64,000 bases of DNA from Rhizobiales bacterium NRL2 (GTDB taxonomy: Bacteria; Pseudomonadota; Alphaproteobacteria; Minwuiales; Minwuiaceae), in the NCBI GenBank assembly GCA_001664005.1, contig CP016093.1, positions 3,959,031 to 4,023,030 on the forward strand, in the 5' to 3' direction. Shown here piece by piece: positions 1 to 64,000 of the stretch. A program made the translations under genes and the position numbers. Under the pieces are notes generated by a model. The model saw only the letters and a program-made list of their open reading frames with translations, did no database searches and was not told where the DNA came from. Numbering within the stretch: the first letter of the stretch is position 1; each line of letters opens with the position of its first letter.

Positions 1-325
1 CCAGCTTGCCGCTGCTGCCGCCGTGGACGGTGAAATCCTGCGCGGCGATCACGACCGGGCGGCCGTCGATCCGCGCGCCGCCGGTGACCACGCCGTCCGC
101 GGGCCGCGAGTCGCGGTCGCCGCCGTCATCGCAGACCAGCGCCCCGATCTCCCGGAAACTGCCTTCGTCGACCAGACAGGCGATGCGCTGGCGCGCGGTC
201 ATTTCCGCGCGGCGAAGCATGCGCTCGACCGCCCGGGGGCGGCTTTCGTCGCTCAGCGCTTCGCGCGCCGCCGCAATCGCCGCTTCCGCCTCGGCCCCGC
301 TTCTGTGCGGCATCGGATTGGACAT
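1..325 (-). CDS. Acyl-CoA carboxylase carboxyltransferase subunit, partial (N-terminus)
   Basis: Only the first 108 codons are in the window; the gene runs off the left edge. The start is ATG at 325. The visible part reads as the N-terminus of a biotin-dependent carboxyltransferase (propionyl-/methylcrotonyl-CoA carboxylase beta type): a helical lead-in, the segment RIACLVDEGSFREIGAL typical of the family, then the start of the crotonase-like core (VVTGGARIDGRPVVIAAQD). These enzymes transfer carboxyl from carboxybiotin to an acyl-CoA in the cytoplasm. The gene follows a biotinyl-domain gene by only 7 bp, so the two are co-transcribed. The acyl-CoA substrate cannot be read from this fragment. 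Confidence 0.85.
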   Translation of the reverse strand, partial: MSNPMPHRSGAEAEAAIAAAREALSDESRPRAVERMLRRAEMTARQRIACLVDEGSFREIGALVCDDGGDRDSRPADGVVTGGARIDGRPVVIAAQDFTVHGGSSGKL

Positions 326-332
326 GATGACC

Positions 333-545
333 TCAGCTCTCCAGCCGGACCACGATCTGGCCTTCCTGGACGCTCTCGGCTTCCTCGACCAGGATCTCGG
401 CGATGCGCCCCGCCGCGGGGGCCATGACCGGGATTTCCATCTTCATCGATTCAAGGATGAGGATTTCCTCGTCCTCTTCCACCGCGTCACCGACGGCGGC
501 CACGATCTTCCACACCTTGCCGGCGATTTCCGATTTGACGTCCAT
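333..545 (-). CDS. Biotinyl (biotin/lipoyl attachment) domain protein, BCCP-like
   Basis: A 70-residue free-standing biotin carrier domain. The biotinylation motif ESMKME is present with the acceptor lysine at residue 35, flanked by the usual beta-strand pattern and the C-terminal mirror half (PAAGRIAEILVEE). The protein would carry CO2 between a biotin carboxylase and the carboxyltransferase encoded just downstream. The biotin carboxylase subunit is not in the window and may lie to the left. It sits between the TetR gene and the carboxyltransferase gene, all on the minus strand with short gaps, which suggests one operon. A lipoyl rather than biotinyl role is unlikely because of the M-K-M signature. 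Confidence 0.9.
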   Translation of the reverse strand: MDVKSEIAGKVWKIVAAVGDAVEEDEEILILESMKMEIPVMAPAAGRIAEILVEEAESVQEGQIVVRLES

Positions 546-593
546 GTACCTTCTCCCAACGTGGCGCGGCTCCCGGCGGCGCCCGAAATTCCA

Positions 594-1217
594 TCAATGT
601 GCGGCCAGAACCTGCCGGAACATGCCCACGAGGTCGTCGCGGGCGCTGTCCAGGTCGGTCTTGCCGCCGTCGACCAGCGCCTGGACGATGACGCCGCGCA
701 CTGCGCCCAGGATCATGGTGGCAAAGCGTTCGATATCGACGTCCGCGCGCAGCTCGCCCAGTTCCCGGGCCTCCTGCAGGTGGCGGCGGAAGCCCTCCCG
801 ATAGCCTTCGCCCAGCGCCCTCATGCGCGGCTTCAGCTCCGATGCGGAGCCCATGGACTCCACATAGAGCTGGTAGACCGCAACGGTCGCGGGCGCGCTG
901 TCGCGGGCGCCGGCCATGTGTGCGCCCATGCGCACGAACAGCGCGTCCAGACCGCGCCTGTCGCCCAACGCCTTCGCCAGGCGGCGCTGGAACCAGGCGT
1001 CGCAGGTGTCGACCACGGCCTCCAGCAGCGCCTGCTTGGTGCCGAAGCGCGCCACCGGCAGGCCGCGGCTGTAGCCCGATTCCGTGCCGATCTGCGCCAG
1101 GCTGCAGCCCGCCGATCCGTTCCGCGCGATAAGGCGGAGCGCCGCGGCGATCATCTTCCTGTCCGACTGGGCCCGCCTTTCGGTCTGGCTGCGGCGCGGC
1201 TGTGGAGCGTCTGGCAA
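594..1217 (-). CDS. TetR/AcrR family transcriptional regulator
   Basis: The N-terminus has a TetR-type helix-turn-helix (SLAQIGTESGYSRGLPVARF with flanking helices), followed by an all-helical ligand-binding domain. An open frame continues upstream to 1292, but it would run through the inverted repeat at 1227-1250. I therefore prefer the TTG at 1217, which has a GG-rich ribosome-binding site about 7 bp upstream. It heads a minus-strand run with the biotinyl protein and the carboxyltransferase, so it probably controls acyl-CoA carboxylase expression in response to an acyl-CoA or related ligand. This is inference from position. Alternative starts were not resolved. Confidence 0.85.
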   Translation of the reverse strand: MPDAPQPRRSQTERRAQSDRKMIAAALRLIARNGSAGCSLAQIGTESGYSRGLPVARFGTKQALLEAVVDTCDAWFQRRLAKALGDRRGLDALFVRMGAHMAGARDSAPATVAVYQLYVESMGSASELKPRMRALGEGYREGFRRHLQEARELGELRADVDIERFATMILGAVRGVIVQALVDGGKTDLDSARDDLVGMFRQVLAAH

Positions 1218-1226
1218 GGGTGAACC

Positions 1227-1250
1227 TATTTGCTTGTTGACCAGCAAATA
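1227..1250. promoter_or_regulatory. Inverted-repeat operator candidate upstream of TetR gene
   Basis: A perfect 8-bp inverted repeat, TATTTGCT and AGCAAATA, is separated by 8 bp. It lies about 10 bp upstream of the proposed TTG start of the TetR gene. It is AT-rich in a GC-rich background, which fits an autoregulatory operator. Confidence 0.6.
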
Positions 1251-1339
1251 TAAGGCAGAAGAAACGGGCGCTGGCAACCGTGGATCAGCCATGCGTCAAA
1301 CGCCTGATCGATCGTCCAGTCAGATCAGGGAGATAGCGG

Positions 1340-1750
1340 TCAGACGACCGGCTCGGCGAAGTATCGCGCGGCCCCGCCGGAGAGTTTTTCCGCGTCGGCC
1401 TGGAACAGTTCCAGCAGCACGCCGTCCGGCGCGGGGCACATGATGTACTTCCAGGCGCCGAAGTCCCGGATGCCGCTCCGGAAGGCGACGCCCGCCGCAC
1501 GCAGCCGCGCTTCCAGCGATTCCAGGTCGTCGGTGCGGATGCCGATGTGGTGGACGGCGCCACGGCCCTGGTCGCGCGGCGGCTGTTCGTAGATGTGCAG
1601 CCGCCCGCCGCCGACGCGCATGAAGACGTTGCGTGCCCCGCCGAAATCGTCGTCGAAGGCGACCTCGCCGCCCAGCATGTCCCGCCACCAGGCGACGGTC
1701 GCATCGATGTCGGACGAGAAAATGTGGACGTGATGAAGCTGCTCGGTCAT
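1340..1750 (-). CDS. VOC family protein (glyoxalase/bleomycin-resistance fold)
   Basis: A 136-residue protein with the two beta-alpha-beta-beta-beta modules of the vicinal oxygen chelate superfamily. Candidate metal-binding residues are visible: the HHVHIF histidine near the N-terminus, HIYE, HHIGI at the start of the second module, and the glutamate of LLELF near the C-terminus. Such proteins include lyases, dioxygenases and epimerases acting on CoA thioesters or small metabolites. The substrate is not evident. It reads towards the TetR/carboxylase operon, 122 bp from the TetR start, and may be part of the same metabolic neighbourhood, for example a methylmalonyl-CoA epimerase-like activity, but the sequence does not establish this. 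Confidence 0.8.
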   Translation of the reverse strand: MTEQLHHVHIFSSDIDATVAWWRDMLGGEVAFDDDFGGARNVFMRVGGGRLHIYEQPPRDQGRGAVHHIGIRTDDLESLEARLRAAGVAFRSGIRDFGAWKYIMCPAPDGVLLELFQADAEKLSGGAARYFAEPVV

Positions 1751-1789
1751 GGACGCATTTCTCCCCTTTGCGCACCACGGCGGCCACGT

Positions 1790-3553
1790 TCAGGCCCCGG
1801 CCGGAGACCTTCCCTTCTCCACGAGGTCCGGGGCGAGCGCCGCTACCGCCTGATAATGCGACAGGAACATACGGCCCGACAATTCGTCCAGGAAACCCGT
1901 TCGCCCGAGCCGGTCCGTGACCGGTCCCTTCACTTCGGACAGATGGAAGGCGACGCCCAGTTCGCCCAGCCGTTCGTTGATCGCCTCCAGGCTCTCCAGG
2001 GCGCTGGCGTCGATCTCGTTGACCGCGCTGCACTGCAGGATCACATGCTTCAGTTCCGGCTGGAGGGCGACCATGTCGTAGACCGCGTCCTCGAGGAACC
2101 GGGCGTTGGCGAAGTAGAGCGATTCGTCGACCCGGAGGCCGAGAATCGAAGGGTCGGTCAGCACCGCGTGGCGCTTGATGTTGCGGAAGTGCTCGGTGCC
2201 GGGAACCAGGCCGACGACCGCCATGTGGGGGCGGCTGGTGCGGAACAGGAACAGCCCCAGCGAAATGACGACGCCCGCCATCACGCCGGCCTCCACGCCG
2301 ACCCCGAGAGTCACCAGGATCGTCGCGGCGACCGCGGCGAAATCCTTCTTCGAATAGACCCAGGTGCGGCGGAGACCGCCCAGATCGACCAGCGACAGCA
2401 CGGCGACGATGATGGTCGCGGCCAGGGTCGCCCGGGGCAGGAAATAGAGCAGCGAGGTGAGGGACAGCGTCACCAGCGCGATGCCGAGCGCCGAGAACGC
2501 GCCGGCCGCCGGGGTGCGCGCGCCGGCGTCGAAGTTGACGATGGAACGCGCGAAGCCGCCGGTCACGGGATAGCCGCCGCCCACTGCGGCAGCGATATTG
2601 GATGCGCCGAGGCCGACCAGTTCCTGATCCGGGTCGATCCGCTGCCGCCGGCGCGCGGCCAGCGTCTGGGCCACGGAGACGGATTCGACGAAGCCGATGA
2701 CGGCGATCAACGCCGCCGGCTCCAGCAGATCAAGCCAGAGTTGAGGGCTGAAGTCGGGCAGCGACGGCATGGGCAGGCCGGCGGGGATATCGCCCACCAG
2801 GCCGACGCCGGCAGCGCCCAGATCCAGCGCCCAGGCGGCCAGGGTGGTCACGATGACGGCGATCATCGGCGCCAGCTTGACGGCGATATCGGCAATGCGC
2901 GGGCGCAGACCGAGCCGGTCCTTCAGCAGACCGCCGAGCTGTCGCCGGGCCAGCATCAGGAAGATCACGGCACCGCCGCCCACCAGCAGCGTCGGGAGAT
3001 TCGCGGCCGGGATATTCCGGACAAGGGATTGCACGATTTCCGGCAGGTTGTGGCCGCTCACCCGGATACCCAGAAGATGCCCGACCTGGCTGAGCGCAAT
3101 GAGAATGGCCGAGGCGCTGATGAACCCCGAGATCACCGGATGGCTGAGGAAGTTGGCGAGGAAGCCGAGCCGGAAAACGCCCATCATCAGCAGCATCGCG
3201 CCGACGACCAGGGCGAGGGCGATGGCGGCCGCGACGTATTCCGGCGTACCGGGCGCCGCGATCCCGCCGATCGCGGCCGCCGTCATCAGGGAGACCACGG
3301 CGACCGGCCCGACGGCGAGCGTCCGGCTGGTCCCGAACAGGGCGTAGGCGAGCAGCGGCAGGATCGAGGCGTAGAGCCCGACCTCCGGCGGCAGACCGGC
3401 CAGCATGGCGTAGGCCAGCGATTGTGGCACCAGCATCACCGTGACGATGGCCGCGGCGATCAAGTCATCGGTCAGCGGGCCGGGCCCGTACTCCCGTCCC
3501 CAGCTCAGGATCGGCAGGAACCGGGCGGCCCGCCCGCCCACGCTGCGCCTCAT
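1790..3553 (-). CDS. SulP family inorganic anion transporter with STAS domain
   Basis: A 587-residue inner-membrane carrier. The N-terminal part carries the SulP signature MLVPQSLAYAMLAGLPPEVG around residues 39-58 and about a dozen hydrophobic segments. The last 140 residues form a cytoplasmic STAS domain with the DAS motif (EIDASALESL). SulP proteins move sulfate, bicarbonate or related anions. Its ATG overlaps the stop of the ETHE1-like hydrolase gene (ATGA), so the two are translationally coupled and fall under the divergent promoter at 4478-4516. In this context the cargo is plausibly sulfate or sulfite formed during persulfide oxidation. Direction of transport cannot be read from sequence. 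Confidence 0.9.
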   Translation of the reverse strand: MRRSVGGRAARFLPILSWGREYGPGPLTDDLIAAAIVTVMLVPQSLAYAMLAGLPPEVGLYASILPLLAYALFGTSRTLAVGPVAVVSLMTAAAIGGIAAPGTPEYVAAAIALALVVGAMLLMMGVFRLGFLANFLSHPVISGFISASAILIALSQVGHLLGIRVSGHNLPEIVQSLVRNIPAANLPTLLVGGGAVIFLMLARRQLGGLLKDRLGLRPRIADIAVKLAPMIAVIVTTLAAWALDLGAAGVGLVGDIPAGLPMPSLPDFSPQLWLDLLEPAALIAVIGFVESVSVAQTLAARRRQRIDPDQELVGLGASNIAAAVGGGYPVTGGFARSIVNFDAGARTPAAGAFSALGIALVTLSLTSLLYFLPRATLAATIIVAVLSLVDLGGLRRTWVYSKKDFAAVAATILVTLGVGVEAGVMAGVVISLGLFLFRTSRPHMAVVGLVPGTEHFRNIKRHAVLTDPSILGLRVDESLYFANARFLEDAVYDMVALQPELKHVILQCSAVNEIDASALESLEAINERLGELGVAFHLSEVKGPVTDRLGRTGFLDELSGRMFLSHYQAVAALAPDLVEKGRSPAGA

Positions 3554-4437
3554 GCCGAAGAGTCGTCCGTATTGGCCAGGGTGATCGGCAGCTTGAGGTA
3601 TCGCGTGCCGTTCGCTTCCGGGTCCGGCAGGCGGCCAGCGCGGATGTTGGTCTGGATCGACGGCAGCAGCAGCATCGGCGCGGCAAGTCCAGCGTCGCGT
3701 TCTTCCCGCCAGGCGACGAAATCGTCCTCGCCCTTGCCCGCAAGATGGACATTCTCCTTCTCCGCCCCGACCGTCGTCTCCCAGGCGTATTCGTCACGCC
3801 CCGGCGCCTTGTAGTCGTGGCACATGAACAGGCGGGTCTCGTCGGACAGGCTCAGCAGCCGCTGGATGGAGCGATAGAGCGTCCGCGCGTCGCCGCCGGG
3901 AAAATCGGCGCGCGCAGTCCCGTAGTCGGGCATGAAGATGGTGTCGCCGACGAAGACCGCGTCCTCGACATGGTAGGCGATGCAGGCCGGCGTGTGGCCG
4001 GGCAGATGCATCACCTCGACTGTCAGACCGCCGATCCGGAAGGTTTCGCCGTCCCGGAAGAGATGGTCGAATTCCGCGCCGTCGCCTGAGACGTTGTCCA
4101 GGTTGAAGAAGGGGCCGAAGATGCCCTGGACATCCGTGATGTGCTCGCCGATGCCGATCCGGGCACCCGTGGCGCGCTTGATATGCGGCGCGGCTGACAG
4201 ATGATCGGCATGGGCATGGGTCTCCAGGATCCATTCGAGCTCCACGCCTTCCGCTTTCGCCGCTTCCAGAATGGCGTCCGCCGAGTGGGTCGACGCCCTG
4301 CCGGAGCGGTTGTCGTAATCCAGCACCGGATCGATCACCGCTGCCTTCATCGTCTCCCGGTCCCAGACCAGATAGCTGATGGTGTTGGTGGCTTCGTCGA
4401 AAAAGGCGCGGATCGCCAGTCGTTCACTGTCCGTCAT
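3550..4437 (-). CDS. blh: ETHE1/Blh-like metallo-beta-lactamase-fold persulfide dioxygenase
   Basis: The start is ATG at 4437. Upstream in-frame codons exist to 4479 but would overlap the operator. The MBL metal motif HAHADH lies at residues 74-79, and further metal ligands are seen in LPGHTP, VGDTIFMPDYG and MCHDY. The single-iron persulfide dioxygenase family (ETHE1/SdoA, and Blh of bigR operons) oxidises glutathione persulfide to sulfite in the cytoplasm. The MPDYGTARADFPGGDA segment is typical of the Blh branch. Together with the divergent ArsR regulator and the rhodanese this is a sulfide detoxification unit. It overlaps the downstream SulP gene by four bases. Confidence 0.88.
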   Translation of the reverse strand: MTDSERLAIRAFFDEATNTISYLVWDRETMKAAVIDPVLDYDNRSGRASTHSADAILEAAKAEGVELEWILETHAHADHLSAAPHIKRATGARIGIGEHITDVQGIFGPFFNLDNVSGDGAEFDHLFRDGETFRIGGLTVEVMHLPGHTPACIAYHVEDAVFVGDTIFMPDYGTARADFPGGDARTLYRSIQRLLSLSDETRLFMCHDYKAPGRDEYAWETTVGAEKENVHLAGKGEDDFVAWREERDAGLAAPMLLLPSIQTNIRAGRLPDPEANGTRYLKLPITLANTDDSSA

Positions 4438-4477
4438 ATCGGCCTCCCAAATCACAACCCGTGTGCGTGCTTTCCAC

Positions 4478-4516
4478 ATATATTAGATCTTGCTAATTTA
4501 GCAATGCCTAATATAT
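4478..4516. promoter_or_regulatory. Nested palindrome, BigR-type operator in divergent promoter
   Basis: Two inverted repeats share one centre at 4497. The outer arms are ATATATTAG (4478-4486) and CTAATATAT (4508-4516). The inner palindrome is TTGCTAA-T-TTAGCAA (4490-4504). The element lies 41 bp from the blh start and 10 bp from the arsR-type start. BigR is known to bind an AT-rich palindrome in its own promoter, so this is the expected operator. Confidence 0.8.
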
Positions 4517-4525
4517 AGGATCCAC

Positions 4526-4852
4526 ATGAACCAGTTTGACACCATCGACGACCTGGAAGCGAAGGCCTCGGAAGCATCTGCGACCCTGCGTCTCCTCGCC
4601 AACGAGAAACGCCTGCTGGTGCTCTGCCGCCTGATCAAGGAGGGCGAGATGACCGTCTCGGCGCTGGCGGAGGCGGCGGGCCTGGGCCAATCGGCCCTGT
4701 CGCAGCATCTGGCCCGGCTCCGCGCCGACGGCATCGTCGCCGTCCGGCGGGAAGCCCAGCAGGTCCACTACAGAATCGCCGACGAGAAGGTTCGCCGGCT
4801 GCTCGACGCGCTCTACGCAATCTACTGCGCGTCCCCCGAAAACGGAGACTGA
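4526..4852 (+). CDS. bigR: ArsR/SmtB family sulfide-responsive repressor, BigR/SqrR-like
   Basis: A 108-residue winged-helix repressor (recognition region SALSQHLARLRADGIV). Two cysteines, C34 (LVLCRLI) and C101 (IYCAS), occupy positions equivalent to the dithiol pair that BigR and SqrR use to sense persulfides by forming a polysulfide link. No metal-binding CVC motif is seen, which argues against a metal sensor. The gene is divergent from the blh-sulP pair and starts 10 bp from the nested palindrome, so autoregulation plus control of both arms is likely. It is followed after 2 bp by the rhodanese gene. Confidence 0.9.
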   Translation: MNQFDTIDDLEAKASEASATLRLLANEKRLLVLCRLIKEGEMTVSALAEAAGLGQSALSQHLARLRADGIVAVRREAQQVHYRIADEKVRRLLDALYAIYCASPENGD

Positions 4853-4854
4853 AC

Positions 4855-5385
4855 ATGCATCTGAAGGAACTCACCCCCGAAGAGGCCCGGCGTCTGGCCG
4901 ATAAAGGCGCCATCCTGGTCGACATCCGCGAGGCCGACGAAGTCGCGCGGGAAAACATTCCCGGCGCGCGGCATGCCCCGCTCTCCGGCATGGGAGACGC
5001 GGCGGCGCGTCTGGACGACGCCCCGGCGGTGATCTTCTTCTGCCGTTCGGGCAATCGCACCCGCGAGAACAGCGGCCAGCTCAGGCAGCTCGCCGACGCC
5101 GAAGCCTATGTGCTGCAGGGCGGCTTCGACGCCTGGCGCAAGGCGGGCCTGCCCGTCAATGTCGACCGCCGCCAGCCCCTGCCGCTGATGCGTCAGGTGC
5201 AGATGGCCGCCGGCCTGCTGATCGTGCTCGGCGTCGTGCTGGGCTATGCGCTCTCGCCGTGGTGGTTCCTGCTGGCCGGCTTCGTCGGCGCGGGTCTGTT
5301 CCAGGCCGGGGCCACCGGCTGGTGCGGCATGGCCCGGCTGCTCGGCGTCATGCCCTGGAACCGGCGCAGCCCCGCCGGCGCCTGA
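4855..5385 (+). CDS. Rhodanese domain protein with C-terminal DUF2892 membrane region
   Basis: The N-terminal rhodanese domain (residues about 5-105) has the active-site cysteine C63 in the loop CRSGNRT. The C-terminal part holds two hydrophobic segments (AAGLLIVLGVVLGYAL and WFLLAGFVGAGLFQAG) and the GWCGMARLLG motif of DUF2892 (PF11127). Such proteins accept or donate sulfane sulfur at the inner membrane. The start lies 2 bp after the bigR stop, so they are co-transcribed. The protein probably works with the ETHE1-like hydrolase in moving sulfane sulfur between thiols and sulfite. Confidence 0.9.
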   Translation: MHLKELTPEEARRLADKGAILVDIREADEVARENIPGARHAPLSGMGDAAARLDDAPAVIFFCRSGNRTRENSGQLRQLADAEAYVLQGGFDAWRKAGLPVNVDRRQPLPLMRQVQMAAGLLIVLGVVLGYALSPWWFLLAGFVGAGLFQAGATGWCGMARLLGVMPWNRRSPAGA

Positions 5386-5468
5386 CCGGCCGCTCCCGAA
5401 CCCGGAAGACGCCGCCCGCGCCGAGGTGTTAGAAAGCACCGGGGCGGCGCATCCGGGGAGGCAGACGC

Positions 5469-6488
5469 ATGACCGCATCGAAGGCGCTCGACCAGCCGGC
5501 TTTCGTCGAACGGCTGACAAGGGCGGTACGCCGACGCTTCGGCGAGGCGGCCGCCGTCACGCCGGTGGGCGAGCCCAGCATGGGCGGGATCAACCACACA
5601 GCCATCTTCGACGTGGCCGAAGCCTGCGGCACGCCCCGGCGGCTGGTATTGCGCCGGGAGACAATCGAGGGCATCGGCAATCCCTTCCTTGCCTCGCACA
5701 AGCAGTACCGTCTGCTGGAAGTGGCGCACGGGCGCGGCCTGCCGGCGCCTGAGCCCGTCTTCGAACTGGAGCCGGCGGACGACCTGGGCCAAGGTTTCGT
5801 CATGGGCTTCGTCGAAGGCGAGACCCTGCCCCGGCGAATCAACAACGACCCGCGATTCGATGGCATCCGGCCCGGTCTCGCCGCGCGCTGCGGCGAACTG
5901 CTGGCCGCGATCCACGACTTCGGGCTGGCGGCCACCGATTTCCTGACCGACGTGGCCGACACCGCCGATCCGCTGGCGGCCCAGCGCGAGCGCCTCGACC
6001 TCTACCGGGAGAAGCACCCGGCGCTCGAACTCGGCCTGCGCTGGCTGGAACTGAACCGCCCGACCGGCGGCGAACCGGTCTCGCTCCACGGCGACTTCCG
6101 GAACGGCAATTTCATCGTCGACGAAACCGGCATCGTCGCCATCCTCGATTGGGAATGCAGCCATCACGACCGGCCGATGGAGGATCTCGGCTGGCTCTGC
6201 GTCCCTTCCTGGCGGTTCGGCAATCCCGATCGGCCCGTCGGCGGGTTCGGCGAGCGCGCCGACCTCTACGCTGGCTACGAGGCGGCGAGCGGGCGTCAGG
6301 TGGACGACGAGGAAGTCCGCTACTGGGAGATATTCGGCATGGTCCGCTGGGCGATCCTGAACGTGATGCAGGGCTTCGGTCATGTCTACGAAGGCCGCCG
6401 GTCGATGGTCTGGGCCGCCTGCGGGCGGAATGTCGCCATGGTCGAGCACGAACTGATGCAGGCGCTGAACGGGAGGGCCGCAAGATGA
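5469..6488 (+). CDS. LvaA-like phosphotransferase (APH family kinase for hydroxyacyl-CoA)
   Basis: A 339-residue aminoglycoside-phosphotransferase-fold kinase. The catalytic loop HGDFRNGN is at residues 207-214 and the metal aspartate is in DWE near 227. An N-terminal region resembles the SMGGINHTAIF nucleotide loop of ACAD10/11-associated kinases. It is the first gene of a three-gene set (kinase, DUF6285, acyl-CoA dehydrogenase) that matches LvaA-LvaB-LvaC of Pseudomonas levulinate catabolism, where LvaA phosphorylates a 4-hydroxyacyl-CoA. The stop overlaps the next start (ATGA). An antibiotic-resistance role is unlikely given the context. The exact hydroxyacyl substrate is unknown. Confidence 0.82.
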   Translation: MTASKALDQPAFVERLTRAVRRRFGEAAAVTPVGEPSMGGINHTAIFDVAEACGTPRRLVLRRETIEGIGNPFLASHKQYRLLEVAHGRGLPAPEPVFELEPADDLGQGFVMGFVEGETLPRRINNDPRFDGIRPGLAARCGELLAAIHDFGLAATDFLTDVADTADPLAAQRERLDLYREKHPALELGLRWLELNRPTGGEPVSLHGDFRNGNFIVDETGIVAILDWECSHHDRPMEDLGWLCVPSWRFGNPDRPVGGFGERADLYAGYEAASGRQVDDEEVRYWEIFGMVRWAILNVMQGFGHVYEGRRSMVWAACGRNVAMVEHELMQALNGRAAR

Positions 6489-6841
6489 GACAGGATCAGC
6501 CCGCCGCCCACGACCTCGTCGGCACGGTCCGCGAATACCTCGACGATCTCGCCGGAAAGCTCGACGACGAGCACCGCTTCGATCTGCGCGTCGCCACCCA
6601 CCTGCTGGCCATCGTTGAGCGAGAGCTGCGCGACCGGCCCGATTTCGAGAACGATGAGCGCGCGGCGTTGCGCGACCTGACGGACGCCGCGGAGGGCGAG
6701 GACGAGATCGAAGCGCTTTGCCGCGCGATCCGGTCGGGCGATCTCGACGGCCGTTGGGACGAAGCGATGCGCGCGGTGAACCGTACGGTGGAACTGAAGA
6801 TGAAGGTCGTCAGGCCAGCGGCGCTGGACCGGGCCGACTGA
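6485..6841 (+). CDS. DUF6285 protein, LvaB-like
   Basis: A small helical, acidic protein of 118 residues (central [20 protein letters not shown]) of the DUF6285 family. It begins inside the kinase stop codon (ATGA overlap at 6485-6488) and ends 14 bp before the acyl-CoA dehydrogenase start, which is the same order as lvaA-lvaB-lvaC. In the levulinate pathway LvaB is a small partner needed with the LvaA kinase. I infer the same partner role here. No catalytic motif is visible. Confidence 0.8.
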
Positions 6842-6855
6842 GGGGAGAAACGACC

Positions 6856-8064
6856 ATGGACTTCGAATTCCCGGACAAGGTGAAGAACCTGCAGGCGCGG
6901 GTCGCCGCCTTCATGGACGAGCATGTCTATCCACTGGAGCACGAGTACGACCGGCACGTCGCCGAGGCCGGCGGCTGGACTACGCCGCCCATGCTGGACA
7001 ATCTGAAAGAGAAGGCAAAGGCGGCGGGCCTGTGGAACCTGTTCATGCCAGATGAGCGCTACGGCGCCGGGCTGACCAACCTGGAATACGCACCGCTGGC
7101 CGAGATCATGGGCCGGGTCGAGTGGGCATCGGAAGTCTTCAACTGCTCAGCCCCGGACACGGGCAACATGGAGACGCTGGCGCGCTACGCCGACGAGGAG
7201 CAGAAGAAGCGGTGGCTGGAGCCGCTGCTCAGCGGCGAGATCAGATCCTGCTTCTCCATGACCGAGCCGGCCGTCGCCTCGTCCGACGCCACCAACATCG
7301 AGTGTCGCATCGCGCGCGACGGCGACGACTACGTGATCAACGGCCGCAAGTGGTTCTCGTCCGGCTTCGCCAACGAACGCTGCCGACTGGTCATCGTCAT
7401 GGGCAAGACGGCGCCGGACGATCCGGACCGATACCGCCAGCAGTCGATGATCCTCGTGCCGAAAGATGCGCCGGGCCTGCGCCTGGAGCGGAACCCGACC
7501 ACCTTCGGCTACAGCGGCGCGCCCGGCGGCCACCCGGAAATCGTCTTCGAGGACGTACGCGTGCCGGCGTCGAACATCCTGCTGGGCGAAGGCCGGGGCT
7601 TCGAGATCGCCCAGGGCCGGCTCGGTCCGGGGCGGATCCATCACTGCATGCGCTTCATCGGCTCGGCCCAGCGGGCGCTGGAGCTGATGTGCCAGCGCGC
7701 CGAGAGCCGCAGCGCCTTCGGCATGAAGCTCTCCGAACACGGCTCGCTGCGCGAGGACATCGCGCGATCGTTCTGCGAAATCGAGCAGGCCCGGCTGCTG
7801 ACGCTCCGCGCCGCCGACAAGATGGACCGCGAGGGCAACAAGGCCGCCCGGGACCTGATCGCCGCGGCCAAGATCGTCGTGCCGAAGATGGCGACGGAGG
7901 TGATCGACCGCGCCATGCAGGTGCACGGCGCCAGGGGCTTCACCGAGGACACCTTCCTGCCCAAGGCCTGGACCTGGGCGCGCTACATCCGGGTCGGCGA
8001 CGGCCCGGACCAGGTGCACATGTCGTCGCTGGCGCGGCAGTTGCTCCGCCGTTACGCCGGCTGA
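6856..8064 (+). CDS. Acyl-CoA dehydrogenase, LvaC/ACAD11-like
   Basis: A 402-residue flavoenzyme. The start is ATG at 6856 behind GGGGAGAA; a longer in-frame extension upstream lies inside the preceding gene and is rejected. Domains run in the usual order: N-terminal helices, the FAD-binding beta domain with [17 protein letters not shown], and a C-terminal helical domain ending in [10 protein letters not shown] and [10 protein letters not shown]. The ACAD10/11 and LvaC branch acts on 4-phosphoacyl-CoA, losing phosphate to give an enoyl-CoA. Context supports that reaction; a plain beta-oxidation dehydrogenase is the alternative. The gene ends directly against the convergent dioxygenase gene. 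Confidence 0.88.
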
Positions 8065-8925
8065 TCAGGCGGCGACCTCGGCCTCGCTCTCCGGGTCGCC
8101 GGCGATGCGGGAGTGATACATCACCCGGGGCTTCGTCATGTCCCAGGGGCACGCGCGGTGCATCAGGCAGCGGTTGTCCCACAGCACCACCTCGCCGGGC
8201 GTCCACTTGTGGTGATAGGTCCAGTCGCCCGAGCCGGCGTACTCGTTGAGACTGTCGACGAAGTCTTCCGACTCCTTCTCCGACATGCCGCTGACGCCGA
8301 AGGCGTGGCGGCCGACCAGCAGCGACTTCCGGCCGGTCTCCGGATGGACCTTGACCATCTGCCGGCGCACCGGCGGCCGCTCGTCCAGGCCGTAGCCGAT
8401 ATATTCGCTGTCCTTCTCCTTCCGGCGGAAGCCGGCCTTCATCTGGCTGTAGTGCAGCGAATGCAGCGCGGTCAGCCCCTCCAGCCTGCGCTTCATGTCG
8501 TCATCCAGCGCGTCCCAGGCCCGACGCATGTCCGCGAAGCCGGTCTCCCCGCCTTCCGACGGCACCACATGAGCGCTGAAGACGGCGCCCTTGGCCTGCA
8601 GCGGCATGTAGGTGCTGTCGTGATGCCAGCCCATGTTGCCCTTCAGGATCTTGACCAGATCGTCCTCGTCGCTGGTGCGGACGGTGCCGTCGTCGCGCAC
8701 ATTGCTGATGGCGAAGAGCTTGACCTCCAGCGGACCGAAGCGGCGCGCCACGTCGACCTGGGCCTCGGGTTCCATGTGCTGGTCCGGGAACAGGAGCAGG
8801 CCATGCTCCAGCCAGGTTTCGTAGAGCGCGTCGAAGGCCGCGTCGCTCATCTCGGTGAGCTTCAGGCCGGTGATCCGCGCGCCGAAACTGGCGTCCAGCG
8901 GCTCGACGTCGAAATGCTCGCTCAT
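8065..8925 (-). CDS. TauD/TfdA family Fe(II)/2-oxoglutarate dioxygenase
   Basis: A 286-residue jelly-roll dioxygenase. The iron ligands are visible as H101-x-D103 in WHHDSTY and H256 in LMHRACPWD, with the 2-oxoglutarate arginine in the KPRVMYHSR segment. Family members hydroxylate taurine, alkylsulfonates, 2,4-D or other small acids, usually releasing the leaving group. No sulfonate transporter or regulator is adjacent, so the substrate is open. Its stop codon abuts that of the convergent acyl-CoA dehydrogenase, leaving no intergenic space. Confidence 0.88.
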   Translation of the reverse strand: MSEHFDVEPLDASFGARITGLKLTEMSDAAFDALYETWLEHGLLLFPDQHMEPEAQVDVARRFGPLEVKLFAISNVRDDGTVRTSDEDDLVKILKGNMGWHHDSTYMPLQAKGAVFSAHVVPSEGGETGFADMRRAWDALDDDMKRRLEGLTALHSLHYSQMKAGFRRKEKDSEYIGYGLDERPPVRRQMVKVHPETGRKSLLVGRHAFGVSGMSEKESEDFVDSLNEYAGSGDWTYHHKWTPGEVVLWDNRCLMHRACPWDMTKPRVMYHSRIAGDPESEAEVAA

Positions 8926-8956
8926 CGCGATCCTCCCCGGGATGTTCCCGGCGAGT

Positions 8957-10393
8957 CTATGCGACCGTGGCGTGCGCGGGAAGGATTTGCCGCCCGGCGC
9001 CGGGCGCGGCAGCCATGCCGTTGACGTAGACCTGCGCGATGCCTTCCGCCGGCGCGGTCGGCTCCGCGAGGCTCGAGCCGTCGCGGATCCTGCCCGGGTC
9101 GAAGAGCACGAGATCGGCGAAGCAGCCTTCGCGCACGAAGCCCCGGTCCGGGATGCCGAAGGTCTCGGCCGGCAGGCCGGTCATGCGCCGTACCGCCTCC
9201 GCCAGCGACAGCACGCCCGCGTCGCGCGCATAGTGTCCGAGCACACGCGGGAACGTGCCCCAGAGCCTGGGATGCGGCCTGGCGTCGAAGGGCAGGCCGT
9301 CGGAGCCGATCATGGCGAGGTCATGGGCCAGCACCGTGCGGACGTCGGCCTCGGCCATGGTGTGATAAAGCGCGCCGGCCGGCATCAGCCGCTCGACAGT
9401 CTCTTCTTCCGTGCAACCGAGTTCCGCAGCGACCTCGGAGAGTTTCCGGCCGGCGGTTTCCGGCATCGGCTTCGAGCGCGTGATCGTCACCCGCTCGCCC
9501 CCGGCGGCACGGGCCCGCTCCGGCGTCAGCGCGGTCGAGGAAAAGTCATACGGGTAGAGGTCGAGGCCCACCGCCTGTTCGGCCCGCGCCGCGTCGATCC
9601 GGGCCAGTGAATGGCGCACGGCGCCGTGGTTCGCCCGGCCCACCGCCTTGTGATGGGAGAAGATCACCGGCGCGCCGCTGGCCCGCCCGATCTCCAGCGC
9701 CTCGTCGACCGCATCGAGCAGGCCTTCGGCCTCGTCGCGGAGATGGGTGACGTAGAAGCCCCCCTTCGGCATCCGCTTCGCCAGCGCGATCAGTTCGGAA
9801 GTCTCCGAGCGGCTGGCCATGGCGTAGGCGAGGCCCGACGACAGCCCGATCGCGCCGTCGACCAGGCTCTGCTCCAGCAGTTCGCCCATTCGCGCAATCT
9901 CGTCCTCTCTCGCCGGCCGGTTCACATCGTCCATGACGCTGAGCCGCAGGGTCGAATGACCGACCAGCGCCAGGGTGTTCACCGCCGGGCGGGCCGCCTT
10001 CACGGCCGCCAGATAGGCGCCGAACCGCTCGAAGCGGTGTTCGGGACGGAACATCAGGATCTCGAACTCGGCCGGCAATCTCGCCTCCGGCAGGAACGGC
10101 GCCGGGCTGTAGCCGCACAGCCCCGTGATCACCGTGGTCACGCCCTGGCTGGACTTCATCTCCATCGCCGGGTTCTCGATCAGCGCGATGTCGTCATGGG
10201 TGTGGACGTCGATGAAGCCCGGCGCCAGCGCCAGCCCGGCGGCGTCGATCACTTGCCGGGCTTCCGGCCGCACCGCGCCCTTCTCGACCGCGGCAATGCG
10301 GTCGCCCCGGACGCAGACCGTGCCGATGAAGGACACCGCGCCCGTGCCGTCGAAGATCTCGGCGCCTGAGAAGACGGTATCATAGGCGGTCAT
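8957..10393 (-). CDS. Amidohydrolase family protein (N-acyl-D-amino-acid deacylase type)
   Basis: A 478-residue metal-dependent hydrolase with ATG at 10393. The N-terminal beta-sandwich leads into the first metal motif FIDVHTHDD. Other metal-site candidates are the histidines in GHSTLR, THLRDE and SHHKAVG, and the GSDGLPFDARPHPRLWGTF segment typical of D-aminoacylase-like enzymes. The C-terminus closes the beta-sandwich (GCFADLVLFDP). Such enzymes cleave N-acyl or carbamoyl groups in the cytoplasm. It lies between the dioxygenase and the SDR gene on the same strand, with small gaps. The specific substrate is not deducible. Confidence 0.87.
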   Translation of the reverse strand: MTAYDTVFSGAEIFDGTGAVSFIGTVCVRGDRIAAVEKGAVRPEARQVIDAAGLALAPGFIDVHTHDDIALIENPAMEMKSSQGVTTVITGLCGYSPAPFLPEARLPAEFEILMFRPEHRFERFGAYLAAVKAARPAVNTLALVGHSTLRLSVMDDVNRPAREDEIARMGELLEQSLVDGAIGLSSGLAYAMASRSETSELIALAKRMPKGGFYVTHLRDEAEGLLDAVDEALEIGRASGAPVIFSHHKAVGRANHGAVRHSLARIDAARAEQAVGLDLYPYDFSSTALTPERARAAGGERVTITRSKPMPETAGRKLSEVAAELGCTEEETVERLMPAGALYHTMAEADVRTVLAHDLAMIGSDGLPFDARPHPRLWGTFPRVLGHYARDAGVLSLAEAVRRMTGLPAETFGIPDRGFVREGCFADLVLFDPGRIRDGSSLAEPTAPAEGIAQVYVNGMAAAPGAGRQILPAHATVA

Positions 10394-10415
10394 GGCGTCC
10401 TCCCGGCCGTTGGCG

Positions 10416-11183
10416 TCAATCGGCGGGCAGGCCGATGGCCGCCCGGCCCTCCCTGGAGCGCAGCGGAAAATCACGGCCGAGCCAGTCGTCGGAGGCCTCG
10501 GTGCAGAGCCAGGCGATGGCCTTCGCCACCCACTCGGCGGGAATGTGGACCGATGGGTCGAGCTGGCTGACGGGATTGATGCCCGAAGCCTTGATGGCGA
10601 CCTGCATGTCGGTGCGCACAGTGCCGGGGCTGATGCCAAGCACCCGGATGCCCTCCGCGCCATATTCCTTGTGCGCGCAGGCGGTAAGCGACAGTGCGGC
10701 GGCCTTGGAGGAACAATAGTGGCTCCAGCCCTCAAGGGCGCTGGTCGCCGCGCCGGAGCTGACGTTCACGACGGTTCCGCCACCCGACCCGAGCATCACC
10801 GGCAGGGCGGCGCGCAGGCCGAAATAGACGCCCTTGTAATTGACGTCCGCCACCTTGGTCCATTCGTCCGGATCGCTGTCGGCAAGGCGTGCGATCGGCT
10901 CGATCAGCCCGGCATTGTTGACCAGCACGTCCAGACCGCCATGGGCGTCGACGGCCCTTCCAACAGCGGCTTCGACGTCGCGGTAGTCGGCGACGTCAGC
11001 CTCCACTGCGATGGCCTTGCCGCCCGCTTCCACGATCTCGTCGGCGATCTCCTGGATCGTGCGGCGGCTGCGGGCGAGCAGCGTCACCTTGGCGCCCAGC
11101 TCGCCGAAATGGCGCGCCGCCGCCGCGCCGATGCCGCGGCTGGCGCCAGTGATCAGACAGCTCTTGCCGGACAGTTCGCTCAT
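10416..11183 (-). CDS. SDR family NAD(P)-dependent oxidoreductase
   Basis: A classical short-chain dehydrogenase of 255 residues with ATG at 11183. It shows the nucleotide motif TGASRGIG near residues 13-20, NNAG, and the catalytic serine and Y-x3-K pair in VNVSSGA and HYCSSK. The segment AHKEYGAEGIRVLGISPGTVRTDM is the usual post-active-site region. The longer reading to 11276 has no supporting start signal. The gene is upstream of and co-directional with the amidohydrolase (22 bp gap), so the two could share a transcript. Substrate unknown. Confidence 0.88.
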   Translation of the reverse strand: MSELSGKSCLITGASRGIGAAAARHFGELGAKVTLLARSRRTIQEIADEIVEAGGKAIAVEADVADYRDVEAAVGRAVDAHGGLDVLVNNAGLIEPIARLADSDPDEWTKVADVNYKGVYFGLRAALPVMLGSGGGTVVNVSSGAATSALEGWSHYCSSKAAALSLTACAHKEYGAEGIRVLGISPGTVRTDMQVAIKASGINPVSQLDPSVHIPAEWVAKAIAWLCTEASDDWLGRDFPLRSREGRAAIGLPAD

Positions 11184-11340
11184 CGCTCTCGCCCCCCAGA
11201 TTGTTCGACGCCGCCTTGATAGCGCGGATGGCGGCAGGCGGAAAGCCGACCCGCCGCGGCACTGATCTGCGCCCATTGAATCCGCGGCGCAGGCCTCGAC
11301 ATCGGGACCATATCGTCGTCCGAAGAATGGAGATCGAACA

Positions 11341-11991
11341 ATGAGCGCGAAACGCGACTCGCTGGTCGACGCCCTGATGGAGGGCCACGGCCGGACCTAT
11401 TCCGGCGAGCTCGGTATCGACCTTTCGAAAAACACGCCCTCGCCGCTGTTCCGCTGGCTCTGCGCTTCGATCCTGATGAGCGCCCGCATCTCCGCCGACA
11501 AGGCCGTGAGCGCGGCGCGGGGGCTGGCCGACGCCGGCTGGACCACCGTGCCGAAACTGGCCGACAGCACCTGGCGCGAGCGTGTCGACGTGCTCAACCG
11601 CTCCGGCTACGCCCGTTTCGACGAGAGCACGGCGAGCATGCTGGGCGACATGGTCGAGCACCTGATGGACGAGTATGACGGCGACCTGCGCAGCCTGCGC
11701 CGCCGCGCCGACAGGGACCCGGCGGAGATGCGCAAACGCCTGAAGGCGTTCAAGGGACTGGGCGACGTCGGTGTCGACATATTCTTCCGCGAGGCGCAGA
11801 TCGCCTGGGGCGAACTGTACCCCTTCGCCGACCGCAAGGCGCGCAGCGCGGCGAAGGAACTGGGCCTGCCGGGCCGCAGCGACCGGCTTGCAAAGCTGGT
11901 GGAACGGGACCGTTTCCCGACACTGGTCGCCGCGCTGGTCCGCGCTGAGCTGGCGAAGGATCTGGACAAGATCGAGAAGCAGGCCGCCTGA
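11341..11991 (+). CDS. Helix-hairpin-helix (HhH-GPD-like) protein
   Basis: A 216-residue, mainly helical protein. A helix-hairpin-helix element reads FKGLGDVGVDIFFREAQ, followed by YPFADRKARSAAKELGL, where the aspartate sits at the position of the catalytic aspartate of endonuclease III-type glycosylases. The catalytic lysine of bifunctional glycosylases and the four C-terminal iron-sulfur cysteines are absent. It may therefore be a monofunctional or non-catalytic DNA-binding relative. It stands alone and is divergent from the SDR gene. Confidence 0.65.
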   Translation: MSAKRDSLVDALMEGHGRTYSGELGIDLSKNTPSPLFRWLCASILMSARISADKAVSAARGLADAGWTTVPKLADSTWRERVDVLNRSGYARFDESTASMLGDMVEHLMDEYDGDLRSLRRRADRDPAEMRKRLKAFKGLGDVGVDIFFREAQIAWGELYPFADRKARSAAKELGLPGRSDRLAKLVERDRFPTLVAALVRAELAKDLDKIEKQAA

Positions 11992-12082
11992 CACCCGACC
12001 GCGTTGATTGCGGCGCCCGCCGCCCTATCCTTCCGGTTCATTCCGGTTCGAACCGAGGGGGGAGACTGTGGGAACAGCCTCG

Positions 12083-13084
12083 ATGACGGATCTGCCAGCG
12101 ACGATGCGAGTCGTCTCGGCGCGAATGGGCGGCGGTCCCGAGACCCTTGTCGCGGAGGACCGGCCGGTGCCTGTGCCGGGGCCGCGCGAGGTGCTGGTCG
12201 AGGTCGCGGCCACCGGCATCAACCGCGGCGATATCCTGCAGCGGGCGCGGACCTACCCTGCGCCGCCGGGCACCGATTACGATGTGCTCGGCCTGGAAGT
12301 CTCCGGCCGTGTCGTGGCGGCGGGCGACCAGGTGACGCTCTGGAAGCCGGGTGACAGGGTCTGCTGCCTGATGAAGGACGGCGCCTATGCCAGTCACGCC
12401 CTGGCGGACGAGCGGCTGACCATGGCCGTGCCCGAGAATGTCGACCTCGCCGCAGCCGCCGCCCTGCCGGAAGCGCTTTTCACCGTCTGGACCAACGTCT
12501 TCGACCGCGGCGGGCTGAAACAAGGCACGCGCTTCCTCGTCCACGGCGCCAGCAGCGGCATCGGGGTGATTGCACTGCAGCTCGGCCGGGCCTTCGGCGC
12601 CGAGGTCATCGCCTCGACCGGCTCCGACGCCAAGGGCGAGATCTGCCGCGAGCTCGGCGCGCATCACGTCATCAACCACCGCGAATCCGATTTCGTCGAG
12701 GAAGCGAAACGGCTTACCGGCGGCGAGGGCGTCGACCTGATCCTCGACATGGTCGCCGGCTCCTACATGCAGCGGAACCTCGAGGCGCTGGCGTTGGAGG
12801 GCAAGGTCGTCATGATCGGCCTGCTGGAGAGCGACCGCGCCGATTTCGCCGTCGGCACCCTGCTGACCCGGCGGCTCACCATCACCGGCTCCACCCTCTG
12901 GGCGCGGACGATCGAGCAGAAGGCGGAGATCCGTCAGGCGCTGGACGAGAAGGTCCGGCCGCTGCTGGAGAGCGGCGCGGTCCGTCCGGTGGTCGATCGG
13001 GTCTTCCCGCTGGAGCGCGCGGGCGAGGCCCACGACTTCATGGAAACCAACAGCCACGTGGGCAAGATCCTGCTCCGCCCCTGA
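12083..13084 (+). CDS. NAD(P)H-dependent quinone oxidoreductase (zinc-free MDR, PIG3 type)
   Basis: A 333-residue medium-chain reductase. It contains the GroES-like N-domain (LVEVAATGINRGDILQR) and the Rossmann loop HGASSGIGVIALQ, and no structural or catalytic zinc cysteines. It matches the p53-inducible gene 3 / quinone oxidoreductase group, which reduces quinones or enones with NADPH. The ATG at 12083 gives the usual family N-terminus MTDLPATM. An in-frame GTG at 12068 has a stronger purine-rich site just upstream and would add five residues, so the start is not settled. The gene converges on the HlyD gene with a 12-bp gap. Confidence 0.87.
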   Translation: MTDLPATMRVVSARMGGGPETLVAEDRPVPVPGPREVLVEVAATGINRGDILQRARTYPAPPGTDYDVLGLEVSGRVVAAGDQVTLWKPGDRVCCLMKDGAYASHALADERLTMAVPENVDLAAAAALPEALFTVWTNVFDRGGLKQGTRFLVHGASSGIGVIALQLGRAFGAEVIASTGSDAKGEICRELGAHHVINHRESDFVEEAKRLTGGEGVDLILDMVAGSYMQRNLEALALEGKVVMIGLLESDRADFAVGTLLTRRLTITGSTLWARTIEQKAEIRQALDEKVRPLLESGAVRPVVDRVFPLERAGEAHDFMETNSHVGKILLRP

Positions 13085-13096
13085 CGGGCCGCCGCC

Positions 13097-14296
13097 TCAA
13101 CGCGGCTCGATGCGGACGCCGTCCCGCACGCGGTCGCTGGGATAGAGCACGACGCTCTCGCCAGCGTCGAGACCGCCGCGGATTTCGGCGAACAGGCTGT
13201 TGCGCGCGCCAGTCTCGACAAAGCGCAGTTCCGCTCGCCCGTCACCTTCCACGAAAACAGCCCAGTCGCCGCCTTCGCGGAACAGCGCGCCGAGCGGCGC
13301 CTTGAGGACTTCGTCCTGGAACAGAACCACGCCGACGTCGACGCGGAAGCCGTGTCCCAACCGCCGCCAGTCCTCGGGCGGATTGGTGATGTCGAGCACC
13401 ACCTCCACCCGCTGTTCCTCGATGCCCAGGGCCGAGATTCGCGTCTCGGCCAGGGGGTCGATCCGGCGCACGACCGCCGCGAGGTCCGGGCCGCCCCAAC
13501 CGCTCAGGATAGCGGGCTGGCCGGGCTCGATGCGGACGGCGTCTTCCGACAGCAGGTCGACCGCCACTTCGAGATCCGCGGGATCGCCGATTTCGATCAG
13601 TTCGGCGCCCGCCTCGACAACGCCCTCGCTGCGGCGGATAACCCGCAGCACGACGCCGCTGACCGGCGCGGTGACCGGCAGGCATTCGCAACGCTGGCCG
13701 CGTTCCTCGATCTCCGGCCGGGTGAGCAGACGCGACCGGGCCTGCTTCAACTCGTGTTCCCGAACATTGAGCGCGGCGCGCGCGGTCTGCAGCGCCGCCT
13801 CTGCCACGCGGTAGGTGCGTTCCGCCTCGTCCAGAGCCCGTTCCGAAATGGTCTGCTGGCGGATGAGCCGCTGCGCCCGCTCCAACTCCCCTTCGGCGAA
13901 GGCGAGATCGGCTTCGGCCCGCGCCACCTCTGCGGCGGCAAGTTCGCGGGCGGCGCGGGCGGCCTCCACGGCGGCCTCCTGCTCCGCCCCGGTGCGGACG
14001 TCGAGGAAGGCCGGCGAGGCCGGCTCGATCCGCGCAAGTTCCGTGGCGTCCGCCTTCACCGGATCGCCGGCCTCCGCCTCGACGCGCAGGAGATGCCCGC
14101 GGAGCGGGGCGTAGACCGTATAGACGTCGCGCACGCGGGTCTCGCCCTCCTCGTCGATGGTCACGCGCAACGTGCCACGCTCGACCGTGGCCAGGTCGAC
14201 GGGCACCGGCTGTGGCCGGAGAGCCCAGGCGATGCCGGCGGCCAGCAGCAGAAGCAGAACGGCCCAGATTGCGATGCGTCTTGTCCTGGCGCCCAT
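13097..14296 (-). CDS. HlyD/MacA-type periplasmic adaptor of ABC exporter
   Basis: A 399-residue membrane fusion protein. It has a short cytoplasmic tail and an N-terminal membrane anchor (IAIWAVLLLLLAAGIAWAL), a lipoyl half-motif (VYAPLRGHLLRVEAEAGDPV), a long alanine-rich coiled-coil hairpin around residues 100-195, and the second lipoyl half (PVTAPVSGVVLRVIRRSEGV). Beta-barrel and membrane-proximal domains follow. It is the last gene of a three-gene minus-strand operon and starts 4 bp beyond the permease stop. It would link the inner-membrane ABC exporter to an outer-membrane channel, which is not encoded here. Confidence 0.88.
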   Translation of the reverse strand: MGARTRRIAIWAVLLLLLAAGIAWALRPQPVPVDLATVERGTLRVTIDEEGETRVRDVYTVYAPLRGHLLRVEAEAGDPVKADATELARIEPASPAFLDVRTGAEQEAAVEAARAARELAAAEVARAEADLAFAEGELERAQRLIRQQTISERALDEAERTYRVAEAALQTARAALNVREHELKQARSRLLTRPEIEERGQRCECLPVTAPVSGVVLRVIRRSEGVVEAGAELIEIGDPADLEVAVDLLSEDAVRIEPGQPAILSGWGGPDLAAVVRRIDPLAETRISALGIEEQRVEVVLDITNPPEDWRRLGHGFRVDVGVVLFQDEVLKAPLGALFREGGDWAVFVEGDGRAELRFVETGARNSLFAEIRGGLDAGESVVLYPSDRVRDGVRIEPR

Positions 14297-14300
14297 ATGG

Positions 14301-16673
14301 CTACTCCCGTGTTTTCAGAACGGCGATCAGATCGAGATGATCCAGGCGCCGCCGGACGATAGCCGCAGCGGCGGCCGTGGCGGCCAGGGCAATGAGCACC
14401 GCCTTGCCATATGTCGCGTCGGCAATGATCAGCGGCACCCGGAACAGCTCCGTCTCGAAGGCCCCGGCAATGTACCAGGCGAGCCCGAAGCCGACGGCGC
14501 AGCCGAACGGCAGCGCAAGCCAGGTCAGCAGGCCGATCTCGCCCAGCAGGATGTAGGAGATCTCCCACCGCCCGAAGCCCAGCACACGCAGCGTCGCCAG
14601 TTCGCGCGCCCGCTCCGAAAGGGCGATCCGGGCCGAGTTGTAGGTAACGCCGACCGCAAGCACGGCGGCGAACGCGACGAAGAAGCCCACGAAGATGTAC
14701 ATGGTCTCACCGATGGTCTCGTAGACCTGATCGATCGCCGCCCTGCGGAACAGGACACCCGCCACTCCCGGCAGCTCCTTGACCTCGGCCAGGAATTCGT
14801 CGCGGCGGCCGCTGTCGAGCGTGACGTGCAGCCCGTCGATCACGCGTCCATCGCCCATGACGCGATTGAGCGCGCTCAGTTCCATGTGCACGGGCCGTCC
14901 GATATAGGTGTCGAAGATGCGCACGACCGGCAATTCGAGGACCGGCCGGCGGCCCTCCAGCACCTCGACGCGGACCACGTCGCCGACGCCCACCTCCAGA
15001 TGCTCTGCCACGATGCGGGACATCAGCAACCCGTCCTCCGGGACCGGCACGGGCCCCAGGTCGAAATCGTGCACCGGGCTCAGCATCGCCGCCGACGGCA
15101 CGCCGCCTATGCCCTCGCGGAGACTGAGATGGCCGTTGTGGAGGCGCGCCGCCACGTTGCGGAAGGGCTCGGTGGTCAGCACGCCGGGCAGGCCGGCGAA
15201 GCTGCGTTCCGCCGAGGCCGGCCGGATGTCGACGAAGCCGATCGTCGCGTCCTGGTGCTGGCCCTGCTCGAAGACGCTCTCGACCAGGTGGTCGACGGCG
15301 TCCAGCCATTGCAGGGCGAGGACCAGGACGGCTACCGACATGGCGACGCCTGCGCTGGCCAGGAAGGCGCGCAGCGGCCAGCGCAGGATGCGCCGCAGAA
15401 TCATCCGCGTCGGCTCGTCCAGCCCGTCCCTCAGAATGCTGCGCGACAGCCAGTTCCGCCGGTAGACCGGTGGCGACGGCGGCAGCATTGCCTCGGCCGG
15501 CGGCAGGCCGACGGCCTGCCGGACCGCTGCCAGACTTCCGGCGAGCGCCGCGGCGAGGCTGATCCCGCCGGCCAGGAGAAAGCTGGATGGGCCGGGGCGG
15601 TAGAGCAGGAAAGGGAAGTGAAAGAAGTCGGCATAGAGTCCGGTCTGGAAATGACCGAGCCATGCCCCCATCAGCGTCCCCAGTCCGACGCCGATTCCGC
15701 CGATCAGCAGCACCAGCTTGGCGTAGTGCCAGCCGATGGCGAGATCCGTGTAGCCAAAGGCCTTGAGCAGGCCGATCTCGTGGCGTTCGGTCTGGATGAG
15801 GCGGACCATCACCATGTTGGTCAGGAACACCGCCACAGCCAGAAAGATCGCCGGCAGCAGGGTCGACATGTTCTTCTGCTGATCGATCTCGTTCTGAAGG
15901 AACCAGTTCGAAAGCTGTTCGGCGCGGGCCACCGCGCCGGCGCCGCCATAGGTGTCGAGCAACGCGTCCAGTTGCGGAATGATCTCGTTGGGATCCGCGC
16001 CGCGCAGCAGTCCCAGCGTCACGCTGTTGAAGGCGCCATCCATGTCATAGGCGGCCGCCATGGCCGCGCGGCCCATCCACAGCACGCCGAAACGCTCGTC
16101 GTCGGGCATCAGCCCGCCCGGCGCGATGGCGTAGACGAACTCCGGACTGAGCGCGGTGCCCACGACCTGCAGGGTCCGCTTGCGCCCCTCCAGGATCGCC
16201 CCGAAGCTGTCACCGGGATCAAGGCCATGGGCTTCGGCAAACGGTTCGCTGACGACGACCTCGTCGGGACGATTCGGCTCGGCCAGACGGCCGGAGCGGA
16301 GCACGAGGACATTGAGGAGTTGTGGCCCGTGCTCGGGCAGCGAGAGGATCTGGCCGATCACGGGCTCGCGGAAGCCCGAGATGTCCAGCATCGCGACCTC
16401 GACGATCCGGGTCTGGGCCATGCGGACACCGGGGATCGCGGCGATCTCGGCAGCCAGCCGTTCCGGTGCGCGGCGGGCCCCTGCGAACACGTCGGCGAAA
16501 CGCGTCCGCTCGTAGTAGGCGTCGCGGGTCTCCTCCAGCGCCTCGATCGTCGTCAGCGCCATGATCAGCAGCGCGGTGCCGGAGGCGATGACCATGGCGA
16601 CGGCCAGCACCTGGGCCTTCATTCGCCAGATTTCCCGGATCAGTTTCCGGTCCAGGCTGGAAAACGCCCTCAC
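14301..16673 (-). CDS. ABC exporter permease with two FtsX-like domains
   Basis: A 790-residue membrane protein made of two tandem FtsX/MacB-type permease units. Each has large periplasmic loops and paired hydrophobic segments: one near the N-terminus, a group around residues 270-390, a second start near 430, and a last group around 660-780. It begins with GTG at 16673, which overlaps the ATPase stop (GTGA). Such double-FtsX permeases work with LolD/MacB-like ATPases and HlyD adaptors to export lipids, peptides or drugs. The cargo is not evident from sequence. Confidence 0.88.
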
Positions 16674-17413
16674 CAGGCCAGTTCCTTCGGCGAGCGGCGG
16701 CGGGCGTTCGCGGCGATCTCCGCAATCTGGCCGTCGGCGAAGCGCAGCATCCGGTCGGCCACGTCGGCGATCACAGCGTTGTGAGTGATCAGCGCCGTGG
16801 TCGTCCCCAGTTCCTCGTTGACCCTGAGAAGAGCCTCCAGCACCAGGATCCCGGTCGCGCTGTCGAGCGCGCCCGTGGGCTCATCGCAGAGAAGCAGATC
16901 GGGACGCTTGGCGATGGCCCGTGCAATGGCGACACGCTGCTGTTCGCCGCCCGAGAGCTGGGACGGAAAATGGTCGAGCCGCGCCCCCAGACCAACCAGC
17001 TCGAGCGCCTCGGCCGGACGCATCGGAGCGGGCGCGATCTCCGTCACCAGGGCGACGTTCTCCCGCGCCGTCAGACTGGGAATCAGGTTGTAGAACTGGA
17101 AAACGAAGCCGACATGGTCGCGGCGATAGCGGTTCAGCGCGCGGTCGTCGGCGCCGGTCAGTTCGTGATCCTGGAAACGGACCGTCCCCGCGGTCGGCGC
17201 ATCGAGCCCGCCCAGGATGTTGAGCAGGGTCGACTTGCCGCTGCCCGACGGCCCCAGCAGCACCACCAGTTCACCTTCGTAGAGATCCAGGTCGATCCCC
17301 CGCAGAGCATGCACCTCGACCGCACCCATACGGTACACCTTGGTCAGGCCGCGGGCGGAAAGGGCGACCCGCCGGTCGCCTTCCGGACCGGAAGCCGCTT
17401 CAGTCTCCGACAT
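16670..17413 (-). CDS. ABC transporter ATP-binding protein (LolD/MacB type)
   Basis: A 247-residue ATPase with Walker [11 protein letters not shown]-loop ([13 protein letters not shown]), signature [14 protein letters not shown], Walker [13 protein letters not shown] and the switch histidine ITHN. The FQFYNL Q-loop and the CDEPTGALD box are typical of the lipoprotein/macrolide exporter branch. It is the first gene of the exporter operon and overlaps the permease start by four bases. It energises the permease encoded at 14301-16673. Confidence 0.93.
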
Positions 17414-17445
17414 CGGTTCTTCCCCCTCGCCGCGGCCGGCACGGC

Positions 17446-17883
17446 TCAGAGACGGCCCAGTTCATATTCCTCGCAGGAGTGGCCGAACCGTGCGAGTCCC
17501 TCCTCCAGGTAATCCGAGAGCAGCGGTTCGCCCAGCAGGTAGTCCGCGGTGCGGTCGTTGTGGGCGCGCTTCGCTTCATGCCGCAGGTCCGACCAGTCGG
17601 CCAGCCCGCCGTCACCGCGGCCCAGCCAGTAGAGCGCCACCAGGGCGTTCTGCTCGTCCTCGTTGAGGTCGTTGACGATCTCGACGATCTCCTGGACCAC
17701 CGGGTCGTCCTTGTGGTCCTCCAGCACGCCGTACATCCTGTCATCGGCCGGGTTGGAGCCCGGATCGGGTTCCGTCTCGACGTCCTTCACATCGAACTCG
17801 CGCACCTTGATGATCAGGTAGCAGACCTTCTCGGGCGACAGGCCCAGAGGCGGCGGGGTCTCATCGGATGTCGAGGCTCTCAT
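17446..17883 (-). CDS. DUF3775 domain protein
   Basis: A 145-residue acidic cytoplasmic protein. The region from [20 protein letters not shown] to the C-terminus matches the DUF3775 pattern: an acidic central stretch, then [20 protein letters not shown], then [18 protein letters not shown]. Function is unknown. It lies 32 bp upstream of the exporter ATPase on the same strand, and so could be in the same transcript. On its other side is the low-oxygen/stress gene group. Confidence 0.7.
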
Positions 17884-17934
17884 CGGACTGTCTCCACTGT
17901 TGCGTCGGTCGCGGGACCGCTGGGGCGAGACCGC

Positions 17935-18384
17935 TCAGACCGCAAGGACGCCTTCCAGATGAGTGGCGAGTTCCCGCGCCGTGGTCTTCGTCAGATCCTG
18001 ATCGAGTTCGCCGATGACACGCTGTTTCAGCGTCTCGGGCAGCATCTGGCGCAGTTCGCCGAGGGCGCGCGGTGGCGCAACCAGAATCAGACGGTCGAAC
18101 CCGCCCTTCTTCTCCACGGCTTCGAGCGCCGCCACTGCGTCCTCGAGGAATCGCCGGCCCGCCTTGCGGTGGGCGTCGCTGCGCGGCTCGATGCCATGAC
18201 GGACGCCGTCCTTCGCCGAGAAGCCCGTGATCGGTTCGTGCCGGTCCAGATCCCGGCTGCGCTCGAGATGCGTATCGAGGGTGATGTCGTCAACCACGTC
18301 GACGCCCCGGCCCGGCCCGTCGTTGGCAAACACTCGCGCATGCTGATGATCGGCAACCAGGATCCAGGTGACTGTCTTCTTCAT
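17935..18384 (-). CDS. Host attachment family protein (PF10116-like)
   Basis: A 149-residue protein beginning TWILVADHQHARVFAND, the typical start of the Host_attach family, named for an Agrobacterium attachment gene and structurally related to eRF1-like domains. The mid-region HRKAGRRFLEDAVAALE and the end (LPETLKQRVIGELDQDLTK) also fit. ATG at 18384 is chosen because it gives this conserved start; the upstream extension to 18447 has no support. Molecular function is unclear; homologues often sit among stress genes. An FNR/FixK-like box is centred 94 bp upstream (18472-18485). Confidence 0.8.
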   Translation of the reverse strand: MKKTVTWILVADHQHARVFANDGPGRGVDVVDDITLDTHLERSRDLDRHEPITGFSAKDGVRHGIEPRSDAHRKAGRRFLEDAVAALEAVEKKGGFDRLILVAPPRALGELRQMLPETLKQRVIGELDQDLTKTTARELATHLEGVLAV

Positions 18385-18471
18385 TTGATGCGCTCCTGTG
18401 AAGGCGGTGACGGACGAAAGCGCGCCCCGATGCTGCGGGACCATCACTAGGCGCCCCGCGAGCCGCGGTCG

Positions 18472-18485
18472 TTGATCTGGATCAT
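18472..18485. promoter_or_regulatory. FNR/FixK-like box upstream of host-attachment gene
   Basis: TTGAT-CTGG-ATCAT matches the TTGAT-N4-ATCAA consensus at nine of ten positions. It overlaps the stop codon of the small HTH-like gene and is 94 bp (centre to ATG) upstream of the minus-strand host-attachment gene. Confidence 0.65.
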
Positions 18486-18694
18486 TTCGCCGATCTGCGA
18501 GCCGCCGCCGCGTAGCGGCGCCGCAACTCGGTCACCTCCGCCGCGGTGACGCCGAAATAGGCGCCGATCTCGCCATCACCCAGGCCGATATCGGCGAGCG
18601 CGGCGAGCGAGGCTGCGTCCACAGGCCAGTTCATTCCCGCAACGAAGCTCTTCTGCAGCCGTTCGGTCAGCATGTCGTCGTCGGCCGGTGTCAT
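18482..18694 (-). CDS. Small HTH-like hypothetical protein
   Basis: A 70-residue protein starting MTPADDDMLTERLQKSF. The second half, ADIGLGDGEIGAYFGVTAAE, has the spacing of a helix-turn-helix (unit with D-x2-IG-x-YF-x-VT), followed by a basic tail. The start at 18694 is preferred over the long upstream extension, which would overlap the phasin gene out of frame. It follows the phasin gene by 25 bp and is probably co-transcribed with it. Its role is unknown; DNA binding is an inference from the motif. Confidence 0.55.
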   Translation of the reverse strand: MTPADDDMLTERLQKSFVAGMNWPVDAASLAALADIGLGDGEIGAYFGVTAAEVTELRRRYAAAARRSAK

Positions 18695-18719
18695 ACCGCA
18701 ACCCCTCACCGGATCCAGT

Positions 18720-19130
18720 TCAGCCGTTGCCGGCGCCGGTCTCCCCGGCTTCCTCGACAACATGAACAATGTCGGCGCCAAAGCGCGAACAGGCTGTGCC
18801 CATCTCGCAGGCAAGTTCGGCCATCCGGCCGGTCGCTTCGGCATAGTCGGCCGCCATTTTCTGGACGAAGCCGGCATTCACCGACCAGGCCTCGGCCGCG
18901 CCCCTGCATCCGGCGAGCTTCCGGCTCCGGTCGACGTTCTCCTCGAACCTGTGTTGCATGAATCTCTGTGTCTCGTGCTGCATTTCCCGCCAGTCGTCGA
19001 TCAGCGCGTGGGTCATTCCGACGAAGGCCAGGGCGCTGGAACCGTTGGCCTCGGCCAAACGGGAGAAAGGAAATGCCGTTGCGGCGTTGTCGCTACCGAC
19101 GGTTCTTGCGCGGTTCGTATGCGTGCTCAT
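18720..19130 (-). CDS. Phasin-like protein
   Basis: A 136-residue amphipathic helical protein. The central region (LIDDWREMQHETQRFMQHRF and AGFVQKMAADYAEATGRMAE) has the glutamine- and alanine-rich helical pattern of phasins, which coat polyhydroxyalkanoate granules. The first 30 residues are variable. No PHA synthase is in the window. Upstream, two FNR/FixK-like boxes lie between this gene and the divergent Lon-like protease gene. The assignment rests on composition and pattern, so other granule- or membrane-associated helical proteins remain possible. Confidence 0.6.
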   Translation of the reverse strand: MSTHTNRARTVGSDNAATAFPFSRLAEANGSSALAFVGMTHALIDDWREMQHETQRFMQHRFEENVDRSRKLAGCRGAAEAWSVNAGFVQKMAADYAEATGRMAELACEMGTACSRFGADIVHVVEEAGETGAGNG

Positions 19131-19236
19131 CTCTGATGCCCCAATGCCGGACTAATTCCATCCATCCCGAGGGCGCCGCAGCAATCGCCTTGCCGACAGG
19201 TTGACGAAACGTTAACCGCGTCGCCGGGGACCGGCA

Positions 19237-19250
19237 TTGATTCAGGTCAA
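19237..19250. promoter_or_regulatory. FNR/FixK-like box between phasin and Lon-like genes
   Basis: TTGAT-TCAG-GTCAA matches the TTGAT-N4-ATCAA consensus at nine of ten positions. It is 113 bp from the phasin ATG on the minus side and 127 bp from the Lon-like gene on the plus side. Confidence 0.6.
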
Positions 19251-19292
19251 TCCTTGCGGCTGTCTTCAGCACGAAGCACATCGGCGGTGCAA

Positions 19293-19306
19293 TTGCGATG
19301 GATCAA
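19293..19306. promoter_or_regulatory. Weaker FNR/FixK-like box upstream of Lon-like gene
   Basis: TTGCG-ATGG-ATCAA keeps one perfect half-site and three of five bases in the other. Its centre is 71 bp upstream of the Lon-like start, nearly the same distance as the perfect box upstream of the FtsH-like gene (72 bp), which is the main support. Confidence 0.4.
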
Positions 19307-19370
19307 TCCCCAGCCATGATCCGTTAGGCTAGTCTGCATCCGACGCGCCGATGAACGAGAGGAAGCCGCA

Positions 19371-21821
19371 ATGACCGACAGCAGCGCCACGGCCGCGCCA
19401 TCCGGCACAGAACTTCCGGCCGACCGGCTGCGCTGGCGCTGCGATCCGGGAACGTTCGACTTCGATACGTCCGCCGACCTTGCTGACCCGGGCGAGCCCA
19501 TCGGACAGCCGCGCGCGATCGAGGCCATCGGCTTCGCCATCGACATGGACCGGCCGAACTACAACCTGTTCGTCCACGGGCCCGAGGGCTTCGGCAAGCA
19601 CGGCATCGTCACCGCCATGCTGGAGCGTCATGCCGCCGGGCGGCCGGTGCCGCCGGACCTCTGCTACGTCAACAACTTCGACGACGAACGGGCGCCCATC
19701 GCCGTACAGCTGACCGCGGGTCATGGCCGGCGGCTGAAAACCGATGTCGACGCCTTCGTGCGCGACCTGGGCAACATCCTGCGCTCGGCCTTCGAGGGCG
19801 AGCAGTACCGCAACCGCCGCCAGACCATCGAGGACGAGCTGAAGGAGCGTCAGGAAGAGGTGCTGAAGGGCCTGGACCGCGATGCGCGCGCCGCCGGGCT
19901 GGCGCTGATGCACACGCCGATGGGTTTCGTCTTCGCGCCCATGCGCAATGGCGAGGTCATCAAGCCCGAGGTCTTCGAACGGCTGACCGAAGACGAAAAG
20001 GAAGGCTTTCAGGAATCCATCAGACAGTTCCAGGAACGGCTGCAGCGCGACCTCAGACAGGTGCCGGTCTGGATGAAGGAAACCCAGGAACGGATCCGGG
20101 AACTGAACCGGGAGACCGCGGGCTTCGCCGCGGCGCCGATGATCGGCGAACTGCGCGCCGCCTATGGCGACGTGGAGAAGCTGTCCGCTTTCCTCGACGC
20201 CGTGGAACGGGACATCGCGGCCAATGTGGACGCCATCCTGCAGCAGCCCCAGGGCGGCGGCGAGGCGATGCTGCCCGCCGGACAGGACGGCCATCCCGTC
20301 ACCCGGCGCTATCGCGTCAACCTGCTGGTCGACAACGGGGACTGTGCGGCCCCGCCTGTACTGTTCGAGGATTCGCCGGGCTTCGACCAGTTGCTGGGCC
20401 GCATCGAGCACCAGGCCCGTTTCGGCACGCTGCACACCGACTACCTTCTGGTCCGCCCCGGGGCGCTGCACCGCGCCAATGGCGGCTATCTGATTCTCGA
20501 CGTCCGTCAGGTGCTGACGCGCCCGATGGCCTGGGACGGGCTGAAGCGGGCGCTGACGGCGCGCCAGCTCCGCATCCGCCCCCTGGCCGACGAAATGGGC
20601 ATGCTCGCCACCTCGTCGCTCGAGCCCGAGCCGGTCCCCCTGGATGTGAAGGTGGTGCTGATCGGCGACCCCCGCCTCTACGCCATGCTGTCGGCGCTGG
20701 ACCCCGAATTCCCCCGCCTGTTCAAGGTCGCGGCCGAGTTCGACGACCGGATCGAACGCGAGGAGGAGGCCATCGGACCTTATGTCCGCATGCTGGCGGC
20801 CATCGCCCGGCGCGAGGGACTGAAGCCGCTGGACCGCGGCGGCATGGCGGCGGTGCTGGAGGAGGCCGTGCGCCACGCCGGGGATTCGGAGCGCCTGACC
20901 CTGCACCACGAGGCGCTGGCCGACCTGCTCAGGGAAGCCGACTACTGGGCCGGCCAGCGCAGGGACGACGCCGTCACCGCAGAAGCGGTAACGCGCGCGC
21001 TGGACGCGCGGCGGCGGCGCGGAGAACGCATCCGCGAACGCATGCTGGAACAGATCGAGCGCGGCACGATCCGCATCGAGACCGAAGGCGCCGCAACGGG
21101 CGCCATCAACGGTCTGGCCGTCTACCAGATGGGCGAGTTCTCCTTCGGCAAGCCCAGCCGCATCACCGCCCGCGTCCGTCTGGGCCGCGGCGACGTGGTC
21201 GACATCGAGCGTGAGGTCAAGCTGGGCGGGCCGACCCACTCGAAGGGCGTGCTCATCCTGACGGGATTCCTGAGCGGCCGTTTCGGCGGTCGCCAGCCGC
21301 TGTCGCTCAACGCCAGCCTCGTCTTCGAACAGTCCTATGGCGGCGTCGACGGCGACAGCGCCTCGTCCACCGAGCTCTACGCCCTGCTGTCGGCGATCTC
21401 CGGCATTCCGATCCGCCAGTCGTGGGCGGTCACCGGCTCGGTCGACCAGTATGGCAACGTCCAGGCCATCGGCGGCGTGAACGAGAAGATCGAGGGCTTC
21501 TTCGACGTCTGCAACGCGCGCGGACTGACCGGCGACCAGGGCGTCCTGATCCCGGCCAGCAACGTCAAGCACCTGATGCTGCACCCGCGGGTCGTCGACG
21601 CTGTCCGCGAGGGCCGTTTTCACATCCATGCGGTCGAACATGTCGACCAGGGAATCGAGCTCCTGACCGGGACCGCGGCCGGACAGGCCGACGACAAGGG
21701 CGTCTACCCGGAAGGCACGGTCAACCGGGCCGTCCAGGACCGGCTGGAGGAGTTCAACGACATCCGCCGGGAACTGGCGCGGTCCGCGGAAGGTCCCGGA
21801 GGCGAGCGCGATGGCCAGTGA
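19371..21821 (+). CDS. Lon-like ATP-dependent protease (AAA_32 / S16 family)
   Basis: An 816-residue protein without the classical Lon N-terminal domain. Residues about 30-600 form an AAA-type region of the AAA_32 branch with a long helical insert; the P-loop is degenerate (GPEGFGKH in place of GxxGxGK[ST]). The C-terminal S16 protease domain keeps the catalytic dyad: S663 in DGDSASST and K706 in GVNEKIEG, 43 residues apart as in classical Lon. It would degrade damaged or regulatory proteins in the cytoplasm. It overlaps the next gene by 11 bp and is preceded by FNR-like boxes. Confidence 0.85.
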   Translation: MTDSSATAAPSGTELPADRLRWRCDPGTFDFDTSADLADPGEPIGQPRAIEAIGFAIDMDRPNYNLFVHGPEGFGKHGIVTAMLERHAAGRPVPPDLCYVNNFDDERAPIAVQLTAGHGRRLKTDVDAFVRDLGNILRSAFEGEQYRNRRQTIEDELKERQEEVLKGLDRDARAAGLALMHTPMGFVFAPMRNGEVIKPEVFERLTEDEKEGFQESIRQFQERLQRDLRQVPVWMKETQERIRELNRETAGFAAAPMIGELRAAYGDVEKLSAFLDAVERDIAANVDAILQQPQGGGEAMLPAGQDGHPVTRRYRVNLLVDNGDCAAPPVLFEDSPGFDQLLGRIEHQARFGTLHTDYLLVRPGALHRANGGYLILDVRQVLTRPMAWDGLKRALTARQLRIRPLADEMGMLATSSLEPEPVPLDVKVVLIGDPRLYAMLSALDPEFPRLFKVAAEFDDRIEREEEAIGPYVRMLAAIARREGLKPLDRGGMAAVLEEAVRHAGDSERLTLHHEALADLLREADYWAGQRRDDAVTAEAVTRALDARRRRGERIRERMLEQIERGTIRIETEGAATGAINGLAVYQMGEFSFGKPSRITARVRLGRGDVVDIEREVKLGGPTHSKGVLILTGFLSGRFGGRQPLSLNASLVFEQSYGGVDGDSASSTELYALLSAISGIPIRQSWAVTGSVDQYGNVQAIGGVNEKIEGFFDVCNARGLTGDQGVLIPASNVKHLMLHPRVVDAVREGRFHIHAVEHVDQGIELLTGTAAGQADDKGVYPEGTVNRAVQDRLEEFNDIRRELARSAEGPGGERDGQ

Positions 21822-22620
21822 CGCGCCGAAGGGCGGCAGTCTCTACCTCGCGCTGGACTGCGCCGACGCCGACCCGGAAGCCGTCGAGCAATCCGTCCTG
21901 CTCGCCGCGCGGGAGGGCCGCGCCCTGGTGCTGGTCACGGTCGAACGCGCCGACTGGGCGGTCGCAGCCAGCCTGTCCGTGACCCAGCTCGTCCGGGGCC
22001 ACGATCTGAAGACCGAGGCCGTCGACGCCGGCGGCATGGATCGGATGCTGGGCCTCTGGAGCGCGCGCACGGAGATGGCGGTCGCCGAACTGGCGCGGCG
22101 GCATGGCGTCGTGCTCCGCCAGGAGCGGCGGCGCGGACGGCTCGACATCGTGCTCGAACAGGTCCTCGGCGCGGACGACTGGCTCAGCCTGGTACTGCCG
22201 GCGGGCCGCGGCGAACGGGAGGCGGAACTGGACGCGATCGCCCGCCTGGCCGGCGCCTTCGGCCATCCTCTGATGATCAGCGCGCGTCAGCGGCGCGGCC
22301 GGCGGCCGGTGCTGCTGCTCCATGGCGGGGGCGACGCGGCGCTGGCCCGGGCGATCCTTCTCGCCTCCCTGCGGAAGAGTGCGCTGAAAGTCTGGCTTCG
22401 CCCGGGCAACGCCGCGAATGCGGACGCGATCAGGCGCCAGGCCGAGGCCGCCGACGTCCCTGTGGAGATCGAAACCGTGGAGGAAGAAGGGCTTCTGGCG
22501 CGCCTGGCGGCGTTCGACGCTGCGGCCATCGTGCTGGACCGTCACGGCGGCGCGTCCGGCGGGATCGATCCGGCCAGGGTGCTGGAGGCGCGGAGGTCAG
22601 CCGATATCTGCGTCATATGA
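21811..22620 (+). CDS. Universal-stress-like hypothetical protein
   Basis: A 269-residue cytoplasmic protein with two repeats of an alternating beta/alpha pattern (SLYLALDCADADPEAVEQSV and RPVLLLHGGGDAALARAILL), loosely like tandem universal stress protein domains. The ATP-binding G-x2-G-x9-G motif is not clear. It starts inside the end of the Lon-like gene, so the two are translationally coupled, and lies directly upstream of an FtsH-like gene. I do not recognise the family with certainty; a role in stress physiology is inferred from the neighbours only. Confidence 0.6.
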   Translation: MASDAPKGGSLYLALDCADADPEAVEQSVLLAAREGRALVLVTVERADWAVAASLSVTQLVRGHDLKTEAVDAGGMDRMLGLWSARTEMAVAELARRHGVVLRQERRRGRLDIVLEQVLGADDWLSLVLPAGRGEREAELDAIARLAGAFGHPLMISARQRRGRRPVLLLHGGGDAALARAILLASLRKSALKVWLRPGNAANADAIRRQAEAADVPVEIETVEEEGLLARLAAFDAAAIVLDRHGGASGGIDPARVLEARRSADICVI

Positions 22621-22639
22621 TGCCGCCGGGCCGGCGGGG

Positions 22640-22653
22640 TTGATGCAGATCAA
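22640..22653. promoter_or_regulatory. Perfect FNR/FixK box upstream of FtsH-like gene
   Basis: TTGATGCAGATCAA is an exact match to TTGAT-N4-ATCAA. Its centre is 72 bp upstream of the FtsH-like ATG, compatible with class II activation with a leader of about 30 bases. Confidence 0.75.
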
Positions 22654-22718
22654 TGCCGGTCGCCGGCCGATCCCGGATCGTGCCGCCGCAGCTTGAGAAG
22701 GCACGTGGACGTGATGGA

Positions 22719-24647
22719 ATGAGCGAACAGCCGAAAAGGCCGAAGCGGACAGCGATCCCGATGTTCGTCTGGGTGATGATCGGCTTCATGTTCTACGCCA
22801 TGTTCCTGGCGTTTCAGGGCATCGAGAGCCGGCAGGTCGCCTATTCCGAGTTCAAGACGATGGTGGAGAAGGGCGAGATCGCCTCGGTCACATTCAGCGA
22901 CCGGACCATAGAAGCCGAGCTGGCGCCGACTGCATCCGGCCCTCTGGGCGAGTCCTCCGTGCGCGTGAATTCACACCTGCCACCGGTCGACGACCCGGAA
23001 CTTCTCGCCATGCTGGAGGAACATCAGGTGGAGATCCGCGCCCGGGAAAGCGGCGGCGGCGCCTTGGGCTGGATAGCCGGTCTGGTGCCGTGGCTGCTGA
23101 TCTTCGGCGTCTGGTATCTGCTCTGGCGGCGGATGTCCGGCGGGCTTGGCGGGATGGGCGGCATCGGCCGGGATGGACTGGGCGACTTCCTGAAAGGCCG
23201 CGCCAGAAAGGTCGAACAGACCGAGACCCCGAAGACCCGATTCGCCGATATCGCCGGTCAGGACAACGCCAAGGGCGAGGTCGCCGAGCTGTTGGAATTC
23301 CTGCGCAGTCCCGAGCGCTACGAGCGGCTGGGCGCGGAGATGCCGCACGGCATCCTGCTCGAGGGTCCGCCCGGCACCGGCAAGACCATGCTGGCGCGCG
23401 CCCTTGCCGGGGAGGCAGGCGTGCCATTCTTCAGCATTTCCGCATCCGAGTTCATCGAGGTCTTCGTCGGCGTCGGCGCCTCCCGCGTGCGCAAGTTGTT
23501 CGAGGAGGCGAAGAAGGCCGCGCCCTCCATCATCTTCATCGACGAACTGGACAGTGTCGGCCGTGTCCGCGGGGCGGGCCTCGGCGGCGGCCACGACGAG
23601 CGCGAGCAGACCCTGAACCAGATCCTGGCCGAAATGGACGGCTTCGAGGGCCATGAGGCAGTGGTGGTCCTGGCCGCGACCAACCGGCCCGACGTGCTCG
23701 ACCCGGCCCTGCTGCGTCCTGGCCGCTTCGACCGCCATGTCACGCTGGAACTCCCCGATTCCGAGGCCCGGAAGGCAATCCTGGAAGTCCATTGCCGCAA
23801 GGTGCCGCTGGACAGGGACGTCGATCTGGACCGCGTCTCCAGGGCGACGCCGGGCTTCTCGGGCGCGGATCTGAGGAATCTGGTCAACGAGGCCGCCATG
23901 GCCGCCGCCCGCGAGAGCCGGGAGCACGTGACCATGGCGCACTTCGAGGAAATGCGCGACCGCATCATCATGGGTACAGTCCGCACCATGGCGATCCATG
24001 AAGAGGAAAGGCACCGTCTCGCGGTCCACGAATCCGGCCACACCGCCCTCGCCTACTACCTGCCGAACACCGATCCGCTGCACAAGGTGACCATCATCCC
24101 CCGCGGCAGGGCGCTGGGCGGCACGCACCAGCTCCCGGAGATCGAGCGCCATACGCTGGCCGAGGACTATCTGAAGGACCGTCTCGCCGTCATGCTTGGC
24201 GGCCGGGCCGCCGAGAAGGTGTTCCTCGACAGCCTGAGTTCCGGCGCCGACGAGGACATCCGCATGGCGACCCAGCTCGCACGATGGATGGTGGGACGCT
24301 GGGGCATGTCGGAGGAGGTCGGCCCCGTCGACGTCCGCGACAGCGAGGACCATCCCTTCCTCGGCCGCGAGATCGCCCAGCCGCGCCATTTCTCGGAGGC
24401 GACGGCGGCGGCGGCCGATGCGGCGGTGCGGCGCTATCTGGTGGAAGCGGAGGAGCGCGCCTCCGCGGTTCTGAAAGGTCATCGCCGGCAGATCGAGCAG
24501 CTCGTCGACGCGCTGGAGAAGCGGGAGACGCTGGACCGCAACGAGATCGCGGTCTGCCTCGGACCGAAGGAGGTCGGCGGCAGGTCCAGACGCTCGGAGT
24601 CGCCCGGCGGCCAGCAGGACGCCAGGCGGCGCGACACCGAGGACTGA
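22719..24647 (+). CDS. FtsH-like ATP-dependent zinc metalloprotease
   Basis: A 642-residue membrane protease with ATG at 22719. One N-terminal membrane segment ([17 protein letters not shown]), a short periplasmic domain, then a second membrane segment ([20 protein letters not shown]). The AAA domain has Walker A GPPGTGKT at 216-223, the pore-loop region and the second region of homology ([20 protein letters not shown]). The zinc motif HESGH is at 437-441. The tail is basic. It is a second, shorter type of FtsH often linked to stress loci; whether a housekeeping ftsH exists elsewhere is unknown. A perfect FNR/FixK box precedes it. Confidence 0.92.
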
Positions 24648-24718
24648 AGGAAGAAGCCGAGTTGCGCCCGGCTCGCATGCGGGCCACTCTCGCTGCGTCA
24701 TCCGAAGGGGAGGAAACG

Positions 24719-25099
24719 ATGACCGCCGACCGATCGGGCGTGAAGCCCGAACAGGAGTACATCGCGCATCTGGAAGCAGGCCGTTTCATGCTGCTGCGCA
24801 GCCGCGGCAGCGGACGCTGCATGTTCTATCCGCGCGTGGCCGAGCCCGGCACCGGCGCCACCGATCTCGAATGGGTGGAGGCGTCGGGTCACGGCACCGT
24901 CTATTCGACGACGGCCGTGCAGCAGAAACCGCCGAAGGAATCCTACAACGTCGCCCTGATCGATCTGGCCGAAGGCCCCCGCATGATGAGCCGGGTCGAA
25001 GGCATACCCGCCGGAGAAGTGGAGATCGGCATGAAGGTGAAGGCCCGGATCGCCCGCGAGAATGACCGGCCCATCGTCGTCTTCGACCCCGACTGGTGA
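24719..25099 (+). CDS. DUF35 OB-fold protein, partner of thiolase-like enzyme
   Basis: A 126-residue protein of the DUF35 type: an N-terminal rubredoxin-like zinc-ribbon position followed by an OB fold (ASGHGTVYSTTAV and the ending KVKARIARENDRPIVVF). The zinc ribbon has decayed: only one cysteine remains (GRCMFYPR) where the family normally has four. It precedes a thiolase-like gene by 16 bp, the pairing known from ChsH2-Ltp2, where the DUF35 chain is essential for aldolase activity. Function by analogy only. Confidence 0.8.
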   Translation: MTADRSGVKPEQEYIAHLEAGRFMLLRSRGSGRCMFYPRVAEPGTGATDLEWVEASGHGTVYSTTAVQQKPPKESYNVALIDLAEGPRMMSRVEGIPAGEVEIGMKVKARIARENDRPIVVFDPDW

Positions 25100-25115
25100 G
25101 CGGAGGCCAGCAATC

Positions 25116-26267
25116 ATGAACGGATTTCCCCGCGGCAAGGCCGCCATCGTTGGCAGCGCCACGTACGGCATTGGCGAGGCGCCGGGCCTCTCCAGCATGG
25201 ACATCGCCGTCAACGCCAGCATCGGCGCGCTGGAACAGGCAGGGATGACGCCGGCCGACGTCGACGCGCTCTATATCTGTCTGCCCGACAACATGCTTTC
25301 GGGCCTCGGCTTCGCCGAGTATCTGGGCCTCCGCCCGAAGATCACCGAAAACAACCGCACCGGCGGCTCGGCCTTTCTGACCCACCTGGCGTCGGCCTGT
25401 CTCGCGCTCGACGCGGGGCTCTGCGACGTGGCGCTGATCGCCTATGGCAGCAATCAGCGGTCCGCCGCGGGCAAGCTGGTTTCAGCGGCCGCACCGGATC
25501 CCTGGGAAGGTCCGTACAAGCCGCGCCTGCCGGTCTCGGCCTACGCCCTGGCGGCCGCGCGCCACATGCACGAATACGGCACCACGCCGGAGCAGCTGGC
25601 GGAAGTCGCCGTCTCGGCCCGGCAATGGGCCAACCTCAATCCGGACGCATTCATGCAGGGCGACCTCTCGGTGGACGAGGTGCTGTCGGCGCGCCGGGTC
25701 TCGACCCCGCTGGGCGTTCGCGACTGCTGCCTGGTCACCGACGGCGGCGCGGCCGTGGTGCTCACCCGCGCCGACCGCGCGAAGGACCATGCCGCCAAGC
25801 CGGCCTATGTGCTGGGCGCGGCGGCGGCGACCACGCATCAGAACATCTCCCAGATGCCCGACCTCACCGTCACGGCGGCAGCCGAGTCCGGCCCCCGCGC
25901 CATGGCGCAGGCGGGTGTGAAGCCCTCCGATATCGACGTGGTGGAACTCTACGACGCCTTCACCATCAACCCGATCCTGTTCATGGAGGACCTGGGCTTC
26001 TGTCCCAAGGGCGAAGGCGGCCGATTCTTCGAGGGCGGCCGCACCGCGCCGGGCGGCGAGATTCCGGTCAACACGAACGGCGGCGGGCTGTCCTGCGTCC
26101 ATCCCGGCATGTACGGCCTGTTCACCGTGGTCGAGGCCGTCGCCCAGGTGACGGGCGCCGCCGGCGCGCGACAGGTCCAGGGGGCGAAACTGGCGCTGGC
26201 GCATGGCAATGGCGGGTTCCTGTCCAGCCAGGTCACGGCGGTGATCGGCGCCGGGGAGACGCTGTAG
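25116..26267 (+). CDS. Thiolase-superfamily protein (SCP-x/Ltp2-like), non-canonical
   Basis: A 383-residue thiolase-fold protein with ATG at 25116. Both halves of the fold are visible: ALEQAGMTPADVDALYI in the first, AMAQAGVKPSDIDVVELYDA in the second. The position of the acyl-accepting cysteine of true thiolases reads TGGSAFLTH, so the nucleophile is replaced. The later NTNGGGLSCVHPG retains the histidine-proline segment. With its DUF35 partner upstream it resembles Ltp2-type aldolases that cleave a C-C bond on a CoA ester, rather than thiolases. Substrate unknown. Confidence 0.83.
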   Translation: MNGFPRGKAAIVGSATYGIGEAPGLSSMDIAVNASIGALEQAGMTPADVDALYICLPDNMLSGLGFAEYLGLRPKITENNRTGGSAFLTHLASACLALDAGLCDVALIAYGSNQRSAAGKLVSAAAPDPWEGPYKPRLPVSAYALAAARHMHEYGTTPEQLAEVAVSARQWANLNPDAFMQGDLSVDEVLSARRVSTPLGVRDCCLVTDGGAAVVLTRADRAKDHAAKPAYVLGAAAATTHQNISQMPDLTVTAAAESGPRAMAQAGVKPSDIDVVELYDAFTINPILFMEDLGFCPKGEGGRFFEGGRTAPGGEIPVNTNGGGLSCVHPGMYGLFTVVEAVAQVTGAAGARQVQGAKLALAHGNGGFLSSQVTAVIGAGETL

Positions 26268-26270
26268 ACG

Positions 26271-26292
26271 GGGCCGGTTGTGGAGCCGGCCC
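26271..26292 (+). terminator. Hairpin after thiolase-like gene, possible terminator
   Basis: A 7-bp perfect stem (GGGCCGG / CCGGCCC) with an 8-base loop lies 3 bp after the thiolase stop. No U-tract follows, so it may only protect the 3' end or act weakly. Confidence 0.4.
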
Positions 26293-26345
26293 GACGCGCC
26301 CATATCCGCTGTCCAGGCAGATTTTCAAAGGATACAGAGCGCGCC

Positions 26346-26600
26346 ATGAAGTGCCCCATCGACAACGAAACCCTTGTCATCACGGACCGCAGCGGGGTCG
26401 AGATCGATTACTGCCCCAAGTGCCGCGGTGTCTGGCTGGACCGTGGCGAACTGGACAAGATCATCGAACGCGCCGCCGCGCAGATGCCGCCCGACGCCGG
26501 CCGGCATGACCGCTCCGACAAGAGCGGCTATCCGGAGGGCCGCACGCCCTATCGCAAGAAGAAGCGCGAATCCTTCCTCAGCGAACTGTTCGATTTCTGA
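26346..26600 (+). CDS. TFIIB-type zinc-ribbon small protein
   Basis: An 84-residue protein with the zf-TFIIB pattern: CPIDNETL at the N-terminus, then YCPKCRGVWLDRGELDKII, giving C-x-n-C-x2-C with the conserved GVWLDRGEL signature. The C-terminal half is basic (RKKKRE) and ends SELFDF. ATG at 26346 is chosen because the zinc ribbon starts directly after it. These proteins are widespread and poorly characterised, perhaps nucleic-acid or protein binding. It is 25 bp upstream of the LOG-family gene, so likely co-transcribed. Confidence 0.85.
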   Translation: MKCPIDNETLVITDRSGVEIDYCPKCRGVWLDRGELDKIIERAAAQMPPDAGRHDRSDKSGYPEGRTPYRKKKRESFLSELFDF

Positions 26601-26625
26601 GCGGCCGGGAGGAAGGGGAACGGAT

Positions 26626-27441
26626 ATGGCCAAGGATCCCGGACACAGGCTGAAGGCCTACAACAATCCCGAGTTCATGAGCGGACGGGATGCGCGTCCG
26701 CTGCGCATTCTCTCGGAATATGTCGAACCGCTGAGCCGCTTCGAGCGGCACGAGGTCAACGACACCATCGTCTTCCTCGGCTCGGCGCGGCTGAAGGCGA
26801 AGGCCGATGCGGAACAGGCCCTGCGGGAGGCCGAAGAGGCCGGCGAGGGCCTCGACCGCGCGAGACGGGATCTGGAGATGTCGCGCTACTACGAGGCGGC
26901 GCGGGAACTGGCGGCGCGCCTGACCCGCTGGTCGAAGGGCCTGGAAAGCGACGCACAGCGCTTCGTCGTCTGCACCGGCGGCGGCCCCGGCATCATGGAG
27001 GCGGCCAATCGCGGCGCCTCGGAAGCGAAAGGCGTCAATGTCGGCCTGACCATCTCCATTCCGCTGGAGGAATTCGACAACCCCTATGTCACCCGGGGCC
27101 TGGACGTGCACTTCCACTACTTCTTCATGCGGAAGTTCTGGTTTCTCTACCTGGCCAAGGCGGTGCTGGTCTTTCCCGGCGGCTTCGGCACGCTGGACGA
27201 ACTGTTCGAGATCCTGACCATGGTGCAGACCCGGAAGATGCGGAAACGGCTGCCCATCGTGCTGTTCGGCACCGATTACTGGGACCGCATCGTCGACTTC
27301 GACGAACTTGCCCGCCACGGCACGATCGACGCGCGCGACGTCGAACTGATGCACCGCACCGATTCCATCGACGACGCCTTCGAGTTCGTCACCGGGGAGC
27401 TTCTGGAATACAACCTCGACGCGCCTGGCGCGCGCCTTTGA
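26626..27441 (+). CDS. LOG family protein (TIGR00730-type nucleotide phosphoribohydrolase)
   Basis: A 271-residue protein with the LOG signature PGGFGTLDE and an upstream GGGPGIMEAANRGA nucleotide loop, both diagnostic of the former 'lysine decarboxylase' family. Known members cleave nucleoside 5'-monophosphates, releasing the base, including cytokinin ribotides. This is the longer bacterial form with an N-terminal helical extension (about 90 residues). The start at 26626 follows a GGAAGGGGAA ribosome-binding site. Lysine decarboxylation is not its function. Confidence 0.85.
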   Translation: MAKDPGHRLKAYNNPEFMSGRDARPLRILSEYVEPLSRFERHEVNDTIVFLGSARLKAKADAEQALREAEEAGEGLDRARRDLEMSRYYEAARELAARLTRWSKGLESDAQRFVVCTGGGPGIMEAANRGASEAKGVNVGLTISIPLEEFDNPYVTRGLDVHFHYFFMRKFWFLYLAKAVLVFPGGFGTLDELFEILTMVQTRKMRKRLPIVLFGTDYWDRIVDFDELARHGTIDARDVELMHRTDSIDDAFEFVTGELLEYNLDAPGARL

Positions 27442-27572
27442 ACGCAGGATCCGTCCCGCCCCGTTAACTTCGCCTTGATGTGACCCGGCCAGCATGGGGC
27501 CGAGTTGTGTCACGTTCGAACTCCGCTATTGTCGGGCGTGATTGGGGCCGCGTCGAGGGGAAGGGCCGCGTC

Positions 27573-29675
27573 GTGAAGAAGCTGCGGCTGAGGCCGATCA
27601 TCCTGATCCTGTTCGCTGTCCTGACGGTGCCGGTCGTGGTGGCGATCGTCGCCATCAACTACATCGCCAACGACCGCACCGCACGCGCCAACGCCTATGA
27701 TCTGGTCGAACGCTTCCGGGGCGAAGCGCTGCAGAACATCCAGAACACCTTCGATCCCATCAAGTCGCTGGTGCGCAGCGCCGCCGAGGTGGGCGAGGCT
27801 TCGCCCGGCTTCTACGGCGACAACGGCTCGCTGCCCTATCTGCTGACCATCCTGCGCCACAGCGACCGCATGGTGGCGATGTATGTCGGCCAGGAGGACG
27901 GCTCCTTCCGCCAGGCCCGGCGGCTTGTCGCGGACCGCGGAGTCGATGGCGATCCCGCGCCGCCCGAGTCCGAGTTCGCCCTGCGGTGGATGCCGCCCCT
28001 GGGCGGCGACGGCCAGCGGCTCGACAACTTCGCCTATCTGGACGAAGCTGGCCAGTTGCTGGGCCAGGCCAGCCGCGCGACCGGCTATGACCCGCGGGTC
28101 CGGCCCTGGTACCGGCAGACGGTGGAGGCCGGAGAGCTCTACATCACCGATCCGTCGGTATTCGCGATCTTCGATCTGATCGGCTTCACGGTGTCCGCGC
28201 CCTATCACGACGGCGACCGCCTTCTGGGCGTGGCCGCGGTCGACATCACGCTGGACGGCCTTTCGGACTACCTGGCCGAGAACCGGATCAGCCCGGGCAC
28301 GCGCAGCTATATCCTGGACCATGGCGGGCGGGTCATTGCCAATTCGGAGGGCGCGCGCACCTACGCGACCCGCGACGGACAGCTGGAAATCCGTCACGTC
28401 ACCTCGCTGGAGGAGGAACTGCCAGCGATCGCCTTCAGCGCCCGTCCACGGGACGGCTCCGACAGGCTCTACACCTTCCGTCACGGCGGGCGGGAATATG
28501 TCGCCACCCTGTCCACCCTGAAGCCCGAGTTCGGCAAGCGCTGGCAGCTCTTCATCGTCACGCCGATCCACGAATTCACCGCGGCGCTGGAGAAGAACAA
28601 TATCCGCCTGCTGGCCCTGGGCCTGGGCGCCCTCGTCCTGCAGATTCTGATCATCTGGGTCTTTTCCGGCGTGGTTTCCAAGCCGCTCGAACGGCTGGCG
28701 ATGAAGGTCAGCGCTCTCCAGGAACCGGGCCGCAACGATTCGCCCCCGCTCGATTCCTCGATCAGGGAGGTGGCGGTCCTTTCGCGCGCCGTCGAGACCC
28801 TGGACAAGACCGTCCGGTCCTTCGCCGCCTTCGTGCCCTGGGGCCTGGTGCGCCAGCTGGTGGATTCGGAGCGGAAGCTGGAACTGGGCGGCCAGAGCCG
28901 GTTCCTGACGATCTTCTTCTCGGACCTGGAATCCTTCTCCACGCTGTCGGAAGAGCTGCCATCCCGGGAGCTGATGCTCAGGGTCTCCGCCTATCTGGAG
29001 ACGGTGACGCGTGCTGTGAACCGCGAAGCGGGCACGATCGACAAGTTCATCGGCGACGGGGTCATGGCCTTCTGGGGCGCGCCCAACCTGCTGGAGGATC
29101 ACGCCTGGCACGCCTGCGTCGCCGCCATGCGCATCCAGCGCGAGATGGTCGCCGTGAACGAACGCTGGACGGGCAAGGACGATCGGCCGCTGAACGTCCG
29201 AATCGGCATTCACAGCGACGCGGTGCTGGTCGGCAATGTCGGCTCCGCCGAGCGCATGAGCTACACGGTCATGGGCGACGGCGTGAACGTCGCTGCGCGA
29301 CTGGAAGGCATCAACAAGGTCTACGGCACCCGCGTCTGCATCAGCCACAGCGTCTTCAAGGAAGCGGGCGACCGTCTGCTGGTCCGGCCGATCGAGGACG
29401 TGGCGGTCAAGGGCCGGCGTACCACCATTCCGATCTACGAACTGCTGGGCGTGCGCGGCGCGGCCGCCGAGCTGGAGCCCGACGAGCGGGCCGTGATCCT
29501 GGCCGAGATGACCCGGCGGGCCTACAACGCGCTGGTCGCCGGCGACAAGGAAGCGGCGTTGCGTCACTACAGGGAGGTGCTGGCGTCGTTCCCCGAGGAT
29601 ACGGTGGCCAGGCGGATGATCGCGAGCGTCGAGGCGACCATGCAGGACGCGGCCGCCCGGCCGCCCGCATGCTGA
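27573..29675 (+). CDS. Cache-domain adenylate/guanylate cyclase (class III)
   Basis: About 700 residues from the proposed GTG at 27573, behind GAGGGGAAGG; the frame is open upstream to 27480. Order: N-terminal membrane helix (IILILFAVLTVPVVVAIVAI), a large periplasmic double-Cache sensor (about 35-310) with RVRPWYRQT, a second membrane helix near 345-365, a HAMP-like linker, then a class III cyclase domain. Both metal aspartates are present, D451 (FFSDLESF) and D495 (FIGDGVMAF), as are the late catalytic residues in VMGDGVNVAARLE. It should make a cyclic nucleotide in response to a small periplasmic ligand. The next gene overlaps its stop. Confidence 0.88.
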   Translation: MKKLRLRPIILILFAVLTVPVVVAIVAINYIANDRTARANAYDLVERFRGEALQNIQNTFDPIKSLVRSAAEVGEASPGFYGDNGSLPYLLTILRHSDRMVAMYVGQEDGSFRQARRLVADRGVDGDPAPPESEFALRWMPPLGGDGQRLDNFAYLDEAGQLLGQASRATGYDPRVRPWYRQTVEAGELYITDPSVFAIFDLIGFTVSAPYHDGDRLLGVAAVDITLDGLSDYLAENRISPGTRSYILDHGGRVIANSEGARTYATRDGQLEIRHVTSLEEELPAIAFSARPRDGSDRLYTFRHGGREYVATLSTLKPEFGKRWQLFIVTPIHEFTAALEKNNIRLLALGLGALVLQILIIWVFSGVVSKPLERLAMKVSALQEPGRNDSPPLDSSIREVAVLSRAVETLDKTVRSFAAFVPWGLVRQLVDSERKLELGGQSRFLTIFFSDLESFSTLSEELPSRELMLRVSAYLETVTRAVNREAGTIDKFIGDGVMAFWGAPNLLEDHAWHACVAAMRIQREMVAVNERWTGKDDRPLNVRIGIHSDAVLVGNVGSAERMSYTVMGDGVNVAARLEGINKVYGTRVCISHSVFKEAGDRLLVRPIEDVAVKGRRTTIPIYELLGVRGAAAELEPDERAVILAEMTRRAYNALVAGDKEAALRHYREVLASFPEDTVARRMIASVEATMQDAAARPPAC

Positions 29676-30409
29676 GTGGGGCCGGCCGCATCCTGCATGT
29701 CAATCGAATGGGAGATCATTTGTCAGCGAATCCCGCATTGCGTCCCAGCGAGTACACCGCGGCCCTGATCCAGGCGCTGCGCCAGCGCCGGCACGTCGTC
29801 GAAGGCGCGGACGCCCTGGAGATCGGTTTCGGCAGCGGCGTCGTGCTGGCCGCCCTCGGCGCCATGGGCGCCGGGGCGCTGTGCGGCGTCGACATCGAGG
29901 CGGAAGCGGTCGAATCGGGCGCCGCCCTGCTCCGCGATCTGGGCCTGGCAGAGGTATCGACCCTGCACCGCGGCGACATGTGGGGGCCGGTCGCCGGCCG
30001 GCGCTTCGGTCTGATCGTGGCCAACCTGCCCCACTTTCCCATGCCGCCGGCGGAATATGGCGGACGGCGGCCGAGCTGGAATTCCGGCGGCGCGGACGGC
30101 CGGCGCTATCTCGAGGTGTTCGTCTCGGGACTGAGCGAACATCTTGCCCCCGGTGGCCGGGCCCTGCTGACCCACAACGCCTTCTCGGGGCTCGTTGCCA
30201 CGAGGGCCCAGGTGGAGAGCGCCGGCCTGGCGATGCGCCCGGCGCTGACCACGCTGGTCCATATCACCGAGGAGAAGCTGGCCCGGATGACGGCGACGGT
30301 CCTCGCCCGCGAAGAAGGCCGCACGATCTTCCGCTACGGCCCCTATGTCTTCGGCGAAATGCTGGTGGTCGAGATCGCCCGGCCCGGGGATCTGGACGCC
30401 GATGGCTAG
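29669..30409 (+). CDS. Class I SAM-dependent methyltransferase
   Basis: A 246-residue Rossmann-fold methyltransferase. Motif I is ALEIGFGSGVVLAALGAMGA and the acidic ribose-binding residue is in CGVDIEAEA. The post-II motif reads ANLPHFPMP, a variant of the NPPY box of PrmC/HemK-type and N-methylating enzymes. The first ATG (29669) overlaps the cyclase stop; an internal ATG at 29708 would shorten it by 13 residues. The 3' end overlaps the start of the ABC transporter gene. Substrate unknown; modification of a protein or a small amine are both possible. Confidence 0.78.
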   Translation: MLSGAGRILHVNRMGDHLSANPALRPSEYTAALIQALRQRRHVVEGADALEIGFGSGVVLAALGAMGAGALCGVDIEAEAVESGAALLRDLGLAEVSTLHRGDMWGPVAGRRFGLIVANLPHFPMPPAEYGGRRPSWNSGGADGRRYLEVFVSGLSEHLAPGGRALLTHNAFSGLVATRAQVESAGLAMRPALTTLVHITEEKLARMTATVLAREEGRTIFRYGPYVFGEMLVVEIARPGDLDADG

Positions 30410-32072
30410 CCGGCCGCTCCCGTTCATCGGCGGACTGACCGCCCTGCTGCTCCTGCTCTGGACGGCGGGCGGGACGGCTGCGGCGGACCAGCGACCGGAC
30501 GCGGCCCTGCAGGCCCTGCTTTCCGATGCCCGCGCGCAAGCCGCCCGGCCCGGCGCCTGCGCCGACCCGGCCGCCGATGCCCTGGTCCGCATCCTCTGCG
30601 ATGGCGAGATCCGCATCGGCGCACGGCATCACTATCCGCTGTTCGGCGAAATGACCGATGGTAAATACAGCGGCTACGACGTCGACGTCGGCCGCGCCAT
30701 CGCCGCCCGGCTCGGCGTCGGTGTCGACTACGCACGGGTGAACGCCGCCAACCGCATCCCCATGCTGGCGGAGGACCGGATCGACCTGATCATCGCCACC
30801 ATGGGCCACAACACGCCGCGCGACGGCCAGGTTCGCTTCGTCCGCCCGCACTACTACCGTTCGGAAACCATCCTTGTCGGTCCGCGCGAACTGGAGGTGA
30901 AGGACTGGACCGACATCGCGGGCCGCAGCATCTGCGTGACCATCGGCAACGGCTCCAACCAGAACATGGTTTCGCAGGGCGCGCGGCTGATGCTGTTCGA
31001 CAACGCGGGCGCCCTGCCCGAGCGGCTGCAGGACGGCACCTGTACGCTCGCCGCCCAGGACGACAGCTTCTTCGCCTACTACTTCGCCCAGCCGGCCTTC
31101 GCCGCGCGCTACGATGTCAAATTCGGCTTTGCCCAGGTGCCCTGGGGCATGGCGGTCGCCCGCACCGGCAGCCAGCGGCTGGGCGACGCCCTGGACCTGG
31201 TCAGTCAGATCTTCCACCGCGACGGCGTCTTTCTGCGGCTGGCGCAGGAGAACCGGATCCGCACCGTCTTTCTGGAGGCGCAGCAGGCGATCTGGAGCAG
31301 CGCCGCCTGCAATCACCCCGCGGGCAATGACGACCCCGCCTGCGTGCTGCCGGCACTGGACGCGGCGATCGAGCCGACGGAGTTCGCCGCACGTGTCGAA
31401 GCCTTCGAGGCATGGATGAAGGACCGCACGGGCGTCGCGCTCAGCCTCGCCATGCTGAAGACGAAGCCCGCCTGGACCCTGTTCTGGTCGGGTGTGGTCA
31501 ACTCCCTGATGCTCGTCGCCGGCGCGCTGGCCGCGACCATGGCATTCGCGCTGCTCATCGGCGCCATGTTCACCGCCCGCGCCGCGCCGCTCCGCTGGGC
31601 CGCGCGCGCGCTCACCATGGTGCTGCAGTCCTCGCCCATTGTGCTCACCCTGGTGATCGTGGCCACCCTGGCGCACGCACTGTTCGCCTACTCCACCGCG
31701 GTGGCCCTCTGCGCCACCATCGTCGCACTCGGCCTCGCCAACGGCTGCAATGCGGGGCAGGCGATCTCCGAGGCCATGCGCACGCTGCGCGCCGAGGGCG
31801 CGGCGGATGGCGGCCTGTTCCAGCGCGCCGTGGCCCTCTCGGCGACCCAGATCGTCTCCTTCCTGGTGAACGCGACCAAGGGAACGCCCATCGCCGCATT
31901 CGTCGGCGCGCCGGAACTGCTGAGCGCGCTGACCGACATCACCTCCTTCGCCAGCGGCCGGGCGACCACCTATGGCCTGCTGCTGGTCTTCTACATCCTG
32001 GTGGTGATGGCGGTGATGTGGGGCTGCGGGCGGCTGCGCCTCTGGCTCGAGCGGCGGCAGGCGGCGGCATGA
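30402..32072 (+). CDS. Amino-acid ABC transporter: substrate-binding and permease domains fused
   Basis: A 556-residue fusion. After a signal-type segment (PFIGGLTALLLLLWTAGG) comes a polar amino-acid binding protein domain (about 60-330, starting LCDGEIRIGARHHYPLFGEM). From about residue 370 a His/Glu/Gln-type permease domain follows with five hydrophobic segments and the coupling region near MRTLRAEGAADG. ATG at 30402 overlaps the methyltransferase stop. It pairs with the permease starting at 32069 (ATGA overlap). No ATP-binding subunit is encoded next to it, so it must borrow one or be incomplete. Confidence 0.85.
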   Translation: MASRPLPFIGGLTALLLLLWTAGGTAAADQRPDAALQALLSDARAQAARPGACADPAADALVRILCDGEIRIGARHHYPLFGEMTDGKYSGYDVDVGRAIAARLGVGVDYARVNAANRIPMLAEDRIDLIIATMGHNTPRDGQVRFVRPHYYRSETILVGPRELEVKDWTDIAGRSICVTIGNGSNQNMVSQGARLMLFDNAGALPERLQDGTCTLAAQDDSFFAYYFAQPAFAARYDVKFGFAQVPWGMAVARTGSQRLGDALDLVSQIFHRDGVFLRLAQENRIRTVFLEAQQAIWSSAACNHPAGNDDPACVLPALDAAIEPTEFAARVEAFEAWMKDRTGVALSLAMLKTKPAWTLFWSGVVNSLMLVAGALAATMAFALLIGAMFTARAAPLRWAARALTMVLQSSPIVLTLVIVATLAHALFAYSTAVALCATIVALGLANGCNAGQAISEAMRTLRAEGAADGGLFQRAVALSATQIVSFLVNATKGTPIAAFVGAPELLSALTDITSFASGRATTYGLLLVFYILVVMAVMWGCGRLRLWLERRQAAA

Positions 32073-32725
32073 TCCGGCTCGAAACGATCATGGACGAATT
32101 CCTGCCCCGTTTCCTGTCGGGCATGACCGTGAATTTCGAGATCGCGGCCATCGCGCTCGCCGTCGGCCTGGGGCTGGGTCTGCTCCTGGCGCTGGCGCGG
32201 CTGGGACCGGGAGCCGTCCGTGCGCCGGCGATCCTGCTGCTGGGCGTGATGCGGGCGGCGCCGACATTCGTCGTGATGTTCTTCCTGCTGAACGCCATCC
32301 CGCGAGAGGCGGTGCTGTTCGGCGTGAACGTCTCGCCGTCGGGCGTCATGACGGTGGCGCTTTCCCTGGTGCCCTATTCGGCGGCCTACGTCGCCGACAA
32401 CGGTGTCGAGGCGTTGCGCCGGTTCAGGGCCGGGTCGCGGCTGGGGGCGCTGCTCTTCCTGCCCAACGTGACCCGGGTCTTCTTCGTGCTGGTGATGTCG
32501 TCGAGCACCGGCGCCGCCATCGGCGTTCACGAGGGCATCGCGGTGATCCTGCAATTCGCCGACCGCATGCCGCATCTGGGCGACAAGCTGGTGCTGTTCG
32601 GGATCGGCGTGCTGTGCTTCGGGGCGGTGCTGCAGGGCGGCTTTGCGCTGATCAACCTGCTGCACCGTCATCTGGGCCGCAGGGTGGCGGCCGGCCTGGC
32701 GGCAGCTCAGACGCCGAAGGGATAG
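32069..32725 (+). CDS. Amino-acid ABC transporter permease (HisM/GlnP type)
   Basis: A 218-residue inner-membrane permease. Hydrophobic segments begin at FEIAAIALAVGLGLGLLLAL, and the EAA-like region reads YVADNGVEALRRFRAGSRLG before a LLFLPNVTRVFFVLV segment. The ATG overlaps the stop of the fused binding/permease gene (ATGA), so the two are translated together and would form a heterodimeric channel. The expected ATPase gene does not follow; instead a decayed gene converges from the minus strand and overlaps its last 19 bp. Confidence 0.83.
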   Translation: MIRLETIMDEFLPRFLSGMTVNFEIAAIALAVGLGLGLLLALARLGPGAVRAPAILLLGVMRAAPTFVVMFFLLNAIPREAVLFGVNVSPSGVMTVALSLVPYSAAYVADNGVEALRRFRAGSRLGALLFLPNVTRVFFVLVMSSSTGAAIGVHEGIAVILQFADRMPHLGDKLVLFGIGVLCFGAVLQGGFALINLLHRHLGRRVAAGLAAAQTPKG

Positions 32726-33159
32726 GTCTCCGGGACGCCCTCGAGTTCCTTCGTTTCCAGCGGCCGGACCGCGCGCGTCGTTCCGAACCAGATGTATTCG
32801 TCGAACTGCGCCGGCAGGATGGCCTGGAAGTAGTGGCTCGCCCGTTCCGTGCGCGGGCGGTAGATCACGCCGATGGCGCGCTGCAACCGGGCCTCGCCGA
32901 GCTGTTCGCGCAGGGTTTCGCCGCCATAGCGGAGCGGCAGCAGGAAGGCCTCCGGACCGGCGGCATGCCACCATGAAGGGTTGGGAGATCGTCTGCTCTT
33001 CCCCGATCGGCGGCGGCGAGTCCTCGTAGGCAATTCGGCCATCTCCTCCGACGCGAACATCTGCCTCGGCACGGCGCGGAAGGCCCGCAGAACCTGTTCG
33101 TCACGGACCCCGCGCGCGGCGACCTGGCGTTCGACCATGGTTTCGATGGCGCCGTTCAT
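32707..33159 (-). pseudogene. Remnant of PCMT - erythromycin esterase fusion gene
   Basis: The N-terminus (VERQVAARGVRDEQVLRAF, PRQMFASEEMAEL) is that of protein-L-isoaspartate methyltransferase. After about residue 43 the family sequence continues in another frame (AYEDSPPPIGEEQTISQPFM, about 33030-32962). The original frame then resumes with the C-terminus of the erythromycin esterase family: LQRAIGVIYRPRTERASHYF, then LPAQFDEYIWFGTTRAVRPL. A PCMT-esterase fusion is a known architecture of some 650 residues; here the SAM-binding core and the esterase active-site region are missing. I read it as a gene broken by a frameshift and a large internal deletion. The remaining 150-residue frame is open but unlikely to be functional. 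Confidence 0.75.
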
Positions 33160-33211
33160 TCGATCCTCCCCAAGCTGGTGGCGAGCTCACGGATCCCGGC
33201 CAGTCGTACCT

Positions 33212-33874
33212 TTACCCGGCGTGCCGGAGCACGGTTATGGAATCCGCGTCGATGTCGGGTTCGGTATTGAACAGGCCCGCGGCATCCATCTCACCGGACA
33301 CGGAAACGAGGTCGCCGACATCGACATCCTCATCGATCGCCGGGCGGTCCAGATCGCCCCCGTCGACATTCACGGTCCGGCCGCCGACATCGACCATGAG
33401 TTCGTTGCCGGATATCGCCACGACCCGTCCCGTAACCGACAGGAACTCGTCGTCCGAGGCGGTGGCGATCCTGTCGAGGCCCGCCGCGGTATGGGCGCCC
33501 ACGGCGCGGTCATGACGGAGACCGTCCTCACGATCAGCATAGAAATACTCGTTGAGTCGGGGGACATAGACCGAATCCGCCTCGATCGAACGGCGATCGT
33601 AGAAGTCCTCGTCGACTTCCCCCGATACGGTCACGCGGTCGCCGACCCTGAGCCAGTTCTCCGCGTCGACCTCGTGTTCGTCCATCTCGACCGCGATTCC
33701 GCCTCCGGGATAGACTAGGACGAAATCGTCGTCCTCGACCGATTCCACGGTCCCTGTGAGGCTGATCCATTCCTCGTCCTCACCGATGGCGGCGCGGTTG
33801 TCGGCCGCAGCCGCCGGCGCGGCCAGCAGCGCTGCGGCGCAGCAGATGCCCAGATAGCCCTTGCGATTGGTCAT
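33212..33874 (-). CDS. Secreted protein with two OB-fold-like (DUF5666/BOF-type) repeats
   Basis: A 220-residue exported protein. A signal peptide (GICCAAALLAAPAAAAD) is followed by two similar modules: residues about 37-105 (LTGTVESVEDDDFVLVYPGG, VGDRVTVSGEVDED) and about 143-215 (VTGRVVAISGNELMVDVGGR, VGDLVSVSGEMDA). The pattern G-x-V plus VGD-x-V-x-VSGE is that of small bacterial OB folds such as DUF5666 or YgiW-like proteins. It is highly acidic. It probably binds a cation or ligand in the periplasm. No operon partner; the MFS gene is divergent. Confidence 0.65.
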   Translation of the reverse strand: MTNRKGYLGICCAAALLAAPAAAADNRAAIGEDEEWISLTGTVESVEDDDFVLVYPGGGIAVEMDEHEVDAENWLRVGDRVTVSGEVDEDFYDRRSIEADSVYVPRLNEYFYADREDGLRHDRAVGAHTAAGLDRIATASDDEFLSVTGRVVAISGNELMVDVGGRTVNVDGGDLDRPAIDEDVDVGDLVSVSGEMDAAGLFNTEPDIDADSITVLRHAG

Positions 33875-34207
33875 GGTTCATTCCTCCGCTTCGTTGCGGC
33901 GGCGGTCGCGGGGGATCGCTGGCGGCAATGCGTCAGGATCGCGCCGTTGACCGGCGCCCTGGTTCTTCGTTGGCCCGGAAGATGAGAACGCGCCGGCGCG
34001 TTGCAAGGCCCGAACAGGCCGGCAACGGCTTTGTCACAGGGGCGGGATGAAGCCGCGCATGGGCCGATGTACACGGGGCCGGGCGCCGGCATGCCTGCTG
34101 CCCGCGCCAACGTCTTCCGGTTCGCCCGCCCGACGTGCATGATCCGCACGATGGCGCGACCGCGGCGGAGATCGCGGCGGCGCAAGCGGGGGAGGCGCTG
34201 GCCGTTC
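33875..34207. other. Intergenic region between OB-fold and MFS genes
   Basis: A 333-bp divergent promoter region. The MFS frame is open backwards to 34001, but that stretch is arginine-rich and unlike the family, so I treat it as non-coding. I see no clear operator or RNA gene here. Confidence 0.5.
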
Positions 34208-35425
34208 ATGACCGCCGGGCAAGCGAAAATCTTCTATGGCTGGATCGTGGTCGGCGCGGCCTTCGTCGGCACCTTCTTCGCCTTCGGCATCGCCTATTCA
34301 TTCGGCCCGTTCTTTCCCGCCATCGAAACCGCCTTCCAGGCCAGCCGCTCGGACGTGGCGCTGGTCTCCGCCATCGCCGGCAGCCTGCTGTTCAGTCTCG
34401 GCGCCGCCAGCGGCCCGCTGGCCGACCGGCTGGGACCGGCCGCCGTCGCGTCGACCGGCATGATCCTGATCGCCTGCGGCCTGCTGGCGGCGTCGCGGGC
34501 GACCGAACTCTGGCACGTCTATCTGGCCTATGGCCTCGGCGTCGGCGTCGGCACGGGCTGTATCTACATTCCGGCGATCAGCGCCGTGCAACGCTGGTTC
34601 GTGCGCCGCCGCGGCCTGGCGTCAGGACTGGCGGTCATGGGCATCGGCGCGGGCACGCTGGTGACGCCGCCGGTGGCGAACTGGCTGATCGAACTGCAGG
34701 GCTGGCGCGGGGCGATGACCACGCTGGCGCTGGCGGTCGCGGCGATCGGCGGCCTGGCGATGCTGGCGCTGCGTCATTCGCCCGAGAAGCGCGGGCTCAA
34801 CCCCGACGGCGGCCCGCCACCGGACCCCGCGGCCCCCGCAGGACCGGCCGCCACCCTGCGCGAAGCCCTGGGCGCGGGCGAATTCTGGCTGCTCGGCGCG
34901 GCGGGCATGTTCATTTCCTTCTCGCTGTTCGTCCCGCTGGTGCACATGGTTCCCTACGTGCTGGACCATGGCATGGACGAAGCGACCGGCGCATGGCTGC
35001 TCGGCGTGATCGGCGTCTCCAGCATCGCGGGACGCTTCCTGGTCGGCGTCGTGGCCGACCGGCTGGGCCGGCTGAAGACCCTGATCGGCGTCTATATCGG
35101 GCTCGCCGTGATGCTCGCCTTCTGGCACTTCGCCCGGGAAGTCCGGACCCTGGCCCTGTTCGCCGCCGTTTTCGGCACGCTCTATGGCGGCTTCGCGCCG
35201 CTGATGCCGGCGATTGTCGCCGATGTCTTCGGCGTGCGGCATCTGGGCTCGATCCTGGGCGTCAACTATTCGGGCGCCGGTCTCGGCGTGCTGCTGGGAC
35301 CGACCATGGCCGGGCTGCTGTTTGACCTCACCGGCGGATACGGTCTCGCCATCGCCGTGGCCGTGGCGGGCATGCTTGCCGGCGCCGTCTGCCTCGCCGT
35401 GACCGCCGCGCGGCGGCACGAATGA
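34208..35425 (+). CDS. MFS transporter (OFA/monocarboxylate-like)
   Basis: A 405-residue carrier with twelve predicted hydrophobic segments, starting KIFYGWIVVGAAFVGTFFAF, the typical N-terminus of oxalate:formate/monocarboxylate porters. The central loop is short and proline-rich (near residues 200-217). The second half has the DRLGRLKTLIGVY motif after segment 8. ATG at 34208 is chosen because the family begins just there. It is convergent with the ectoine hydroxylase gene (19 bp apart). Likely substrates are small organic anions; a link to ectoine cannot be shown. Confidence 0.85.
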   Translation: MTAGQAKIFYGWIVVGAAFVGTFFAFGIAYSFGPFFPAIETAFQASRSDVALVSAIAGSLLFSLGAASGPLADRLGPAAVASTGMILIACGLLAASRATELWHVYLAYGLGVGVGTGCIYIPAISAVQRWFVRRRGLASGLAVMGIGAGTLVTPPVANWLIELQGWRGAMTTLALAVAAIGGLAMLALRHSPEKRGLNPDGGPPPDPAAPAGPAATLREALGAGEFWLLGAAGMFISFSLFVPLVHMVPYVLDHGMDEATGAWLLGVIGVSSIAGRFLVGVVADRLGRLKTLIGVYIGLAVMLAFWHFAREVRTLALFAAVFGTLYGGFAPLMPAIVADVFGVRHLGSILGVNYSGAGLGVLLGPTMAGLLFDLTGGYGLAIAVAVAGMLAGAVCLAVTAARRHE

Positions 35426-35444
35426 TACCGCGGGAGGCCCTGTC

Positions 35445-36353
35445 CTAGGCAGCCTGGGCCGTCGCTTCTTCGTTGCGGCGGGACGCCAGATACCAGGGCC
35501 GCGGCGCAGGCGCGGCGTATGGCGCGCGGAGCCGGTTCTCGACACTGTTGAACACCATGAAGACGTTGCTGCGCGGATCGGGCGAGATGTTGTCGGCGGA
35601 GCCGTGAAGGGTGTTGCAATCGAAGATCAGCACCGAGCCGCACGGGCCCAGAGGCGCGGATATGCCGCCGCGCTCCGCCAGCCATTTCAGGCTTTCCGTG
35701 TCGGGCGTGCCGATTACCTGCCGCCGCAGCGACGTCCGGTGATTTTCCTCCGGCGTCTCGCCCACGCAACCGACGAAGTGTCGGTGCGAGCCGGGTATCA
35801 GCATCAGCGGGCCGTTGTGCGGCGTGTTGTCGGTCAGCAGGATCGACATGCTGACCGCGCGCATCCCGGGCATACCGTCCTCGCAGTGCCAGGTCTCGAA
35901 ATCGGAGTGCCAGAAGAACCCAGTACCGGCGAAGGCCGGCTTGTAGTTGATGCGGGACTGATGGACATAGACGTCGCTGCCGAGGATCTGGCGTGCGGCG
36001 TCGGCCAGCCGCGGATCGTCGGCAAGCCGCGCGAAGACGTCATCGGACTGGTGAACGGCGAAGATCGAGCGGACCTCGTCGTTCTCCGGCTCCCGGATGA
36101 TCTCCTCGGCCTCCGAATCACGGCCGTCCCGGCACAGACGATCCAGCCGCGCCCGCAGCGCCCTGACCTCGTTCGCAGGAAAAAGTTCGGGCAGAAACAG
36201 GAACCCGTCCCGCTCGAAGCGGTCGAGTTGCGCATCGTCGAGGGGGCCGGTCCGGCGGGCCGCGCCATGCGCATGAATCACCGGTTCGGTGCGGGGCGCG
36301 ACATAGGGTTTCGAAATGCGGCGCGAGGGATACGGGTCGCGTGGTTCTTCCAT
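35445..36353 (-). CDS. ectD: Ectoine hydroxylase (phytanoyl-CoA dioxygenase family)
   Basis: A 302-residue Fe(II)/2-oxoglutarate enzyme. The EctD signature is clear: FFWHSDFETWHCEDGMP with iron ligands H149 and D151, and the third ligand H250 in CNTLHGSADN. EctD hydroxylates the compatible solute ectoine to 5-hydroxyectoine in the cytoplasm. ATG at 36353 is preferred to the TTG six bases upstream because AGGAGG sits six bases before the ATG. No ectABC genes are in the window, so ectoine must be made by a distant locus or imported. Confidence 0.88.
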   Translation of the reverse strand: MEEPRDPYPSRRISKPYVAPRTEPVIHAHGAARRTGPLDDAQLDRFERDGFLFLPELFPANEVRALRARLDRLCRDGRDSEAEEIIREPENDEVRSIFAVHQSDDVFARLADDPRLADAARQILGSDVYVHQSRINYKPAFAGTGFFWHSDFETWHCEDGMPGMRAVSMSILLTDNTPHNGPLMLIPGSHRHFVGCVGETPEENHRTSLRRQVIGTPDTESLKWLAERGGISAPLGPCGSVLIFDCNTLHGSADNISPDPRSNVFMVFNSVENRLRAPYAAPAPRPWYLASRRNEEATAQAA

Positions 36354-36659
36354 TTCCAACCTCCTTTCTTGCCCCTCGATTTCAACTCTGCAGTCCCGGG
36401 CCGGCGGCCGGCCCTTCGGCGGCGTTCGGCCGCCATGCCGGCGGCCAGCCCGTCCGACGGCCCGATCGCGGCGGCCGCCGACAGGCCCGCCTTCGGGACC
36501 GCGCTGTTCGAATGCCGACAGATCGCCCGCGGCCGTCGAAGTGGCGGCTCACGGCAACCGTGGCGTTCGTGGAGTTGGGGAAAGGGCGCGGCTTTTCAAC
36601 TAGCCGTGAGGCTGAGTCGGGGAAGCCGCAGGTCCGCGGTCATTGGCGCGTCAGCCCGT
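36354..36659. other. Intergenic region between ectD and mtgA
   Basis: A 306-bp stretch upstream of ectD that also follows the 3' end of mtgA. It contains the AGGAGG ribosome-binding site of ectD near its left end. I see no convincing operator, RNA gene or coding sequence in the rest. Confidence 0.5.
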
Positions 36660-37361
36660 TCATTCGATGCACGCCGCGAGGGGGGCGATGTCGCGCATGC
36701 GGCGGAGCAGCACGGGCACGCGCTCGCCCGCATGGCCCTGGCCCGGGCTCCAGCCGCGCGGATTGGGCAGGATCGCGGCGATGGCGGCCGCCTCCCGCGC
36801 CGACAGGGCGGCGGCACCCTTGCCAAAATAGCGATGCGCGGCAGCCTCGAAACCGAACGTGCCGATGCCCGTCTCCGCCATGTTCAGATAGATCTCCATG
36901 ATCCGCCGCTTGCCGAGGAACAGTTCCACCGCCGGCGTCCAGAGCGCCTCCAGCCCCTTTCGGAACCAGCCGCCGCCCGGCCACAGGAACAGGTTGCGGG
37001 TGAGTTGCATGGAGATCGTGCTGGCGCCGCGCAGGCCGCGGCCGGCGCGGGCCTCGTCGATGGCGTCGCCGATGGCCTCCCAGTCGAAGCCGGCATGCCC
37101 GCAGAACCGGTTGTCTTCGGCCGCCAGCACCGCCAGCGGCACATGGTCCGGCAGGTCGTCCAGCGCCACCCAGCGGCGCGTCGCCCCGTCGCCTTCCAGC
37201 GCGCGTATCGCCATCAGAGGCGTCCCCGGCGGCGGCACGATACGGTAGAGCGCGCTCAGCACGACGGGGAGCAGAAGCAGGGCGACGACGGTCAGAAGAA
37301 GACGTCTCGCATACCGGCTCGCCCGGGAGCGCTTCTGCCGCGATGTGGGCGGACGGATCAT
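36660..37361 (-). CDS. mtgA: Monofunctional peptidoglycan glycosyltransferase
   Basis: A 233-residue GT51 enzyme anchored by one N-terminal membrane segment (LLLTVVALLLLPVVLSALY). The catalytic motifs are present: AAEDNRFCGHAGFDW with the catalytic glutamate, GASTISMQLTRNLFLW, the KRRIMEIYLNMAETG motif with the second glutamate, and AAAIAAILPNPRGW. It polymerises lipid II into glycan strands without a transpeptidase domain. Length and motif order match MtgA. It ends next to the ectD promoter region and has no obvious operon partner. Confidence 0.93.
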   Translation of the reverse strand: MIRPPTSRQKRSRASRYARRLLLTVVALLLLPVVLSALYRIVPPPGTPLMAIRALEGDGATRRWVALDDLPDHVPLAVLAAEDNRFCGHAGFDWEAIGDAIDEARAGRGLRGASTISMQLTRNLFLWPGGGWFRKGLEALWTPAVELFLGKRRIMEIYLNMAETGIGTFGFEAAAHRYFGKGAAALSAREAAAIAAILPNPRGWSPGQGHAGERVPVLLRRMRDIAPLAACIE

Positions 37362-37388
37362 CGGCTTCCCGGCGTGAAATCGCCCGGT

Positions 37389-37823
37389 TCAGGTCGGTGA
37401 CGGGACCGCGCGGGATGAGTCGAACACCACCGGTTCGTCGAAATCGGCGCAGAGCCAGACCCGGTAGCGGCTGATCCGGTCACCGGCGAGGTCGAAGAAG
37501 CTGAACACGTCGCCGGAGATATCGCGGCCGGTCGGCGCGCGGCCGAGCCACGGCCCGACGTGCTTTCCGCTGAAGGACCACCAGGCCATCACCTCGTTGT
37601 CGCCGGCGACGATCCGTTCGACGACCAGTTCAAGCTCGCCGACATTGCGCCGGAAGCCCACGACGTGCGCAACCAGCCCCTCGCGGCCGGGCGGTCCGCC
37701 GAACGCCTGGTTGGCCTCGTCGACCATGTCGGGCTGGGCCAGTTCCTCGATGAGTTCGAGCCGGCCCTTCGCGGCAACCTCCAGAAGGTAGGTTTCCATC
37801 AGCTGTCTTGGTGTGCGTTTCAT
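37389..37823 (-). CDS. SnoaL-like / ester cyclase family protein
   Basis: A 144-residue alpha+beta-barrel protein of the NTF2/SnoaL superfamily: an N-terminal helix (LMETYLLEVAAKGRLELIEE), the central VGELELVVERIVAGDNEVMA strand pair, and the FSFFDLAGDRISRYRVW C-terminal strand pair. Related proteins include polyketide cyclases and small-molecule isomerases, and many are of unknown function. The candidate active-site acid is not certain. It lies between tonB and mtgA on the same strand, with 78 bp to tonB and 27 bp to mtgA. Confidence 0.7.
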   Translation of the reverse strand: MKRTPRQLMETYLLEVAAKGRLELIEELAQPDMVDEANQAFGGPPGREGLVAHVVGFRRNVGELELVVERIVAGDNEVMAWWSFSGKHVGPWLGRAPTGRDISGDVFSFFDLAGDRISRYRVWLCADFDEPVVFDSSRAVPSPT

Positions 37824-37901
37824 GGCGCCATCATGCGCCGCGCCGTGCGGCAGGACAACTCCGCGGCCTGCACGATCTGCGGGCCGGGCCCGGAACGGTC
37901 G

Positions 37902-39008
37902 TCAGCGCAGGGAAAAGACGATGGGAACGACCAGCTCCAGCCGGCTCTGGCGCATCGAGTCGGGGATGGCCGGCAGCGGCTGGGCGCGTTCGATCATGGC
38001 GCGAACCTCCCGGTCCAGGGCCTCGTGGCCGGAGCTTTCCTCGATCCGGGAGTCGAGGACGCGGCCATCGCGGGACATGACGAAGAAGAGCGTCGCCGTG
38101 CCCTCCTGACGGCGGCGCTGCGCGCGCCGCGGATATTCCTTGTGCCGCTCCAGCCAGGCCTGCAGCTGCGCCAGGAAGTCGGCGTGCTCTCCCGGCGAGC
38201 CGCCGCCTTCGGCGCCCGGTCCGTCACCGGTTTCGGGCGCGGCCTTCGACCCGGCGCGGCCGCCCGAGCCCGGCGGGGCGGCCCGTCTGCCGGCGTCCCC
38301 GCCGCCGGGCGGCGCGGTCGCCGCCGGGGCCGCGGCCATCTCGGTTCCGCCTTCCGGAACCTCGACGGGTTCGGCGGTCCGCTCGGGCGCCGGAGGCGTC
38401 GGTTGTGCGATACGCGGTTCGCGCTCGGGTGCGGCCCGGGCCGGCCGCGCGGGCGGCGGCGGCGGGGCCGCTGCGACCGCTTCCGTCGCCTCGCGTTCCG
38501 GAAGTTCGGCCTCAGCCACGTCCGCCTCAGCCACGTCCGCCTCCGCTGCGTCCACCGTCACCGGCTTGGCCGCCGGCGATGGATCGGGCGGCGAGGCCGT
38601 CGGGAGCGGTTCGGCCAACCGTGTCGTGGCGGGCGTGGCCTGTGGGGGCGTCGTCTCCACTGGCGACGCAGTCGCCTCCCGGGCCGGAACCGCCGCTGGC
38701 GGCGCTTCCACAGGCGCCGCCGCAACCAGCCGGGTGGCCTTCGCGTCGACCGCCTTCGCGGTTTCCGTCGTCACGGGCTCGGCTTCCAATGCCCGTTCGG
38801 TCACGGTCTCGGCAAGCGCAGGGTCGCCCGCAGCATCGGCGCCGGGCGGGGCGCCTGCGGCCGCCAGACCCACCGCCACGCCGGCCGCACCGTAGCTCTG
38901 CGCCCCCGAGGTTGGGGGCTGCCAGACAAGCACGACGGCCGCGCCGACATGGATCAGCAGGGCGGCCACCAGAGCCAGAACCCAGGTGCGGCGGCGGATC
39001 CCGCTCAT
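37902..39008 (-). CDS. TonB-like energy transducer
   Basis: A 368-residue protein. The N-terminal membrane anchor (VLALVAALLIHVGAAVVLVW) is followed by a long periplasmic stretch rich in proline, alanine and glutamate with short repeats (ADVAEADVAEAE near residues 157-168). The last 90 residues are a TonB C-terminal domain (KEYPRRAQRRRQEGTATLFF, then SSGHEALDREV and AQPLPAIP). It transmits proton-motive force from ExbB-ExbD to outer-membrane receptors. Its start overlaps the upstream ExbD stop by four bases. It is the last gene of the exb operon. Confidence 0.88.
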   Translation of the reverse strand: MSGIRRRTWVLALVAALLIHVGAAVVLVWQPPTSGAQSYGAAGVAVGLAAAGAPPGADAAGDPALAETVTERALEAEPVTTETAKAVDAKATRLVAAAPVEAPPAAVPAREATASPVETTPPQATPATTRLAEPLPTASPPDPSPAAKPVTVDAAEADVAEADVAEAELPEREATEAVAAAPPPPPARPARAAPEREPRIAQPTPPAPERTAEPVEVPEGGTEMAAAPAATAPPGGGDAGRRAAPPGSGGRAGSKAAPETGDGPGAEGGGSPGEHADFLAQLQAWLERHKEYPRRAQRRRQEGTATLFFVMSRDGRVLDSRIEESSGHEALDREVRAMIERAQPLPAIPDSMRQSRLELVVPIVFSLR

Positions 39009-39403
39009 CGCCCGGCCGGCACCGTGAGGAGGTGCAGGTTCTCGACGCCGGCGTCGCGCAGGACTTCCATGACCTGCACGACACGCACCGCCTCGGCCTC
39101 CGCATCGGCCTTCAGCCGGACCCGGCGCGGCTCGCGGCCCAGGCGTTCGGCCAGTTCGGCCTCGCTCACCATCGCGCCGTCCAGCGCCAGCCGGCCGTCT
39201 GCGGCGACCAGGATCAGCATCTCCTCGGCCACGGGATCCGCGCCGCTCGCCGATTCCGGCGGCGCGATCTCGAACGGATCGGCGGCGGTCAGGCGGCCCG
39301 CGAGCATGAAGAAGATCAGCAGCAGGAAGACGAGGTTGATCAGCGGCATGATCCGGTCGTCGTCATTGCGCGGGCGGCGCCGGCTTCCGGAAAGTCGGCT
39401 CAT
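39005..39403 (-). CDS. ExbD/TolR family biopolymer transport protein (second copy)
   Basis: A 132-residue protein with one membrane helix, MPLINLVFLLLIFFMLAGRL. Where ExbD proteins normally carry the proton-path aspartate (LIDV), this copy has asparagine (LINL). A small periplasmic domain follows. It overlaps the preceding exbD gene (39400-39403) and tonB (39005-39008) by four bases each. Two adjacent exbD genes usually give a heteromeric ExbD pair. The asparagine would make this copy unable to carry protons by itself. Confidence 0.85.
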   Translation of the reverse strand: MSRLSGSRRRPRNDDDRIMPLINLVFLLLIFFMLAGRLTAADPFEIAPPESASGADPVAEEMLILVAADGRLALDGAMVSEAELAERLGREPRRVRLKADAEAEAVRVVQVMEVLRDAGVENLHLLTVPAGR

Positions 39404-39828
39404 CGCCCGCCCGCCCGGTTGAGCGAGAGGTTCGCCGCGCCGGCAGCGGCCAGACGGTCGAGGACGCGGACCGTGCGCTGCAGCGACACGCCGGCCGCGG
39501 GACGGATGACCACGCTCTGGCCGGGCCGGTCGGCGAGACGCGCTTCAACGCGCCCCGCCAGCGTCTCCAGATCGAGGCGTTCGCCCGAAAGCCGCAGACC
39601 GTCGGGCCGCACATCGACCAGCATCGCGCCCTCCATCAGCGCCCCAGAACCGGCCCGCGCGGGCGGCGTCAGGTCGATGGCGCGCCAGTCCAGGAAGGAC
39701 GACGCCAGCATGAAGAAAACCAGCAGGATGAAGACGACGTCGATCAGCGGCGTCAGGCTGATCAGCGGCCGGCGGCGCCCGCTAATCGCCGCCGTGAGCG
39801 ACGGCGGGGCGGTAGCCTTCTCCGGCAT
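39400..39828 (-). CDS. exbD: ExbD family biopolymer transport protein (first copy)
   Basis: A 142-residue ExbD with ATG at 39828. The membrane helix begins LTPLIDVVFILLVFFMLASS and keeps the proton-path aspartate in LIDV. The periplasmic C-domain (RLADRPGQSVVIRPAAGVSL) follows. The start lies 47 bp inside the ExbB gene, and its end overlaps the second exbD. It forms the proton channel with ExbB. Confidence 0.9.
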   Translation of the reverse strand: MPEKATAPPSLTAAISGRRRPLISLTPLIDVVFILLVFFMLASSFLDWRAIDLTPPARAGSGALMEGAMLVDVRPDGLRLSGERLDLETLAGRVEARLADRPGQSVVIRPAAGVSLQRTVRVLDRLAAAGAANLSLNRAGGR

Positions 39829-40531
39829 GGCGCGCCTCCTGTTCGGGAACCGGGGCCAGTTCGCGGGTGAACAGCCGGGTGATGGCGCTGTCCATCTCGT
39901 GGGCCAGGCGCTCGACACGCCGTTCCAGCCAGTTCAGCGCGACGACCGCAGAGATGGCGACCGCGAGACCCACGGCGGTGGTCAGCAGGGCTTCCCAGAT
40001 GCCGCCCGAGAGGATCGACGGATCGACCTGGTTGCCGGCGGTCTCGAGCTGGCGGAACGCCTCGATCATGCCCAGCACGGTGCCGAACAGGCCGAGCAGC
40101 GGCGCCAGCGAGGCGATCACCTCCAGCGGTCTGAGCCAGCTTCTGAACGCCTCCAGCACGTCGCCGCCCCGGCGCATGGCTTCCTCCCGCACCTCGCCGG
40201 CCGGCAGGTCGCGCCGCAGCCCCTGCATCGCCGCGGCGGCGATCCCGGCGAGCGGCCCGCGCGCGCCCTGCAGCAGGGTCAGCGCCTCCCCCCTCCGGCC
40301 CGATTGCCACAGCGCCAGCGCGCGGTGGGTGCTCGGCATCTCGCCGGACCGCAGATCGCGGAACTGCCAGAGCTTGGCGAGCACGATCGCCAGCGCCGCC
40401 ACCGACATGGCCAGCAGCAGGGCGACCACGGGTCCGCCGGCCTGTAGCGTCTCGAGAAGCTGCGCCACGCCCGACGCGGGCGCCGCCGGCCCCGCCAGCA
40501 CCGCGCCGGCCTGTTCGCCTTCCTGGTTCAT
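39782..40531 (-). CDS. exbB: ExbB/TolQ/MotA family proton channel protein
   Basis: A 249-residue inner-membrane protein. The first membrane segment (GPVVALLLAMSVAALAIVLA) is near residues 33-52. The MotA/TolQ/ExbB core has LEVIASLAPLLGLFGTVLGM and the third segment ALLTTAVGLAVAISAVVALN. It is the second gene of the operon, 36 bp after the periplasmic protein gene at 40568. ExbB-ExbD powers TonB-dependent uptake of siderophores, haem or other large nutrients. No TonB-dependent receptor is in the window. Confidence 0.92.
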   Translation of the reverse strand: MNQEGEQAGAVLAGPAAPASGVAQLLETLQAGGPVVALLLAMSVAALAIVLAKLWQFRDLRSGEMPSTHRALALWQSGRRGEALTLLQGARGPLAGIAAAAMQGLRRDLPAGEVREEAMRRGGDVLEAFRSWLRPLEVIASLAPLLGLFGTVLGMIEAFRQLETAGNQVDPSILSGGIWEALLTTAVGLAVAISAVVALNWLERRVERLAHEMDSAITRLFTRELAPVPEQEARHAGEGYRPAVAHGGD

Positions 40532-40567
40532 CTGAAATACGTCTCCATGCCTGCCCTCCGCCGGCAG

Positions 40568-40981
40568 TTACTTGATGAATTCGAGGCCGCCGCGGGCCGA
40601 GGTCTCGACCAGGTCCATGCATCCATCGCGCCCGCCCGTGCCGTCGTCGCAGGCCAGCACCTCGTTGAGCAGCACGCGGCCGACCTGTCCGCAGGCCAGG
40701 CCCGCCACGTCGAAGACCTTCAGGCTGGTCTTGCCGGCCGGAAGCGGCCCAACCTCCAGCGCCAGCCGTTCGGCCACGATCCCTTCCCTGTCGAACATCA
40801 CCAGATCCAGCTTCAGGCTCTCGAAGGCCGTCGGGGTTCCGTTCTCGATGACGATGTAGGCGCGGCAGGCGCCGTCGCGCGGCTCCAGCTTGTTCAGCTC
40901 CAGGCCCAGCCGCTCGGCCGCCGCGGCGGCGCCGCCCGTCAGCGCCAGAACGGCGAATGCGATCATCAGGATGCGATTCAT
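40568..40981 (-). CDS. Periplasmic hypothetical protein of the exb-tonB operon
   Basis: A 137-residue exported protein. The signal peptide is ILMIAFAVLALTGGAAAAAE. The mature part has a beta-rich pattern (CRAYIVIENGTPTAFESLKL, then GLACGQVGRVLLNEVLAC) with four cysteines that could form two disulfides. I recognise it as the type of small periplasmic protein often found next to exbB in alphaproteobacteria, but its function is unknown. It is the first gene of the operon and carries the iron-box-like site 73-87 bp upstream. Confidence 0.75.
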   Translation of the reverse strand: MNRILMIAFAVLALTGGAAAAAERLGLELNKLEPRDGACRAYIVIENGTPTAFESLKLDLVMFDREGIVAERLALEVGPLPAGKTSLKVFDVAGLACGQVGRVLLNEVLACDDGTGGRDGCMDLVETSARGGLEFIK

Positions 40982-41053
40982 CGGAACCTCGATTGCTGAT
41001 CCCCGGAAACCCGTACGAACGACCAGCCCGCGCCGGAACGGTCATATCAATAA

Positions 41054-41068
41054 TGACTATGACTCTCA
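41054..41068 (-). promoter_or_regulatory. Fur/RirA-like iron box upstream of exb-tonB operon
   Basis: TGACTATGACTCTCA fits the Fur 15-mer TGAnAATnATTnTCA at 10 of 12 fixed positions, and fits the RirA iron-responsive pattern TGA-N9-TCA exactly. It is AT-rich relative to its surroundings and lies 73-87 bp upstream of the first gene of the operon. Confidence 0.6.
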
Positions 41069-41165
41069 ATCGCAATAACTGCCGTTCGAATGGCGGCACG
41101 GAAAGAGAGCGACTGGCATTTCGTCCGGGCAGGGTCCACGCTGCCCGCCGCACAAGGAGGATTGC

Positions 41166-41600
41166 ATGACGAAATACATCCCACCCGCGATCGACTGGGT
41201 TCGGGAGCAAGTCGAACTCTACGAGGGCAGCGGCGGGACCAAGGGGACCACGCTGCGCGATTCCGGCCTGCCCTGCATCATCGTCACCCACAAGGGCAAC
41301 CGGACCGGCGCCATCCGCAAGATCCCGCTCATGCGGGTCAAGGTCGACGAGGGCTACGTACTGATCGGCTCCTATGGCGGCCGGCCGAAGGATCCCGTCT
41401 GGGTCCACAATCTCCGGGCCCATCCGGATGTCGAGATCCGTGACCGCACCGAAGTGTTCCCGATGCGCGTCCGCGAAGTGCCCGAAGGGCCGGAACGCGA
41501 TCGCCTTTGGAATGCCGGCGTGAAGGCCTTTGCGCCCTATGCCGAGTACCAGGCGAAGACGTCGCGGCTGATCCCGGTGTTCATCGCCGAACCGGCCTGA
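41166..41600 (+). CDS. Deazaflavin-dependent nitroreductase family protein
   Basis: A 144-residue split-barrel protein. It matches the Ddn-like (F420/deazaflavin-dependent) family: VEVY-like start (QVELYEGSGGTKGTTLR), CIIVTHKGNRTGAIRKIPLM, then YVLIGSYGGRPKDPVWVHNL and the conserved AHPDVEI. It follows an AGGAGG ribosome-binding site. In actinobacteria these use F420; in proteobacteria the cofactor is uncertain and may be a flavin or haem. Divergent from the exb-tonB operon. Confidence 0.85.
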   Translation: MTKYIPPAIDWVREQVELYEGSGGTKGTTLRDSGLPCIIVTHKGNRTGAIRKIPLMRVKVDEGYVLIGSYGGRPKDPVWVHNLRAHPDVEIRDRTEVFPMRVREVPEGPERDRLWNAGVKAFAPYAEYQAKTSRLIPVFIAEPA

Positions 41601-41658
41601 GCCCGACGGCCATCGACGGCCGCGGCCCGTCTATCCACCGCTGGGCCCTCCCGGTAGG

Positions 41659-42051
41659 ATGCGCGCTATGCTGGGATTCCTGGAACTGTTCGGCGCGTCG
41701 CGCCCGGTCCAAAGACTGGATGGCGCCCTGCGCGCCGTCGGCGTGCACCCGCGCCTGATGCCGGGTGCGGTGAAGATCGCCATCATCCGCCAGCTTGAAA
41801 CGACCGGCCGCAAGGACGGCCCGGACGAGGCGGCCTGCGCGCATGCAGCCGAACTGTTCGGCTATCTGATGCATGGCCCGGGCGTGTTCGCCGACGACAA
41901 TGGCGCCAGCGCCGCGGCGGCCGTCGAAGACCGCATCGCGGCGGCGGTCGGCGCGGGCACCGGGCCCGACGCCCGCCTCATCCTGCTGGCATTGCACGCG
42001 GGCATCATTGCGCCTGAAGTGCTCGAGCGTCATCAATTCGAAATCGATTGA
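41659..42051 (+). CDS. Hypothetical protein
   Basis: A 130-residue, mostly helical cytoplasmic protein with ATG at 41659. Visible features are the N-terminal LGFLELFGASRPVQRLDGAL and a C-terminal LILLALHAGIIAPEVLERHQ. No catalytic or binding motif is recognised. It lies 58 bp after the nitroreductase gene and may share its transcript. Codon use matches the neighbours, so it is likely a genuine gene. Confidence 0.55.
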   Translation: MRAMLGFLELFGASRPVQRLDGALRAVGVHPRLMPGAVKIAIIRQLETTGRKDGPDEAACAHAAELFGYLMHGPGVFADDNGASAAAAVEDRIAAAVGAGTGPDARLILLALHAGIIAPEVLERHQFEID

Positions 42052-42279
42052 AGCCGCGCCGTCCCCCACCGCGCCGTCGGCTGCCTGACGAAAGTGTTCG
42101 GCCCCTTACAGGGACAACCGAGTCTCAATCGGGGACCTCGGCAAGCGTTCAGGGAAGACACGCTTTCCCGGACGGCGGACGGCCCGCATGATCGTCAGCC
42201 GGTCGGGCACTGATCGATTTCCGGGACAAGGGGCGCTATCTGTCGGGGGACGACCGGCGCGAGGGGGAGGAATAGCGCG

Positions 42280-43488
42280 ATGACGGCAACCGGCGAGCGG
42301 GCGGCAACGCCTCGGATCCTGCCGCTCCTGATGCTGCTGTTCGCAGTGGGCGACCTGTCGACCTCGCTGCTGGTGCCAAGTCTGCCCGGTATCGCCCGCG
42401 AGTTCGGCACGCCCGATGTCACCGCCCAGCTCGCGATCTCGGGCTTCGCCATGGCGTTCGGCCTCTGCCAGTTGCTGATGGGACCGCTCTCCGACGCTTT
42501 CGGCCGGCGGCCGGTGCTGATCGGCGGCCTGGTGCTGTTCGGCGCCGGCTCCGTGCTGGCGGCGCTGGCCCCCGGCATCGAGGCGCTGATTGCCGGCCGC
42601 GTCGTGCAGGGCGCCGGCGCCAGCGCCGGCTACGTGCTGGCCCGGGCGGTGGTGCGCGACATCGCGACCGACGACCGCCAGACCGCCCGGATGATGGCGC
42701 CGCTGTTCATCGCCAACGGCTCGATGATGATCTGCGGCCCGTTGATCGGCGAGGCGCTGATGCCCCATGGCGGCTGGCGGGCCGCGATCCTCGCCGGGCT
42801 GCTGGTCGCCGGCATCGCCTGCGTCTGGGTGGTCTCGAGCTTCCGCGAGACGTTGCCGGAGCGCATGACGGGCGGGCTGAACCCGATCCGCATGGCCCGG
42901 ACCTATGGCGGCCTGGTCGTCCACGGGCGCTATTTCGCCTACCTGATAACGCATTGCTGCGCCTATGGTGCGACCTACACCTTCGTCGCCAACGCGCCGT
43001 TCATCGACTTGGCGAACGGCCAGGCCGGGCCGCTCGGCGTCGGCATCAGCGTCGGCGTGGTGATGGCCGGCTTCCTGACCGGGCTGATGATCGCCCGCCG
43101 GCTGGCGGCATCGATCGGCGTGCCCCAGGGCGCGCACTATTTCGTCATCGCCTCGATCGTTCCGGTGCTGGTGCAGATCGCGCTCTATCAGACGGGCCTG
43201 CTGCACCAGTACGCCTATCTGGCGCTGGAATTCCTGATCGTCGCGCTGGTCGGCGGCATGGCGCCGTTCACCGCCGCCGGCGTGGTGATCGAGGCACCGG
43301 GCCGCGCCGGATCGGGCGCGGCGCTGCTCGGCGCTGCACAGATGCTGACCGCCGCCGGCGTCATCATTGTCGTGGGTTTCCTGAACGACGGCACCATGCT
43401 GCCGCTCGCGCTGATGCAGGTCGCGCTGCTGGTCGCCGCGGTGGCCGGCTTCCGCCTGACCTACGGGCCGATCCCGAAGGCGGCGTAG
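42280..43488 (+). CDS. MFS multidrug efflux transporter (Bcr/CflA type)
   Basis: A 402-residue carrier with twelve hydrophobic segments. Motif A after segment 2 reads GPLSDAFGRRPVLIGG, and segment 4-5 shows RVVQGAGASAGYVLARAVVR, the motif typical of drug:H+ antiporters of the Bcr/CflA group. ATG at 42280 follows a GGGGGAGGAA site. The likely role is export of drugs or small metabolites from the cytoplasm. It stands alone: 228 bp of unassigned sequence lies upstream, and the repeat cluster that opens the accessory island starts 95 bp downstream. Confidence 0.87.
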   Translation: MTATGERAATPRILPLLMLLFAVGDLSTSLLVPSLPGIAREFGTPDVTAQLAISGFAMAFGLCQLLMGPLSDAFGRRPVLIGGLVLFGAGSVLAALAPGIEALIAGRVVQGAGASAGYVLARAVVRDIATDDRQTARMMAPLFIANGSMMICGPLIGEALMPHGGWRAAILAGLLVAGIACVWVVSSFRETLPERMTGGLNPIRMARTYGGLVVHGRYFAYLITHCCAYGATYTFVANAPFIDLANGQAGPLGVGISVGVVMAGFLTGLMIARRLAASIGVPQGAHYFVIASIVPVLVQIALYQTGLLHQYAYLALEFLIVALVGGMAPFTAAGVVIEAPGRAGSGAALLGAAQMLTAAGVIIVVGFLNDGTMLPLALMQVALLVAAVAGFRLTYGPIPKAA

Positions 43489-43583
43489 CGCCGCAGGTCT
43501 CCGCCGGGACGCAGTGTGGACATGGGTTCGCGGGAGACCGGATGGTGGTGTCGGCAGTCCCGACCCAGCCAGTCTCTTGCATC

Positions 43584-43757
43584 GAATTCCCTGATAAGGC
43601 CGGAAAAACAGGGAATTTTGTCGAATTTACAGGGAATCGGGGACTGCTGGACGTCCATTTATCCAGCCATTACAGGGTGTTAGGTGTAGAATTCCCTACG
43701 CACTGGAACAGGGAATTTTTTGAGCCGAACAGGGAACTTGAAACGCCGATCAGGGAA
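43584..43757. repeat. CAGGGAA repeat cluster at island boundary
   Basis: The motif CAGGGAA occurs five times on the plus strand (43609, 43630, 43709, 43730, 43751), three of them continuing as CAGGGAAT. Two inverted copies read GAATTCCCT (43584, 43689). Spacings are 21, 79, 21 and 21 bp, so three of four intervals are identical. The surrounding DNA is AT-richer than the core genome. Confidence 0.75.
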
Positions 43758-43760
43758 CTC

Positions 43761-43815
43761 CGGTAAGCGCCGATGACCACCGCGCTACCCAGCTACACCA
43801 CGTCCGGGGACGTCA
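43761..43815 (-). other. tRNA-like 5' fragment
   Basis: Read on the minus strand, the segment contains GTGTAGCTGGGTAGCGC, which folds as a D-arm (GTGT/GCGC stem, loop AGCTGGGTA with the GG pair). The anticodon and T arms expected towards lower coordinates cannot be completed and are replaced by the CAGGGAA cluster. It may be a truncated tRNA gene marking an old integration site. Confidence 0.35.
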
Positions 43816-43969
43816 CCGAAACTTGTCGCCCTCAGCGGCCGCCTCGGCCGATCAAATTTTATCTGACAGCCTCCTGGCCGACCTTCCATTGCGCTGAGGG
43901 CGTGTGCGCCGGCGATGGTCGCAAACCCGGAAGATCGATAGGATCGCCAGAACGACGGGGGACATACTG

Positions 43970-44410
43970 GTGGCCAGCGAAACCGAACTGCTCGAAAAGC
44001 TGGAGAAGATCGAGGCGCTCTTCGCGGGTGCCACGACCCCCGGCGAGAAGGCCGCGGCCGATGCGGCAGCGGACCGTATCCGGGCCCGGCTCAAGCAGAC
44101 GGAACGTCGGGAGAAAGCCGCCGAGATCAGGTTCAGCCTGCCCGACCCATGGTCGCGTCAACTTTTCTGTGCGCTTTGCCGGCGCTACGGCCTCCGGCCG
44201 TACCGCTACCGTCGCATGCAACGGCAGAGCATCGTCGTGCGGGCACCCTCGAGCTTCGTCGATGAGGTGCTGTTGCCCGAATACCAGCAACTCAACGAGG
44301 CGCTCACCGTATACCTGGCCGAAATCACCGACACGGTGATCCGAACCGCAATCCACGGTGAGACCAGCGAGGCCGAGGTCGTCGCCGAGCGGCCTCAGGT
44401 CGGTCGGTGA
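43970..44410 (+). CDS. Hypothetical protein upstream of RecD2-like helicase
   Basis: A 146-residue protein from the GTG at 43970 (the frame is open to 43904, but GGGGGACATACT precedes this GTG). The N-terminal half is a charged helix (ETELLEKLEKIEALFAGATT). The C-terminal half has the conserved-looking block WSRQLFCALCRRYGLRPYRY, then APSSFVDEVLLPEYQQLNEA. I have a sense that this block recurs in mobile-element neighbourhoods of alphaproteobacteria, but I cannot name a family. Its stop overlaps the helicase start (GTGA), so it is translationally coupled to it. Confidence 0.6.
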   Translation: MASETELLEKLEKIEALFAGATTPGEKAAADAAADRIRARLKQTERREKAAEIRFSLPDPWSRQLFCALCRRYGLRPYRYRRMQRQSIVVRAPSSFVDEVLLPEYQQLNEALTVYLAEITDTVIRTAIHGETSEAEVVAERPQVGR

Positions 44411-46586
44411 CCACGTACGGCACCCGAGAAGTGCTCGCCGGCCTCGTCGAGCGTGTCACGTTCCACAGCCTCGAGAGCGGTTTTTGCGTTCTGCGGGTGA
44501 AGGCACGCGGTCACCGCGACCTGATCACGACGGTCGGCCACGCGGCGTCGATCTCGGCCGGCGAATGGGTGACCGCGTCCGGCGAATGGGTCAACGACCG
44601 CATCCACGGTCCGCAGTTCAAGGCGCGGTTCCTGAAGACCTCGGCGCCATCGTCGCTCGAAGGCATCGAGAAATACCTCGGCTCCGGCATGATCCGAGGC
44701 ATCGGACCGGTCTACGCCAAGCGGATGGTCAACCAATTCGGCAAGGACGTCTTCGACATCATCGAGGCGGCGCCCGAGCGGCTCAGGGAAATCGAAGGCA
44801 TCGGGCCGAAGCGGGCCGACAGGATCACCTCGGCCTGGGCGGACAGAAGGTCATCCGGGAGATCATGGTGTTTCTGCACAGCCATGGTGTCGGGACCGCC
44901 CGAGCGGTACGCATCTTCAAGACCTATGGCACGGATGCGGTCCAGGTCATGAGCGAGAACCCTTATCGTCTGGCCAGAGATATCCGCGGTATCGGGTTCC
45001 GGACCGCGGACATGATCGCGGAGAAGCTCGGGATCGAGAAGACCGCGATGATCCGCGTGCGGGCCGGAATCTCCTACGCGCTGACCGAGGCGATGAGTGA
45101 CGGCCATTGCGGCCTGCCGATGGACGAACTGGTCCCGCTGGCCTTCAAGCTGCTGGAGGTGCCGGACACGCTGATCCAGACCGCGATCGATCTGGAAATG
45201 ACCCAAGGCACGATCACGGCCGATACGGTTGCAGGGACGGCGTGTGTCTTTCTGAGCGGGCTTTATCACGCGGAGCGCGCCATCGCTGATCGGCTCCGCT
45301 GCCTGAACGCCGGGTCCATGCCATGGCCGGAACTCGATGCCGAGAAGGCGCTGCCGTGGATCGAAATGAAGACGGGTCTCACCCTTGCGCAGAGCCAGGC
45401 CGAGGCCATCCGCCTCGCCCTTCGCTCGAAGGTGATGGTGATCACCGGTGGCCCGGGCGTCGGCAAGACCACGATCGTCAACTCGATCCTGCAGATCCTG
45501 AGCGCAAAGGCGGTGCGGCTCCTGCTCTGCGCACCGACCGGGCGGGCCGCAAAGCGGATGAAAGAGGCCACCGGCATGGATGCCCGGACCATCCATCGCC
45601 TGCTGGAGATCGACCCGAAGTCCTTCGGCTTCAAGCGCAACGAGGACAACCCGCTGGAATGCGATCTGCTGGTTGTCGATGAAAGTTCGATGGTCGATGT
45701 CTCGCTGATGCAATCGCTGCTGAAGGCGGTTCCGGATAGCGCCGCCCTTCTGATCGTCGGCGATATCGACCAGCTGCCATCCGTGGGGCCGGGTCAGGTC
45801 CTGGCCGACATCATCGGCTCGGGGAAAATTCCGGTCATGCGGCTGACGGAGGTGTTCCGCCAGGCGGCCCGCAGCAAGATCATCACGAGCGCGCACCGGA
45901 TAAACCAGGGTCAGATACCGGACCTCACCCGACCAGTCGGCGAGAGCGATTTCTACTTCGTCGCCGCCGAAGATCCGGAGCAGGCCGTCGCGCGCATCCT
46001 GGAATTGGTGAAGTTCCGGATCCCGAAGCGCTTCGGGCTGGATCCCATCCGGGACATTCAGGTGCTCTGTCCGATGAACCGCGGCGGTGTCGGCGCCCGC
46101 TCGCTGAACGTCGAACTGCAGGCCGCACTCAATCCCTCCGGCGACAACAGGATCGAACGCTTCGGTTGGACATTCGCACCCGACGACAAGGTCATGCAGA
46201 TCCAGAACGACTACGACAAGGAGGTCTACAACGGCGACATCGGCTACGTGGACGGGCTGAACGCAGACGAAGGCGAGTTGGTCGTCGATTTCGATGGCCG
46301 TGCGGTCAGCTATGTCTTCGGCGAGCTCGACACGCTGGTGCCAGCCTATGCCGCGACGATCCACAAGAGCCAGGGGTCGGAGTATCCCGCGGTCGTCATC
46401 CCGCTGCTGACCCAGCATTACGCGATGTTGCAGCGTAATCTGCTCTACACGGGGATCACCCGCGGCAAGCAGCTCGTCGTGCTTGTCGGCCAGCGGAAGG
46501 CCGTGGCCATCGCGGTGAAGAACGTGTCCGGCCGGCGAGTGTGGTCGAAGCTGGACGAATGGCTGGTTGAAGAGTGTAGCGCGTGA
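44407..46586 (+). pseudogene. recD2: RecD2/TraA-like SF1 DNA helicase with a frameshift
   Basis: The protein begins at GTG 44407 in one frame (FHSLESGFCVLRVKARGHRD, helix-hairpin-helix RLREIEGIGPKRADRI). After A-W-A at about 44843 the family sequence continues in the next frame (QKVIREIMVFLHSHGVGTAR) to 46586. One missing base in the codon around 44842-44844 explains this. The rest is complete: Walker A GGPGVGKTT, Walker B LVVDESSM, the QLPSVGPGQVL region, and the C-terminal AYAATIHKSQGSEYPAVV helicase motif. RecD2-type helicases unwind DNA 5' to 3'. Either a true loss of function or a sequencing error. Confidence 0.8.
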
Positions 46587-47293
46587 TCGAGTTCAAGACG
46601 ATACCAGATGATCACCCGGCGCTTTGCCATTCGCCGATGGTTCGAGGACTCGTAAAGACCTGCGACTACATCGCCGAACATGGCGGCATCGGCCTGACGC
46701 CGTCGAGGGCCTTCAATCGCAAATTCGTTGAGTGGGCGGCGGGCGAGTTCGACTGGCCGGGCTATACCGAGGCCGATCTCTACGCGATCAACAAGGTCCT
46801 GAACGAGATCGACTTCCCGCCGCTCGAGTTGCTGCACGGACTGATGAATTTGATGAAGCTCGGCCGGCACTACAAAGGCCAGTTCAGGCTGACCAGATCG
46901 GGTCAGGCGCTGGTCGGCCACCCCGGTCAGATCTTCGGCACCGTCGTCCCGTTCTTCGTCTTCCGGGTGAACCATGCCAGCTTATCGCGGTTCGAAGATG
47001 AGCCGATCCTTGGCAACTGGGACATCTTTCTCAACGTGCTGAACGTCGAGACCGAGGATGGCGCCACGGGCGCGGATCTTCGCCGCGTGTTCTATGGCGA
47101 GCCCGGTTCTGGCTACGACAAGATGATGGGCCGGCTCTACGTCGAGGTCCTGAGGCCGCTCTGCTGGGCGGGTCTTCTGAAGAAGGAAGAGAGCGCAACC
47201 CGGTACCGCACCGAGGAGGCGCTGTTTCTCAAGACACCGCTGTGGAAGGTCGCGCTGGCACTCGATATCGACGGCGGGCATCGTCATGTGTGA
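46583..47293 (+). CDS. Hypothetical protein coupled to RecD2-like helicase
   Basis: A 236-residue cytoplasmic protein starting with GTG at 46583, overlapping the helicase stop. It has an N-terminal helical region (VRGLVKTCDYIAEHGGIGLT), a middle with LHGLMNLMKLGRHYKGQFRL and TRSGQALVGHPGQIFG, and a winged-helix-like end (LRPLCWAGLLKKEESATRYR). A DNA-binding or plasmid-type function is possible. I do not recognise the family. The tight coupling suggests it works with the helicase. Confidence 0.6.
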   Translation: MIEFKTIPDDHPALCHSPMVRGLVKTCDYIAEHGGIGLTPSRAFNRKFVEWAAGEFDWPGYTEADLYAINKVLNEIDFPPLELLHGLMNLMKLGRHYKGQFRLTRSGQALVGHPGQIFGTVVPFFVFRVNHASLSRFEDEPILGNWDIFLNVLNVETEDGATGADLRRVFYGEPGSGYDKMMGRLYVEVLRPLCWAGLLKKEESATRYRTEEALFLKTPLWKVALALDIDGGHRHV

Positions 47294-47455
47294 ACGGCCG
47301 ATCGAAACAGCGGCCTGTTCACCTCCCAGACTGGCAAAACAGCGACTTATGTGATCTACTTTTCTTCGGTGGAAAGGCTGGCCCGACGCAGTCTTTCCAA
47401 TTTGTCACCCGCGGCGAATTCCTGATGTCCGCCGCGCATTCGTCGGAGTCCGATC

Positions 47456-48169
47456 ATGCCTTTGCTGAATATCAACCGCCCGGATGGTTTCAACGTACTC
47501 CTCGGTAGGATGCTCTATCCGGACAAGCGGCCGGATGAAACCAGGCGCGCCGCGGATTGCGCAAGCCAGATCACAGCGGCAGCGATCTCAGCCTATCCGG
47601 GACGGGTTGGGGAGATTTGGCGCGAGGGGTTGTCCGGAAAGCATAGTGCGATCAACGTCGGACTCGACGATCTGCCGACGCGATGGCGGCGCGGCACAGC
47701 CGCCGGCGCGACACTCTGGATGCTTTTCGCGCTTCACGGTTCGGAGCCTCAAAGAGCATCCTGGAACTTGGCCGCTGACCTGGTCGAGGAGCATGCAAAG
47801 GATCCCGACTTTCCGAAGGACAAGACAACGCTGCTCAATTGCGTCAAGCAGTTCCGGCCTGTGCTTCATTTCTGGGGCGCCCTCTGGATGCGTGAGGGCG
47901 GCTTTCGCGTCGATTTCGAGAACCAGGGCCCGGCCGTTGATGACTTCCGACGTTTTCTGACCACGGCGGAAATCCTTCGGCAGTGGGGACAGGCAACTCA
48001 GTCCGGGCGAAAGCCCAACAAACCATTCCTGCCGGCAAACATGTGGACGGTCCCGCAGGAATTGCTGCTGCTGGAACCGCCCAAAGGGCCGGTAAAGCTT
48101 CATGCGCTCACTCTGGATGAGGCCATCTTTAATGGCCGCAAAAAGCCCGGTCGGCCGAGGGTTGTGTAA
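47456..48169 (+). CDS. Hypothetical island protein
   Basis: A 237-residue protein with ATG at 47456 in AT-richer sequence. It is tryptophan-rich and helical (AAGATLWMLFALHGSEPQRA, LLNCVKQFRPVLHFWGALWM) with a basic C-terminus (NGRKKPGRPRVV). No known motif is visible. A 162-bp gap separates it from the previous gene and 102 bp from the methyltransferase, so it may be its own unit. Function unknown. Confidence 0.55.
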   Translation: MPLLNINRPDGFNVLLGRMLYPDKRPDETRRAADCASQITAAAISAYPGRVGEIWREGLSGKHSAINVGLDDLPTRWRRGTAAGATLWMLFALHGSEPQRASWNLAADLVEEHAKDPDFPKDKTTLLNCVKQFRPVLHFWGALWMREGGFRVDFENQGPAVDDFRRFLTTAEILRQWGQATQSGRKPNKPFLPANMWTVPQELLLLEPPKGPVKLHALTLDEAIFNGRKKPGRPRVV

Positions 48170-48239
48170 AACGCAAGCCATCTACTTTGTGGTTTGATTC
48201 TTCGTCTTTTATCTTTATCCGAATAGCGGCTACGGCCTT

Positions 48240-48261
48240 CTTCATCACGCCCATGATGAAG
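48240..48261 (+). promoter_or_regulatory. Hairpin overlapping the methyltransferase ribosome-binding site
   Basis: A perfect 8-bp inverted repeat, CTTCATCA and TGATGAAG, with a 6-base gap. The right arm ends inside the AAGGAA ribosome-binding site of the methyltransferase starting at 48272. In RNA the stem extends by a U-G and a U-A pair to 10 bp. It could hide the ribosome-binding site, or be a DNA operator. Confidence 0.5.
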
Positions 48262-48271
48262 GAAATTGGCT

Positions 48272-49684
48272 ATGTCGAAGCGATATCATCGCAAAACCCG
48301 CTCTCCTCGCTCCGCCGTTTGCACGCAGGCCATCGAACGCCGGCTGGGTCCGCTTGAAATCCAGGATGTGGCGATCGGCGAACTGAGGCCGAACCCGCGC
48401 AACCCGAAGACACATTCGGCGAAGCAGGTCGGGCAGATCGCGGCAAGCATCCGGGAGTTCGGGTTCTGCAACCCGATCCTGGTCGACGAGGACAGCCGGG
48501 TCATTGCCGGGCACGGGCGTCTCGAGGCGGCCCGGCTGCTGCAGATGGCCAGTGTACCGGTGATTCGGCTTGCCGGGCTCAGCGAGGCACAGAAGACGGC
48601 GCTGGCGATAGCCGACAACCGGATCGGGGAGAACGCGGGCTGGGACGAAGAGTTGCTTGCCCTTGAGATCGAGAGCCTGCTCGACACCGGGATCGACCTG
48701 ACCTTGACCGGCTTCGAGATGGGCGAGATCGACCTGGTTCTCCAGGAGGGCGAGGACGGCCCCGCCCTCGACGGCGACGACGAGATCCCGGAGGCGGGCG
48801 CCGATACACCGGCCGTCACGCGCCCGGGCGATCTCTGGCTGGTCGGCAAGCATCGCCTGCTCTGCGGCGATGCCCGTGACCCGGCTGCCTACGGGCGGCT
48901 GCTCGACGGTGAGACGGCGGCGCTCTGCTTTACCGACCCGCCCTACAATGTCGCGATCGGCGGACACGTCTCCGGCCTCGGCCGTCATCACCACCGCGAG
49001 TTCGCGATGGCGAGCGGCGAGATGGCGGAAGCCGACTTCGTCACTTTCCTCCGGACCACCCTCGGTAACGCGGCCCGGGTCAGCAGCGATGGCGCCATCC
49101 ACTTCGTCTGCATGGACTGGCGCCATATCCACGCCCTGCTGACCGCGGGGCGCGACGTCTACCGCGAGCTCAAGAACCTCTGCGTCTGGAACAAGGCCAA
49201 TGGCGGCATGGGCACGCTCTATCGCTCCAAGCACGAACTGGTCGCCGTCTTCAAGGCGGGCACGGCATCGCACATCAACAATGTCGATCTCGGCACCCAT
49301 GGCCGCTACCGGACCAATGTCTGGGACTATGCCGGCGCCAACAGCTTCGGCGCCGGCCGCGACGAGGCGCTCGCCATGCACCCCACCGTCAAGCCCGTCG
49401 GGCTGGTCGCCGACGCTATCCTCGATTGCTCGAACCGCGGCGACCTCGTCCTCGATCCCTTTGCCGGCGCGGGCACCACGCTCGTGGCGGCCGAGCGCAC
49501 GGGCCGGCGGTGCGTCGCGATGGAACTCGACCCCGCCTATGTCAACGTCACCATCCGGCGGTGCCGAAAGGCCTTCGGCGCGGAGATCACGCACGCGGAG
49601 ACCGGGCGGTCCTTCGACGAACTGGCGGAGGAGCGACTGGCGGATGAGCGCCGGGCCGACCAGGCAGAGGAGGCCGGCAAATGA
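48272..49684 (+). CDS. ParB-domain DNA methyltransferase (N4/N6 type)
   Basis: A 470-residue fusion with ATG at 48272. The N-terminal part (about 30-125) is a ParB/sulfiredoxin-like domain (LRPNPRNPKTHSAKQVGQIA, VIAGHGRLEAARLL). The catalytic part is a beta-type amino methyltransferase: motif IV DPPYN at 222-226 comes before motif I DPFAGAGTT at 395-403. Target sequence unknown. Such ParB-methyltransferase fusions are common on phages and islands of alphaproteobacteria, often next to a terminase, as here: the next gene (DUF5681) starts within the stop region (4-bp overlap). Confidence 0.88.
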   Translation: MSKRYHRKTRSPRSAVCTQAIERRLGPLEIQDVAIGELRPNPRNPKTHSAKQVGQIAASIREFGFCNPILVDEDSRVIAGHGRLEAARLLQMASVPVIRLAGLSEAQKTALAIADNRIGENAGWDEELLALEIESLLDTGIDLTLTGFEMGEIDLVLQEGEDGPALDGDDEIPEAGADTPAVTRPGDLWLVGKHRLLCGDARDPAAYGRLLDGETAALCFTDPPYNVAIGGHVSGLGRHHHREFAMASGEMAEADFVTFLRTTLGNAARVSSDGAIHFVCMDWRHIHALLTAGRDVYRELKNLCVWNKANGGMGTLYRSKHELVAVFKAGTASHINNVDLGTHGRYRTNVWDYAGANSFGAGRDEALAMHPTVKPVGLVADAILDCSNRGDLVLDPFAGAGTTLVAAERTGRRCVAMELDPAYVNVTIRRCRKAFGAEITHAETGRSFDELAEERLADERRADQAEEAGK

Positions 49685-50130
49685 GCGAGGACGAAAACGA
49701 AGACAAGGTCGGCTACGGGCACCCGCCGAAACACTCGCGCTTCAAGCCCGGCCAGTCCGGCAACCCGAAGGGCCGGCCAAAGGGCCACCGGAACTTCGGA
49801 ACGGATTTGCGCGAGGTCCTGGCCATGACCGTCGAAGTCAAGGTCAGGGGAAAAGCCCGGACGCTCACCTCACAGCAGGCGATGCTTTACCGACTGCTTG
49901 AAAAAGCTTTGAAAGGAGAAAACCGGGCAAGCCAGCTGCTGCTCGATCTGGCCGCCCGCTACAACGGGGAGGCGCCGGCACATGACAGTGACCCGGCGCT
50001 CCCCGACGAGGACCAGGCGATCCTCAAGCAGTACCTGGCCTCCGGGCAGGCGAAGGCACCGGACGATGCAACGACAGAGGATCAGGACGGGGGACCGGAG
50101 AAGTCCGGCCAGGAGGACGAGGATGAATGA
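49681..50130 (+). CDS. DUF5681 domain protein, putative small terminase-like
   Basis: A 149-residue protein. The N-terminus has the DUF5681 signature RFKPGQSGNPKGRPKGHRNF, followed by a helical middle (QQAMLYRLLEKALKGENRAS) and an acidic tail. DUF5681 proteins lie directly before terminase large subunits in many prophages and are thought to take the DNA-recognition (small terminase) role. It overlaps the methyltransferase by four bases and the terminase start by eight bases, forming a tight three-gene unit. Confidence 0.8.
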   Translation: MSEDENEDKVGYGHPPKHSRFKPGQSGNPKGRPKGHRNFGTDLREVLAMTVEVKVRGKARTLTSQQAMLYRLLEKALKGENRASQLLLDLAARYNGEAPAHDSDPALPDEDQAILKQYLASGQAKAPDDATTEDQDGGPEKSGQEDEDE

Positions 50131-51580
50131 CCGCCGCCTCCTGGACGCGCTTCTCCGAACGGACCTGAATGCATTCATCCAGAAATGCTTCACCACCCTC
50201 TCGCCCGGAACAGAATTCAAGGCCAACTGGCACATCAGGGCAATCACCTATGAGCTCGGGCAATGCCTGGAGAACGATGGCGGCCGGTTGGTGATCACCC
50301 AGCCGCCGCGGTCGCTGAAGTCGATTTCCACCTCCGTCGCCTTCGTCGCCTGGGCCCTCGGTCATAACCCGGCCATGCGGTTCATCTGCGTCAGCTACAG
50401 CAACGAGCTCTCGGAGGAACTCGCCCGCCAGTTCCGCCTGGTGGTGGACAGCGACTGGTACCGCCGCCTGTTCCCGGCCATGAAGCTGTCGCGGTCAACC
50501 GCGACGGAGTATGTGACGACGAGGGGCGGCGGGCGCCTGGCCACGTCCGTCGGCGGCACGCTGACCGGCCGGGGCGCCGACATCATCATCATCGACGATC
50601 CCATGAAGGCGTCGGACGCGCAGTCCGAGTCCGCCCGGCGCAAGGTCAACAACTGGTTCGCCGAGACCCTCTCGACCCGCCTGAACGACAAGCGAAAAGG
50701 CGCGATCATTCTGGTGATGCAGCGCCTCCACGAGGAAGATCTCGCAGGCTACGTCCTCGAAGCCGGCAATTGGCGTCACCTCGACCTGCCGGCCATCGCC
50801 ATCGAGGACGAGCAGATCCGCATCGGGCCGAAGCCGGGGGACATCCACTATCGGCGGAAGGGCGACCTCCTCCACCCCGACCGGGAGCCCCGGGAGACCA
50901 TCGAGCGAATGCGCGGCGAACTGGGCAGTCTCGCCTTCTCGGCCCAGTACCAGCAGCGGCCGGTGCCCCTGGAGGGCAATCTCGTCCGTCGCGACTGGTT
51001 CCGGCGCTACGACACGGCACCCGTGAGGAGCGAGAACATGACCGTGGTCCAGAGCTGGGACATCGCGGGGGCGATCGGCGAACGGGCCGACTACTCCGTT
51101 TGCACGACCTGGCTGGTCGACGGCCGCAGGCTCCATCTTGTCGACGTCTGGCGCGGGCGGCTCGAATTCCCCGCTCTGCGCAAGCGGGTGATCGGGCATG
51201 CGATGGACCACCAGGCCAATGTGGTGCTGGTCGAGAAAGCCGGGCTGGGGCTGAGCCTGGTCCAGGATCTGCAACAAGGTGCCCCCGACAGCTTCCCCAG
51301 CCTGATCGGCATTGCCCCCGAGGGCGACAAGGTCGTCCGCATGGTGGCGCAGAGCCAGCGGCTTGAGGCCGGCGACGTGTTCCTGCCGGAGAAGGCGCCA
51401 TGGCTGGCGGACTTCCTTCACGAGGTTCTGGCCTTCCCTCACGGACGCAATGACGACCAGGTCGACAGCCTGTCTCAGTTCCTCAAATGGCAGCGGTATT
51501 GGGAGCCCCCGATCGACATCGGCAGCCCCGGCGGCGATCGAATTGAGAATATCCTGCCGCCGTTCGAATACGATGACTGA
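50123..51580 (+). CDS. Phage terminase large subunit
   Basis: A 485-residue packaging motor with ATG at 50123. The ATPase domain has a Walker A-like QPPRSLKS (60-67) and Walker B DIIIIDDP (residues 153-160), with QRLHEEDLAGYVL as coupling region. The nuclease domain shows VQSWDIAG with the first metal aspartate and GRNDDQVDSL with the last acidic cluster. All motifs needed for activity seem present. It is not followed by portal, protease or capsid genes, which is unusual for a prophage. Confidence 0.88.
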   Translation: MNDRRLLDALLRTDLNAFIQKCFTTLSPGTEFKANWHIRAITYELGQCLENDGGRLVITQPPRSLKSISTSVAFVAWALGHNPAMRFICVSYSNELSEELARQFRLVVDSDWYRRLFPAMKLSRSTATEYVTTRGGGRLATSVGGTLTGRGADIIIIDDPMKASDAQSESARRKVNNWFAETLSTRLNDKRKGAIILVMQRLHEEDLAGYVLEAGNWRHLDLPAIAIEDEQIRIGPKPGDIHYRRKGDLLHPDREPRETIERMRGELGSLAFSAQYQQRPVPLEGNLVRRDWFRRYDTAPVRSENMTVVQSWDIAGAIGERADYSVCTTWLVDGRRLHLVDVWRGRLEFPALRKRVIGHAMDHQANVVLVEKAGLGLSLVQDLQQGAPDSFPSLIGIAPEGDKVVRMVAQSQRLEAGDVFLPEKAPWLADFLHEVLAFPHGRNDDQVDSLSQFLKWQRYWEPPIDIGSPGGDRIENILPPFEYDD

Positions 51581-51588
51581 CGCAAGCC

Positions 51589-51612
51589 GCATCCGCATCC
51601 GCATCCGCACCC
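51589..51612 (+). repeat. Short tandem repeat, four GCATCC units
   Basis: Three exact GCATCC units and a fourth GCACCC lie just after the terminase stop. They give a run of isoleucine-arginine codons in one frame that does not belong to a convincing gene. Confidence 0.7.
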
Positions 51613-51794
51613 GTGCCGGCGCCACCGCCGGGGTCCGGCGCCGGCGACTCACGGCATGCAAGGGGGGCTCGGGGCCATGTCGCCCACCCTCATGGGCACA
51701 CAGGGGCGCCAGGTGGATCGCCGAGGCCGTTGACCGGCCGCCCTCGCAGGCGCCCGTCCAGGCGGCCCGGATGCCCCTCCAGGGGCCCTCTCGG

Positions 51795-52733
51795 CTACCG
51801 GGTCCGTTCCACCAGCCAGTCGAAGAGGCCGACGTCGATCGCCCGCTCCGCCACCTCGGCGGCGGCCCACAGGTGCCGGCCGGGACCAGCCTCCAGGACG
51901 AGGGCACCGGCGGGGCTGTGGCAGACGAAGAAGAACCGCTCGCAGCTGCCGTCACGCTCGAAGCGGCCCAGGTAGTCGTCCAGCGCGCTCTGCGTCGCCC
52001 TGGACTTGACCTGCACCCAGGCGCGCTCGCCGGTCACGGGCTGATCGAGGATGAGATCGACGTCGGGCATGGTCTTGCCGAGGGTGCTCGTCCGCCGCCA
52101 GCCGCCGCGGGCGAACATCAGGTCGACCAGGGTCTCGAACTCGGCCCAGTGCAGCTCCGCGATCATGCGGCGGGCAATATCCTGCATCCGCGCCTTGACC
52201 GCCACGGCCTCCTCGTGAACCGGGTTGGGCTCGCCGCGGATGCGGCGCAGAAGATAGGCCGCCGCCGGGACATCGCAGACGGTCCGGCGGTAGTTCGCCG
52301 TCTTCGTCAGGACCGAGCTCAGCGTCCGCACGAAGAGGGGCTCGCCCGTCAGGCTGTCGCGGCGCCAGCCCCCGCGCGCCATCCGGTAGCGTGTTGGCGT
52401 CCCCGGCGACGGGTCATCGGCCGGCCGGGGCGGGCCGTCGGCAAAGGCCCACCAGAGATGGCCATCGGCGAAGGTGACCCACAGGGTCTGCGGGTCGGCC
52501 TCGTAGAAGGCGCGGAGCTCGCGGAGGTCCTCGGCGATCGCCTGCCGGCCGCGCCCGGCCTCGGCCAGCTGCCGGGCAACGGCGTCCCAGTCGCCCCGGG
52601 CGCAGGCGTCGTGGGCCGCCTCCGGAAACCCGAAGGGGATGACGCCATCCCGGATCGCCGCTTCGGCCCACGCACCCCCGCTACCGAGCTTGATGTAGCG
52701 CACTGCCGTCGGTTCGAACGTCTTCGGGGTCAA
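51795..52733 (-). CDS. Restriction-endonuclease-like protein (Mrr-type nuclease domain)
   Basis: A 312-residue protein starting with TTG at 52733, supported by AGGAGG eight bases upstream. The C-terminal third (from about 195) is a PD-(D/E)xK nuclease of the Mrr kind: WAEFETLVDLMFARGGWRR, then D224/D226 in MPDVDLIL and Q241-V-K243 in WVQVKS. The N-terminal 170 residues have a beta-rich part (WVTFADGHLWWAFADG) that could read modified DNA or bases. It may be a stand-alone restriction or anti-phage effector. It is divergent from a small XRE regulator over AAGTC repeats. Confidence 0.72.
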   Translation of the reverse strand: MTPKTFEPTAVRYIKLGSGGAWAEAAIRDGVIPFGFPEAAHDACARGDWDAVARQLAEAGRGRQAIAEDLRELRAFYEADPQTLWVTFADGHLWWAFADGPPRPADDPSPGTPTRYRMARGGWRRDSLTGEPLFVRTLSSVLTKTANYRRTVCDVPAAAYLLRRIRGEPNPVHEEAVAVKARMQDIARRMIAELHWAEFETLVDLMFARGGWRRTSTLGKTMPDVDLILDQPVTGERAWVQVKSRATQSALDDYLGRFERDGSCERFFFVCHSPAGALVLEAGPGRHLWAAAEVAERAIDVGLFDWLVERTR

Positions 52734-52755
52734 GCTGCCGCCTCCTGTCGACGAT

Positions 52756-52823
52756 AAGTCTCACCGACTTCCGCCCAGGCGCGGCGGCCAAGTCAAGTCG
52801 AATGTCACCGATCGTCTGTAGAC
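52756..52823. promoter_or_regulatory. AAGTC repeats and palindromes, candidate XRE operators
   Basis: An inverted repeat AAGTC-N5-GACTT (52756-52770) is followed by two tandem AAGTC units (52790-52799) and a perfect 10-bp palindrome GTCTGTAGAC (52814-52823). The first lies 23 bp from the nuclease start and the last 31 bp from the XRE start. Their arrangement resembles controller-protein boxes. Confidence 0.6.
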
Positions 52824-52854
52824 CGATAATCTGCATCGGCCTGACATCCTGTGC

Positions 52855-53058
52855 GTGGATATTCGCTCACGTCTCGGTCACAACATCAGGCGCATTCGAC
52901 GGGCCCAGGGCTGGTCGCAGGAGCAGTTCGCCTTCGAGGCCGGTATCCACCGCACCTACATCAGCGACATCGAGCGCGGCGCCCGCAACCCCACGATCAC
53001 GGTCGTCGAGAAGCTGGCGACGGCCCTGGGCGTCAAGGCCGGGGAGCTGCTGGACTGA
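52855..53058 (+). CDS. Small XRE family regulator, controller-protein-like
   Basis: A 67-residue protein starting with GTG. Nearly the whole length is one XRE helix-turn-helix domain (RRAQGWSQEQFAFEAGIHRT, YISDIERGARNPTITVVEKL), the size and layout of C (controller) proteins of restriction-modification systems. It is divergent from the nuclease-like gene with 121 bp between them, and the operator-like repeats lie in that gap. It probably times expression of the nuclease. Confidence 0.85.
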   Translation: MDIRSRLGHNIRRIRRAQGWSQEQFAFEAGIHRTYISDIERGARNPTITVVEKLATALGVKAGELLD

Positions 53059-53206
53059 ACGGCGCAATGGGCCGAAGGCGAGGCTGCCGCGGCCCGGGCC
53101 GTCAGCACGGGCTCGTGCAGCCACCGCCGGCCCGTGAGGGGGACTGGACTTCACCGCCACGGCAAGCGTCCATGGGCGCCGGGATCACCGGCCCGGGAGC
53201 TGCGCC

Positions 53207-53431
53207 ATGGACGCCGACCGCCTCGACCTTGTCCGCCACCTTTTCGCCCTGGCGACGGAGATCGCCGAGGATGCCCATGACGTCGCCGTGGACGGCCAGA
53301 ACGGGTCGGCAGCCGGGGCGGCCGAGTTACGCCGCGCCGCCGAGCGGCTGCAGGCCGAGGCCGGCAACCTGGGTGATCTGGCGCGCGCCATCGCGGTGAT
53401 CACCGACCGGGAGCGGAATGGCGGCGGCTAG
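53207..53431 (+). CDS. Small hypothetical protein
   Basis: A 74-residue, alanine-rich helical protein with ATG at 53207 preceded by GGGAG. The helix pattern (LVRHLFALATEIAEDAHDVA and LRRAAERLQAEAGNLGDLAR) suggests a coiled coil. No motif is recognised. It is 148 bp after the XRE gene and the last plausible gene of the island. Confidence 0.45.
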   Translation: MDADRLDLVRHLFALATEIAEDAHDVAVDGQNGSAAGAAELRRAAERLQAEAGNLGDLARAIAVITDRERNGGG

Positions 53432-53510
53432 CGCCCTGAGGTGGCACGAATGAACCACATTCCGTCCGAACCGAACAAATCTGACCAACGCCGCGCCTAT
53501 CTCATACGGG

Positions 53511-55031
53511 TCAAGTCTCGAAGTCGAAGAACTGGCCTGCGCTGACACGCACGCGATTTCCGCACACACCAGAGGCCTCTATACGCTCAATCGCAAGAGG
53601 GTCGGCGCTCTCCGCGACCACACCTTTGCCGTCCGGCGCTGTAGCGATAACTACTGCCTTGTCCGGCTTGCCCTTGGTATAAAGAACCGTCTCGCCGTCT
53701 ACGCGCGCCTCGCCTTCGTACTCCATGGTGACCGCACGCGTGCGAGACTCCCGCTTCACGGCCTCAGTCACATCTGCCCAGTAGAAACCTTCAGCCGGGC
53801 GATCGCTCCAAATTCCGAATGCCTGCTTCGTAAGGACGCCCGAGGCGTTGGAGATGAGCCCGAGACGGGGCGCTTGCCGACCTGCTCCACCGCCAGAGGG
53901 GACGCGCTGCGAGGCTTGAAGAAGATCGGCCATGCGGCACACCGCCTGCAGTGTGTAATTATTGTAGGGTCCGCCGGCGAAGCTCATTCCACCCGTAACG
54001 GTAAGCGGTCTTCCCACGGGAACGCCTAGTTCCGACCCATAGAGTTCGACGGCGGCGGGAAATGCGCTGTAGAGATCAAACAGGTCAATGTCCTCGATAT
54101 TGAGGCCCGCACCAGACACCGCCTCTCTTCCCGCGATGGCTGCGCCCGGGACTCGCCACAGCTCAGTGCGCGTCGACGCCTGAGCCATGTAGTTGGATTC
54201 CGTACTGGAGATTGGATAGATCCAACTGCTTTCGGGAATGCCGAGCTCGCGCGCCCTGGCGATGGAACAGAAAATCAGCGCACCAGCCTGATCGACGCTC
54301 CAGCTCGAGCACATGCGCCGCGTATATGGAAACGCCTGCATCGGATTCCGTTCAGAGGGAATCTCTACCTCCTCAGGCATGTAGGTCTGCCGGTTCCAGG
54401 CGTCAGGATTCGCGGCGGCGACCTCGCTGAAGCCGCTCCACAGCTCGGCTATAGCGTGCCGATGCTCGGCGACCGAGCGGCCAAGTTGAGCCCGAAAGGC
54501 GCTGTGCGCCATACAGTAGATGCCAATCGGCATCTGCAGGCCCACACGGAGTTCCGCCGGATGGCGCAGTTCCTGTTCTGGCGACCAGACGGCGCCCGGC
54601 TCATCGCGCTGCTGGCGGTCTTCAATCTCGACGTCGGCGATGCGCGCGCGCAGCAGCCGATAGCCGGCCTCGCCGCCGACGACAAGCGCTGTCCCCAGTT
54701 CGCCGTCGCGGATTCTGCGGCAGGCATCACCGATCAGAGTCTGCTGCAGGACACCGACCGTCGACAGCACGGTGCGTGCATGCGGTGCGCCAACCGCGCG
54801 TCCGATCTCGCCGCCGGGGTTCGCATACGACCAGCGGCCCCTAGGCGTGTAGATGCACTCAATCGTCGCCAGCACCCGTTCGCTGGCGGCGCGGCGCGCG
54901 GCGGCGCGTGTCGCGTCAATCATGAGGTCAATCGGCTCGCGCGCAGTCGTTGCGTCGTCCTCACGCTGGCTGACGGCAGCCCAGCCCACTAGGACCGGGG
55001 TGGCGGGATCAAGGGATTGCGTTTCGGTCAT
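53511..55031 (-). CDS. Thiolase-like acetyl-CoA acetyltransferase family protein with C-terminal OB-type domain
   Basis: A 506-residue thiolase-fold protein. N-half: DPATPVLVGWAAVSQRED, then VLSTVGVLQQTLIGDACRRI where true thiolases carry the nucleophilic cysteine; here no cysteine is in place. The second half has DIDLFDLYSAFPAAVEL and GGMSFAGGPYNNYTLQAV. The last 80 residues form the extra beta domain typical of this subgroup (YEGEARVDGETVLYTKGKPD). Function is probably C-C bond cleavage or CoA-ester handling other than classical thiolysis. Codon use is less GC-biased than in the core genes. Divergent from the PRISE-like genes. Confidence 0.8.
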   Translation of the reverse strand: MTETQSLDPATPVLVGWAAVSQREDDATTAREPIDLMIDATRAAARRAASERVLATIECIYTPRGRWSYANPGGEIGRAVGAPHARTVLSTVGVLQQTLIGDACRRIRDGELGTALVVGGEAGYRLLRARIADVEIEDRQQRDEPGAVWSPEQELRHPAELRVGLQMPIGIYCMAHSAFRAQLGRSVAEHRHAIAELWSGFSEVAAANPDAWNRQTYMPEEVEIPSERNPMQAFPYTRRMCSSWSVDQAGALIFCSIARARELGIPESSWIYPISSTESNYMAQASTRTELWRVPGAAIAGREAVSGAGLNIEDIDLFDLYSAFPAAVELYGSELGVPVGRPLTVTGGMSFAGGPYNNYTLQAVCRMADLLQASQRVPSGGGAGRQAPRLGLISNASGVLTKQAFGIWSDRPAEGFYWADVTEAVKRESRTRAVTMEYEGEARVDGETVLYTKGKPDKAVVIATAPDGKGVVAESADPLAIERIEASGVCGNRVRVSAGQFFDFET

Positions 55032-55160
55032 GGGCTCACGACTCCGTCAGGCTGGTGAAATCGGGCTCGGGCCGCGGGGGGCATGCTAGACACGCCCCGC
55101 CCGCCGATGCGAGGTTGCGATGGCCGGCCAGGAAGGGCCGGCGCCTACGGCGAGGGCGAC

Positions 55161-56261
55161 ATGGCGCGGCGCAAGATTCTGATAGCAGGAGCATCCGGGC
55201 TGGTGGGCTATGCGGCCATCAAGCATTTCACGGCCCGGCCCGACGCGGAGGTGATCGTTGTCTCGCGGCGACAACCGCCCGAACTGCACGGCGCACGCTT
55301 CATCGCCCTTGACCTGTTCGACGCCGGGAGTTGCGCCACCACCGCGGCCGATTTGGCCGACGTCACCCACGTTGTCTATGCCGCCGTCTACGAGAAGCCA
55401 GGGCTGCTCGACGGCTGGCGGGAGCGGGACCACATCGAGACCAACGCGCGCATGCTGCGCAATCTGATGGAACCGCTGTTGGCGCGTAACAATGCACTGC
55501 GTCACGTCGTGCTGCTGCAGGGAACGAAAGCCTACGGGGCACATGTCCGACGCTTCCCGATCCCAGCCCGAGAGGGACGCACGGAGGCGCGCGACATCGA
55601 CAACTTCTACTGGCTCCAGGAGGACTACATCCGCGAGCGCCAGGAGGGGCAGCCCTGGTCTTGGACAATTTTCCGGCCGCAGGTGATCTTCGGCGAGTCG
55701 ATCGGCAGCGCCATGAACGGAATCGCGGCCATCGGTGTCTACGCGGCACTGCTCCGCGAGGCCGACCAACCGCTCCGCTTTCCGGGCGGCCCGCCGATAG
55801 TGCTTGAGGCCACCGACTCCGGCCTGCTGGCACGGGCGATCGACTGGGCGGGCGAGAACGCGGAGGCGGCAAACGAGGTCTTCAACATCACCAATGGCGA
55901 CGTCTTCGTCTGGGAGAATTTGTGGCCGGCAATCGCCGAGACCCTCGGCATGGAGGTGGGCGAACCGCGGCGAACCTCGCTGGCAGAGACGGTGCCGCCT
56001 CAAGCCGGAACATGGGATCGGATTCGACGGAAATACGATCTGCAAGCGCCTCCGCTCAACGAATTCATCGGTGAGTCGCTGTATTTCGCGGACAGCAATC
56101 TGGGTTACTACCTCAAGCGAGGCGGCCACGCACCGCTGGTGTCGACAGTCAAACTTCGCCAAGCCGGCTTCCATGAGGCCATGCACACCGAGGAGATGAT
56201 GTGTGGCTGGTTCCGCACCTTCCAGAAACACCGGCTGCTGCCGCCAGCCACAGACAACTAG
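55161..56261 (+). CDS. PRISE-like SDR (enone reductase), first copy
   Basis: A 366-residue atypical SDR with ATG at 55161. The nucleotide motif is GASGLVG (10-16). Two features point to the progesterone 5-beta-reductase / iridoid synthase-like group: the lysine motif LLQGTKAYG and the catalytic tyrosine motif NFYWLQED at 148-155 (plant form NFYYxxED), followed by WSWTIFRP. These enzymes reduce the C=C of enones with NADPH. The start gives the family N-terminus. A close paralogue follows 21 bp downstream. Substrate unknown; the neighbours suggest a CoA-dependent catabolic pathway. Confidence 0.82.
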   Translation: MARRKILIAGASGLVGYAAIKHFTARPDAEVIVVSRRQPPELHGARFIALDLFDAGSCATTAADLADVTHVVYAAVYEKPGLLDGWRERDHIETNARMLRNLMEPLLARNNALRHVVLLQGTKAYGAHVRRFPIPAREGRTEARDIDNFYWLQEDYIRERQEGQPWSWTIFRPQVIFGESIGSAMNGIAAIGVYAALLREADQPLRFPGGPPIVLEATDSGLLARAIDWAGENAEAANEVFNITNGDVFVWENLWPAIAETLGMEVGEPRRTSLAETVPPQAGTWDRIRRKYDLQAPPLNEFIGESLYFADSNLGYYLKRGGHAPLVSTVKLRQAGFHEAMHTEEMMCGWFRTFQKHRLLPPATDN

Positions 56262-56282
56262 AGCTCCGACGAGGACTCCGCC

Positions 56283-57380
56283 ATGGCACGCCGACATGTT
56301 CTGATCGCGGGCGCCTCCGGGCTGGTCGGCTACGCGGCACTCAAGCATTTCACCGCCCAGCCGGAAACGGACGTCACTGTCATCTCGCGTCGGTCGCCGC
56401 CGGCCATCAACGGGGCTCGCTTCGTGTCGATTGACTTGTCCGACCCCGCGCGATGCGCCGAGGCCGCTGCCGCGCTGGCTGATGTCACCCACGTCGTCTA
56501 CGCCGCCGTGTACGAAAAGCCGGGCCTCGTCGCCGGTCGCCTCGAGCGCGACCACACCGAGACTAACGGGCAGATGCTCGTCAACCTGATGGAGCCGCTG
56601 CTCCGCGCCGCCCGGCACCTTCGGCACGTGACCCTGCTGCAGGGCACAAAGGCCTACGGCATCCACGTGCGGCGCTTCCCCGTGCCAGCGCGGGAGGGAC
56701 GTTCGGAAGCGCACGACCAGCACAGCTTCTACTGGGTGCAGGAGGACTACCTGCGCGAGCGCCAGCAGGGTCAGCCCTGGTCGTGGACGATCTTTCGCCC
56801 GCAGCTCATCTTCGGCGAGTCTGTTGGCAGCGCCATGAACCTGATTGCCGCCCTCGGTGTATATGCCGCGCTGGCGCGCGAATCCGGCCAGCTGTTCAGT
56901 TACCCGGGCGGTGCGACCGCCGTATGGGAGGCGACGGATTCCGGCTTGCTGGCGCGAGCCATCGACTGGGCCGGCGAGAGTGACGCGGCGGCGAACGAGG
57001 TCTTCAACATCACCAACGGCGACGTCTTCGTCTGGGAGAACCTCTGGCCGGCGATCGCCGAGAGCCTCGGCACGGGGATAGGCGAGCCGCGGCGCACGTC
57101 GCTTGCGAAGACAATACCGCCGCAGGCTGCGGCTTGGGACCGGATCCGGGCGCGCCACGACCTGAAAGCGCCAGCCCTGGCGGACTTCGTCGGTCAGTCG
57201 CTCCATTTCGCCGACTACATCCTGGGCTACGATCGCGACGAAGATGGTTTTACACCGCTCGTCTCCACGGTGAAGATCCGCCAGGCCGGATTCCACGAGG
57301 CGATGGACACCGAGGCGATGATGTGTGGCTGGTTCCGGACCTTCCAGATGCATGGCCTCTTGCCGCCGCCGGGCGGCTGA
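56283..57380 (+). CDS. PRISE-like SDR (enone reductase), second copy
   Basis: A 365-residue paralogue of the preceding gene, similar along the whole length. It has the same nucleotide motif (GASGLVG), LLQGTKAYG, and the tyrosine motif as SFYWVQED, with the first asparagine changed to serine. The C-terminal blocks EVFNITNGDVFVWENLWPAI and MMCGWFRTFQ are shared by both copies. The tandem pair probably acts on related substrates or on two steps. It ends 13 bp before the convergent DUF35 gene. Confidence 0.82.
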   Translation: MARRHVLIAGASGLVGYAALKHFTAQPETDVTVISRRSPPAINGARFVSIDLSDPARCAEAAAALADVTHVVYAAVYEKPGLVAGRLERDHTETNGQMLVNLMEPLLRAARHLRHVTLLQGTKAYGIHVRRFPVPAREGRSEAHDQHSFYWVQEDYLRERQQGQPWSWTIFRPQLIFGESVGSAMNLIAALGVYAALARESGQLFSYPGGATAVWEATDSGLLARAIDWAGESDAAANEVFNITNGDVFVWENLWPAIAESLGTGIGEPRRTSLAKTIPPQAAAWDRIRARHDLKAPALADFVGQSLHFADYILGYDRDEDGFTPLVSTVKIRQAGFHEAMDTEAMMCGWFRTFQMHGLLPPPGG

Positions 57381-57393
57381 CCTCCCGAAACGC

Positions 57394-57810
57394 CTAGACC
57401 GCCGGGGCGTAGGCGGCCACGTAGTAGCCGTCCGCTCGCACCGGCTGGAGTCGGACGCGAATTCCGATCTGTGGCTCGCCCCCGTCCGCGTCGACGAACA
57501 GGCTTGGAATGCGCACGCCCGGCGCATCTTCTGGCTCGACCAGCATCACTGTGTAGGGCAGATCTGACGGGTCGCCGTCGGGCAGAAAGCTGTGGTAGAC
57601 GGTAGTGAAGCTGTAAACGCGCCCGAAATCGGAGGCGCGCCGCCACTCCACCTCCGCACCCGGATGGCATGGCGCCACCGGCTTCGGATACCAGATACGG
57701 GCGCCACAGGCACCGCAGGTCGGCAAGTGCAGTTCACCGCGCGAAAGGCATTCGTAAAAATACTCACCGCCCTCACTGATATAGCGGGGCGCCTGGTGGG
57801 GAACGCCCAT
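57394..57810 (-). CDS. DUF35 OB-fold protein with zinc ribbon
   Basis: A 138-residue protein with ATG at 57810. The rubredoxin-like ribbon is mostly kept: LPTCGACGARIWYPKPVAPC shows three of the usual four cysteines. The OB fold follows (WRRASDFGRVYSFTTVYHSF and the ending strand GIRVRLQPVRADG). It directly follows the thiolase-like gene (1-bp gap), so the two form a complex by analogy with ChsH2-Ltp2. It is the second such pair in the window. Confidence 0.85.
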   Translation of the reverse strand: MGVPHQAPRYISEGGEYFYECLSRGELHLPTCGACGARIWYPKPVAPCHPGAEVEWRRASDFGRVYSFTTVYHSFLPDGDPSDLPYTVMLVEPEDAPGVRIPSLFVDADGGEPQIGIRVRLQPVRADGYYVAAYAPAV

Positions 57811-57811
57811 C

Positions 57812-58960
57812 TCAATGGTCCTTCCGCAGGATTGCGACGGCATGTGCGCCGGCGCCGTAGCCCGAGACGATGCCCATGTCAGCGCCCGGCACCTGGCCCT
57901 CACCACGAACGCCGCGAAGCTGACGTACCGCCTCGACCATCAACACACCACCGGGGACGTAGGCGTGCGCCATGTGACCGCCACTGGTGTTGATCGGGAT
58001 GCGGCCGCCGGGCGCGGTGGCCCCGGAATCGAAGAGCCGGGCCCCCTCTCCGCGCTCGGTCAGGCCGATGCGCTCAGCCTGGTTGATGCAGGCAATCGAG
58101 AAGCAGTCGTATATCTGGGCAAACTTCATGTCCTTCGGTGCCGCGTCAGCCATGCCATAAGCACGCTCCACCGCCTGCTTGGTCGGGAAGTCGAGCAGGT
58201 CCTCGGACTGACTCAGCACGGCCGACATCGGCTTTCTGTGGAAGCCCATGCCAATCCCGGCGGCGACCACCGGCGGCTGCGGCAGGTCGCGGGCACGTTC
58301 GACACTCGTGACGATGTACGCGCAGGCGCCATCCGTAATCAGGCAACAATCCGCGGCGCGCAGCGGCGTTGCAATCATCTGGCTCTGGAGATAGCCCTCG
58401 AAGTCGAGGGGCTTTTTCTTCTGTGCCTTATCGTTAAGCAATGCCCATTGGCGGCTGGAGCGCGCGACAGCGCTCAGCTCACGCTCGGTCATTCCATGTT
58501 CGTGGACGTAGCGCTGCGCCATGGCAGCGAAGTACACGGCCTGACCGTAGTAGCCGACCGGCATCTCGTAGTCGGCCTTGTCGGGGTCATGCTTGTGGAA
58601 TTCGTAGGGGCCACCCGGCCGCGACGACTTCATCGAAGACGGCACAAGGACGGTTGTCGCCAGCCCCGCCTCGATAGCGAGCTGGGCCAGCAGGAGTCCG
58701 CCCACGGCCGACGCGCCAGCGGCGGCCTCATTGCGCGACATGAAGCCAATATTTTCGACGCCGAGCGCCTCGGCAACCTCGTCGATAGTCAGATTGTAGA
58801 CGCCGACCAGCCCGTCGATGTCGCGCGGCGTCAGTCCAGCGTCGGCGAGCGCGTTGTGCGCGGCCTCGACGACCATCTCCAGCGGCGACTTCGGGCTGGC
58901 CCGCATGAAGGGTGTCTCACCGACCCCGACGATCGCTACCTTGCCGCTCTGCATATTCAT
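57812..58960 (-). CDS. Thiolase-superfamily protein (Ltp2-like), non-canonical
   Basis: A 382-residue thiolase-fold protein with ATG at 58960; the open frame upstream to 59065 crosses the palindrome and is rejected. The first half has ALADAGLTPRDIDGLVGVYN. At the nucleophile position the sequence reads NEAAAGASAVGGLLLAQLAI, without cysteine. The second half has QIYDCFSIACINQAERIGLT and INTSGGHMAHAYVPGG. It pairs with the DUF35 gene just downstream. The missing cysteine favours an aldolase or other lyase rather than a thiolase. Confidence 0.83.
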   Translation of the reverse strand: MNMQSGKVAIVGVGETPFMRASPKSPLEMVVEAAHNALADAGLTPRDIDGLVGVYNLTIDEVAEALGVENIGFMSRNEAAAGASAVGGLLLAQLAIEAGLATTVLVPSSMKSSRPGGPYEFHKHDPDKADYEMPVGYYGQAVYFAAMAQRYVHEHGMTERELSAVARSSRQWALLNDKAQKKKPLDFEGYLQSQMIATPLRAADCCLITDGACAYIVTSVERARDLPQPPVVAAGIGMGFHRKPMSAVLSQSEDLLDFPTKQAVERAYGMADAAPKDMKFAQIYDCFSIACINQAERIGLTERGEGARLFDSGATAPGGRIPINTSGGHMAHAYVPGGVLMVEAVRQLRGVRGEGQVPGADMGIVSGYGAGAHAVAILRKDH

Positions 58961-59025
58961 GGGGCCGCCTCCTCCGCCTGCGTTCGGGCGGCCGACGGGC
59001 CGCCATTCGTGCACAAGGCTTTGTT

Positions 59026-59050
59026 GCATTATCGATAATCGATAGAATGC
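59026..59050. promoter_or_regulatory. Palindromic operator candidate in divergent promoter
   Basis: Overlapping inverted repeats: ATTATCGATAAT (59028-59039), TATCG-N5-CGATA (59030-59044) and outer GCATT/AATGC. The element lies between the divergent thiolase-like and acyl-CoA synthetase genes and is AT-rich. The GntR/FCD regulator at 61691-62392 is a plausible binder. Confidence 0.55.
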
Positions 59051-59107
59051 GGCGTACGGTAGCACGGGTCAAGGACGGGCCCAATCCCGCGTGGGCTGGA
59101 GTACCGG

Positions 59108-60715
59108 ATGCGGGAACGGGCGATCGGGGAGGACTTCGAAATGTGGATCGAGCGCGAGCCGGTCACGGTCTGCACCTATACGGACGCCAATGCGCTGGCG
59201 ATGCACAATGCAACGGCGGTGCAGTCGCTCGACGAGCGTGTCACGTGGAACGAACTGCACACGCGCACGAACGCGCTCGCACGACATCTGCAGGAAGCCG
59301 GCATGCGGCGCGGCGACCGGCTGGCGCTGCTGGTCGACAGCGGCGTTCCATTCGTCGAGCTTGTACTCGCGGCCCTCAAGGCCGCGATCAGCGTTGTCCC
59401 GTTGTCGCCGATGCAGACACGCGACGTGCTGGCGCGCCTGATCAACGACGCCGAGGTACGCGCCATCGCCGCCAGCCCGACGCACCTCGAGACCGCCCGG
59501 GAACTCGCTGCGTCCCGCGGCATCGGCAGGCCCCTGACACTGGTTGATCGCGGCGAGGCCGAGGGCTTTCATTCGCTGGAGTCGATACTCCGCTGCGGCG
59601 ACGCGAGCGACCTGATGACATGGCCGGCGCCGGAGGACGAGTTCAACGTCATCTACTCGTCGGGCACCACGGGGCTGCCCAAGGGCATCGTGCATACCCA
59701 CGAGTCGCGGCTGTTCAATGCGCTGGGCTGGGGCTACCGCTACCAGATCACGCGCGGCTCAACGATGCTCCTCACAACACCGCCGGCTACCAACGCGACC
59801 TGGGTCAACCTGATCCCGACGCTGCTCGCCGGCGGGCGTCTCGTGCTGCTGCCCAAGTTCGACGCCAACCACACCCTCGAAACCATGGAGGCGGAGGGAG
59901 TCACCCACACGCTGCTTGTTCCGACGCAGGTCAAGGCGCTGATGGACGTCCCGGATCTCGAGCGCTTCGATCTCTCCAAGCTCAGCTGCGTTGTCGTCGG
60001 CGGCTCGAAGTTCTCACGCGCGTTAAAAGAGCAGGCGTCGCAACGGCTGCCCGACCGACTGCACGAGATGTACGGAACCACTGAATGCGGCAGCACCGTA
60101 CAGTACCCGAACGAGCTGCCCGAGAAGATTGAATCAGTCGGCCGTCCGATTTTCGGCGCGGAGTTCCGTGTCATTGATGACGACGGCCACGAGCTGCCGC
60201 AGAGTGAGCGCGGCGAGCTGGTGGTGCGGGGCACGACGATGATGAAGGGCTACCTCAACCGTCCCGAAGCGAACGCCGATATCATCTGGCGCGACCATCG
60301 TGGACGGATCTTCATCCGCACCGGCGACGTTGGCCGCCTCGACGCCGACGGTTGCGTCTACGTCCTCGACCGCAAGCGGGACATGATCGTCACCGGCGGT
60401 TTCAACGTCTTCGCCTCAGATCTCGAGGACGTTCTGCGAGAGCACAGGTCGGTCGACGACGTGGCCGTGGTGGCAGCGCCGCACGCGAAGTGGGGCGAAA
60501 CACCAGTCGCCCTGGTCATCCCGGCCCCCGGCATCGTTCTGGACGCGGAGGATCTGCGTGCCTGGGCCAATGCCCAGCTCGGGAAGTACCAGAGGCTCGG
60601 CGCTGTCGTTGTCCGGCGCACTCCGTTCCCGCGCAATCATCTGGAGAAGGTGCTCAAGCGCCAACTGCAGAGCGAGTATGCGGACGAGTTCAGCCGCCTT
60701 TTCCCTGGCAGCTGA
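59108..60715 (+). CDS. Acyl-CoA synthetase (AMP-forming)
   Basis: A 535-residue class I adenylate-forming enzyme. The P-loop is VIYSSGTTGLPKGIVHTHES, the A4/A5 region has MYGTTECGSTVQ, the hinge area is RIFIRTGDVGRLDADG, and the C-terminal catalytic lysine is in FPRNHLEKVLKRQL. It activates a carboxylic acid to its CoA ester using ATP. Residues after GTT differ from housekeeping fatty-acyl ligases, so the acid may be cyclic or branched. First gene of a plus-strand pair with the lactonase. Confidence 0.9.
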   Translation: MRERAIGEDFEMWIEREPVTVCTYTDANALAMHNATAVQSLDERVTWNELHTRTNALARHLQEAGMRRGDRLALLVDSGVPFVELVLAALKAAISVVPLSPMQTRDVLARLINDAEVRAIAASPTHLETARELAASRGIGRPLTLVDRGEAEGFHSLESILRCGDASDLMTWPAPEDEFNVIYSSGTTGLPKGIVHTHESRLFNALGWGYRYQITRGSTMLLTTPPATNATWVNLIPTLLAGGRLVLLPKFDANHTLETMEAEGVTHTLLVPTQVKALMDVPDLERFDLSKLSCVVVGGSKFSRALKEQASQRLPDRLHEMYGTTECGSTVQYPNELPEKIESVGRPIFGAEFRVIDDDGHELPQSERGELVVRGTTMMKGYLNRPEANADIIWRDHRGRIFIRTGDVGRLDADGCVYVLDRKRDMIVTGGFNVFASDLEDVLREHRSVDDVAVVAAPHAKWGETPVALVIPAPGIVLDAEDLRAWANAQLGKYQRLGAVVVRRTPFPRNHLEKVLKRQLQSEYADEFSRLFPGS

Positions 60716-60746
60716 GGGCAGCCATCCACCCACAGGAGGTCAGACC

Positions 60747-61673
60747 ATGCTACCGCCACCACCCGATATCGAGACCAGAGTCTTTGCCCGGGTCCCCGAG
60801 GAGTTGCAGGCCGAGGAGCGGCCGTCTCGCTGGCTCGATCAGTTGGGCCGGGTGTTGGGACGTACCGCACGCATGGGTTCGTTCCTTGAAGGCCCCTCCT
60901 TCGACCGCGATGGCAATCTTTATCTCGTCGATCTTGCCCACGGGCGCATTTTCCGCGTCTCACCCGACGCGGAGTGGAGCGTGGTCGCCGATTATGACGG
61001 CCAGCCCAACGGCCTGAAGATCCACCGTGATGGCCGCATCATCGTCACAGACCAGCAGAACGGACTGGTCGAGATCGATCCCGTCAACGGCAAGGTGACA
61101 CCGTTTCTGCCAGCCGATCTGATCCACGGCTACAAAGGCGTCAATGATCTGTTCTTCGCCGAGAACGGCGACTGCTATTTCACCGATCAGGGTCAGATGA
61201 CAGGCTTGCAGGACTGGGCCGGACGAGTGATGCGCTATACGCCTGCGGGTCGTCTCGAGGTCGTCCTGGACAAAGTGCCAAGCCCCAATGGACTGGTGAT
61301 GAATCTCGCCGAGACAACACTGCATGTCGCAGTCACGCAGATGAATGCCGTCTGGCGGGTGCCCTTCCTGGACGGCAAGGCCGTCAAGGTCGGTGTGTTC
61401 ACCTACCTGATGGCTGGTATCGGGCCGGACGGGCTGGCTCTCGACATCGAAGATAACCTTGCCATTGCTCATCCGGGCAACGGCCAGGTCTGGCTGTTCG
61501 ACCCTCACGCCGTACCTATCGCACGCCTGGTTTCATGCGCAGGCAAACTGCCTACCAACGTCGCCTATGGCGGCCCTGACAACAAACAGCTTTTCATCAC
61601 CGAATCGGAGACTGGGACCGTGCTGGTCGCCGACCTGCCGGTACCCGGCAAGCCAATGTACTCGCACATGTAG
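60747..61673 (+). CDS. SMP-30/gluconolactonase family lactonase
   Basis: A 308-residue six-bladed beta-propeller. Metal-binding positions are recognisable: the glutamate in FLEGPSFDRDGNLYLVDL, the asparagine and aspartate of GVNDLFFAENGDCYFTDQ, and the aspartate in GIGPDGLALDIEDNLAIAH. The start at 60747 follows CAGGAGG. These enzymes hydrolyse lactones in a divalent-metal-dependent way. Its place 31 bp after the acyl-CoA synthetase gene suggests that a lactone intermediate is opened in the same pathway. Substrate unknown. Confidence 0.87.
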   Translation: MLPPPPDIETRVFARVPEELQAEERPSRWLDQLGRVLGRTARMGSFLEGPSFDRDGNLYLVDLAHGRIFRVSPDAEWSVVADYDGQPNGLKIHRDGRIIVTDQQNGLVEIDPVNGKVTPFLPADLIHGYKGVNDLFFAENGDCYFTDQGQMTGLQDWAGRVMRYTPAGRLEVVLDKVPSPNGLVMNLAETTLHVAVTQMNAVWRVPFLDGKAVKVGVFTYLMAGIGPDGLALDIEDNLAIAHPGNGQVWLFDPHAVPIARLVSCAGKLPTNVAYGGPDNKQLFITESETGTVLVADLPVPGKPMYSHM

Positions 61674-61690
61674 GCGGTCTCTCAACTCCC

Positions 61691-62392
61691 TCAGACAGCC
61701 TCACGACGCGGGATGGACTGAGTCACCATGTTCTCGCGGATCTCACTGATCGAGATTGTGTGCATTGTGGCGAGCGCGGCGACGGCCGCATCGGCGTCGC
61801 CGCGCTCACAGGCTTCGAGCAGAGCGCCATTCCGCTGCGTCCAGCGTGCAACATAATCGAAGAATATCGCGGGATTGGTGACGTAGCGCCCGATATTGCC
61901 GCGACAGTGATCGCAGATTTCCAGCATCCGCGACCACCCGGAGGCGGCAAGCAGCGCGCGGTGGAACGCTTCGTTGGCCCGGTACCAGACGATCGGGTCA
62001 TGCTTGTTTTCCGCCATCACCGAAAAATTCCGACGCATATCCGCGAGCGTCCCGGCATCCAGGGTCGGGACCACCCGACGCGCTGCACTCTGTTCCAGGG
62101 AAGCGACAATGCAGTACATCTCGTCCAGTTCGTCGGGGCTCATGCGCGAAACGACGGCTCGGCGATGAGACTCCAGTGTCACCAGCCCTTCCGCGGCGAG
62201 GACGCGTAGCGCATCGCGGACCGGCGCCTGACTAACGCTGAACTCGGTCGCCAACCGGCCCTGCAGCAGTGGCTCTCCCGGCGCGACATCACGCGCCAGG
62301 ATACGATCGCGCAGGGTGGCCGCTATGGATTCCGCCAGCGTTCGTGGTCCCGCCCGCTCCAATTTGAAACTGGACCTGTTTGTATCTGCCAT
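61691..62392 (-). CDS. GntR family regulator, FCD type
   Basis: A 233-residue regulator with ATG at 62392. The N-terminal winged helix has LAESIAATLRDRILARDVAP and the recognition part FSVSQAPVRDALRVLAAEGL. The C-terminal FCD domain has the metal-site residues in WYRANEAFHRALLAASG and the later histidine of ALATMHTISI. FCD regulators bind small organic acids or CoA intermediates. It lies downstream of the second acyl-CoA synthetase on the same strand and converges on the lactonase gene, so it is the likely local regulator. Confidence 0.88.
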   Translation of the reverse strand: MADTNRSSFKLERAGPRTLAESIAATLRDRILARDVAPGEPLLQGRLATEFSVSQAPVRDALRVLAAEGLVTLESHRRAVVSRMSPDELDEMYCIVASLEQSAARRVVPTLDAGTLADMRRNFSVMAENKHDPIVWYRANEAFHRALLAASGWSRMLEICDHCRGNIGRYVTNPAIFFDYVARWTQRNGALLEACERGDADAAVAALATMHTISISEIRENMVTQSIPRREAV

Positions 62393-62470
62393 ACGCGACT
62401 CCGTAGCCGTTCCCTGCCGAAGCGAAATGAACGCGGTCATTAGCAGATTGTTTCGCCAAGGCGAAGCCTG

Positions 62471-64000
62471 TCAGGCGCCGCTCTTGGCCTGCGCCTGTGA
62501 GCTAAGCCGGCCCATGACACGGTCGCGATCCCAGGCGTTCGCGTTCCCCCAGTCCTTTACCTTTCCCCGCTCGACTTCCCGCTTGGTCGCCGAACGCGGA
62601 AAATCGTCGACGAACTCGATGAATCGCGGAATCTTGAATGCGGCCATGCGTGTCCCGCACCATTCTACGAGATCGACGGGATCAGGTGCCTCGGCTCTGG
62701 CCATCACATAGGCCTTGACCTCCTCCTCCCCGAGTTCAGAGGGGACGCCAACGACGATGACCTCCTCGACTGCTGGATGCTGGCTCAGAATATTCTCGAC
62801 CTCGTAGGCGGAGATGTTCTCGCCGCGCCGACGCAGCCAGTGCACCTGGCGGCCTTCGAAGAACAAATTGCCCGCTGAGTCGAGGCGTCCGATGTCACCA
62901 GTGTGCAGCCACTGGTTCCGCATGACCTCAACCGTCAGGATCGCGTTGTTGTGGTAGCCCAGCATGAAGCTGAAGGGCACGGTCGGCCGCATGACGATTT
63001 CGCCCGAGACGTCTGCCGGCTGCGACTGGTCAAGTGCGTCGACGACTGCGACTTCGCACCAACCATGCGGCCGCCCCACGGAATCGGGTACCTGATATCC
63101 GAGCCGGTTGCTCGTCAGCATGCCACCCCCAGCCTCGGTCAATCCGTAGATATCAACGATGTCGATGCCAAAGCGCTCGGCGAAGCGCGCCGGCACCGAT
63201 TCGGGAAGTTGGCCGCTGACGCCCGTGGTAATCCGAACATGGTGATCTCGTTCGCCAGGCGTCTCCTCCTGCTGCGCCAGCACGGTCATCATCGTGCCGA
63301 TCGGGTCGATCACGTCGGCGTCAACCTCGATCACGCGCTGCCAATAGCCCGAGCCGCTGAAGCGGCGATCCATGACAACGGTCATGTCATTGAACAGCGG
63401 GCCAACGATGCCGAGCTGGACGCCGCCGGCATGGAACAGCGGCAATGTCGAATAGTGACGTTCTCCCGCCCGGGCCTCGAGCACCTCGCCATATCGCAGA
63501 CCAGCACAGACGTGGGCGAAGTGTGGCAGCACCACGCCCTTGGGCAGCCCCGTGGTACCGCCCGTGTAAATGATCATCGCCGGATCGCCGGGACCTATGT
63601 CGGTTTCGGGCAACGCGCCGCCCTCCAGGATCAATTCCTCGAAAGGCACGACGCCATTGACCTTGCCGCATTCACCGACACCAACCAGAACAAGGTTTTC
63701 GGGCAGCTTCTCCCGGATGGCAGCAATACGATCCCAGGTCTCGTCCTCGACGACAAGCAATGTGGCGCCAGCATCACGCACCGCATAGGCAAGGTCATCG
63801 CCGCTCAGCGCCGCATTTAGGGGCGCCCATATGGCACCCACCCGGCCCGCAGCGAACCAGCCGAACAGCTGCTCTGCGCAGTTGTACATGTAGCTGGCGA
63901 CACAGCCGCCCTTCTTGATGTCATGGGCGACCAAGCCGCACGCGACAGCCTGCGAAAGCCGGTCGAGTTCGGCGTAGCTCAATCGGCGGCCATATATCTC
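62471..64000 (-). CDS. Acyl-CoA synthetase (CaiC-like), 5' end outside window
   Basis: About 509 codons of a class I adenylate-forming enzyme; the start lies beyond 64000. The P-loop is MIIYTGGTTGLPKGVVLPHF, the A5 region is DIYGLTEAGGGML, and the hinge region is HWLRRRGENISAYEVENIL, as in the crotonobetaine/carnitine-CoA ligase branch. The C-terminal catalytic lysine lies in PRSATKREVERGK. It is upstream of the GntR gene, 78 bp away. Its place next to the other synthetase suggests that two different acids or two stages of one pathway are activated. Confidence 0.88.
   Translation of the reverse strand, partial: EIYGRRLSYAELDRLSQAVACGLVAHDIKKGGCVASYMYNCAEQLFGWFAAGRVGAIWAPLNAALSGDDLAYAVRDAGATLLVVEDETWDRIAAIREKLPENLVLVGVGECGKVNGVVPFEELILEGGALPETDIGPGDPAMIIYTGGTTGLPKGVVLPHFAHVCAGLRYGEVLEARAGERHYSTLPLFHAGGVQLGIVGPLFNDMTVVMDRRFSGSGYWQRVIEVDADVIDPIGTMMTVLAQQEETPGERDHHVRITTGVSGQLPESVPARFAERFGIDIVDIYGLTEAGGGMLTSNRLGYQVPDSVGRPHGWCEVAVVDALDQSQPADVSGEIVMRPTVPFSFMLGYHNNAILTVEVMRNQWLHTGDIGRLDSAGNLFFEGRQVHWLRRRGENISAYEVENILSQHPAVEEVIVVGVPSELGEEEVKAYVMARAEAPDPVDLVEWCGTRMAAFKIPRFIEFVDDFPRSATKREVERGKVKDWGNANAWDRDRVMGRLSSQAQAKSGA

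Follow-up and report, generated by a model that had tools for sequence, protein, structure and literature searches.

The cluster described here lies at the right-hand end of the window, i.e. the 64,000-nucleotide stretch of DNA from Rhizobiales bacterium NRL2 (contig CP016093.1) that was analysed. Positions above 64000 are window coordinates extended via locus L009 (offset 60970). A cluster of 10.5 kb had originally been predicted from the sequence; it is real but larger, and the window edge cuts it inside the gene of its second acyl-CoA synthetase. The complete module consists of 14 genes and spans approximately 16 kb (about 53.25–69.3 kb), from a gene for a TLP1-type thiolase-like protein to a gene for an LLM oxidoreductase.

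Open reading frames and profile searches confirmed the two predicted acyl-CoA synthetases, the DUF35 protein, two PRISE-like SDRs, the SMP-30 lactonase and the GntR/FCD regulator. Two rather than the expected three thiolase-fold proteins were found, both without the nucleophilic cysteine of thiolases. Extension to the right, which had been proposed as a check, added a TRAP transporter (DctPQM), a cyclase-family hydrolase, the LLM oxidoreductase, a CaiB CoA-transferase and an amidohydrolase. The centre of the module is formed by the genes for acyl-CoA synthetase A (ACSa; 59108–60715, + strand; PF00501/PF13193), the SMP-30/gluconolactonase-family lactonase (60747–61673, + strand; PF08450), the GntR/FCD regulator (61691–62440, − strand; PF07729, PF00392) and acyl-CoA synthetase B (ACSb; 62471–64090, − strand, identified by profiles, with its start beyond the window; L009:1501–3120). 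The genes for CaiB (L009 8570–9823, − strand) and a D-aminoacylase-like amidohydrolase (L009 9820–11541, − strand), which together occupy 69540–72511, lie beyond the module.

Enzymes and transporter of the module

The canonical thiolase motifs (the nucleophilic Cys of CxS, GHP and CxG) are absent from both thiolase-fold proteins. TLP1 (53511–55031, − strand; PF18313, 29.3 bits, over the cut-off) has a thiolase fold with altered thiolase motifs and no catalytic Cys, followed by the TLP1 C-terminal domain. It matches the TLP1 of Mycobacterium smegmatis (4egv, E 7e-39), a protein without thiolase activity (PMC3406046) that shares both the C-terminal domain and the missing Cys; unlike its mycobacterial counterpart, the TLP1 of the cluster is located among catabolic genes.

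The second thiolase-fold protein, LTP (57812–58960, − strand), is of the Ltp2/Sal type (SCP2-type); its matches include Ltp2 from the Ltp2–ChsH2 complex (6ok1, E 2e-50) as well as further SCP2-type proteins. The catalytic set of Ltp2 comprises the Tyr of YDHF and Tyr344, and that of Sal the Tyr and Cys of YDCY; Sal has a Gly at the position of the thiolase nucleophile (PMC12329534). LTP carries YDCF at residues 284–287, with Gly82 in place of the nucleophile and Tyr334 where Ltp2 has Tyr344, and thus has the residues of an Ltp2/Sal aldolase (the Tyr of YDxF/Y, no nucleophilic Cys, an acid residue). The same pattern (YDCF, Gly, Tyr) is common to all three orthologues at about 50% identity. On this basis we predict that LTP is a retro-aldolase with acid residues of both types, a hybrid site that unites the Cys of Sal with the Tyr of Ltp2 and differs in this from either enzyme. 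Cleavage of a C–C bond on a CoA ester, as originally proposed, is still predicted, the likely mode being retro-aldol; thiolytic cleavage by LTP is not supported by its motifs.

The DUF35 zinc-ribbon/OB protein (57394–57810, − strand; PF01796, with a match to ChsH2, 6ok1_B) is encoded 1 bp downstream of LTP, and the two form the same pairing of a thiolase-fold protein with a DUF35 partner as Ltp2–ChsH2 and Sal–Shy (6ok1; PMC12329534). Its zinc motif, CxxC-x12-CHP, in which CHP replaces the second CxxC and the fourth Cys is missing, fits neither ChsH2 nor Shy, and three Cys plus CHP make a ligand set different from the published four-ligand zinc sites (C4 or C3H1). Of three orthologues of the DUF35 protein, two likewise have CHP and one reads CCH. 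Further differences from the two aldolase systems are the lack of a fused or linked MaoC hydratase and of a steroid context.

PRISE enzymes are able to reduce steroids, and to our knowledge the bacterial members have no settled physiological role. PRISE 1 (55161–56261, + strand; PF22917, over the cut-off) and PRISE 2 (56283–57380, + strand; profile match) are tandem duplicates with 73% identity. Both keep the equivalents of Arg63, Lys147 and Tyr179, in agreement with the definition of PRISE/VEP1 proteins (PMC3144213); in PRISE 1, Lys147 and Tyr179 correspond to K123 and Y150, and an SRR motif for NADPH is present. The pair shares these residues and GxxGxxG with progesterone 5beta-reductase and iridoid synthase (E 7e-36 to 6el3) but has FYW instead of FYY, and is distinguished by its tandem arrangement in a CoA catabolic cluster. 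With the catalytic residues intact, both proteins are predicted to catalyse the NADPH-dependent reduction of 1,4-enones, the promiscuous activity ascribed to PRISE enzymes in PMC11643720.

The TRAP transporter (64315–67216, + strand; L009 3345–6246) has all three components (P, Q and M), as do other DctP-type systems (SiaP, 4n4u). It differs from them in DctP, which has Glu in place of Arg147 (KVETDSP versus KIRVTSP and KLRVSSP), a residue kept in about 97% of the TRAP binding-protein family (PMC4646407). A Martelella protein with 42% identity to DctP has Arg at the same position in a gapless register. Since DctP lacks the carboxylate-binding Arg, the solute that is taken up may be something other than an acid.

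The two last genes encode the cyclase-family hydrolase (67251–68192, + strand; L009 6281–7222) and the LLM oxidoreductase (68335–69318, + strand; L009 7365–8348). The latter scores 188.7 bits against TIGR03619, a family of F420-dependent enzymes with a cut-off of 166.9 bits, and the genome encodes both CofD and CofH, each over the cut-off, in keeping with a host that makes F420.

A putative operator and a block shared with one congener

A 17-bp palindrome, TTATCGATAATCGATA(A/G), lies at 59029 in the divergent promoter between LTP and ACSa, and again at 64151 (L009:3181) in that between ACSb and TRAP. The copy at 64151 overlaps TTGACA-17-GATAAT at the TRAP promoter (11/12 sigma-70-type match), and the other copy (TTATCGATAATCGATAG, 59029–59045) overlaps a weaker promoter-like match at ACSa (TGCACA-18-GATAAT, 59010–59045, + strand). 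The 15-bp core of the palindrome has two exact copies in the whole 4.7-Mb genome, both in the cluster (about 0.0002 per strand are expected from base composition). Only one further genomic site lies within two mismatches of the core, and it has 2 mismatches; a reversed-pattern control yielded 0 matches in the whole genome. The GntR/FCD gene sits between the two sites, and its product is presumed, by inference, to be the reader of the palindrome. No copy is found in the TLP1|PRISE1 or the amidohydrolase promoter. Independent expression of the units, which had been named as an outcome that would speak against the cluster, therefore applies in part: the LTP|ACSa and ACSb|TRAP promoters carry the putative operator and the PRISE/TLP1 promoter does not.

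Among the seven genomes of the genus, the DNA of the region is shared by the genome studied here (G000) and one congener (G004) and is absent from the five others. The two genomes align from 51271, where the contig of G004 ends and bounds the leftward comparison, to 72666, with an overall identity of 97.7% that is unevenly distributed. At 53.25 kb, just beyond the TLP1 3' end, identity increases from 0.91 to 1.00; it then remains close to 0.99 until about 69.25 kb, where the LLM gene ends and the value falls to 0.89. Both flanks are approximately 92% identical, versus approximately 99% within the TLP1–LLM stretch. The background identity of the two genomes is 93.8–95.2% (two core loci). Values of dS are 0–0.07 within the block versus 0.13–0.24 for genes outside (Mrr-like, CaiB, amidohydrolase), and dN/dS is below 0.35 wherever it could be estimated in the block, from few differences.

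The simplest reading of these identities is that one block of 14 genes was recently exchanged between the two genomes. Direct or inverted repeats of at least 10 bp common to both block edges were not found, and the window contains no tRNA that could provide an attachment site. As the edges are unmarked by repeats, homologous recombination as the mode of exchange is a guess. Because the putative operator is confined to the cluster and the block is approximately 99% identical in one congener, the view that the catabolic cluster is a transferred and partly co-regulated unit is supported.

The surroundings of the block contain several other elements. Two inverted copies of one gene flank the cluster (47331–47941, + strand, and 76897–77507, − strand, in extended coordinates; 84.7% DNA identity); the gene encodes a 237-aa protein with no Pfam match and also has copies in G004. 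Judging from their translations, the genes at 48266–51580 encode a DNA methylase, a protein resembling DUF5681 and a terminase-like protein; the DNA at 48.6–49.7 kb has three further matches in the genome (71–72%). To the right (L009 16603–20000 and L010, about 77.5–85.5 kb in extended coordinates), translations suggest an SDR, a second GntR regulator, a TAXI-type TRAP transporter and an IS3-like transposase pair.

Occurrence in other genomes

In sampled searches, no genome other than G000 and G004 had the full set, and the partners vary at other loci (neighbourhoods of GC-rich comparison loci were determined by tblastn). Of 80 named PRISE loci, 13 have an LTP homologue at a distance of no more than 10 kb and 9 a cyclase homologue, as raw counts in which several loci represent one lineage. 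Relatives of the PRISE pair in named genomes reach approximately 61% identity at most, LTP relatives of at least 48% identity occur in only two sampled genomes outside the genus, and a closer plasmid copy of the cluster was not found.

A similar arrangement occurs in an operon of Azospirillum argentinense (p4/AbAZ39_p3; L142, L143), in which a PRISE gene is immediately followed by an ACSb homologue (50% identity), together with genes for a thiolase and a Zn-ribbon OB protein. It differs from the cluster in having genes for MaoC, crotonase, a BCAA-type ABC transporter and IclR but none for TRAP, LLM, SMP-30 or GntR, and its thiolase is only 32% identical and carries YDSF. Other combinations are an SMP-30 homologue (46%) after the TRAP genes in Martelella, a cyclase-family gene close to PRISE in Sinorhizobium and Microvirga, and an LLM gene near LTP and DUF35 in two further genomes (G130 and G233). 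The cluster thus combines pieces that recur pairwise elsewhere. A locus in Actinomycetota (L062) with PRISE, LLM, a cyclase (55%) and an amidohydrolase was considered a weak candidate because the translations of its neighbours look like purine and amino-acid genes. The block shared with a congener, the cluster-only operator and the Azospirillum operon all support the original view that the genes serve CoA-dependent catabolism and that the PRISE-like reductases belong to the same cluster.

Proposed route and alternatives

We consider it somewhat better than an even chance (a probability of about 0.55) that the 14 genes from TLP1 to LLM are a horizontally exchanged catabolic module with the following route. 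The TRAP system would import a small solute, not necessarily an acid, in which the SMP-30 and cyclase-family hydrolases would open a lactone or similar ring to give a hydroxy acid. ACSa, ACSb or both would form the CoA thioester, and LTP with DUF35 would cleave a beta-hydroxyacyl-CoA by retro-aldol reaction into a carbonyl compound and acetyl- or propionyl-CoA. Two redox steps are also proposed: enone reduction by PRISE 1/2 at the expense of NADPH, and an F420-linked step by the LLM enzyme. The GntR/FCD regulator would repress the LTP, ACS and TRAP units at the palindrome, probably until an intermediate is bound. The block contains no genes for an acyl-CoA dehydrogenase, a hydratase or a true thiolase, so that the route is incomplete unless genes elsewhere contribute.

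The missing operator at the TLP1/PRISE promoter, the promiscuity of PRISE enzymes and the presence of a third PRISE elsewhere in the genome would also fit two adjacent but separate units, i.e. a GntR regulon (DUF35, LTP, ACSa, SMP-30, ACSb, GntR, TRAP, cyclase and LLM) and an unrelated TLP1–PRISE unit that detoxifies reactive enones. We regard this as rather improbable, since both parts lie in one recombined block whose left edge is just past TLP1, and since the Azospirillum operon unites PRISE with the ACSb homologue and a thiolase/DUF35 pair. Degradation of a cyclic ketone with camphor-like logic is an unlikely alternative: PRISE would reduce an enone, the LLM protein, as an FMN-dependent monooxygenase, would form a lactone in a Baeyer-Villiger reaction, SMP-30 or the cyclase would open it, and the ACS enzymes and the aldolase would degrade the acid. 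One member of the LLM family is 3,6-diketocamphane monooxygenase (4uwm, one of the weaker matches), and two candidate ring-opening hydrolases are encoded, but the LLM score for the F420-dependent family and the CofD and CofH genes argue against this chemistry, and a flavin reductase gene was not seen in the block. Degradation of a steroid or bile-acid side chain, where the closest characterised relatives of LTP–DUF35 are active (Ltp2–ChsH2, Sal) and which the steroid reduction possible for PRISE enzymes would suit, is highly improbable in view of the deviating DUF35 zinc motif, the lack of hydratase and acyl-CoA dehydrogenase partners in the block and a genome search that gave no convincing KshA (a marginal, partial KshA_C match of 23.5 vs 23.3 bits over 62/207 positions); a steroid ring substrate is disfavoured by the same search.

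For the 14-gene module as a whole, we tentatively suggest a transferable pathway not previously described in which PRISE would reduce an enone, a redox step would depend on F420, a lactone would be opened, and a new subgroup of LTP–DUF35 aldolases would carry out retro-aldol cleavage. Its substrate might be a natural product other than a steroid, perhaps a non-acidic one, for example a terpenoid or a butenolide. If this is true, the retro-aldol chemistry of Ltp2 and Sal works outside steroid catabolism. The block makes the role of PRISE enzymes testable, as it joins a pair of them with CoA ligases, a transporter and a predicted aldolase and carries the putative operator on its larger part, and it contributes a TRAP system that would not be expected to bind carboxylates. 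Elsewhere in the genome, the third PRISE-like gene is located at G000:C1:3832653-3833723 and has a counterpart in 95% identical DNA of G004, and a paralogue of the cyclase-family gene (67% identity) at G000:C1:3295954-3296883 has relatives in two other congeners.
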